Positions 1-32,314 of a stretch of DNA of 32,314 nucleotides are shown here, one piece after another. The number at the start of each line of letters is the position of its first letter. Position 1 is the stretch's first letter. The notes below the pieces were generated by a model. That model searched no databases. It had not been told where the DNA came from and saw only the letters and a program-made list of their open reading frames with translations. Origin of the DNA: an uncultured Clostridia bacterium (GTDB lineage Bacteria; Bacillota; Clostridia; Oscillospirales; Acutalibacteraceae); the NCBI GenBank assembly GCA_946637545.1, contig CAMPBI010000005.1:1-32314 (forward strand), in the 5' to 3' direction. The translations under genes were made by a program, and so were the position numbers.

Positions 1-308
1 CCAATTGTTTTGTTGAAGATGTATTATTGTCAACAGGGTAATGATAACTATTAAAGACGAGAAGGCTTGACTCGTTTAAGTTTGTTAATATTATAACATT
101 TAACAAATTATTAATCAATAGTACAAAAAACAAGTATTTGTATAATAATCGCATTCCATTTGCCTATTGAACCGAGCGCTTGCAGTATGTATTGCTAAAA
201 AAATTTATAAAGTTGTTTATTTTTTTTCTGTTTTATAGTATAATGAAAAATATTTTAATTAATTCTTCACTACCAGGCAAAAATAACCGCTATTGAACAT
301 TTATATTT

Positions 309-1199
309 ATGAGTAATACTAACGACGAATTGCAGACTCTCATCTTTAAGCCAATTAATTTATCGGACGGGGACAGAGTCGAAAACATACGAAAAAAATC
401 AAACAACACCCTTTACCTTTACACCTTTGCTTCGCTGTTTGCGTGGCAGGAGGACGAGCAATACGAAATTTGCTTTGGCGACAACGCCTTCCTTGTGAAA
501 AACGGCGCGGAAGGTGAACACGCATATTTGTTTCCCTGCGGAAGCGATGAGGGGAAGAAAAAGCTTCTTGATTCTCTTTTGAACAACGAAAAACCGGAGC
601 TTTATTCGTTGACAGACGAGGACAAAGCATTTCTTGAAGATGCGTATCCCGGATTATTTGTCTTTGAAGAACGCCGCGATGAATTTATTTATCTGTTTGA
701 CAAGGACGCGCAAATCGAACTGAAGGGCAAGGAGTACAAAAAACAGCGCCATCAGATTCACATAGGCAAAAACTCGGCAGAAAAATGGACCACCGAGCCC
801 ATAACAGCTGCGAATATTGACCGCGCATTAGCTCTGAATGCCAAGTGGGCTGAAAATAAGGGCAGCTATGTACTTGCAGACTTAACCGCTGCAAAGTGCG
901 CGCTTTACAATTTCGACAGCCTTTCAATGTGGGGGCTGCTGTTTCAGGCGGACGGCGAGGACGCGGCATATGTTACAGGCTCGTTCATAACACCCGAAAT
1001 ATTTGATTTGAGCTTTTGCAAGGTGCTTGGCGACAGGCGTGATTTCTTTGTACGCTGGAAGTTTTTTTCATCCTTGCCGCAGGAGGTCAGAATAATTGAC
1101 TCTGAAGAGGACCTCGGAATTGAAGGACTGCGAATCAACAAGCTTTCGCGTCACCCGTCAGAACTGATACGAATTTGGAAAGGCAGCATAAAACAATGA
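309..1199 (+). CDS. DUF2156 family protein (phosphatidylglycerol lysyltransferase C-terminal-like acyltransferase fold)
   Basis: 296 aa ORF; N-terminal 'LIFKPINLSDGDRVENIRKKSNNTLYLYTFASLFAWQ' and overall layout resemble DUF2156. No clear Shine-Dalgarno before the ATG. Stop overlaps the next start (ATGA). Confidence 0.75.
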   Translation: MSNTNDELQTLIFKPINLSDGDRVENIRKKSNNTLYLYTFASLFAWQEDEQYEICFGDNAFLVKNGAEGEHAYLFPCGSDEGKKKLLDSLLNNEKPELYSLTDEDKAFLEDAYPGLFVFEERRDEFIYLFDKDAQIELKGKEYKKQRHQIHIGKNSAEKWTTEPITAANIDRALALNAKWAENKGSYVLADLTAAKCALYNFDSLSMWGLLFQADGEDAAYVTGSFITPEIFDLSFCKVLGDRRDFFVRWKFFSSLPQEVRIIDSEEDLGIEGLRINKLSRHPSELIRIWKGSIKQ

Positions 1200-2932
1200 G
1201 CAAACTCACCGCACCAAAAAGCCATACCTTTACTGACCGTATGTTCCGTCGGTTTTTTCTGCCTACCTTGCTGTCAGCGCTTGGATGGGCTCTGGGCGAT
1301 GTTGCAGACGCCCTTTTTGTCGGTATGCGGCTTGGCAAGGTCGGACTTGCAACTATGTCGATTGTCGCCCCCGTTTATATGATTTATAACGTGCTTGATG
1401 TCGGCATTGCCGTGGGCGCGTCGGTAAAATACGCGCAGGCGCTTGGCAAGGGCGATGCAAAGACAGGTGTTAATTGTTTTTCACAGATGACAATTGTGTC
1501 CGTAATAACAAGCATTGCTGTCGGAATAATCGGACTTCTCGGTATGCCTTTTATTTTGCGATTTCTCGGTGCAGGCTCGCAGCACAGCGAGCTGTGGAAC
1601 TACACAAAAGAGTATTTGCAGATTATGTTTATCGGCGCACCGTTTACATTTTTATACTTTCTGCTTTACTACTGCGTTCGCTGCGACGACAACGAAAAGC
1701 TCGCAAGCGCAGGCTATACAATCGGCTTTCTTACAGATGTTGTGGCAAGCGCCGTATTTATTATGGGCTTCAAGCTTGATGTGCGCGGAGCAATTTATGC
1801 TACCGTGCTCGGAAAAGCAGTCGGCGTGCTGATTTTCCTTTTTCACTTTACAAGAAAATGGACAATCCTGCGCTTTCACTTTGTCAAGCTTGAATTAAAA
1901 ACAATCACCTCTGCACTTAAAACGGGAATGTCATCGTCGTTCGGTTATGTGGGGCAGTTTATTGCTCTGCTTGTTGTAAACAAGCTTTTGCTGCGCATCG
2001 GCGGTTCAAGCGGACTTGCGGTGTTCAATGTTGTGCAGGACGTTTCTTACGTAGCGCTTGCGATTTATACGGCACTCGGCGATACGGTGCAGCCTCTCAG
2101 CGCAACCTTTTACGCCGAGCACAACAAAACAGCTGTAAAACGAATTATGTCGCTCGGTATGCTGATAGGCATTATGAGCGGCGGTGTGATTTCAATGGTG
2201 TTCGCATATTTTGCGCCATTAGTCTGCCGGCTTTTCGGCTTGAGCGGCACTTCAATCATCACCGGCTCTTTCGCCGTGCAGATGTTCTGCCTGTCAGTCA
2301 TTCCCGCCGGAATCAATATTATCTGGAGCTCTTGCTTTCAGGCAATCAAAAAAGAACGGCTTGTATTTCTTATTAATCAGCTCCGCACCTTTGTATGCTT
2401 CCTCGGATTAGCACTTGTGCTTTCACATTTTGGGCTCAAATGGTTTTGGTTCACTTTTCTGTGTGCGGAAATTCTCACACTGATTATTTGGGTGCCTGTC
2501 GCAATTTCAAAAAAGCAGGACGAATCGTCAAAGGTGTTTACATATTTGCTTGATACAAATTCCTCGGATATTTCCGAGCTGCTTTTAAAGGCTGAAGAAT
2601 TCTGCGACAAAAACAATGCCAATATGAAACAGAGCTACTGCGTTTCGATGTGTGTTGAAGAGGTCTGTCAGGCAATTATTGAAAATGCTTTCAATCAAAA
2701 GGGCGACGAGTATATCCAGCTTACGCTCTGCTTTGAAAAAGACGGAACCGTAGTTATTCATATGCGTGACAACGCGGTAAAGTTCAATCCGTTTGCAATG
2801 AAAACGGGCAGCGATTATGACGACGACGAGCAGCTTGCTTCACTTGGTATTCAGATGGTTAAAACAAAATCAAAAAGCTTCTTTTATCGCAGATATTCCG
2901 GCTTTAACACACTTACTGTGGAGGTGGAATAG
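1196..2932 (+). CDS. MATE-family efflux transporter fused to a C-terminal anti-sigma-factor-type HATPase (HATPase_c_2-like) domain
   Basis: About 440 aa polytopic MATE-like region followed by a soluble domain with N-box-like 'SMCVEEVCQAIIENAF', G1-like 'MRDNAVKFNPF' and 'ASLGIQMVKT'. Start set at 1196 (4 bp overlap with upstream stop) instead of 1175. Confidence 0.82.
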   Translation: MSKLTAPKSHTFTDRMFRRFFLPTLLSALGWALGDVADALFVGMRLGKVGLATMSIVAPVYMIYNVLDVGIAVGASVKYAQALGKGDAKTGVNCFSQMTIVSVITSIAVGIIGLLGMPFILRFLGAGSQHSELWNYTKEYLQIMFIGAPFTFLYFLLYYCVRCDDNEKLASAGYTIGFLTDVVASAVFIMGFKLDVRGAIYATVLGKAVGVLIFLFHFTRKWTILRFHFVKLELKTITSALKTGMSSSFGYVGQFIALLVVNKLLLRIGGSSGLAVFNVVQDVSYVALAIYTALGDTVQPLSATFYAEHNKTAVKRIMSLGMLIGIMSGGVISMVFAYFAPLVCRLFGLSGTSIITGSFAVQMFCLSVIPAGINIIWSSCFQAIKKERLVFLINQLRTFVCFLGLALVLSHFGLKWFWFTFLCAEILTLIIWVPVAISKKQDESSKVFTYLLDTNSSDISELLLKAEEFCDKNNANMKQSYCVSMCVEEVCQAIIENAFNQKGDEYIQLTLCFEKDGTVVIHMRDNAVKFNPFAMKTGSDYDDDEQLASLGIQMVKTKSKSFFYRRYSGFNTLTVEVE

Positions 2933-2935
2933 CCT

Positions 2936-3763
2936 ATGAAAGAATCAATCCGCATTGCAGAAAAAAAGGACATTCCCGCGCTTTGTGAAATCTGGAAAGA
3001 ATCCTTCTCTGACAGTGACGAGTATATCCGGTATTTTTACAGCGAAAACTTTGAGCGCATCAAGGTGCTTGTTTACGATGTCGACTCCAAACCTGTGAGT
3101 GCTGTAAATATAATTGACGCTGAATTCGTAAACAAAAATGAAAGCCGCAAGGCAAAATATCTGTACGCAGGCGGCACTCTTTTGGCTCACCGTAAAAAAG
3201 GATATTTTAACGCACTTCTAAAATTTATTGTCGAAACTGAAACAATGCACGGTTGGGGACTGTTTTTAAAGCCGGCTTCACAAAAGCTTACTGAATACTT
3301 TGTACAATTAGGGTTTGAAATTGATTCATACTTTCGCTTTCTGACGGTATCTCCGGGTAGCTTTCAGCCGATTTCAGCGTTGGATATTTCTTACAGCGAC
3401 TACAATCGTATGAGAAACAAGGCTTATTCAAACCTCCCGTTTGTACGTTGGGACGACGCACATCTTTGCTGGTGCGTTAAAGAAAATGAGTATTATTCCG
3501 GCAGAACACTAAAGATTACAATTGACCAAAAGGATTATTTCCTTATGGGCTATCCCGAAGATAAAACGCTGATAATTAATGAAACAAATCTTTCACCCGA
3601 CCAAATCAGGCAGGCAAGCCGCGCCTTGTGTGATTTGTTCGGCACTGAACAGATAAAAGCGTATATGCCCGATTTTTCCTGTAAAGAGGGAGAGCGCATT
3701 TTATCGTCGGTAGTTTATAATTTGCCTATTCGCAATACTTACACAAATCTTATTTTGATTTAA
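2936..3763 (+). CDS. GNAT family N-acetyltransferase
   Basis: 275 aa; GNAT-like core 'YLYAGGTLLAHRKKGYFNALLKFIVE...GWGLFLKPASQKLTEYFVQLGFE'. 3 bp gap from the MATE gene. Confidence 0.7.
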   Translation: MKESIRIAEKKDIPALCEIWKESFSDSDEYIRYFYSENFERIKVLVYDVDSKPVSAVNIIDAEFVNKNESRKAKYLYAGGTLLAHRKKGYFNALLKFIVETETMHGWGLFLKPASQKLTEYFVQLGFEIDSYFRFLTVSPGSFQPISALDISYSDYNRMRNKAYSNLPFVRWDDAHLCWCVKENEYYSGRTLKITIDQKDYFLMGYPEDKTLIINETNLSPDQIRQASRALCDLFGTEQIKAYMPDFSCKEGERILSSVVYNLPIRNTYTNLILI

Positions 3764-3779
3764 AGGAGCGTTATCTGTA

Positions 3780-5876
3780 ATGAAAAAAAGCAAAAATAGA
3801 AAGAATATATCGCTGCGAAAAAAAGCAATATCACTTGTTTTGTTTGCTGCCACGTTGTTATCTCTCATCACCGTTTCGGTCAGCGGAATTTTTTACAGCT
3901 TTAATATGTTTGACCATTACAAGCTGCTTGCCGAACAGCTTGCAGACACCGCCGCTTCGATGATGAGCGCCGAGGATATTACACGGTACTATAACGAGGT
4001 CAAACAAATCGGTCCTTATGATGACGATAAATATAATAACGACGAGTCCTACCGCGAGGCATACGACAAAAAGGTCAACGCCCTGAAGGATGAAGAATAT
4101 CAGCAAATGCTTGACACTCTTTTTACCTTTGAGGACCAGTCGAAAAACAGAAACGACATTAAGTATATTTACGTTCAGGTGCTTGAGGGCGACCATGTTA
4201 CATATATTTTTGACGCGGACCATACGGAGGACCAGTATCAGCTCGGAACAGTGCGTCCGGTATCGGCGGAGGTTATTGATGAGGACGGGCTTGAAAACGG
4301 CGTTCCTGCGTTTACATCAAATGACCCTGACGACGGTTGGCTTTGCTCGTGTATGAGACCTGTCAGAGACGCTGACGGCAAACCGGTTGCCCTTGTCGGC
4401 GTTGATATTTCGATGAGCAGGGTTGTAAAGCTCGGTGTTGTATATTTGATTACACTTATTGCAATCGTTCTTTTCATTACAGCTCTGTTAATCTGGATTC
4501 TCATCAGAGGCGTTGAAAAATCTTTGGTAAAGCCAATCAATAAGCTTTCAAAAGCAGCAAGAAGCTTTGTTGAGGACAAGGGCGAGGAACTGAACAAGGA
4601 ATCAACTATTTCAAAACTCAATATTCACACAGGCGACGAGGTTGAAACCCTGTGGGAATCCATTCGGCATATGGAGCAGGAAATTAACGCATACATAACG
4701 CATTTAACTGCTGTTACCGCCGAAAAAGAAAGAATCGGTGCAGAGCTTGAGCTGGCAACAAGAATTCAGGCGGATATGCTTCCAAATATTTATCCCGCTT
4801 TTCCGGAGAGAGACGACCTTGACATCTATGCAAGTATGACGCCTGCAAAAGAGGTCGGCGGCGACTTCTACGACTTTTTCCTTGTTGACGATTCACATCT
4901 TGCAATGGTTATGGCAGACGTTTCGGGCAAGGGTGTTCCGGCAGCGCTCTTTATGATGATGAGCAAGATTCTTATTCAAAACACAGTAATGAACGGCAAA
5001 TCTCCTGCCGATGCGTTAATGACGGTAAATAATCAGATTTGTGCAAACAACCGCGAGGAGATGTTTGTAACAGTATGGCTGGGTATTGTGGACCTCAAGA
5101 GCGGACTGCTGACTGCGGCAAACGCAGGCCATGAAAAGCCGATAGTAAAATCACCTGACGGCGAATTTGAATTTTTCAGCGACAAGCACGGCTTTGTTAT
5201 CGGCGGTATGGATGGACTGAAATACCATAACTACGAAATTCAGATGAGCAAAGGCTCAAAACTGTTCTTGTATACAGACGGTGTTGCTGAAGCAACAAAC
5301 GAGTCAAAAGAGCTTTTCGGAATTGAAAGAACGCTTGATGCACTAAATAGCTGCAAGGACGCTTCGCCAAAAACTATTCTTGATGCAGTAAAACAATCCG
5401 TTGACGCATTTGTCGGTACAGCGCCGCAGTTCGACGACCTCACAATGCTTTGCTTTGAGTTTAAAGGCAAAGAAAAAAATTTGACCGTTGACGCAACACT
5501 CGACAATGTGGCGACTGTAATTGACTTTGTTGAAAACGAGTCGCACAAACTGCCGTTTTCAAAAAGAAGCGTTAATCAGCTCAATATAGCTGTTGACGAA
5601 ATCATCAGCAATGTTGCAAGATACGCCTATGGCGAAGGCACAGGACAGGTGAGCGTTAGTATTGACAGCGACAGCGAAGGCATCACGTTAACAGTGACCG
5701 ACGGCGGAACACCGTACAATCCGCTTGAAAAAGATGACCCCGACATCTCTCTTTCAGCTGATGAAAGAGGAGTCGGCGGCTACGGAATATTCATTGTCAA
5801 GAACACAATGGACAAGGTCGATTACGACTATAAAGACGGCAAAAACATCCTTACTATTCGCAAAAATTACGATTAA
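3780..5876 (+). CDS. Membrane SpoIIE-family PP2C phosphatase with extracytoplasmic sensor, HAMP-like linker and C-terminal HATPase domain
   Basis: 698 aa; N-terminal TM, extracellular region, second TM, PP2C/SpoIIE motifs 'ATRIQADMLPNIYPAFPERDDLDIYASMTPAKEVGGDFYDFFLVDDSHLAMVMADVSGKGVPAALFM', C-terminal 'LNIAVDEIISNVARYAYGEG...VTDGGTPYNPLEKDDPD...GGYGIFIVKNTMD'. Confidence 0.9.
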   Translation: MKKSKNRKNISLRKKAISLVLFAATLLSLITVSVSGIFYSFNMFDHYKLLAEQLADTAASMMSAEDITRYYNEVKQIGPYDDDKYNNDESYREAYDKKVNALKDEEYQQMLDTLFTFEDQSKNRNDIKYIYVQVLEGDHVTYIFDADHTEDQYQLGTVRPVSAEVIDEDGLENGVPAFTSNDPDDGWLCSCMRPVRDADGKPVALVGVDISMSRVVKLGVVYLITLIAIVLFITALLIWILIRGVEKSLVKPINKLSKAARSFVEDKGEELNKESTISKLNIHTGDEVETLWESIRHMEQEINAYITHLTAVTAEKERIGAELELATRIQADMLPNIYPAFPERDDLDIYASMTPAKEVGGDFYDFFLVDDSHLAMVMADVSGKGVPAALFMMMSKILIQNTVMNGKSPADALMTVNNQICANNREEMFVTVWLGIVDLKSGLLTAANAGHEKPIVKSPDGEFEFFSDKHGFVIGGMDGLKYHNYEIQMSKGSKLFLYTDGVAEATNESKELFGIERTLDALNSCKDASPKTILDAVKQSVDAFVGTAPQFDDLTMLCFEFKGKEKNLTVDATLDNVATVIDFVENESHKLPFSKRSVNQLNIAVDEIISNVARYAYGEGTGQVSVSIDSDSEGITLTVTDGGTPYNPLEKDDPDISLSADERGVGGYGIFIVKNTMDKVDYDYKDGKNILTIRKNYD

Positions 5877-5880
5877 AAAA

Positions 5881-5908
5881 CGCCTCGGTTCATACCTGAA
5901 CCGAGGCG
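5881..5908. terminator. Hairpin terminator, probably bidirectional
   Basis: Perfect 12 bp stem cgcctcggttca-tacc-tgaaccgaggcg; A-rich 5' flank and T-rich 3' flank; lies between the PP2C gene and the minus-strand remnant. Confidence 0.85.
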
Positions 5909-5917
5909 TTAAAATTA

Positions 5918-6088
5918 TTATTTGCTGTTTATGATTGCCTCTACTTTATCTCTGTTCATATAAAGCGTACAGCCGCCGATGTGGTCGTCCCTTAGCAAGC
6001 CTTCAGTCTGAAGCGCCTCAAGCAGCGGCGACTTCAGCGCTTCACGCAGCGAGGTGTCCTTTGCATTTATATCGGAGTACGGTGAAGG
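5918..6088 (-). pseudogene. 5'-truncated C-terminal remnant of a radical SAM/SPASM-domain protein
   Basis: Minus strand translates to 'PSPYSDINAKDTSLREALKSPLLEALQTEGLLRDDHIGGCTLYMNRDKVEAIINSK*', resembling the C-terminal tail of radical SAM SPASM proteins. No start codon; upstream frame gives I-F-P then an in-frame stop. Confidence 0.6.
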
Positions 6089-6186
6089 GGGAAATATTTA
6101 TAAATTATTTATTAATTGTTATTTATTTTGCTGTTAATTTCTGCGTTAATAATGTATATTGAAACTGAACAAAAGGGGCGGTTTAT

Positions 6187-7602
6187 ATGAAGTTAAAATT
6201 CAAAATCTTTATTTCGGCAATATGTATTTTTGCAGCTGTCATTCTTTTAAACGTTGTTTGCACTCTCGTTTATCGTCCTATTGGACCTGCTGTCACGATT
6301 GACGCGTATCTCAAGGGCGGCACTATTGAAAAGCGACTTGAAAGGCATTACCGCGACGATTTTACACTGGTCGATGTTAAAACAAACAGCGATGACATAT
6401 TCAGCGGCTATGAATTATTTGGATATAACTACAAGTTTAAAAGTGAAAAATGCGGCGATAAAATAATCTATGTCGAAACTGATTATGACCTGAATTCAAA
6501 CAGTATTTACGACAACTATCTCGAAGTCAGATACCGTGACAAAGCTGAAAAGCTCATTAAAAAAAGCCTTGATGAGTATTTCGGCAAGGGTAAATACTAT
6601 TGGAATACCCTTGATTGGATCTTATCTAAAGATTCAGACCGCGATTATTTTAACACGATGGATGTTGATAATCCCGATATTTATTATTATATAGGGCAAA
6701 GATTTTTTAGACTCGAAATTATTGTTTCTTCGGATTTTAACGCTAAAGGCGAGCAGAAAATCGGGGATGAAATTTTAAAAAATCTGACCTCAACATTTGA
6801 TACAAAAACTGCAGGCTTTAACATTTTAATCCTCTTTGACAGGGAGGACAATATGATAATTCCCTCGCAGGATGTCCGGGATTCAGACGCTTTCAATGAT
6901 TATTATAACCTGAATTACTGGGAGAAAAGACTTGATATTGACAGCGAGCATATCTCGGGGAATAATTATGCTCCTCCTCAGTATACCTGGAAAACAAATG
7001 AAAAGGAAAATTATGAACACAAAACAAAAAATGAGTTTTTGAACGGAGCAAAGCCCAAGGCAGTAATAAACGGCTTTGAGTTTGCCATTGACGGTTCGGT
7101 GACCCTTGACAAGCTTTTAAAGCAGACGGGTTATGTTCACTATAACAATGTAGTCGAGGCAAAAAATTATGACCCCGGGGATGTTACCGAAGCAGAACTC
7201 GGTGTAAAGAGTTTCTTCCCGACAGTAAAAGTCGGTGTCGTTAATAAAACAGGCGGCAACACCGAGGTGAAAAACGGCAGTGTTTATTCAGTTTCCGTCG
7301 GCAATACCTTTACGGTTGACGCCGTAACATACAGAGATTGCTCCGTGTGCGGTCTTAAGGTGGGCGACGAGCTGACCGAGGAAAAGCTCGTCAAAATGTT
7401 CGGTCCGTTCGAGGAAAAGGAAATCCTCAAATCAGGCGATATTGCCTACGGTTTTGTGGACGGCACCGTGTCGGGCTACGCTTTGGCAAACAGCTATTCA
7501 AAAAGATTTCGGGTAATCCTGCAAAACGGCGCAGTCAGATTTTTGTACTGCTCTTACTATGAAACCGACAATGATTATAAGTACTATTCGTTCAGCAAAT
7601 AA
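6187..7602 (+). CDS. Hypothetical N-terminally membrane-anchored extracytoplasmic protein
   Basis: 471 aa; N-terminal hydrophobic segment 'IFISAICIFAAVILLNVVCTLVY'; RBS 'aaaggggcgg' upstream; no family recognised. Confidence 0.75.
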   Translation: MKLKFKIFISAICIFAAVILLNVVCTLVYRPIGPAVTIDAYLKGGTIEKRLERHYRDDFTLVDVKTNSDDIFSGYELFGYNYKFKSEKCGDKIIYVETDYDLNSNSIYDNYLEVRYRDKAEKLIKKSLDEYFGKGKYYWNTLDWILSKDSDRDYFNTMDVDNPDIYYYIGQRFFRLEIIVSSDFNAKGEQKIGDEILKNLTSTFDTKTAGFNILILFDREDNMIIPSQDVRDSDAFNDYYNLNYWEKRLDIDSEHISGNNYAPPQYTWKTNEKENYEHKTKNEFLNGAKPKAVINGFEFAIDGSVTLDKLLKQTGYVHYNNVVEAKNYDPGDVTEAELGVKSFFPTVKVGVVNKTGGNTEVKNGSVYSVSVGNTFTVDAVTYRDCSVCGLKVGDELTEEKLVKMFGPFEEKEILKSGDIAYGFVDGTVSGYALANSYSKRFRVILQNGAVRFLYCSYYETDNDYKYYSFSK

Positions 7603-7664
7603 TAATCAAAATTTTAACGGCGAATAAACAAATTTTAAACTTTTTAATATACTGCTGTTTTTTC

Positions 7665-7693
7665 TTGTGTTGAGCTGCGTCAGCAGTTATAAT
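7665..7693 (+). promoter_or_regulatory. Putative sigma-A-type promoter for the GH29 gene
   Basis: TTGTGT (7665-7670), 17 bp spacer, TATAAT (7688-7693). Confidence 0.6.
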
Positions 7694-7711
7694 GATTGCG
7701 GAGGTGTTCCT

Positions 7712-9190
7712 ATGACAGTAAACGAGTATTTAAAGCAAATTGACGAGGTTATCAAAAACGGAAAGTACAAAGACGACTGGGCGTCGCTTTCAAACCACAA
7801 AACACCTGAATGGTACTATCGCGATAAGTTCGGAATCTTTATCCACTGGGGCATTTACAGTGTGCCGGGATTTGGCAACGAGTGGTATTCGCGCAATATG
7901 TATAACAGCGACCACCGCGAATTCGAGCATCACCGCAAAACTTACGGCGACCAGAGTGTTTTTGGCTATAAGGATTTTATCCCTATGTTTACGGCTGAAA
8001 AGTTTGACCCGCAAAAATGGGTGGAGCTTTTCAAAGAAAGCGGTGCAAGATTCGTTATGCCCGTATGCGAGCATCACGACGGCTTTGCAATGTATGACAC
8101 CGAATTCAACAGGTGGAACAGTGTTGATATGGGACCGCACCGCGATGTCGCAGGCGAAATCAAAGCCGAGTGTGAAAAGCAGGGACTCACTTTCTGCGCG
8201 TCTACCCACAGAGCAGAGCATTATTTCTTTATGAACACGGGCAGAAACTGCGACAGCGACGTTAACGACGACGCCTACCGCGACTTTTACGGTCCCGCAG
8301 TTACCGAAGAGGCATACAACCGCGATAATATATTCAAAACAACAGAGGACACCTATGCTCCGGGCGCAAGCAAGGAGTGGCTCGAGGACTGGATGGTGCG
8401 TACCTGCGAGCTTATTGACAGGTATCAACCGCGCACGCTTTATTTTGACTGGTGGATTCACAACCACACCTTCAAGCCCTATCTCAAAAAAATTGCGGCT
8501 TATTATTATAACCGTGCAGACGAGTGGGGAGTTGAAACAACTATCATTTTCAAGCATGAGGCATTCCCGCCAACAGTTGCAACCTTTGATGTGGAGCGCG
8601 GCGCGCTTCAGGACATATCACCGCTTCCGTGGCAGTCTGACACCGCAATCGGCAAATGCTCGTGGGGCTACCGTTTTGACAACGAGTATAAGAGCTCGCG
8701 TCAGATTATCACCGACCTTATTGACATCGTCAGCAAAAACGGAATGATGCTGCTCAACGTCGGACCAAAGGGCGACGGCTCAATCACCGACGAGGAAACT
8801 GCAATCCTCAGGGAAATCGGCGCATGGCTTTCAAAGAACGGCGACGGAATTTACGGCACTACATTCTGGAAACAGTTTGGCGAGGGCAAGGTAAACAATG
8901 AGGGCGGATTCTTCAAGGACGGCGATGAAAAGCAGTACACCGCAAAGGATTTTCGCTTTACATATAAGGGCGGCAGCATTTACGCCTTCCAGATGCGCCC
9001 CGACGGCAAGGACGTCAGGATAAAGGCATTTGCAAAGCGCCCCGTTCACGATTTTATTGTTGAAAAAATCACCCTTCTTGAAACGGGCGAGGAGGTCGAA
9101 TTTGAACGCAAAGAGAATTATATGGTTATCAAAAAGACCGACGCTTTCAAGTCCGACAAACCCATCTGCTTCAAAATTAAATTAGCATAA
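7712..9190 (+). CDS. Alpha-L-fucosidase (GH29 family), apparently cytoplasmic
   Basis: 'WYYRDKFGIFIHWGIYSVPGFGNEWYSRNMY', 'FVMPVCEHHDGFAMYDTEFNRWNSVDMGPHRDVAGEI', 'NGMMLLNVGPKGDGSI' are GH29 hallmarks. RBS 'gcggaggtg' supports start at 7712 instead of 7667. No signal peptide seen. Confidence 0.93.
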   Translation: MTVNEYLKQIDEVIKNGKYKDDWASLSNHKTPEWYYRDKFGIFIHWGIYSVPGFGNEWYSRNMYNSDHREFEHHRKTYGDQSVFGYKDFIPMFTAEKFDPQKWVELFKESGARFVMPVCEHHDGFAMYDTEFNRWNSVDMGPHRDVAGEIKAECEKQGLTFCASTHRAEHYFFMNTGRNCDSDVNDDAYRDFYGPAVTEEAYNRDNIFKTTEDTYAPGASKEWLEDWMVRTCELIDRYQPRTLYFDWWIHNHTFKPYLKKIAAYYYNRADEWGVETTIIFKHEAFPPTVATFDVERGALQDISPLPWQSDTAIGKCSWGYRFDNEYKSSRQIITDLIDIVSKNGMMLLNVGPKGDGSITDEETAILREIGAWLSKNGDGIYGTTFWKQFGEGKVNNEGGFFKDGDEKQYTAKDFRFTYKGGSIYAFQMRPDGKDVRIKAFAKRPVHDFIVEKITLLETGEEVEFERKENYMVIKKTDAFKSDKPICFKIKLA

Positions 9191-9191
9191 T

Positions 9192-9217
9192 AAAAAGCAC
9201 TCCGCGGAGTGCTTTTT
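9192..9217. terminator. Bidirectional hairpin terminator between convergent genes
   Basis: 26 bp perfect palindrome AAAAAGCACTCCGCGGAGTGCTTTTT. Confidence 0.9.
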
Positions 9218-9223
9218 TTATGC

Positions 9224-9952
9224 TTATTCGTAAGTATGGTAGTAGAGCGCCTTCTCGGTGATGAGCTGATTCATTTCTCGCGGCACGCTGTGGAAACCTA
9301 CCGCGTAGCGCTTATTTTTCGGGTCCCACAGAAAGTACGACGCAACAGCCTTTTCAATTTGCTTTGCAATATCGTCGGGTGCATAGAAGATTGTCGGCTC
9401 TTCGCCGGGCTTGTGGTCAACCTCAACTGCTACATAAGGCTCTTCCATAAGCACAATGTGCTTGATTTTGCCCTCGTCCTTGAGTTCAACTGCGGCAAGA
9501 CCGAGCGTCCTGTGGTCCTTGTGGTGAGCCTCCGGAGCGTTAGGATAAATAGTGCAAACAGTAGCGTTCGGGTCGATGCTGTCAACAAAGCCCTTGATAA
9601 TTTCCTTTGCTCTGTCAATTGTGATGTTGCCGTCAACAATTCTTTCCTCGGGGAAATGAACGTTCTCACGCTTAACTCCGAGTGCCTCACAGCAGCCGAA
9701 AAGCTCCTGGTCGCGTGTTGCGGTAAAGTCCTCTTTGGTAAGGTCAAAAACATGCTGCTCGTGGCACTGGTCGCAGAATTCGCGATTGCCGAGACGCAGT
9801 CTTACATTTGAGCTGGCGCCGTCAGTAACGACGATAACGTGAACATCGTAGCCGTTTTTAACAGACGCTGCAATGTCGATTCCCATTGTCAGAAGCTCGT
9901 CGTCCTGGTGGGGTGCAAAGTAAAGTACGGTGTTGCTCGGTTTTTCTAACAT
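9224..9952 (-). CDS. PIG-L/LmbE family deacetylase
   Basis: 242 aa; 'TVLYFAPHQDDELLTMGIDIAASVKNGYDVHVIVVTDG' and 'NAPEAHHKDHRTLGLAAVE' match the PIG-L metal-binding motifs. Confidence 0.92.
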   Translation of the reverse strand: MLEKPSNTVLYFAPHQDDELLTMGIDIAASVKNGYDVHVIVVTDGASSNVRLRLGNREFCDQCHEQHVFDLTKEDFTATRDQELFGCCEALGVKRENVHFPEERIVDGNITIDRAKEIIKGFVDSIDPNATVCTIYPNAPEAHHKDHRTLGLAAVELKDEGKIKHIVLMEEPYVAVEVDHKPGEEPTIFYAPDDIAKQIEKAVASYFLWDPKNKRYAVGFHSVPREMNQLITEKALYYHTYE

Positions 9953-9964
9953 ATCATTTCTCCT

Positions 9965-11275
9965 TTAAAGTTCAATTTTCTGTGGTGCTCCGCCGTTTTC
10001 GCGTGATTTGTCTGCACGGTAAACAGAAAGGTGACCTGCTACGCTGTCAAAAATTGATGTGCAGGCAAGACTCGGATTTTCTCCGCGTACAAACTTAACA
10101 AAGTCAGCTGCGAGTCTTTCGTCGCCGCCGCCGTGTCCGCCGTAAGCGCCAACCATATCGCCGTGTACGTTAAGGTCAACTTCCTCAACATCGCACTCCT
10201 CGTGATGAGCGTCGGGTGACGGGTTGATTTTAAGAACCGTGTACTTGCTCTCCTCAAAGTTGCCAAAGAGCTCGCCCTTTGTGCCGACAATGTGTATGTT
10301 TCTTCTCGGCTCTGCGGAACCGCCAACCATATTATGAGTTCCCGTTGCTCCGGACTCAAAGTTAACAAGCACGCTCTGGTGGTCAACAACGTCGTTGTCG
10401 CACTTGTAAATGCAGCGAGCATACGGATTGTCGGTTTTCATCAGCGCAATTTTGTCCTCAATTGTGGGATTGTCAATGCTCTCAAGAGCGTCCCAAACGT
10501 AAAACGACCAACGGTCAGGGTGGTCAATATAAAGTCTTTTTGTCGAAAAGTCGCAGGTGTCAACAAGCGGACAGTCCTTCATACAGATAGTGCCTGCGCC
10601 TTCGGGTGCGTTTTCAGGCTTGAACTGGAACTTGCTGCCGTAAGAACTGATTGAGCACGGTTTTGTTTCGCTCATCAGCCACATCATAATGTCAAGATCG
10701 TGGCAGCACTTTGCAAGCAGCATTGTGGTGTGGCACTTTTCTGAATTTGCCCACTTGCCGCGAACATAAGATGTAGAAAGATGATGGTACGAAACGTGCT
10801 CGGTAGTCTGGATGTTGATAATATCGCCAAGCTCACCCGATGCTACGCGCTCTTTGATAGAGTAGTAAAAAGGAGTGTAGCGAAGCACATGACAAATCAT
10901 AACCTTTGCGTTATTCTTTTTAGCGCAGTTAACAATCTGCCACATTTCGTCCTCATTAACTGCGAAGGGCTTTTCAAGCAGCATATCATAGCCGCAGTTT
11001 AAAAGCGGAATTGCAGTTTCAAGGTGCTGTTCATCCATAGTGCCGTTGATTACCGCGTCGGCAAGCCTGCCCTTTGATGCAAGCTCCTGCGCGCTTTCAA
11101 AGCACATATCCTCGCCAAAACCAAAATGCTCCATAGCTTTTTTGCGTCTTACGGGATTCGGGTCGGCAACACCGACAATCTTTAGCATTTCGGGGTTTGT
11201 GATTGCAAGCTCACTGTACACAAACGACCTGTGACCTGCACCGACAATAATCGCTGTAATAGGTTTCTGTTCCAT
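9965..11275 (-). CDS. Gfo/Idh/MocA family oxidoreductase
   Basis: 436 aa; N-terminal Rossmann 'ITAIIVGAGHRSFVYSELA', 'LLEKPFAVNEDEMW', 'GDIINIQTTEHVSYHH'; Cys-rich 'CMKDCPLVDTC' insert. Confidence 0.92.
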   Translation of the reverse strand: MEQKPITAIIVGAGHRSFVYSELAITNPEMLKIVGVADPNPVRRKKAMEHFGFGEDMCFESAQELASKGRLADAVINGTMDEQHLETAIPLLNCGYDMLLEKPFAVNEDEMWQIVNCAKKNNAKVMICHVLRYTPFYYSIKERVASGELGDIINIQTTEHVSYHHLSTSYVRGKWANSEKCHTTMLLAKCCHDLDIMMWLMSETKPCSISSYGSKFQFKPENAPEGAGTICMKDCPLVDTCDFSTKRLYIDHPDRWSFYVWDALESIDNPTIEDKIALMKTDNPYARCIYKCDNDVVDHQSVLVNFESGATGTHNMVGGSAEPRRNIHIVGTKGELFGNFEESKYTVLKINPSPDAHHEECDVEEVDLNVHGDMVGAYGGHGGGDERLAADFVKFVRGENPSLACTSIFDSVAGHLSVYRADKSRENGGAPQKIEL

Positions 11276-11308
11276 ATCAGTTGACCTCTTTCCTTTGATA
11301 TTAAAATG

Positions 11309-11336
11309 ATTATAACATAAAGATTATTAAATGCAA
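11309..11336 (-). promoter_or_regulatory. Putative promoter for the Gfo/Idh-PIG-L operon
   Basis: Minus strand: TTGCAT, 16 bp, TATAAT. Confidence 0.55.
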
Positions 11337-11368
11337 CACTTAATTTAAAAATATACAAATTAATTCTC

Positions 11369-11397
11369 TTGTCTTACAATTTTAGATGTGATATAAT
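11369..11397 (+). promoter_or_regulatory. Putative promoter for the ABC transporter operon
   Basis: TTGTCT, 17 bp, TATAAT; followed by RBS 'aggggggtgag'. Confidence 0.65.
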
Positions 11398-11426
11398 AGC
11401 ATTTGTTTTTACAGGGGGGTGAGAAT

Positions 11427-13250
11427 ATGCCGCGATGGGTACCGCCGCACGAGGAAAAGGTGCCGGTTTTCAAAAATGTGATTTATGCAATGAAAATACT
11501 GCATAAATCCGACAAAACGGTTATGCCGTTTGCAATTCTTGCGCAGACAAGCACAGCCGTGTTCACGCTGTTTTTTCAGGGCGTTTTGTTCTTGAAGGTG
11601 CTGCTTTCAATTATCGAGGGCGAGGCGACTTTTGAGTATTTTCTCAAGATTTTGCTTTTGTTTTTTGCAGGCGGAATGATTTACGAGGTTATAATCATTA
11701 TTTGCGACTATATGCAGAACGTCGCGTGGAAAAAGGTGTATAAAGGGCTGAATAATCTTATCTTCAAAAAAGCAGCAGAGCTTGATGTCAGCTGCTACGA
11801 GGACCCGGCGTTTTATGACGCTTATATGCGTGCTACCGATATACTCACGCGCGGATATTTTATGGCGTTCGCAGTCGATTTGTCAAACCTGCTGGGCAAC
11901 CTTATTGCTCTTGTGCTCGTTGTCGGAATTGTAACCACTATCGACCCTGTGTATCTTCTTTTTCTCGCACCCGTTTCAATGGTGTTTATAGTTCAGTTTG
12001 TCAGAAGCAAGCTGCTTTACAAGCGTGACCTTGAAACCACTACAAATAACCGAATTAAGTCGTACACCGAGCGCACCGTGTTCCTCAAGGACTTTTCAAA
12101 GGATATGCGCACGTCAAACGTTTTTTCGGTTATCATCAGCCGCTATCGCAAGGCGGTAAGCGACAACATACGAATTATAAGACGCTACGGAATCAAACTG
12201 TTTATTTACAGTATGATAGGCTCGTTTTTCGGCGAGCTTGTGCCGATTGTAGGCACCTATTCATTTGCGTCATATCAGTTTATAAATAACAGCGGACTCG
12301 ACATTTCGGGCTTCTCTGTTGTGCTGTCGTCAATCAACTCTGTGCGACAGACGTCAATGACAATTGCCGAATCAATTGCCGAGCTGTCAAACGTGGCGCT
12401 CTATTTCAAAAACCTGCACGATTTCTTTGACTACGAAACACAGGTGAAGGACGGCGCACTGCAGGCGGGCGAATTTGAAAGCCTTGAGTTTAAGGACGTC
12501 TATTTCAAATATCCCACCGCAGAGAATTATTCGCTGTGCGGCGTTAATCTCAAAATCAATAAGGGCGACACCGCAGCAGTTGTCGGCGTTAACGGAGCCG
12601 GCAAAACAACTCTTGTAAAGCTTATGCTGCGCTTCTACGATGCTACCGAGGGCGAGATTCTTTACAACGGAATCAACGTCAGGGAGTATGACGCCGACTC
12701 GCTTCGCAGGCGTTTTGCAACGGTGTTCCAGGACTATAAAACCTTTGCGCTTTCCGTAAACGAAAACGTGCTGTGTCACGAGGGAACGGATGATGAAAAG
12801 CTGCTTGCCCAGCAGGCGCTTATACAAAGCGGCGTGTGGGACAAAATTCAGACTCTGCCGCAGGGTGCAGATACCGTTCTGACTCGCGAATTTGACGAAA
12901 AGGGCGCAGGTCTTTCGGGCGGCGAACAGCAAAAGACTGCCACGGCACGACTTTTTGCACGTGATTTTGACGTTGCAATTCTCGACGAGCCGTCGTCCGC
13001 GCTTGACCCGATTGCAGAGTACAAAATGTATGAAAATCTGATTAAGGCTACCGAAAACAAAACGGTTGTTTACATCTCTCACAGACTTTCGTCTGCCGTT
13101 TTGAGCGACAAAATTTTTGTTCTCGGAGCCGGCAAGGTTATTGAAACGGGAACGCACGCGGAGCTTATGAGCTCGGGCGGTGAGTACGCAAGGATGTTCA
13201 CTCTGCAGGCTTCGCGTTACACAGGCGAGGAGGTGAGCGACGTTGGCTGA
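11427..13250 (+). CDS. ABC exporter, fused permease/ATPase
   Basis: TM domain plus Walker A 'GVNGAGKTTLVKL', signature 'LSGGEQQKTATARL', Walker B 'VAILDEPSSALDP', 'YISHRLSS'. Start chosen at ATG 11427 behind the strong RBS. Confidence 0.92.
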   Translation: MPRWVPPHEEKVPVFKNVIYAMKILHKSDKTVMPFAILAQTSTAVFTLFFQGVLFLKVLLSIIEGEATFEYFLKILLLFFAGGMIYEVIIIICDYMQNVAWKKVYKGLNNLIFKKAAELDVSCYEDPAFYDAYMRATDILTRGYFMAFAVDLSNLLGNLIALVLVVGIVTTIDPVYLLFLAPVSMVFIVQFVRSKLLYKRDLETTTNNRIKSYTERTVFLKDFSKDMRTSNVFSVIISRYRKAVSDNIRIIRRYGIKLFIYSMIGSFFGELVPIVGTYSFASYQFINNSGLDISGFSVVLSSINSVRQTSMTIAESIAELSNVALYFKNLHDFFDYETQVKDGALQAGEFESLEFKDVYFKYPTAENYSLCGVNLKINKGDTAAVVGVNGAGKTTLVKLMLRFYDATEGEILYNGINVREYDADSLRRRFATVFQDYKTFALSVNENVLCHEGTDDEKLLAQQALIQSGVWDKIQTLPQGADTVLTREFDEKGAGLSGGEQQKTATARLFARDFDVAILDEPSSALDPIAEYKMYENLIKATENKTVVYISHRLSSAVLSDKIFVLGAGKVIETGTHAELMSSGGEYARMFTLQASRYTGEEVSDVG

Positions 13251-15036
13251 TTTCAGAGCAGACAAACCCACCCACTCAACACTGTCAAATGTGTTCTACT
13301 TCCTTAAACTGATGTACAAAATTTCGCCGCTGCTTGTTATCGGCGAATGCTTCTGGGGCGTTATTATGCGCCTTCCTACGCGTATTATTTCGGTTCTGGG
13401 CGTAAAGTATGTTATTGACGTAATTGCAAGCGGCGACGACAAAATGAAAATAGTTTATGCCGTTATCGCAATTGCTGCGGTGCTCGCCGTGAGCGAAATC
13501 TTAAACGCTGTTTATCGCGAGTTTTTCTTCACCGCAGAGCTTGAAAAAATCAGTAAGGGGCTGTCCGAGCTGTTGTTTGAAAAGGCAAAGGGACTTGACC
13601 TGTCAAGTTATGACGACCCTGATTTTTATAACAACTTTATTCTTGTTATCAATTCATCAGGCACTCGCGTCACAATGGTGCTCGGACTCGTTCAGCGCTA
13701 TATCGGCGAGGTTGTTTCGCTGATTACAATCGGCTCAATCCTGTTTGCAATTGACCCCGTGTGCCTGCTGATTATACTTGTTGTTGTTGCGATTTTCACA
13801 CCCGTCAGCAACAAAATCGGCAAGCTCCAGGCGCAGCGCCAGATTGATAACAACCGCCTGCACCGCAGGGCAGACTATTTTGCCCGTGTGTTCTACCTGC
13901 AGGATTACTGCAAAGAAGTGCGAATGAACGACATCAAGCCGCTTCTTCTTGACCGTTATAACGACGCGGCTGACGATGTAATCAACAATCAGATTAAGTA
14001 TGTGCGCAAAATTGACCTTATTTACTTCTTCCAGGAAAGCGGCGTGCAGATTCTCGGTTTTATGTTCCTTTTGCCGCTATATCTCGGATACTGCGTGCTG
14101 AAAACTCACACGCTGTCAGCAGGTGATTTTGTTGCAACCTTTAACGGCGCGTTTCAGATTGCAAGCTCATTTTCCTTCCTTACAGTCGGCGTTGTCCGCC
14201 AGTTTTCCGAAAGCGCAAGGCTCATCGAAAAATACCGCGAATTCTTAAAGCGCAAAAACTATATTTACGACGGCGAAAAGACCGCCGACGTCGGAGAGCC
14301 GAAAACGGTTGAACTTAAAAATGTCAGCTTCACTTATCCCGGTAACGACGAGCCGACTCTCAAAAATATCAATATGACAATCCGCCCGAAAGAAAAAATA
14401 GCCCTCGTGGGCTATAACGGCGCCGGCAAAACCACACTGACAAATCTGCTCCTTCGACTTTACGATGTGACAGACGGTCAGATTCTGATTGACGGCGAGG
14501 ATATCCGCGACGTAACCGTGCAGTCGCATCGCGACAGATTTTCTGCCGTTTTTCAGGATTTTCAGGTGTTTGCAGCAACGCTTGGTGAAAATGTTGCTCT
14601 CGATGTTGATGTCAACAGAAAACGCGCCGAAAATGCACTGAAGCATAGCGGATTCAGCAAAAAAGTCAAAAACGGACTCGATTCATATCTCCTTCGCGAG
14701 TTTGACGACGACGGTGTTATGATGTCGGGCGGCGAAAGTCAGAAGGTTGCAATTTCGCGTGCGTTTTACAAAAAATGTCCGTATGTAATTCTCGATGAGC
14801 CGTCGGCAAACCTTGACCCTGTGGCAGAGTACAATCTCAATCAGTCTATGATTGAGGCGGCGCAGGATAAAACCGTTGTGTTTATCTCGCACCGACTGTC
14901 AACCACTGTCAGCGCCGACAGAATCTACGTTATGGAAAACGGCGAAATCATTGAGCAGGGCTCGCACGACGAGCTTATGGCACTCGGCGGAACATATGCG
15001 TATATGTTCAATCTGCAGGCTGAAAAGTACAAATAA
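13243..15036 (+). CDS. ABC exporter, fused permease/ATPase (likely heterodimer partner)
   Basis: TM domain plus Walker A 'GYNGAGKTTLTNL', signature 'MSGGESQKVAISRA', 'YVILDEPSANLDP'. TTG start overlapping the upstream stop by 8 bp. Confidence 0.9.
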   Translation: MADFRADKPTHSTLSNVFYFLKLMYKISPLLVIGECFWGVIMRLPTRIISVLGVKYVIDVIASGDDKMKIVYAVIAIAAVLAVSEILNAVYREFFFTAELEKISKGLSELLFEKAKGLDLSSYDDPDFYNNFILVINSSGTRVTMVLGLVQRYIGEVVSLITIGSILFAIDPVCLLIILVVVAIFTPVSNKIGKLQAQRQIDNNRLHRRADYFARVFYLQDYCKEVRMNDIKPLLLDRYNDAADDVINNQIKYVRKIDLIYFFQESGVQILGFMFLLPLYLGYCVLKTHTLSAGDFVATFNGAFQIASSFSFLTVGVVRQFSESARLIEKYREFLKRKNYIYDGEKTADVGEPKTVELKNVSFTYPGNDEPTLKNINMTIRPKEKIALVGYNGAGKTTLTNLLLRLYDVTDGQILIDGEDIRDVTVQSHRDRFSAVFQDFQVFAATLGENVALDVDVNRKRAENALKHSGFSKKVKNGLDSYLLREFDDDGVMMSGGESQKVAISRAFYKKCPYVILDEPSANLDPVAEYNLNQSMIEAAQDKTVVFISHRLSTTVSADRIYVMENGEIIEQGSHDELMALGGTYAYMFNLQAEKYK

Positions 15037-15040
15037 AAAA

Positions 15041-15073
15041 TTGCCGACGGATGCTTATGGCATCCGTCGGCAA
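15041..15073. terminator. Hairpin terminator
   Basis: 14 bp perfect stem ttgccgacggatgc-ttatg-gcatccgtcggcaa immediately after the ABC stop; no long 3' T run. Confidence 0.75.
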
Positions 15074-15187
15074 CATTAATATTATAGCACAAATATAGTT
15101 TAAATACAATACTTTTATTACCTGCCATTTGAGGATATAATATAATCAGAGGATAATATATCCTATTTTTACCAAGGAGGTAATACT

Positions 15188-15736
15188 ATGATTAACATTA
15201 CTGCAAGAGGATTTGAACTTAAACAGGGCGCAAAGGACGGAATTGAGTCCGAGCTCAAGCGTATTGAAAAAATGCTCCCTGAAAATGCAAGCTTTGATGT
15301 AACGCTCAAAAAAATCAAAGACTGCTATCAATGCGATATTACAGTAAAGCACGTCGGCTCGTTTATCAGAGGCGAGGCACAAGCGGAGCGTATTGAGCCT
15401 GTTATTGACGCCGCAGTCGACGACCTCAAGAGAAAGCTTCGCAAGCTCAAAACTTACTTTGTTGACAAAAAGAGAAAGGGCGGAATCGACGAAATTGCCG
15501 CGTCTATTGACGAGCTCAGCGAAGAGGTTTCGATGGACAATTTTGACGAGGCGTATTTTGAAAGCGTTGATGTTACACGAACAAAAACTATTACTCCTAA
15601 TATGATGACCGACGACGAGGCTATCGTTCAGATGGAAATGCTCGGCCACAGCTTTTTCGTGTTCCTTGGAATCGACGGCGAAACAAGAATTGTCTACAAA
15701 CGCAAAAACGGCTACGGTCTTTTGATTTGCGAATAA
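15188..15736 (+). CDS. hpf: Ribosome hibernation promoting factor, long form (HPF/RaiA/YfiA family)
   Basis: 'MINITARGFELKQGAKDGIESELKRIEKML' N-terminal domain and C-terminal 'IVQMEMLGHSFFVFLGIDGETRIVYKRKNGYGLLICE'; RBS 'aaggagg'. Confidence 0.95.
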   Translation: MINITARGFELKQGAKDGIESELKRIEKMLPENASFDVTLKKIKDCYQCDITVKHVGSFIRGEAQAERIEPVIDAAVDDLKRKLRKLKTYFVDKKRKGGIDEIAASIDELSEEVSMDNFDEAYFESVDVTRTKTITPNMMTDDEAIVQMEMLGHSFFVFLGIDGETRIVYKRKNGYGLLICE

Positions 15737-15745
15737 TTAAACTTT

Positions 15746-15770
15746 AAGGTGGGGAAACCCACCTTTTTTT
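15746..15770 (+). terminator. Rho-independent terminator of hpf
   Basis: aaggtggg-gaaa-cccacctt followed by a T run. Confidence 0.9.
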
Positions 15771-15771
15771 A

Positions 15772-15800
15772 TTGCAAAATATGCGCTTGTGTATTATAAT
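15772..15800 (+). promoter_or_regulatory. Putative promoter for the two-gene membrane module
   Basis: TTGCAA, 17 bp, TATAAT. Confidence 0.6.
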
Positions 15801-15832
15801 AATAAACATTAATAAAAACACAGGAACAAGTT

Positions 15833-16387
15833 ATGAAATCATTAAAGTTCAGTCTTGTAAAAAGATTAATAATAATTCCGCTGATTGTGGCGCTGCTTTG
15901 CGGCTGCGCGGTATATTTTGCGCTCGGCACACTTGGCGGTAAAGCTGAAACAGAGGAATCAGCCGCCGTATATCAGACGCAAAAATTTGACGACTTTTCA
16001 AAGCTGGAAGAGGGCTTTTTTGTCGGTAAAATTATCAGCGGCGGAAATTCTTTTGACATCACATATCTTGACAGCTCCGATAATTCGCTTGTGCTGGATG
16101 AAGCGTCGTCAATGGACGGTAATATAATCATTTTCGGTAATGGCTCCACGGCGCAGCTCGGCAGACTTCGTAATTTAAAAAAGGGCGACAGCCTTAAACT
16201 TGAAATTTATTCAAACGATTCGCGTCAGTACACCGTTCAGTCCGTTAAATACGGTGTAAACGCCGAAGATATTATCAAGACAAAGGGCAGTGGAATGCTT
16301 CTGCTTTGCAGGTCGTATAATGACTTTGCCGCACCGGGCGAAAAACTGTATGCGCTCTACACCGCAAAGGAGGTGCGCGATGAATAA
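15833..16387 (+). CDS. Hypothetical membrane-anchored/lipoprotein-like protein
   Basis: 184 aa with N-terminal 'LIIIPLIVALLCGCAVYFALG' segment. Confidence 0.65.
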   Translation: MKSLKFSLVKRLIIIPLIVALLCGCAVYFALGTLGGKAETEESAAVYQTQKFDDFSKLEEGFFVGKIISGGNSFDITYLDSSDNSLVLDEASSMDGNIIIFGNGSTAQLGRLRNLKKGDSLKLEIYSNDSRQYTVQSVKYGVNAEDIIKTKGSGMLLLCRSYNDFAAPGEKLYALYTAKEVRDE

Positions 16388-17309
16388 GTTTTTTTACAGC
16401 AAATCCTTTTGCACAGTTTTGTCGCTGATTTTGTGTGTTTGCCTTATGGGCACTGCGCTTGGGCTTGTTTCTGTTTTCGCCCTGCGGTCAGAAAAAATTG
16501 TGCAAAACAGCATTTCTTCCCGCTCGGATGAACTTAAAGCGGATTTAAAGGAACGCCTTATGCTCGAAATGCCGGATGCCGACGAAGGAATGATTGAAGC
16601 GTCGCTTGGCAGCGACACAATGGATTTTATTGTCAGCAGCAGCACGAAGAGCATTGTAATTCACAATAAGATTGATTTTTCATCAAGCAGGCAGCTCTAC
16701 AACAGTATTTACAAAGCACTTGCTTCCTACGGCTTATCTTCAGAGGAACTTGGCAATACTGCATCGCTTGAGGTTGACATAATCAACGGATATATGCAAA
16801 CGGCAAACAGCGTTAATACTGATGTGTTTGCAACTCTCGGCAGCACTGCATTTTTTGCTGTTATAGGTGTTTTCGTTGCTGTCGGGGCAGCGTGTGTGTT
16901 CCTTGTTGATTTGATTACAAAGGGCAGGCACAACAAGTATAATTATATCGGACTCGGTTTTACCTGCGCAGGTCTTTCAGGCGTTTCGACAATGCTTGCA
17001 GCAGACAAAAAAGGCTTTTTTAGCGGTGATTTTTATTGCGATTTGCCTGTGTTTAATGCAGCAGCCGGCACCGTGCTCTCACAAACGGAAAAAGCATTTT
17101 TGATTGTAAGCGCGGTATTTTTTGCCATCGGCGCAGCGCTTTTGATTTACAATTATTTCTATTTTACCAAAAAGAACAAAAGGGTAAAAAAGCAGCGCGA
17201 ATCAGTAACAAAAATGCGTGAAGAGTATATGCAGAATTATAACGAAAAAAACACCCCGTATCAGCCTCCTGCAGCGGGCGAACGCGAGGTAATGGATATT
17301 GATTTTTAA
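16380..17309 (+). CDS. Hypothetical multi-pass membrane protein
   Basis: 309 aa from ATG 16380, 8 bp overlap with the preceding stop; about four hydrophobic segments, basic cytoplasmic-type tail 'KKNKRVKKQRESVTKMREEYMQNYNEK'. ORF track start 16290 is too far upstream. Confidence 0.7.
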   Translation: MNKFFYSKSFCTVLSLILCVCLMGTALGLVSVFALRSEKIVQNSISSRSDELKADLKERLMLEMPDADEGMIEASLGSDTMDFIVSSSTKSIVIHNKIDFSSSRQLYNSIYKALASYGLSSEELGNTASLEVDIINGYMQTANSVNTDVFATLGSTAFFAVIGVFVAVGAACVFLVDLITKGRHNKYNYIGLGFTCAGLSGVSTMLAADKKGFFSGDFYCDLPVFNAAAGTVLSQTEKAFLIVSAVFFAIGAALLIYNYFYFTKKNKRVKKQRESVTKMREEYMQNYNEKNTPYQPPAAGEREVMDIDF

Positions 17310-17346
17310 CAAAACAGGCATCTCTTAACGAGATGCCTGTTTTGTT
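17308..17346. terminator. Bidirectional hairpin terminator between convergent genes
   Basis: 17 bp perfect stem aacaaaacaggcatctc-ttaac-gagatgcctgttttgtt. Confidence 0.92.
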
Positions 17347-19840
17347 AAAATGAGAGTTCTGTACGCCTTATCAAATCCATTTGAAGCGGTACACTGAGTT
17401 CAACAAAATATGCGCTGTATCCTGCTACCCGCACAAGCATATCCTTGTGCTTTTCGGGATGCTTCATCGCGTCGCGCATCATTGCCGAGCTCATAATATT
17501 AAACTGGCAGTGCATAGCCTTTTTGTCAAAGTATGCAGTGATGAAATTCACAAGATTTTCTCTGCCCTCAATACCGGTCACGCACTCGGGAGGAAATTTC
17601 CAGTTGAGCAGCGTGCCGTTTGTTGCTTTGGTATGGTCAACCTTGGTGACAGAGTTTGCAATCGCTGTCGGACCGAGAATATCGTGCGACCCTGCAAGCG
17701 TGTGGACGGGACCGAGGTTGTCCGAAATCGGCTCATAGTCCTTTCTGCCGTCGAGCGACGCTTTCAAATCCATACCCAGACCGACGTTTGCATTAACCGT
17801 GTATACACCGGGGCAGAATTCGCCGCCGCGCTCGTTTTTGCGGTGAGCAACATTGTTGCAGTAAATGTCAAAAACGGCTTTGAAAAGGTCGTCGGCGTAG
17901 TCGTCGTCGTTGCCGAAATGATGCACCTTTTCACTGTTCACAAGGGCATAAAGCGCTTCATAGCCCTCCCAGTTATTTTCAACTGCGGCAAGAAGCTCCT
18001 TGCCCGTGTATTTCTTTTCGTCAAAAACAAGCTGCTTTACCGTTGACAAAATATCTGCGCAGGTTGCAATTCCGCTTGCCTGCGGACCTGTAAAGTTGTA
18101 TTTTGCACCGCCTGCATTGAGCTCCTTGCCCGATTCAACGCAGTCCTCAAAGAACGCCGAGGCATAGGGGAGGGGCTTCACGGCGCTGTGCGCCCTGTCA
18201 ATGCAGTTGATGTTGCGGCACATCTTTTCCACCCAGTATGCAGTCTGCCTGTTAAACGCGTCAAGCACCTCGTCAATGCTCTTGTAAGTGGTGAGGTCGC
18301 CGTAGTTCGGCGCAAGCGTTTCGCCCTTGCCTGCGCATCTGTCGTAAACCTTGCAGTCCTTGCTGCAGCCAATGCACTTGCCGCCGTTGAGGGTGAGCTC
18401 CATAACCTTTGCAATGTTCATATATGCCGCGTCGTGATAGCCGTATTCCTTACCCGCAAGGTCGGGCTCAACGCAGCCGACAACCTCATAGCAGCGTGCT
18501 TCCTCAATCGACATACCCTTGCCGAGCATAACGGGAATTGCCGCCTGGTCGTTGAAAAGCTTGGGGTGACCGTAGCCAGCGCGGATGCACTCAACAGCCT
18601 TTACCTTGAGCTCATAAGGCGTTTTTTCGTGAATCCTCACGCACATCCACGGGTCCATCATTCGCGTGTGAACAGACGCTTCAAGCAGCATAAATGTAAG
18701 GTCGTTAGTCGCGTCGTTGCCGTCTTTGTCAACTCCGCCGACTGTCAGGCTTTCACCGCCCCAGCCTCTGCCGTTTCGCACCTTTGTGCTGCCCTTGTCA
18801 CGCAGCTTTGACGGGTTTCCGCACTTTATGAACGCACATTCAAGCAGTTCCTGTTCAAACTCTTTTGTCACATTGCCGCGCTGCATATCAGCCTTGTAAA
18901 ACGGATAAAGCCACATATCCATTCTGCCGTATGAAACAGAGTGTCCGTTCGATTCAATAAGCGCAATTGTTGTTACAAAATTCCACAGTTGCAGCGCCTG
19001 CCACATAGTTTGCGGCACGCCGCCCGCAATCGCCTTGCAGTTGTCTGAAATTGCGACGAGCTCCGCCTTCCGTTTTTCGTTGGCTTCAACCTCTGCCATC
19101 TCTTTTGCAAGACAGGAATAGCGCATAATATAATCTTTTGAAGCATTCAGGCTGATAATCATAGCCTCGAGGAATTCAGCGGAATCAGCGTTCTTTTTCA
19201 GTGATTCCTCCGCCTCTTCAATCATACCGTCAAGACCGATTTTCATCAGCCTCTCATAATCCATAACATAGTGACCGACGCCTGCAAAGTGGTACAGGTT
19301 TGTCATATACACTTTTTTGCCGAGCGAGCCGCCCTTTAGCTGTGCTTCGTCAAGCTGCGGAGTAATGCTGTCGGCAACGGTCTTGCCCTCCCAGAACGGC
19401 AAAATCTTCAACAGTTCAGCCTTGTCTTCGGGAGTTATGAAAAACTTATCGTGCTCTCTGTCAGCAAAGGTGCCGTCGCCGTCAAGCTCGTCAAGCAGCC
19501 AGTCAACAGAAAACTCCGGATAAATCGGCGCCGATTTCGGCTTTGCGCAGATATCGCCGATTATAAGCTCGTCGTCGTGAATATAGAGCTTTGCCTCTGA
19601 AAGTATCTTTTTAAGAAAAACTGCCGTTTTCATAACGGGCGAAAGGTCGGGGTTTTCCCTGTAAACCTCGGTGATAACTTTTGCACGGTATATATCAATA
19701 TTGAACTCGCGCTCAAGAAAAAGTTTTCGCAGCTTGTTAACTCTTTCATACGGCGAAAAATCGTCGTGCCCCGACTTGTAGCCGATACCGTAGTTTTTGT
19801 CAAACGGCTCTGTGCCGATGGCAGTTGTTGTGTAATTCAT
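17345..19840 (-). CDS. Glycyl radical enzyme (pyruvate formate-lyase/dehydratase superfamily), substrate unresolved
   Basis: 831 aa; thiyl-radical loop 'CYEVVGCVEPDLAGKEYGYHDAAYMN', glycyl radical loop 'RVAGYSAYFVELSVPLQMDLIRRTELSF', 'IESNGHSVSYGRMDMWLYPFY'. Confidence 0.93.
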   Translation of the reverse strand: MNYTTTAIGTEPFDKNYGIGYKSGHDDFSPYERVNKLRKLFLEREFNIDIYRAKVITEVYRENPDLSPVMKTAVFLKKILSEAKLYIHDDELIIGDICAKPKSAPIYPEFSVDWLLDELDGDGTFADREHDKFFITPEDKAELLKILPFWEGKTVADSITPQLDEAQLKGGSLGKKVYMTNLYHFAGVGHYVMDYERLMKIGLDGMIEEAEESLKKNADSAEFLEAMIISLNASKDYIMRYSCLAKEMAEVEANEKRKAELVAISDNCKAIAGGVPQTMWQALQLWNFVTTIALIESNGHSVSYGRMDMWLYPFYKADMQRGNVTKEFEQELLECAFIKCGNPSKLRDKGSTKVRNGRGWGGESLTVGGVDKDGNDATNDLTFMLLEASVHTRMMDPWMCVRIHEKTPYELKVKAVECIRAGYGHPKLFNDQAAIPVMLGKGMSIEEARCYEVVGCVEPDLAGKEYGYHDAAYMNIAKVMELTLNGGKCIGCSKDCKVYDRCAGKGETLAPNYGDLTTYKSIDEVLDAFNRQTAYWVEKMCRNINCIDRAHSAVKPLPYASAFFEDCVESGKELNAGGAKYNFTGPQASGIATCADILSTVKQLVFDEKKYTGKELLAAVENNWEGYEALYALVNSEKVHHFGNDDDYADDLFKAVFDIYCNNVAHRKNERGGEFCPGVYTVNANVGLGMDLKASLDGRKDYEPISDNLGPVHTLAGSHDILGPTAIANSVTKVDHTKATNGTLLNWKFPPECVTGIEGRENLVNFITAYFDKKAMHCQFNIMSSAMMRDAMKHPEKHKDMLVRVAGYSAYFVELSVPLQMDLIRRTELSF

Positions 19841-19841
19841 T

Positions 19842-20798
19842 TTAATGAATCTCCTTTGTGGTGGTGCCTATTGTGCAATTGATACCGCGGTCTGAAAAGC
19901 ATTTTTTGATATTTTCAATCCTGCTTTCAAACGCGGTTTTGTTGTATTTTAAGTCGCTCATAGGATATGGAATACCGAGCGAGTGGTATTTTTCTTCGCC
20001 AAGCGGCATATAACGCAAAAGCTGAACAACCGAAACTTTTCCGCCGAGCCTTTGTATTATAAAATCCGCCGTTTCGGCAGCATTTTTTATATTGTCGTTA
20101 AACTTTGGAATTATCGGAATTCTGACAATCAGCGGAGTGTCGCACTCGTTACAAAAACGCTCAAAGTTTGACAGTATTCTTTCGTTTGAAAAGCCGACGT
20201 ATTTTGTGTGCATACGCTTGTCCATATGCTTGATGTCCGCAATAAAAAGGTCAGTGTACGGCTCAATCTGCGCTATAAATTCATAGTCCGCTTCAAACGC
20301 CGACTCCACGCAGGTGTGAATGCCGAGATGGCGGCACTCCTTCAGCAGCTCAAGCACAAATCCGCTTTGCATCAGCGGTTCGCCGCCCGAAATTGTTACA
20401 CCGCCCGAGGATTTTTTGTAATACTCGGCGTCTTTTTTTATTATTTCCATAACCTCGTCCACGCTCATAACCTGCCCCCACTGCCTGATAGCAACAGCAG
20501 GGCAGACCTCGGCGCATTTCATACACGAGGTGCACTTTGCTCTGTCAACGCTTTTGATTATGCCGCTTTCAAATTCAATACAGCCTTCGCCGCAGGCGTT
20601 CTTGCAGTAGCCGCAGCTGCTTTCGCCGATACATTTTGACGGATAAATTCCGAGCTCGGCTTCGGCATTTTTGCTTTCGGGATTGCTGCACCACCTGCAG
20701 TCAAGCGGGCAGCCCTTAAGAAACACCTCTGTCCTGATTCCCGGACCGTCATTTATGGTGTAGCGCTGGATATTAAAAACCGTAGCCTTTTCCGACAT
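19842..20798 (-). CDS. Glycyl-radical enzyme activating protein (radical SAM, with ferredoxin-like Cys cluster insert)
   Basis: 'GPGIRTEVFLKGCPLDCRWCSNPES' (CxxxCxxC), two additional Cys clusters 'CGYCKNACGEGC' and 'CTSCMKCAEVCP', 'GGVTISGGEPLMQ'. Adjacent to GRE. Confidence 0.95.
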   Translation of the reverse strand: MSEKATVFNIQRYTINDGPGIRTEVFLKGCPLDCRWCSNPESKNAEAELGIYPSKCIGESSCGYCKNACGEGCIEFESGIIKSVDRAKCTSCMKCAEVCPAVAIRQWGQVMSVDEVMEIIKKDAEYYKKSSGGVTISGGEPLMQSGFVLELLKECRHLGIHTCVESAFEADYEFIAQIEPYTDLFIADIKHMDKRMHTKYVGFSNERILSNFERFCNECDTPLIVRIPIIPKFNDNIKNAAETADFIIQRLGGKVSVVQLLRYMPLGEEKYHSLGIPYPMSDLKYNKTAFESRIENIKKCFSDRGINCTIGTTTKEIH

Positions 20799-20801
20799 AG
20801 A

Positions 20802-22235
20802 TTACAGGATTCCTTTTAAAATAATACATTTCTGCTTTGTGAGTTCGTTAAAGGTTGAATAAACGCCTTCCGTGCCGATACCCGACTTTTTGTATCCGCC
20901 AAACGGCATTTCAAAGCTTCTGAAATAACTTGAGCCGTTAATAACAACGGAGCCTGCTTCAAACTCGTTTGAAAAACGCATTGCCTTTTTCATATCGTTT
21001 GTGAACACGCTTGCACCAAGACCGAACTTTGTGTCGTTTGCAAGCGCAAGAGCCTCGTCATCGTCATCAAATGAGCAGCAGGAAATAACGGGACCGAATA
21101 CCTCTGTGTCGTGCATAACGTCGGCAGAGTAGGGCACATCCGCAATCACCGTAGGCTCAATAACGGTCTTGTCGCGCTTTCCGCCGCACACAAGGCGTCC
21201 GCCCTGCGCAACAGTCATCTGAATCTGCTTTTCAACCTCGATAGCGGCAGACTCGTTTATGAGCGTGCCGATGTCGGTTGACTCGTCAGTCGGAGCGCCG
21301 ATTTTAAAGGTCTTTACCTCCGTTGCAACTCTGCTGACAAATTCATCGTAAAGGATTTTATGAATGATAAATCTTTTTGGCGCGCAGCAAATCTGACCCG
21401 CATTGAAAAATCTTGTGTAAACAGCCTCTTTGACTGCAAGGTCAAGCGACGCGTCCTCAAGAACAATGAATGCGTCGTTGCCGCCAAGCTCAAGCGCAAC
21501 GTTTTTGAGCGTTCCGGCAGATGCCTTTGCCACGTTAACGCCGACTGCAGTTGAGCCTGTGAGCGTGAGCGCCTCAATAATCGGGTTTTCGGATATAAAG
21601 TCTCCGATTTCGCTTCCTCTGCCCGTAACATACTGAACAACGCCGTCAGGAACGCCCGCTTCGTGCAGCAGCATAACAAGTCTGCCAACGGTGAGCGGAT
21701 TTTCCATCGACGGTTTAACGATAACTGTGTTGCCTGAAAGTATTGCAGGTGCAACCTTCTGATTGAAAAGATTGCAGGGAAAGTTGAAGGGGATAACGCA
21801 TGCAACAACGCCGATTGGCTCGCGAACGGTAATAACAATATCGCCGTCGTGGTTTTCCTCCTGACCTGCAGGAATTACCGAGCCGTAGAGGTGCTTTGCC
21901 TTTTCGGCAAATGCCTTCCACGCAATCTGAATATTGTTGATTTCAATTCTTGACTGGCGAATCGGCTTGCCTGATTCTGCAGTGAGGAGCTGCGCAAGCT
22001 CTTCCTTGTTTTCGTCAACGAGAGCAAGGAAGCTGCCGACCATTTCAGCTTTTTTGTAAACGGGAACCTTTCGCCAGCTTTTCTGTGCTTCTTTTGCAAT
22101 AGCGGCGCAGTTGTCAATATCTTCTTTTGTAGCAGAGGGAACAGTGTCAACAATTTCTCCTGTGTACGGATTGTACACGGGCAATTCCTTTTTGCTCGAC
22201 GATGCAACCTGCCGTCCGTTAATAATCATCTGCAT
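20802..22235 (-). CDS. NAD(P)-dependent aldehyde dehydrogenase
   Basis: 477 aa; 'VIPFNFPCNLFNQKVAPAILSGNTVIVKPS', 'ALELGGNDAFIVLEDA', catalytic Cys 'NAGQICCAPKRFI', 'MPFGGYKKSGIGTEG'. Confidence 0.94.
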   Translation of the reverse strand: MQMIINGRQVASSSKKELPVYNPYTGEIVDTVPSATKEDIDNCAAIAKEAQKSWRKVPVYKKAEMVGSFLALVDENKEELAQLLTAESGKPIRQSRIEINNIQIAWKAFAEKAKHLYGSVIPAGQEENHDGDIVITVREPIGVVACVIPFNFPCNLFNQKVAPAILSGNTVIVKPSMENPLTVGRLVMLLHEAGVPDGVVQYVTGRGSEIGDFISENPIIEALTLTGSTAVGVNVAKASAGTLKNVALELGGNDAFIVLEDASLDLAVKEAVYTRFFNAGQICCAPKRFIIHKILYDEFVSRVATEVKTFKIGAPTDESTDIGTLINESAAIEVEKQIQMTVAQGGRLVCGGKRDKTVIEPTVIADVPYSADVMHDTEVFGPVISCCSFDDDDEALALANDTKFGLGASVFTNDMKKAMRFSNEFEAGSVVINGSSYFRSFEMPFGGYKKSGIGTEGVYSTFNELTKQKCIILKGIL

Positions 22236-22268
22236 ATGCGTTCCTCCAACATATAATTATCCAAAATA

Positions 22269-22297
22269 ATTATATATAATTGAATTACAAATTACAA
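22269..22297 (-). promoter_or_regulatory. Putative promoter for the ALDH-activase-GRE operon
   Basis: Minus strand TTGTAA, 17 bp, TATAAT. Confidence 0.55.
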
Positions 22298-22370
22298 TAC
22301 ATAAATATACAAATAATTTGCTAAAACTTTATAATTTTTTTACATTTCAGTCTAAAATCAGCAATTTTTG

Positions 22371-22399
22371 TTGACATAGTTGTATATATAAATTATAAT
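22371..22399 (+). promoter_or_regulatory. Perfect-consensus sigma-A promoter for the dlt-like operon
   Basis: TTGACA (22371-22376), 17 bp spacer, TATAAT (22394-22399). Confidence 0.85.
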
Positions 22400-22434
22400 T
22401 TTGAAATGAAAATTATTCTATGAGATGATTCGTT

Positions 22435-23868
22435 ATGAATGACGCAAAAAAATCAGAGATAAAAAAGACCGGCGGATTCCTTTTAAGTGCAATCTGCCTT
22501 TTTTTGGTGTTTGCATTTCTGTTTAATATAGTTTCCACTATCCTTGTTCAGCCGCACGACGACAGAAGCTACTCAATGATTCGCGGCTTTTATGAGGAAG
22601 AGGAAAACTCGCTCGATGCCGTTTTTATCGGCTCAAGCACATCTTACACAGACTGGAACGCCGCAATCGCGTGGGAAAACTATGGCATTACCGGCTTTTC
22701 GTTTACCTCGCCCGCGCAGCATTTTGCCGCGCAGGAGTATCTTTGCAAAGAGGCTCGCAAAACGCAGCCAAACGCCGTTTACGTTTTTAATCTCGTTCCC
22801 ATCTGCGAATATTTTGACGGCGACGAAACATACGGTTATCACGCGCTGCTTGACTATATGCCGCTTTCGCTCAACAAGCTGAAAATGACAAAGGTCCTTT
22901 GCGACGACGCCGGCTTTGACTACAGGGAGAGCGCCGAATATTTTGTTCCGCTTGTAAGGTACCACAGTGCGTGGAATACCTGGGACGGCAGCAATATGCA
23001 CAAGGAATTTGACGGCTACAAGGGAGTTCCTCACTATGTCAGGTTTTTACGGAGCCGATATAATGTTGACGGCGAATTCAAAGAGATAACCGAAAGGGCA
23101 GAGCTCAAGGGCGACCTTGAAAAAATTAAAAACGACGTTCAGAGCCTGCTTGATTATCTTAAGGAGGAAAACGTCAACGCGATGTTCCTTGTAACACCCA
23201 CTGTCGGTAAGGATAAAATTATTTACGAGTGCATTAATTCCGCTGCCGATATGGCAAGGGAAGCAGGCTTTACCGTTGTTGACTTTCAGAACAAAAAAAT
23301 GCTTGAATCAATTGAACTTGATTTTACAAAGGATTTTTATAATCACAACCATCTCAACATTCACGGTGCGCTCAAGATGACCGAATACCTCTGCGAGTAC
23401 CTTACAAATAATTATGACATCAAGGACAAGCGTGAGGATAAAAGCTTTTCTGCCGCGCAGGGCTGGGACGACGTTTTCACGAAGCTGAAAGCAAAAATGT
23501 CACCGTATGTTCTGCCGCAGGAATATTATATGAATGTGGATTATACTTACTCCGCGCCGAGCGTTTCAGTCAGCGTTTCAGACGATAAGGCTGACACTTA
23601 CAACGTTTCGTGGTCTCACGAGGAATCAGCCGGCAGCTACACTCTTTACAGAAAAGACAGATACACGTCGACTTGGAATAAGGTCGCTGAATTTGACGGC
23701 AGCGTCAGCACCTTTACCGATACTTACAAGGTCGAGAATTCCGAAGAGGACGGACCGTACTACACGGTTATTGCAAGCAAAAATGAGGGCGGCAAAACCG
23801 TATGGAGCAATTACAACTACAAGGGCGTTTACATCCCTGCTGACCTGAGAACAGGAGGGCAAAAATGA
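22435..23868 (+). CDS. SGNH/DltD-like membrane-anchored protein with C-terminal fibronectin-III-like domain
   Basis: N-terminal TM; 'AVFIGSSTSYTDWNAAIAWENYGITGFSF' Ser motif; late 'DFYNHNHLNIHGALKMTEYL' Asp/His motif; C-terminal 'APSVSVSVSDDKADTYNVSWSHEESAGSYTLYRKD'. Confidence 0.78.
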   Translation: MNDAKKSEIKKTGGFLLSAICLFLVFAFLFNIVSTILVQPHDDRSYSMIRGFYEEEENSLDAVFIGSSTSYTDWNAAIAWENYGITGFSFTSPAQHFAAQEYLCKEARKTQPNAVYVFNLVPICEYFDGDETYGYHALLDYMPLSLNKLKMTKVLCDDAGFDYRESAEYFVPLVRYHSAWNTWDGSNMHKEFDGYKGVPHYVRFLRSRYNVDGEFKEITERAELKGDLEKIKNDVQSLLDYLKEENVNAMFLVTPTVGKDKIIYECINSAADMAREAGFTVVDFQNKKMLESIELDFTKDFYNHNHLNIHGALKMTEYLCEYLTNNYDIKDKREDKSFSAAQGWDDVFTKLKAKMSPYVLPQEYYMNVDYTYSAPSVSVSVSDDKADTYNVSWSHEESAGSYTLYRKDRYTSTWNKVAEFDGSVSTFTDTYKVENSEEDGPYYTVIASKNEGGKTVWSNYNYKGVYIPADLRTGGQK

Positions 23869-25466
23869 GTTATCAGACCGTTAATTTCCTGCTGTTTTCG
23901 CTTGCGATATTAATCGTATATTACCTTGCCGGTGCAATCAGCGGCAAGCTGCAAAAATATATTCTGCTTGCAGGCAGCCTTGTATTTTACTATATCGGGG
24001 GCGCAAAGTACCTTCCGTTTTTAATCACAACGCTTTTGATTTCGTACCTTTCGGGACTGATAATGCAGCGCATTCATAACAAGGCTGAAGTAAGCCTTGA
24101 AAAATGCGAATCACCTGCGGACAAAAAGCTTGTGCGAAAAAAGGCAAAGACAAAAACAAAAATTGTCCTCAACCTTTCAATGCTCATTCCGATAGCGCTG
24201 CTTGTCGTGTGCAAGTACACAAAATTCATCATCAAAAGCACAAACCTTGTTCTTTTAAAAGCAGGCTCGTCGCATCATTTTGATGTAATCAATTTCATTC
24301 TTCCTGTCGGAATTTCGTTTTACACGCTTATGGCGCTCAGCTATATGCTCGATATATACTGGAAACGCTATAAGGCAGAGAAGAATCTTATCAACTACGC
24401 AGCATATCTGACTTTTTTCCCGCACATCGTGCAGGGACCGTTTGACCGCTTTAACAAGTTTAACGACCAGATTAAGAACGGAATAAAATTTGACCCGTAC
24501 AATATCCAAAGCGGCGTAATGCTGATTATCTGGGGCTTTTTCAAAAAGCTTGTAATTGCCGACAGACTTGCAATGTTTGTCGACACGATATTTGACAATT
24601 ACACCGAGTATCACGGATTTATCATAATCCTTGCCACGATGGTTTATTCTGTTCAGATTTACGCCGATTTCTCGGGATGTATCGACATCGTATCGGGCGT
24701 CAGCGAATGCTTTGGCATCAAACTTGCCGAAAACTTTAACCACCCGTATTTCTCAAGAACGATGATGGAGTTCTGGCGCAGATGGCACATCTCGCTTCAG
24801 GAGTGGTTCAAGGATTACATCTATTTCCCTGTGTCAATGAGCGGCTTTGTGAAGGGCGTCAAAAAATCCGCAAAGAAAAAGGGCAACAAAAAAGCCGGCG
24901 AGCTTTTCGCCTCGTGCTTCCCGATTCTGATTGTGTGGATTGTAACGGGCATATGGCACGGCGCAAGCTGGAAATACGTTACATGGGGTATGTTCCATGC
25001 GTTTCTTCTGATTTCAAGCAAGGTGTTTGAGGACACTAACGCCAAAATCACCAAAGCGCTCAAAATCAGAACAGAGTCGTGGGGCTTTGCCCTTTTCCAG
25101 ATGACGCGTACATATATGCTGTGCTGCGTGGGCAGACTGTTTTTCAGAGCGCCGCGTCTCACCGCGTCGGCAGGACTTATCAAAAATATATTCAACGAGG
25201 GCTTCGGCTGGAGCTATCTCGGCTTCGAAAAGCTTGCAACATACGGACTTGACCTGAACAACATTTTTGTTTCCGTTATTGCAGTAATTGTTCTTCTTGC
25301 AGGTGATATTCTGCAGGAAAAAATGAATGTCAGAAACAAACTTATCACTGAAAACAGCTTTGTTTTGCGCTGGTGCCTTATTCTTCTCGGCGTTTTTGCC
25401 GTAATCATTTTCGGCATCTATGGCCCCGGCTACAATGCAAGCAGTTTCATATATCAGGAATTCTAA
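23865..25466 (+). CDS. MBOAT family O-acyltransferase (DltB/AlgI-like)
   Basis: 'FFPHIVQGPFDRFNKF', 'YADFSGCIDIVSGVSECFGIKLAENFNHPYFSRTMMEFWRRWHISLQEWFKDYIYFP', 'VTGIWHGASWKYVTWGMFHA'. Confidence 0.95.
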   Translation: MSYQTVNFLLFSLAILIVYYLAGAISGKLQKYILLAGSLVFYYIGGAKYLPFLITTLLISYLSGLIMQRIHNKAEVSLEKCESPADKKLVRKKAKTKTKIVLNLSMLIPIALLVVCKYTKFIIKSTNLVLLKAGSSHHFDVINFILPVGISFYTLMALSYMLDIYWKRYKAEKNLINYAAYLTFFPHIVQGPFDRFNKFNDQIKNGIKFDPYNIQSGVMLIIWGFFKKLVIADRLAMFVDTIFDNYTEYHGFIIILATMVYSVQIYADFSGCIDIVSGVSECFGIKLAENFNHPYFSRTMMEFWRRWHISLQEWFKDYIYFPVSMSGFVKGVKKSAKKKGNKKAGELFASCFPILIVWIVTGIWHGASWKYVTWGMFHAFLLISSKVFEDTNAKITKALKIRTESWGFALFQMTRTYMLCCVGRLFFRAPRLTASAGLIKNIFNEGFGWSYLGFEKLATYGLDLNNIFVSVIAVIVLLAGDILQEKMNVRNKLITENSFVLRWCLILLGVFAVIIFGIYGPGYNASSFIYQEF

Positions 25467-25484
25467 AAAATAAGGAGAATCATT

Positions 25485-25706
25485 ATGGACGAATTACTTG
25501 AAATGCTTTCGGAAAAATTCCCGAACATCGACTTTGAAAACGAGGACAAGCTCTACGAAAAGGGTATTCTCGATTCAGTATCGGTAGTTGAAATTATTTC
25601 AGAGATTGAGGATATGTTTGACGTGTCTGTATCAATGGAGTACATTCAGCCCAAATACTTTGAATCTGCACAGGCAATGTGGGATATGATTGAGGAACTT
25701 TCATAA
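25485..25706 (+). CDS. Acyl carrier protein (DltC-like)
   Basis: 73 aa; phosphopantetheine site 'YEKGILDSVSVVEIISEIEDMFDVSV'. Confidence 0.9.
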   Translation: MDELLEMLSEKFPNIDFENEDKLYEKGILDSVSVVEIISEIEDMFDVSVSMEYIQPKYFESAQAMWDMIEELS

Positions 25707-27154
25707 TGGTAAAATCTGTTGTGGAGGCAGTTTTTGAGGGTGCGGCAAAGCACCCTCAAAAATGCTGTCTGGCGGACGATAATGTTAGCGTAACTTATGA
25801 CGAATACGCAAAAAAAATCAAAAAATTTGCCGCTTATCTTTTGTCGCAGAATGTTAAAAGGGGCGACAAGGTTGTAATCGAGGCGTGCCAGAGCGTTGAC
25901 TATCTCGCAATTCAGCTTGCGTGCCAGCTTATCGGCGCAGTTTTTGTGCCTGTCGAGCACAACTGCGCGGCAGAAAAAATTGCAGAGCTTTCAAAGCGTG
26001 TGAACGCAGCGTATGTGATTGCGGTTAAAGATAGCGACGGCGTTACCTTTGACGAGTTTGCAATCGGCGCAGAAGGTGCAGCAGAGCTTGAAAACTATAC
26101 TCTGCCGCAGGGCGACGAGGTGTGCGAAATCCTGTTCAGCACAGGAACGACGGGCAAGGAAAAGGGAATAATTCTCACCCACAAAAACGACATTGCGCTT
26201 GCCGAAAACGTTATGTACGGCGTTGAGATGAAGGAGGACAATGTCGAGCTTATTCCGTCGCCGCTTAATCACTCGCACGGACTGCGCAGGTACTATGCAA
26301 ATATGGTGATGGGCGCAACCGTTATCGTTATTTCGGGCGTGCTTAATCCGCTTAAGTTTTTTGCACTGATGGACGAGTACGGAGTTACGGCAATTGACCT
26401 TGTGCCGACTGCGCTTACAGTGCTGCTCAAAATTTCAAAAAACAAGTTCGGCGAGTATAAGGACAAGCTGCGCTATATTCAGTTCGGCGCCGCTCCGCTT
26501 ATGGATGCCGACAAGGAAAAAATCTGCGCGCTCCTGCCGAACACAAGACTGTATAATTTTTACGGCAGCACCGAGAGCGGCTGCATTGTGATTTATAATT
26601 TCAATGTTGAAAACGCCAAGAAAAACTGCATCGGCAAGCCTGCTTGCAACGCGGAAATTACGATAGTTGACGACAACCGCAACCCGATTGAATCCTCACT
26701 TGAAAATACGGGACTGCTTGCCTCAAGGGGCGCAATGAATATGAGCGGTTACTACGAGGACGAGGAGGAAACGAAGGCTGTTCTTATTGACGGTGTTGTT
26801 TACACGAACGACGTCTGCTATATTGACGGTGACGGCGACATTATTCTGCTTGGCAGACAAGGCTCCGTTATGAATGTCGGCGGCAAAAAGGTTTCACCCG
26901 ATGAAATCGAAAATGCCGCAAAGCAGATTAAGGGCGTTATCGACTGCGGCTGCGTGCCTGTCGACGACGCAATGCTCGGCTCTGTGCCGAAGCTTTTTGT
27001 GCAAACGCGAAACGAAAGTGCCTTTGACCCCGTTATGATAAGAACGGAGCTGTCAAAAACACTCGAACCGTTCAAGATTCCAAAGTACATCGTGTTTATT
27101 GAAAAAATCCCTCGTACCTTCAACGGCAAAATAATCCGCAGAGAATTAAAATAA
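25706..27154 (+). CDS. AMP-dependent acyl/amino-acid ligase (DltA-like / acyl-CoA synthetase superfamily)
   Basis: 'LFSTGTTGKEKGIILTHKND', 'LYNFYGSTESGC', 'ILLGRQGSVMNVGGKKVSPDEIE', 'IPRTFNGKIIRREL'. Confidence 0.93.
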   Translation: MVKSVVEAVFEGAAKHPQKCCLADDNVSVTYDEYAKKIKKFAAYLLSQNVKRGDKVVIEACQSVDYLAIQLACQLIGAVFVPVEHNCAAEKIAELSKRVNAAYVIAVKDSDGVTFDEFAIGAEGAAELENYTLPQGDEVCEILFSTGTTGKEKGIILTHKNDIALAENVMYGVEMKEDNVELIPSPLNHSHGLRRYYANMVMGATVIVISGVLNPLKFFALMDEYGVTAIDLVPTALTVLLKISKNKFGEYKDKLRYIQFGAAPLMDADKEKICALLPNTRLYNFYGSTESGCIVIYNFNVENAKKNCIGKPACNAEITIVDDNRNPIESSLENTGLLASRGAMNMSGYYEDEEETKAVLIDGVVYTNDVCYIDGDGDIILLGRQGSVMNVGGKKVSPDEIENAAKQIKGVIDCGCVPVDDAMLGSVPKLFVQTRNESAFDPVMIRTELSKTLEPFKIPKYIVFIEKIPRTFNGKIIRRELK

Positions 27155-27185
27155 AAAAGCGCAGACATTAGTCTGCGCCTTTTTT
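27153..27185. terminator. Terminator between convergent dlt-like operon and mltG
   Basis: aaaaaagcgcagac-atta-gtctgcgcctttttt; 8 bp GC-rich stem flanked by A and T tracts. Confidence 0.88.
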
Positions 27186-27195
27186 ATTGCTTTAA

Positions 27196-28242
27196 TTATT
27201 CCTGCCAGGGATATTCTTCCTGCAGTGCTGCGAATTCGTCGTAATCCTTTGCAAAGTGGAAATTGCCCTCAAGGTCGGAGAAAAAGTACAGATAATCCGT
27301 GTCGGGATGATTTACAACCGCGTCGATTATGTCCTCGCCCGAATTTGTAATCGGTCCTGCAGGTAAGCCGTCGCAGCGGTAGGTGTAGTATGCGTCGTAC
27401 ACTTTTTGCGAAAAGCCGTGTTCGTCGCGCAAATCCTTTGCGTAAAAATAAGTAACATCCGACTGCAGCTTTGCGCCCTTGTCAAGTCTGTTTATGAATA
27501 CTGACGCAATGTTTTTTGCCGAGCCCTGACCGAACGCCTCCTCCTGCACAACAGACGCAAGAGTTACCAGCTCAAACATTGACATTCCGCTTTTTTCGCA
27601 GTAGTCTGTCATTTCTTCGGTGATTCTGTCGTCAAACGCGTCAAGCATTGCAATTGCAACATTTTTTGGGTCGGCATTTTTCGGCAGGTCATACGTTGCC
27701 GGGAACAAGAATCCCTCAAGCTTGTATGCAACAAGCTCGCTGTCGGGCACGCTGTCAAGAAAGTCGTAGTCAAAACCGTCGGTGCTTTTACACACCTCAA
27801 GAAATTCGTCAGCCTTGCAAATTCCGTTTTCCTCAAGAATCTTTGCAATCTCCATTGCGTTTGTTCCTTCGGGAATCGCAACCTTCACACCCTCGTGCGA
27901 GATGTCAGGATTTTGCAGCTTTTCGGCAATTTCCTCGTACGACATATCGGCAGTAAGCTCATACTCACCATTTATATATTTAAAATCGGGATAGTGCTTT
28001 GACATCCAGTTAGTCCACAAAACGTCCGATATTACAATTTTGTTGTCGTAAAGCTTTTTGCCTATTTCGTACTCATAATCGCTCTTTGTGATTTCAAGCG
28101 TATATGCAGTGTTTGCCTGGCGCTTTCCCTCAATATCATTTTTTGCCGCGCCGACAACATAGCCGCCTACAGCGCCGATAACACCAAGCAAAACAATCAC
28201 AAGTAAAATAATTATTCCTGTATTTTTCTTTTTTCTTGCCAT
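27196..28242 (-). CDS. mltG: Endolytic transglycosylase MltG (YceG family)
   Basis: N-terminal TM; 'LEGFLFPATYDLPKNADPKNVAIAMLDAF', 'LASVVQEEAFGQGSAKNIASVFINRLDKGAKLQSDVTYFYA', 'GLPAGPITNSGEDIIDAVVNHPDTDYLYFFSD'. Confidence 0.93.
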   Translation of the reverse strand: MARKKKNTGIIILLVIVLLGVIGAVGGYVVGAAKNDIEGKRQANTAYTLEITKSDYEYEIGKKLYDNKIVISDVLWTNWMSKHYPDFKYINGEYELTADMSYEEIAEKLQNPDISHEGVKVAIPEGTNAMEIAKILEENGICKADEFLEVCKSTDGFDYDFLDSVPDSELVAYKLEGFLFPATYDLPKNADPKNVAIAMLDAFDDRITEEMTDYCEKSGMSMFELVTLASVVQEEAFGQGSAKNIASVFINRLDKGAKLQSDVTYFYAKDLRDEHGFSQKVYDAYYTYRCDGLPAGPITNSGEDIIDAVVNHPDTDYLYFFSDLEGNFHFAKDYDEFAALQEEYPWQE

Positions 28243-28244
28243 AA

Positions 28245-28676
28245 TTATTCCTTTCTCATCGGCAGGTGAATAATGCCGATTTCACAGACCTCTTTTTCGC
28301 CTGTTGGTTTGAAGCCGAGCTTTTCGTAAAACGGCACGGCGTGAAGCTGGGCGTTAACTGTTATTTCCGCTGCGCCAAGGCGCTTTGCCTCCTTGCACAG
28401 CGTTTCAATAATAATTTTGCCCGTGCCCTTGCCGCGCTCGCTTTCAAGCACCGCAACGCGCCCGATTTTGTATGCGCTGCCGAGTTTTATTATTCTTCCC
28501 GTGCCGACAGCCTCGCCATCCCTGCAAACAAGCACAAACCGCGTGCTGTCAGATGCGTCATCGCCGTCCGTGCAGGCGGTATTTTCAGCCCCCTGCTCGT
28601 CAACAAAAACAGTACGGCGAATGTCAACAGCTTTTGCAAATTCGGCTTTGTCGTTTTTGTCAAATATCTTAATCAT
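28245..28676 (-). CDS. GNAT family N-acetyltransferase
   Basis: 143 aa; 'RRTVFVDEQG', 'RVAVLESERGKGTGKIIIETLCKEAKRLGAAEITVNAQLHAVPFYEKLGF'. Confidence 0.92.
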   Translation of the reverse strand: MIKIFDKNDKAEFAKAVDIRRTVFVDEQGAENTACTDGDDASDSTRFVLVCRDGEAVGTGRIIKLGSAYKIGRVAVLESERGKGTGKIIIETLCKEAKRLGAAEITVNAQLHAVPFYEKLGFKPTGEKEVCEIGIIHLPMRKE

Positions 28677-28718
28677 ATCAACATTGTATCATAAATCGTT
28701 AAAATTGCAATATTATAT

Positions 28719-28747
28719 TTGACTTACAGATTTTTATAAACTATAAT
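28719..28747 (+). promoter_or_regulatory. Putative promoter for the HPr-kinase-like gene
   Basis: TTGACT, 17 bp, TATAAT. Confidence 0.75.
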
Positions 28748-28774
28748 TGTTTTATCAATTTGTGAGGAAATGTT

Positions 28775-29491
28775 ATGGCTATCTACAACATCGCAGGACT
28801 TACGGTTAAAATTGAAAACTGCGGCGGCAGAACGCTCAAACAGGCGAAGGCGTACCTTTCCGAAAATCAGAGCGAATCGCAGAATATTGACATTGTTATT
28901 AATGTTGACGATGCCCGCGTCAAAAGGGCTGTAAAGGAGCACCCCGAACTGTCTGCACCCGACTGGGATTATATGATTTCGGGCAATGATTTTTATGTCG
29001 GTCTGCTTCACTTTGACGGCATTTTGCTGCACTCGTCGTGCGTTGTTGTCGACGGCGTTGCGTACGCATTTTCCGCAGACAGCGGAGTCGGCAAATCAAC
29101 CCACACGCAGCTTTGGCTCAAGCATTTTGGCGACAGGGCGTATATCCTCAACGACGACAAGCCTGCCATCAGAAAAATTGACGGCAAAATTTACGCCTGC
29201 GGCACGCCGTGGAGCGGCAAAAATGACTGTTCCGTGCCCGAAATTGTGCCGCTCGGCGGCATCTGCTTTATCGAGCGCGACACTTATAATCATATTGAAA
29301 AAGCGCCTGTCGAAAAGGCTGTTTTCAACATCTTTTCGCAGACCTTACGCAAGCTCGGCGAAACGAATATGGACAGACTTCTTGACGTTATTGAAAGTAT
29401 TTTTTCGTCCGTGCCGCTTTATCAGCTCGGCTGCAATATTTCTGACGAGGCTGTTGAGGTTGCCTACGGCACAATGAAAAGGAAATTGTAA
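28775..29491 (+). CDS. HPr kinase/phosphorylase-like (PEPCK-fold) P-loop protein
   Basis: 'GILLHSSCVVVDGVAYAFSADSGVGKSTHTQLWLKHFGDRAYILNDDKPAIR', 'GTPWSGKNDCS', 'PLGGICFIER'. Confidence 0.8.
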   Translation: MAIYNIAGLTVKIENCGGRTLKQAKAYLSENQSESQNIDIVINVDDARVKRAVKEHPELSAPDWDYMISGNDFYVGLLHFDGILLHSSCVVVDGVAYAFSADSGVGKSTHTQLWLKHFGDRAYILNDDKPAIRKIDGKIYACGTPWSGKNDCSVPEIVPLGGICFIERDTYNHIEKAPVEKAVFNIFSQTLRKLGETNMDRLLDVIESIFSSVPLYQLGCNISDEAVEVAYGTMKRKL

Positions 29492-29497
29492 GAATAT

Positions 29498-30232
29498 ATG
29501 AAAAAGGGATTTATCGCCGTTCTTGCCCTTCTTGTTGCGGCGGCAATGCTTTTTGGATGCGGCAAGGCGGGCAGTACCGTCAATGCGGATGATTTGACTT
29601 TGACAGAGTTCAGCGCATCTGCGCAGCAAAGCGAAAGCACCTCTGCTGAAAAGCAGACCTTAACCGCAAAAACAACCAAAAAGCGCATCGCAGCAAAAGC
29701 CAAAAAGCGTAAGGCAAAGACGACAGCAAAGCAAACAAAAAGGAATAAAACGACAGCAAAAAGAGTTAAAAATAAAAGCGAAAAAAAGGCTTCTACAACA
29801 CTCACCACCGCCGCACCGCACACTACAAAACCGACCACCGCCAAAAAGGTCGTTGACAAAACGCACTGCAGCCTTACGGTTCAGTGCACAGAGGTGCTCG
29901 ACCATCTTGACGATTTGGCTGAAGGGCACGAATACTACGTACCGCGAAGCGGGTATTTGCTCAATTCTTATTCAGTAACCTTTGAGCAGGGCGACACCGT
30001 TTACGACGTGCTGCGCCGTGCCTGCCGTGAGCTCGGAATCAGAATGTATGCAAGGCACACTGTTTACGGAATGTATGTTGTCGGAATTAACAACATTGAT
30101 GAATTCGATTGCGGCGGCGCAAGCGGATGGACATATTATGTTGACGGAAAATTTCCTATGGTAGCGTGCTCGGAGTATGAGCTTTCGGGCGGCGAGGAAA
30201 TAGAATTTGTTTATGTTTGCCAGGAGAAATGA
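29498..30232 (+). CDS. DUF4430-domain lipoprotein with long Lys/Thr-rich linker
   Basis: Lipobox-like 'AAAMLFGCG'; linker 'TAKTTKKRIAAKAKKRKAKTTAKQTKRNKTTAKRVKNKSEKKAS'; C-terminal 'VTFEQGDTVYDVLRRACRELGI...GGASGWTYYVDGKF'. Confidence 0.8.
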   Translation: MKKGFIAVLALLVAAAMLFGCGKAGSTVNADDLTLTEFSASAQQSESTSAEKQTLTAKTTKKRIAAKAKKRKAKTTAKQTKRNKTTAKRVKNKSEKKASTTLTTAAPHTTKPTTAKKVVDKTHCSLTVQCTEVLDHLDDLAEGHEYYVPRSGYLLNSYSVTFEQGDTVYDVLRRACRELGIRMYARHTVYGMYVVGINNIDEFDCGGASGWTYYVDGKFPMVACSEYELSGGEEIEFVYVCQEK

Positions 30233-31740
30233 TGAGAGTTTTAACAACGAAGCAAATCAGAAAAGTTGAAGCACTCTGCTTTGAGCGTTACAGCACCGAG
30301 GCGGAGCTAATGCTGAAAGCAGGCACAGCCTGCGCAAATTCAATTGTCGCAAGATACGGCGACGCACTCAAAAACGCCGAGGTGTCCGTGCTTTGCGGAG
30401 CAGGCAAAAATGCAGGCGACGGCTTTGTTATAGCAAGGCTTTTGTTTGCGTTCGGCGCAAAGGCAAAAATAGTTTTATGTGCAGGCGAGCCAACTATTGC
30501 CGAGCCGCTTATGTATTTTAACGAGGCTGTGTCAAGCCGCGTTCCCGTTGTCAGTTACGCCGATGAGCACACCGTGTGCGATTTTGTTGTTGACTGTATG
30601 TTCGGCATCGGCTTTCACGGCGAGGCACGCGCACCGTTTGACAGGATTTTCAGAGCTCTTGCCGATAGCAGCGCCGAGATTATTTCAGTTGACACGCCCA
30701 GCGGAACTGATTCCGCAACGGGCGAGGCTTGCGAAAACTGTGTGAAAGCGGATTTTACCGTAGCGATTTCAACACTGAAAATGGCGCATATTCTGCCGCC
30801 TGCAAATGCGTATTGCGGCGATATTCAGACTGTTAATATCGGAATACCCGAGGACTGTTATGAGGACGAATATATCAACACAATTACAGAAGAGGATGTC
30901 AGAGCCTCGTTCAAGCCGATTGACAAAAATGCTAATAAAGGCACCTTCGGTCATCAACTGAACATCTGCGGAAGCTACAATATGTTCGGCGCGGCAGTTA
31001 TCTCTGCAAAAGCGGCTGTTCGCAGCGGCGCAGGACTTGTAAAGCTTATGCTGCCAAAATCTGCCTATCCGCTTGCTGCGGCTCATCTTACGCAGCCGAT
31101 TTTCAGACCGTCAGCCGAAAATGATTGCGGCACCTTTTCAGACGCTGCAATTCGCGATTTTGACGCAGAGCGCGACTGGGCGGACTCAATAGTCCTCGGC
31201 TGCGGAATAGGCAAAAACGACGACACCGCCTTTCTTTGCGAATACGTTGCAAGAAATGCAAAATGTCCTTTAATTATTGACGCCGATGGTATAAATTGCC
31301 TCGGTGAGCGCATAAATATAATTAAGGACATTAAAGTGCCGACAGTTCTTACGCCTCATCCCGGCGAGATGGCAAGGCTCATATCAAAAACGCCTGCCGA
31401 GATACAGCAGGACAGATTAAATGTTGCAAAAACTTTTGCAAGGGAGAATCATGTAGTTCTCGTATTAAAGGGAGCAAACACTATTGTAACGGACGGAAAA
31501 AGCGTGTTTGTAAATATGACCGGCAATCCCGCAATGGCTATGGGCGGAACGGGCGATATGCTGTCAGGTATGCTCGGCGCATTTGTTGCGCAGGGACTTA
31601 CAGCACTCGACGCTGCAAAAGCCGCAGTTTATATTCACGGTCTATGCGGCGACGAGGCCGCAAAACGCTTTAGCCTTCGCGGAACGGCTGTTTGTGATAT
31701 GACAGAACTGCTCGGAACTTTAATGTCTATTACAGAATAA
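30229..31740 (+). CDS. nnr: Bifunctional NAD(P)H-hydrate epimerase / ADP-dependent NAD(P)HX dehydratase
   Basis: N-terminal epimerase 'VSVLCGAGKNAGDGFVIARLL'; C-terminal dehydratase 'KGTFGHQLNICGSYNMFGAAVISAKAAVRSGAGLVKL', 'TPHPGEMARL', 'NMTGNPAMAMGGTGDMLSGMLGA'. Confidence 0.95.
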   Translation: MMRVLTTKQIRKVEALCFERYSTEAELMLKAGTACANSIVARYGDALKNAEVSVLCGAGKNAGDGFVIARLLFAFGAKAKIVLCAGEPTIAEPLMYFNEAVSSRVPVVSYADEHTVCDFVVDCMFGIGFHGEARAPFDRIFRALADSSAEIISVDTPSGTDSATGEACENCVKADFTVAISTLKMAHILPPANAYCGDIQTVNIGIPEDCYEDEYINTITEEDVRASFKPIDKNANKGTFGHQLNICGSYNMFGAAVISAKAAVRSGAGLVKLMLPKSAYPLAAAHLTQPIFRPSAENDCGTFSDAAIRDFDAERDWADSIVLGCGIGKNDDTAFLCEYVARNAKCPLIIDADGINCLGERINIIKDIKVPTVLTPHPGEMARLISKTPAEIQQDRLNVAKTFARENHVVLVLKGANTIVTDGKSVFVNMTGNPAMAMGGTGDMLSGMLGAFVAQGLTALDAAKAAVYIHGLCGDEAAKRFSLRGTAVCDMTELLGTLMSITE

Positions 31741-31766
31741 TTCAAAAGCATACGAGTTGATACATA

Positions 31767-32213
31767 TTGAAAAAAATAATACCCTTTATCTGCTTGCTGG
31801 CACTCCTTTTGACTGCTTGCTCGCAAAATAACAAATCCCCCAAAATTATTACCGCGTCTGAATTTGACGCGGTGTATAAAATGGGGGATTTCAGTTTTGA
31901 CTGCACTGTAAAATGGCAAAACTCCACGGCGTTTGTAACCGTCAAATCCACTAACGCGGCAGGTATGACAATAAGCTGCGACGGACGAAAGGTTACTTTT
32001 TCAAAGGGAAAAATGCTCAAACGCGTGCCAAAGGATAATGTCGATTCTTCAAATCCGGCACGGCTTTTGTGGGAAATTTTCAGCGCCATTGAAAACGGCG
32101 GAACAAAAACCTCGCTCGGCGATTTTGAAGTGGTCTGCGATAAAAAGGGGAATATTCAGAGCATAACGGTTGCCGACATTTCTCTGACAAGAATCAGCCA
32201 TCTCAAAAATTGA
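31767..32213 (+). CDS. Small hypothetical lipoprotein
   Basis: 148 aa, TTG start; signal peptide and lipobox 'IIPFICLLALLLTACSQ'. Confidence 0.7.
   Translation: MKKIIPFICLLALLLTACSQNNKSPKIITASEFDAVYKMGDFSFDCTVKWQNSTAFVTVKSTNAAGMTISCDGRKVTFSKGKMLKRVPKDNVDSSNPARLLWEIFSAIENGGTKTSLGDFEVVCDKKGNIQSITVADISLTRISHLKN
31833..31891. repeat. Nested inverted repeat inside the small lipoprotein gene
   Basis: aaatccccc (31833-31841)/gggggattt (31883-31891) enclosing accgcgtc (31851-31858)/gacgcggt (31866-31873). Confidence 0.8.
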
Positions 32214-32314
32214 TTTTAATTAAGCCGCCCTTGCGTGTTTTTCCGCTGTTCCACAGCTCGTCAAAGTCGAGCCATTCCCAGCTGCTGTATGTAACGGCTT
32301 TAACCATCATCGTA
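32203..32314 (-). CDS. Partial hypothetical protein, C-terminus only (runs off window end)
   Basis: Minus strand reads '...TMMVKAVTYSSWEWLDFDELWNSGKTRKGGLIKINF*'; stop at 32203-32205, overlapping the convergent lipoprotein gene by 11 bp. Confidence 0.55.
   Translation of the reverse strand, partial: TMMVKAVTYSSWEWLDFDELWNSGKTRKGGLIKINF

Follow-up and report, generated by a model that had tools for sequence, protein, structure and literature searches.

A four-gene operon on the plus strand of a 32,314-nucleotide stretch of DNA from an uncultured Clostridia bacterium (the window; contig C5 of a 1.5-Mb assembly, 92% complete) appears to encode a partner switch that acts on a transporter as output, a reading to which we assign a probability of about 0.55. 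The operon (309-5876) comprises the genes for an LPG_synthase_C protein (LPG_C), a MATE transporter fused to a C-terminal GHKL domain (MATE_H), a GNAT and a sensor PP2C fused to a GHKL domain of its own (PP2C_H). PP2C_H would write and erase a phosphate on a STAS protein, and the MATE tail would read this protein and thereby gate export. The idea that a transporter is coupled to a STAS/PP2C partner switch came from a sequence-only reading of the window; at the level of sequence, it is supported by conserved co-occurrence and by a predicted SpoIIAB/RsbW-like fold.

In the proposed mechanism, the membrane protein PP2C_H would sense an external cue and control whether a small STAS protein of the SSAGLR type is phosphorylated: The GHKL domain of PP2C_H would phosphorylate the conserved Ser, and its PP2C domain would remove the phosphate. 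The cytoplasmic GHKL-derived domain of MATE_H has kept the predicted fold of a STAS kinase but lost key residues of the ATP site. We infer that this tail would read the STAS state by binding one form of the protein, that binding would gate transport by either opening or closing the exporter, and that the substrate would be a small acyl- or aminoacyl-conjugated product of neighbouring enzymes, here LPG_C and GNAT, elsewhere a reductase-ended NRPS or GH3. The computed evidence comprises the anatomy and conservation of the operon, the linkage to STAS, PP2C and kinase genes, the fold of the tail, motif loss in the MATE-linked and motif retention in the PP2C-linked GHKL domain, and the grouping of the fusions in one clade. 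Together, this suggests that in gut and rumen Clostridia a signalling switch of a kind so far linked mostly to gene control starts and stops the export of a home-made compound through a MATE exporter.

The four-gene operon and its conservation

The first gene (309-1199) encodes a putative aminoacyl- or acyltransferase of 296 aa (LPG_synthase_C, DUF2156; Pfam PF09924, E = 7.6e-19). Its stop codon overlaps by 4 bp (ATGA) with the ATG at 1196 that starts the mate gene (1196-2932; 578 aa). The MATE protein matches PF01554 in two stretches (best E = 3.4e-25), which points to the 12-TM family, and HATPase_c_2 (E = 4.2e-7) in a C-terminal GHKL domain of the SpoIIAB/RsbW fold (2516-2929), assigned from an AF2 model, Foldseek matches and motif counts. 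Exactly 3 bp downstream follows the gnat gene (2936-3763; 275 aa; Acetyltransf_9, E = 3.6e-10) and, after exactly 16 bp, the gene for a membrane sensor of 698 aa (3780-5876) with a SpoIIE-type PP2C (PF07228, E = 4e-50) and a canonical GHKL domain (HATPase_c_2, E = 1e-23). Gene calls, Pfam and the sequence itself confirmed the four same-strand genes and their spacings as originally described. Just 3' of the final stop codon, a strong inverted repeat of 14 pairs (5879-5910, plus strand) can be read directly from the sequence as a candidate transcription terminator; it was listed on the minus strand, where the T run is longer. No curated NCBIfam family reached the cut-off for the window proteins, and PADLOC found no defence-system match for the four operon proteins. 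Elsewhere in the window (22435-27151), a 477-aa protein of unknown function, an MBOAT acyltransferase and an AMP-binding enzyme are encoded in a row that resembles a D-alanylation (Dlt-like) set.

With the fused MATE protein as query against 84,980 genomes, 38 related loci were obtained, which are named as Clostridia-type MAGs, many of them from ruminant rumen or gut. As the search started from a fused protein, it is informative about the neighbouring genes and not about the fusion. The order LPG_C - MATE_H - GNAT - PP2C_H is complete in 33 loci and unbroken up to the contig end in the remaining five. The LPG_C orthologue occupies the same place in all related loci that reach it, and the GNAT is the conserved third gene. 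The flanking genes vary. An order that is kept while the surrounding genes change is not due to chance; conserved co-occurrence, whose absence had been named beforehand as a ground for rejection, was thus found. In one relative (L145:4617-6298), MATE_H is encoded by two frames, with the break in the membrane part.

Two GHKL domains and their proposed STAS partners

PP2C_H is arranged as TM, extracellular domain, TM, linker, SpoIIE-type PP2C and GHKL. Its GHKL domain has intact N, G1 and G2 boxes as in an RsbW-type kinase, and the E, N, D, G and GGxG motifs are kept in 21 of 21 relatives. SpoIIE/RsbU-type PP2Cs are also found adjacent to the MATE-GHKL genes of other lineages. The sensor domain yielded a model of moderate quality (pLDDT 76) with mixed Foldseek matches (a WalK model, dCache, IclR). 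By its domains, PP2C_H of the window is the proposed kinase and phosphatase of the STAS protein.

The tail of MATE_H is different. A sequence-profile search of the PDB returned only SpoIIAB at an E value of about 0.9, so that a structural route was needed. The AF2 model (pLDDT 88.8) has its best PDB matches in SpoIIAB (1til, 1tid), UsfX (8ih8) and RsbW (6m37), with SiaB lower down; the GHKL fold, whose absence had been named as a ground for rejection, was therefore recovered in the prediction. In all 36 window-type tails, however, Ala stands in place of both the N-box Asn and the G1 Gly, and G2 lacks its first Gly pair, while the catalytic-base Glu is kept. A reading of the N-box exchange in the window tail as Asn to Gln was rejected, as the aligned residue is Ala. 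The tail thus lacks the N-box Asn and G1 Gly by which an RsbW/SpoIIAB-type kinase handles Mg-ATP, and the MATE-linked ATPase domain, which had been taken for a STAS kinase, is probably none. From its sequence, it looks like a kinase-derived domain for docking or reading STAS, whose phosphate would be added by the PP2C-linked GHKL domain or by a canonical kinase encoded separately. In the other MATE-linked lineages, the ATP lid is shorter. The N-box Asn is retained in lineages B, C, D, E, F and G, so some of these tails could still bind ATP; further, separate losses were found in types H, I and J as well as in L240, L244, L245 and L246.

The observation that the window contains no STAS gene holds for the window itself, but not for the system: Among the 33 loci with at least 300 bp of upstream sequence, 14 have a STAS gene directly upstream of LPG_C as first gene of the operon, and in others it lies elsewhere in the genome. 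In L012, a STAS and STAS-APH pair is located just downstream of the operon. A search for STAS proteins outside the window, proposed by the sequence-only reading, revealed two adjacent genes, again a STAS and STAS-APH pair, on contig C75 of the same genome, and STAS and HATPase_c_2 genes are present in all 37 genomes with window-type loci. The missing STAS gene is therefore a matter of gene order and not of absence. The inventories of the window's own genome rest on family searches, and that of STAS and kinase genes is not exhaustive because the assembly is incomplete: No SpoIIAB was found in it, while SpoIIE-like, SigG and SigE-type genes are present. A third HATPase_c_2 gene of this genome (contig C33) was discarded as a partner since it is situated, as judged by sequence, among hydrogenase and NuoE-type genes.

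The phosphorylation-site motif SS(A/S)GLR is found in 17 of 17 STAS proteins. A site of this type is common to the STAS proteins encoded in MATE_H operons (SSAGIR in L111), which differ from SpoIIAA-like relatives (MDSSGIG). Seven window-type operons end with a PP2C that lacks the GHKL domain (L015, L019, L024, L029, L031, L033, L042). None of the six among them with enough upstream sequence has an adjacent STAS gene, compared to 11 of 18 operons in which a kinase is present, as a domain or, in L044, as a gene of its own. The six operons speak against the gating reading. The chance of such a joint loss is C(13,6)/C(24,6) = 0.013 by direct count over related and thus non-independent genomes, so that a linked loss of the PP2C-attached GHKL domain and the adjacent STAS gene is suggestive only.

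A STAS domain fused to an APH/TIGR02172 kinase-like domain is encoded next to a small STAS gene on contig C75 (L046:3196-4632) as well as in L112 (2540-4174) and L113 (3810-5405). This pair forms a further switch module, frequently found together with PP2C_H, and the STAS-APH protein of some genomes ends in a fused canonical GHKL domain. In three distant genomes, a protein of about 195-205 aa without Pfam match but with a faint likeness to the GHKL N-box region is encoded beside STAS and MATE_H (L149:1232-1816, L154:3250-3864, L246:2411-2995).

A wider family of MATE-GHKL fusions

Following HATPase hits in the genomes of relatives led to L109-L113, whose MATE-GHKL proteins are 21-24% identical to that of the window and are encoded in compact operons with STAS and either PP2C_H or a STAS-APH-kinase fusion. 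Separate, divergent lineages with about 20-30% identity, some of these loci among them, are found in operons built from the same parts: MATE_H-STAS-PP2C_H (L109, L110, L241), STAS-NRPS-MATE_H-PP2C_H (L111), STAS-MATE_H-x-PP2C-kinase (L153), STAS-GH3-MATE_H-PP2C-kinase (L156) and STAS-PP2C-MATE_H-STAS_APH_kinase (L149).

When 391 sampled genomes of the class were searched for the window-type tail, 13 were positive besides the window's own, and 11 of these 13 loci have a STAS, PP2C or RsbW-like kinase gene within about 5 kb. A broader tail profile gave strong matches in MATE_H-size frames in about 25 of the 391 genomes (~6%), that of the window included. Among 16 further loci, seven have switch genes within about 5 kb and six directly follow reductase-ended NRPS genes; one has both. 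Outside the window's genome, 18 of 29 MATE-GHKL loci thus have a STAS, PP2C or RsbW-like kinase gene within about 5 kb; 11 have none over this distance, which speaks against a switch in every case. Within about 1 kb, a switch gene is present at 14 of 29 fused MATEs versus 0 of 34 unfused ones (Fisher p = 2e-6), whereby the counts for the fused genes were taken from coordinates, the 29 include closely related loci, and the unfused set (MATEs of the class with high scores, together with five of the window's own genome) is not a matched sample.

In quick tree searches with some long branches, the membrane parts of the fused MATEs form one clade against the 34 unfused MATEs (SH-aLRT 100), and so do the MATE-linked GHKL domains against those of the kinase type (SH-aLRT 88). 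The subgroups of both trees match. This pattern fits one old fusion that was inherited as a unit.

The recurrent biosynthetic neighbours of MATE_H are enzymes that transfer acyl or aminoacyl groups: LPG_C and GNAT in the window type, two GNATs in the L146 type (Pfam was run on L146), GH3 in L156 and L245, and an NRPS with a reductase in L111, L236, L238, L239, L241, L243 and L244 (assigned by Pfam in L111 and L236, by similarity in the other loci). L109 and L110 show the terminal part of an NRPS. NRPS, GH3 or GNAT genes beside other family members raise the likelihood that an acyl or aminoacyl product is exported, and export of a small conjugated product by MATE_H would be the natural conclusion from these gene neighbourhoods. 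More broadly, we tentatively propose, at somewhat less than even odds, that widespread exporters of Clostridia are gated post-translationally by a STAS switch via a pseudokinase docking domain and release the products of neighbouring NRPSs, GH3 enzymes or aminoacyltransferases. In two genomes, the gene of a Bmp/PnrA-like substrate-binding protein of 616-630 aa neighbours that of MATE_H (L148:1831-3681, L152:5661-7553).

Alternative roles of the tail and known partner switches

Information might also flow in the opposite direction. The transporter would then be a sensor whose tail retains STAS or phosphorylates it as an active kinase, so that substrate flux alters a STAS protein that acts elsewhere, on a sigma factor or on expression. 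The gene linkage would be the same as for gating, the N-box Asn is kept in types B, C and D, and transporters as co-sensors have precedent. Nevertheless, this is unlikely: The Asn and the G1 Gly are lost in every window-type tail, no sigma-factor genes were noticed in the operons with the limited set of profiles used, and the PP2C protein already has an extracellular sensor of its own. A tail that is only a structural relic or a dimerisation module, with four genes that share a transcript but no switch that controls the transporter, would agree with the degenerate ATP site and with the family members that lack a nearby switch gene. We consider it quite improbable, as the domain is highly conserved (75% mean column identity in type A), has been kept over deep divergence and keeps rejoining STAS, PP2C and kinase genes in new orders. 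Least credible, and very improbable, is that the tail sequesters a SigB-, SigF- or SigG-type sigma factor as a membrane-bound counterpart of the anti-sigma factors RsbW and SpoIIAB. Anti-sigma factors are the best structural matches of the tail, and the genome encodes SigG- and SigE-type sigma factors, but those identified are sporulation-type factors encoded on other contigs, and the MATE_H neighbourhoods, screened with a limited profile set made here and with Pfam on selected proteins, showed no sigma gene, though a sigma factor or regulator could have escaped this screen.

Most of what is known about partner switches concerns the control of sigma factors. RsbU/RsbV/RsbW and SpoIIE/SpoIIAA/SpoIIAB share with the proposed gating switch a PP2C phosphatase, a STAS phosphoprotein and the GHKL fold. 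In these classical systems, the GHKL protein is soluble, active and holds a sigma factor, whereas in the window one of the GHKL domains is fused to a MATE transporter and has lost ATP-site residues. Outputs other than sigma factors are known from BtrU/BtrV/BtrW of Bordetella (secretion) and SiaA/SiaB/SiaC/SiaD of Pseudomonas (c-di-GMP); neither is a small-molecule exporter or fused to a GHKL domain. In Vibrio fischeri, SypE is both serine kinase and phosphatase and sets the state of the STAS-only protein SypA, and the output is no known sigma factor (PMC8256260); there, the target of SypA is unknown, and no transporter with a GHKL reader domain is involved. In SulP/SLC26 transporters, the cytoplasmic part is likewise tied to a partner-switch fold (PMC8256260), but there the STAS domain is part of the transporter, while the MATE protein of the window is fused to the GHKL partner and STAS comes from a gene of its own. 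MATE exporters (TIGR00797, FepA-like) belong to the same 12-TM family; the unfused ones compared here have no GHKL tail, and the fused ones form their own clade.

Neither a MATE-GHKL/STAS exporter system was described in the open-access literature searched, a review of transporter modulation included, nor, in a limited literature search, an exporter for reductase-ended NRPS products of gut or rumen Clostridia, for which MATE_H is a candidate. For several STAS proteins, among them SypA, RbaV and HmpV, the target is still unknown (PMC8256260). In the window, a transporter fused to a STAS-binding fold presents itself as a likely target, which would provide a route from an outside signal to the release of a metabolite without a transcription step. 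If true, the partner switch would act on a transporter directly, and gut bacteria would have a common point at which small-molecule export is controlled. Pairs of PP2C_H and STAS genes without an intervening MATE_H gene lie beside NRPS genes in L115, L116 and L118 and beside other genes in L250, a hint that the switch can have further outputs.

Follow-up and report, generated by a model that had tools for sequence, protein, structure and literature searches.

An HpfG-type glycyl radical enzyme encoded with a predicted hydrolytic aldehyde dehydrogenase and linked to a dlt-like operon

The window, the whole 32,314-nucleotide stretch of DNA analysed here, encodes a glycyl radical enzyme (GRE) of the HpfG family in one operon with its activase and an aldehyde dehydrogenase (ALDH). 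Judged from sequence, this HpfG/HpfH module and a hydrolytic ALDH probably convert 2,3-dihydroxypropane-1-sulfonate (DHPS; (2S)-3-sulfopropanediol in the name of model NF048009) to 3-sulfopropionaldehyde and then to 3-sulfopropionate. What is novel is the ALDH partner in the place of HpfD, which differs from the published HpfG pathways, together with a linked dlt-like operon. Sulfoquinovose, the source of DHPS, is a very abundant sulfur compound of plants (PMC11489063). The host is a gut bacterium, probably of ruminants. With no HpfD and the oxidised compound as its sole product, such an HpfG module would represent a separate origin of 3-sulfopropionate, apparently in ruminant-gut bacteria.

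Operon and family of the glycyl radical enzyme

The two divergent operons comprise the following features:

17345..19840, minus strand: GRE, HpfG-type (DHPS dehydratase), 831 aa; assigned by NF048009, tree, residue columns and AF2 model
19842..20798, minus strand: radical-SAM GRE activase, HpfH-type, 318 aa; top NCBIfam match NF048008, PFLE_PFLC subfamily
20802..22235, minus strand: ALDH of predicted non-acylating type, 477 aa; Pfam Aldedh, invariant catalytic motif N151/E249/C283
22236..22434, no strand: intergenic/promoter region of 199 bp, AT-rich, separating the two divergent operons; from sequence and a weak alignment
22435..23868, plus strand: SGNH/DltD-PatB-like protein, membrane-anchored, with a C-terminal FN3-like domain, 477 aa; low-confidence AF2 fold matches
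23865..25466, plus strand: MBOAT acyltransferase with the C-terminal hexapeptide FIYQEF (FxYxxF, acyl shuttle), 533 aa; PF03062
25485..25706, plus strand: acyl carrier protein, DltC-like, phosphopantetheine site GILDS, 73 aa; PF00550
25706..27154, plus strand: acyl ligase, AMP-forming, lacking the NRPS/DltA amino-binding Asp (LNHSHGLRRYY), 482 aa; PF00501

The minus-strand genes run in the order ALDH, activase, GRE with gaps of 3 bp (ALDH/activase) and 1 bp (activase/GRE), so the ORF coordinates agree with the arrangement and 1–3 bp gaps described in the sequence-only reading. All three are preceded by plausible ribosome-binding sites. The Pfam matches are PFL-like (657 bits) and Gly_radical for the GRE, Radical_SAM and a ferredoxin domain for the activase, and Aldedh (510 bits) for the ALDH. 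The GRE and activase are kept in five other loci at 76–83% identity; three of these have the complete ALDH, and the other two show just its C-terminal end, at a contig edge. The three-gene operon is not a chance arrangement. The genome (1.5 Mb, 92% complete) has no other PFL-like GRE.

The GRE matches NF048009, the NCBIfam HpfG equivalog model, with 1365.7 bits (cut-off 1000) over profile positions 1–824 of 824, compared with 476 bits for HpsG (sulfolyase type), 558 for HypD and 504 for CutC. A TMA-lyase was rejected, the score being far under the CutC model cut-off. In a tree anchored by HpfGs from HpfD/HpfE clusters (loci L053, L054 and L076), the GRE falls inside an 18-row HpfG clade (SH-aLRT 100) and outside the propanediol/glycerol dehydratase clade. 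The HpfG clade includes members from the HpfH-HpfG-HpfE-HpfD clusters of Enterococcus raffinosus and Fusobacteria ZRK30. The activase has NF048008 (HpfH) as its top NCBIfam match, but its 444.9 bits lie under the cut-off of 500, and we therefore call it HpfH-type rather than HpfH; it passes the cut-off of the PFLE_PFLC subfamily model. With the HpfG-HpfH systems of Klebsiella oxytoca, Hungatella and Enterococcus gilvus the window shares the equivalog score, the clade, the catalytic residues and an arginine signature, whereas its cluster lacks HpfD and HpfE, begins with the ALDH and carries an activase below the HpfH threshold. The sequence-only reading had considered the GRE substrate unassignable and the pathway possibly new. 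Instead, equivalog score, clade and residues point to HpfG, a DHPS dehydratase, and the enzyme clusters with the HpfGs, a characterised subgroup whose active-site residues it conserves, which is the outcome that the sequence-only reading had named as refuting it.

In eight loci, a divergent importer of the SsuABC type adjoins the sister Lachnospiraceae HpfGs, and the single SsuA examined from them exceeds the SsuA_fam cut-off. Locus L038 combines sulfonate-type ABC genes, a homolog of this ALDH, an iron-dependent alcohol dehydrogenase (Fe-ADH), HpfH and HpfG. The window contains no recognisable sulfonate importer or sulfoquinovose gene, which counts against the preferred reading. A candidate importer elsewhere was set aside, the only strong NMT1-type binding protein in the genome having no NCBIfam match at E <= 1e-20. 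The genome likewise contains no PF00936 match to microcompartment shell proteins, which extends the earlier observation of a locus with no microcompartment to the whole genome and rejects one encoded elsewhere.

Active site and predicted dehydration

The radical cysteine lies in the motif G455-C456-V457-E458-P459, and H469 and D470 follow 13 and 14 residues past it; the glycyl loop reads R804-V-A-G807-Y. Both the GCVEP motif and the HD pair had been pointed out before and are present, but the HD pair does not by itself mark the dehydratase branch, since PflD-type GREs also have it. The diol-dehydratase residues are all kept (C456, E458, H190, H300/S301, D470, Y680 and G807). An AF2 model of the GRE (pLDDT 90; for one structure prediction, the input alignment was without two sequences from plasmid records) has propanediol and glycerol dehydratases as its top PDB folds, at 37–38% identity. 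With these B12-independent enzymes (1r8w, 5i2a, 9rco) the GRE shares the fold and the predicted elimination chemistry, and their residues H164, S282, D447, E435, C433 and Y640 are conserved. It differs from them in a glycine at the position of Tyr339 (glycerol dehydratase numbering) or Phe, and in two arginines conserved among HpfGs.

These arginines belong to the signature R355-N-G-R358-G-W-G-G362-E-S, which reads R-N-G-R-G-[WF]-G-G-E-S in the HpfGs compared. R355 is found in 18/18 HpfGs and 0/27 other GREs; R358 is found in 18/18 HpfGs, three of nine sister GREs and none of the 18 others. The signature was derived from these same sequences, not from the literature, and is partly circular as a membership test. 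Matched by spacing from a conserved aromatic position, the R355 column corresponds to CutC Phe389 and HypD Ser334, a known substrate-contact position (PMC8473560). Several neighbouring positions of the window clade depart from those of HpfD-linked HpfGs (W360/F, D460/S, Y468/W and W747/L), which we count against the preferred reading.

In the proposed mechanism, HpfH would place a glycyl radical on G807 of HpfG, and the resulting C456 thiyl radical would take a hydrogen from the CH2OH carbon of DHPS. Water would then leave as in glycerol dehydratase, with E458, H190, S301 and D470 taking part, to give 3-sulfopropionaldehyde. The sulfonate would be gripped by R355 and R358, at positions that Phe and Tyr occupy in other diol dehydratases. 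Clade and residues agree with the previous expectation of a dehydratase-branch GRE whose aldehyde product would be oxidised by the adjoining ALDH.

Because R355 and R358 could bind anions generally, an HpfG homolog might instead have a different small diol with an anionic group as its substrate, such as glycerate, with the arginines holding a carboxylate and the ALDH oxidising malonate semialdehyde to malonate. The neighbouring residues that depart from HpfD-linked HpfGs fit such a substrate, as does the linked ligase, which is related to acyl-CoA ligases including a malonyl-CoA synthase model (under its cut-off). However, the catalytic and Arg-signature positions agree with the HpfGs of HpfD clusters, importers of the SsuABC type accompany the sister clade, and we know of no GRE that dehydrates glycerate; we consider this reading improbable. 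Far less probable is a dehydratase of 1,2-propanediol or glycerol, fed by fucose and paired with a propionaldehyde/3-HPA dehydrogenase; the sequence-only reading had called a link to fucose-derived 1,2-propanediol speculative. The nearest solved folds are of this kind and an alpha-L-fucosidase lies at 7667–9190, but the fucosidase does not recur next to the block, and the clade, the low identity to the solved structures, the glycine in place of the aromatic Tyr339/Phe and the two introduced arginines all speak against it. A C-S lyase of the HpsG/IslA type, releasing sulfite, would suit the sulfonate-linked sister loci. Yet the HpsG score of 476 bits is far below the cut-off of 1000, the dehydratase residues are kept, and the IslA and HpsG structures rank only 38th and 43rd among the fold matches, making this the least credible of the alternatives.

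Proposed aldehyde oxidation in place of HpfD

HpfG chemistry that leads to 3-sulfopropionaldehyde, followed by oxidation to 3-sulfopropionate, has been published (PMC11489063). In our preferred reading, an NAD(P)-dependent hydrolytic ALDH would carry out this oxidation in one step. Given such direct oxidation, the module would run as an oxidative branch, as opposed to the HpfD branch, which consumes NADH, or the CoA/ATP-forming HpfX-HpfYZ branch. The ALDH residues N151, E249 (within LELGGN) and C283 are kept in 9/9 aligned sequences, and full-length homologs adjoining HpfG in other loci are 64–82% identical; no NCBIfam equivalog matches the ALDH above its cut-off. Acylating ALDHs are expected to lack the general-base Glu of hydrolytic ALDHs. 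Its retention here would be expected to set the enzyme apart from the CoA-acylating HpfX, a distinction that follows a general rule of the family. A hydrolytic ALDH yields no ATP and no usable carbon, which makes a catabolic benefit doubtful and counts against the preferred reading.

The alternative is an ordinary bifurcated DHPS fermentation as in E. gilvus, in which the ALDH would be HpfX and other parts of the genome would carry HpfYZ and HpfD. As in the window, HpfG has a PF00171 enzyme next to it in that pathway, where the oxidation of 3-sulfopropionaldehyde by this enzyme is published (PMC11489063), its predicted end product is also 3-sulfopropionate, and the genome is only 92% complete and has one true Fe-ADH. 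However, this Fe-ADH (contig C96) shares 32–35% identity with HpfDs, which are 63–73% identical to one another, and does not qualify as their ortholog. A second match to PF00465 is weak and lies inside an aroB-like ORF. HpfD is thus absent from the block and from the Fe-ADH matches of the genome, and HpfD encoded elsewhere was rejected. Every HpfXYZ cluster described also has HpfD (PMC11489063). The window and the homologous blocks contain no recognisable HpfYZ-like gene, and the ALDH has the hydrolytic-type motif with its general-base Glu, so that no ATP would be expected. A bifurcated fermentation appears about as improbable as the use of glycerate.

The divergent dlt-like operon

Across 60 genomes of the genus, HpfG occurs in five, and these five and no others have the neighbouring MBOAT; the count is per genome, and the five may represent one clade. 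The operons are conserved together as a single block whose flanks are unrelated. No conserved shared operator was identified, the intergenic regions of the window and three relatives aligning poorly. The GC content of the cassette (46.5%) lies between those of its flanks (44.5 and 46.9%) and is uninformative about recent acquisition.

The operon resembles Dlt (DltA-B-C-D) and PatA/PatB (PMC12148441) in encoding a ligase, a carrier, an FxYxxF MBOAT and a putative SGNH-like partner. As in PatA, the shuttle motif forms part of the MBOAT by fusion; as in Dlt, the operon encodes a carrier. Unlike in Dlt, the ligase (PF00501, 202 bits) is not DltA, which is absent from its best 25 NCBIfam matches, and an alignment with LgrA and paralogs shows that it lacks the amino-acid-binding Asp. 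The MBOAT scores under the DltB cut-off, and its C-terminal FIYQ[ED]F is found in 5/5 orthologs. The carrier protein matches PF00550 with 24.2 bits (cut-off 20.8) and is 84–85% identical in relatives. The SGNH/DltD-PatB-like protein has no Pfam match; its low-confidence AF2 model (pLDDT 63) weakly matches a GDSL hydrolase, DltD (3bma), PatB (7tlv) and FN3 domains.

The HpfG/MBOAT co-occurrence, the conserved block and the ligase without the amino-binding Asp suggest 3-sulfopropionate as a possible surface acyl donor. A tentative and rather unlikely extension is that all seven genes form one system in which 3-sulfopropionate is made as a building block for cell-surface acylation rather than in DHPS fermentation. 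The ligase would adenylate 3-sulfopropionate and load the carrier protein, and the MBOAT-SGNH pair would move the 3-sulfopropionyl group to a cell-surface glycan, as a sulfonated counterpart of D-alanylation. If true, this would account for an ALDH without ATP yield, and would represent a new sulfonated acyl group and, to our knowledge, the first role of a GRE in cell-surface decoration. In the literature we found 3-sulfopropionyl only as a CoA intermediate, with no link to a carrier protein or the envelope. Some paralogous dlt-like clusters include a PLP amino-acid enzyme. They may offer a precedent for operons in which the enzyme that makes the acyl group is encoded alongside and, by analogy, for a single system here.

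An operon for a probable 3-sulfopropanediol dehydratase

Three minus-strand genes, separated by 3 bp and then 1 bp, form the operon at the centre of this analysis. The sequence-only reading had proposed this arrangement, and open reading frames and Pfam families confirm its positions and families:

20802-22235, minus strand, aldehyde dehydrogenase (ALDH)
19842-20798, minus strand, activase
17345-19840, minus strand, glycyl radical enzyme (GRE)

The GRE carries C456-V-E458-P, the pair H469-D470 and a glycyl loop around G807, and is the one PFL-like GRE in the source genome (1.5 Mb in 142 contigs, 92% complete). No match to a microcompartment shell protein was found anywhere in this 92% complete, 1.5-Mb genome, which bears out the earlier impression that a microcompartment is absent.

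The operon had also been read as a possible new radical pathway. That hope of an unassigned radical enzyme fails because the GRE is, by every sequence test applied, an HpfG, the dehydratase of (2S)-3-sulfopropanediol (DHPS). It scores 1365.7 bits over the whole of the NCBIfam HpfG equivalog NF048009 (cut-off 1000), the one specific GRE equivalog whose cut-off it passes; the next, HypD (558 against 1100), CutC (504 against 1050) and HpsG (476 against 1000), fall far short. The best NCBIfam model for the activase is HpfH, the HpfG activase; at 444.9 bits against a cut-off of 500 the model makes no HpfH call, although the protein is HpfH-like in sequence. The predicted GRE structure is confident (pLDDT 90), and the nearest solved structures are glycerol and propanediol dehydratases. 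Every glycerol dehydratase catalytic column examined is conserved in the window GRE, the residue roles being those generally accepted for that enzyme.

HpfGs are set apart by a stretch that we derived here, R355-N/S-G-R358-G-[WF]-G-G362-E-S. R355 is present in 18/18 HpfGs and 0/27 other GREs, and R358 in 18/18 HpfGs, 3/9 sister GREs and 0/18 others. An aromatic residue packs on the substrate in most eliminases, and the substrate is touched by Phe389 in CutC and Ser334 in HypD (PMC8473560). Judged by spacing from a conserved aromatic position, R355 is the counterpart of Phe389 and Ser334; G362, also by spacing, is that of the packing aromatic. We infer that R355 and R358 would hold the sulfonate. 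GREs at three loci (L077, L078 and L081) score about 1026-1142 bits, just above the NF048009 cut-off, without R355, which suggests that the model may extend the HpfG label too far among sister GREs.

Relatives of the GRE were gathered from named genomes, from plasmids and, at the levels of family, order and class, from genomes of the window's lineage. Its nearest tree neighbours are five metagenome-assembled loci (76-83% identity), mostly from ruminant gut, going by title and isolate code. Next come Lachnospiraceae/Anaerovoracaceae HpfGs (63-68%) and, outermost, four others (56-60%); these include Enterococcus raffinosus and Fusobacteria ZRK30, both with HpfH-HpfG-HpfE-HpfD clusters, and locus L076, with an HpfD. 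The three nested groups have SH-aLRT values of 100, 99 and 100 in a quick tree search without a mixture model. The complete clusters lie on a megaplasmid in E. raffinosus (L053) and a plasmid in ZRK30 (L054), which shows that plasmids can carry the genes for DHPS fermentation. Most HpfGs contain a Cys-rich insertion of the type C-x2-C-x3-C-x5-C (window GRE residues about 489-505, GKCIGCSKDCKVYDRCAGKG), possibly a metal or Fe-S site, which is missing from L053, L054, L076 and glycerol dehydratase.

The aldehyde dehydrogenase partner

Within the sequences aligned, the window ALDH retains the hydrolytic-type residues Asn (N151), Glu (E249) and Cys (C283). CoA-acylating ALDHs lack that Glu, and by this family rule the window enzyme is probably not HpfX. 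HpfX is the CoA-acylating enzyme of the E. gilvus route (PMC11489063). No ortholog of the reductase HpfD was found in the 92% complete source genome; its sole true Fe-ADH shares 32-35% identity with HpfDs, which are 63-73% identical among themselves. Every HpfXYZ cluster of the published survey has an HpfD (PMC11489063), so a module that pairs HpfG with an ALDH alone departs from that pattern. We found no description of this ALDH-for-HpfD variant or of its link to a dlt-like operon in the literature covered, which takes in the first report of HpfG (Liu et al. 2020) as relayed by later papers.

In a set of 297 genomes from the order, the ALDH homologs that rank next are 44-48% identical, so the close form of this ALDH appears tied to HpfG. 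The nearest non-HpfG relatives (46-48%; L116 7180-11955 and L117 4110-8525) lie next to an Fe-ADH and a transketolase encoded as a split pair, a setting that recalls the sulfo-transketolase pathway.

Several related loci place HpfG beside ABC importer genes of the sulfonate type. At eight Lachnospiraceae-type loci a divergent SsuABC-kind ABC importer adjoins HpfH-HpfG; the one binding protein tested, from L035, scores 179 against the SsuA_fam cut-off of 163.5. Locus L038 lines up sulfonate-type ABC genes (with a binding protein that scores under this threshold), an ALDH sharing 64% identity with the window ALDH, an Fe-ADH, HpfH and HpfG, and L047 has the C-terminal part of an ALDH, HpfH and HpfG.

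A divergent dlt-like operon and possible fates of the predicted 3-sulfopropionate

Four genes run divergently from the ALDH gene, completing the block:

22435-23868, divergent from ALDH, SGNH-like membrane protein (low-confidence model)
23865-25466, divergent from ALDH, MBOAT
25485-25706, divergent from ALDH, carrier protein of 73 aa
25706-27154, divergent from ALDH, AMP-forming ligase

The MBOAT ends in FIYQEF, matching FxYxxF, the acyl-shuttle motif that it shares with DltX and PatA (PMC12148441). The first gene is weakly assigned to the SGNH proteins; it has no Pfam match, and its low-confidence predicted model matches GDSL, DltD and PatB folds. The ligase has Ser (LNHSHGLRRYY) at the amino-binding Asp position of NRPS/DltA enzymes. 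Paralogous dlt-like clusters, made up of a ligase, a carrier or a gap in its place, an MBOAT and an SGNH-like gene, recur often in the genus (L132, L133, L134, L135 and L136), with DltA-like ligases of the amino-acid-adenylation type. Asp occurs in 2/5 of these and Ser in 3/5, so the missing Asp is suggestive and not unique to the HpfG-linked block. Both clusters with an Asp ligase also carry a PLP decarboxylase-like gene; in L134 and L135 a diaminopimelate-decarboxylase-like PLP gene lies within the operon.

HpfG occurs in 5/60 genomes of the genus, and the MBOAT (at least 72% identity) in the same five, the other 55 having neither (p = 1.8e-7 if genomes were independent, a value that is too strong because they are related). 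In G000, G941 and G968 the two halves of the block adjoin directly. In G964 the ALDH is split across two contigs whose ends hold the block's two halves, and in G938 the halves lie on separate contigs, both of which stop close to where the junction would fall. Outside the block, the stretches read have no genes common to any two loci, save generic ABC-ATPase similarity.

As far as 3-sulfopropionate, the pathway would follow published chemistry (PMC11489063). The predicted product may then serve as an envelope acyl group, which would explain both the co-occurrence of HpfG with the MBOAT and the energetically poor choice of an ALDH. Alternatively, it may be excreted, the module yielding only reducing power. 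L038 has the ALDH without a dlt-like operon in the sequence read (the L047 contig is too short to tell), so the ALDH-HpfG pairing does not require that operon.

Elsewhere in the window, an alpha-L-fucosidase gene (PF01120; 7667-9190), probably the source of the speculative fucose link in the sequence-only reading, is not conserved beside the HpfG block. Positions 1175-5876 hold an odd signalling cluster: in order, a MatE transporter-HATPase_c_2 (anti-sigma-type) fusion, a GNAT protein and a SpoIIE phosphatase-HATPase_c_2 fusion.
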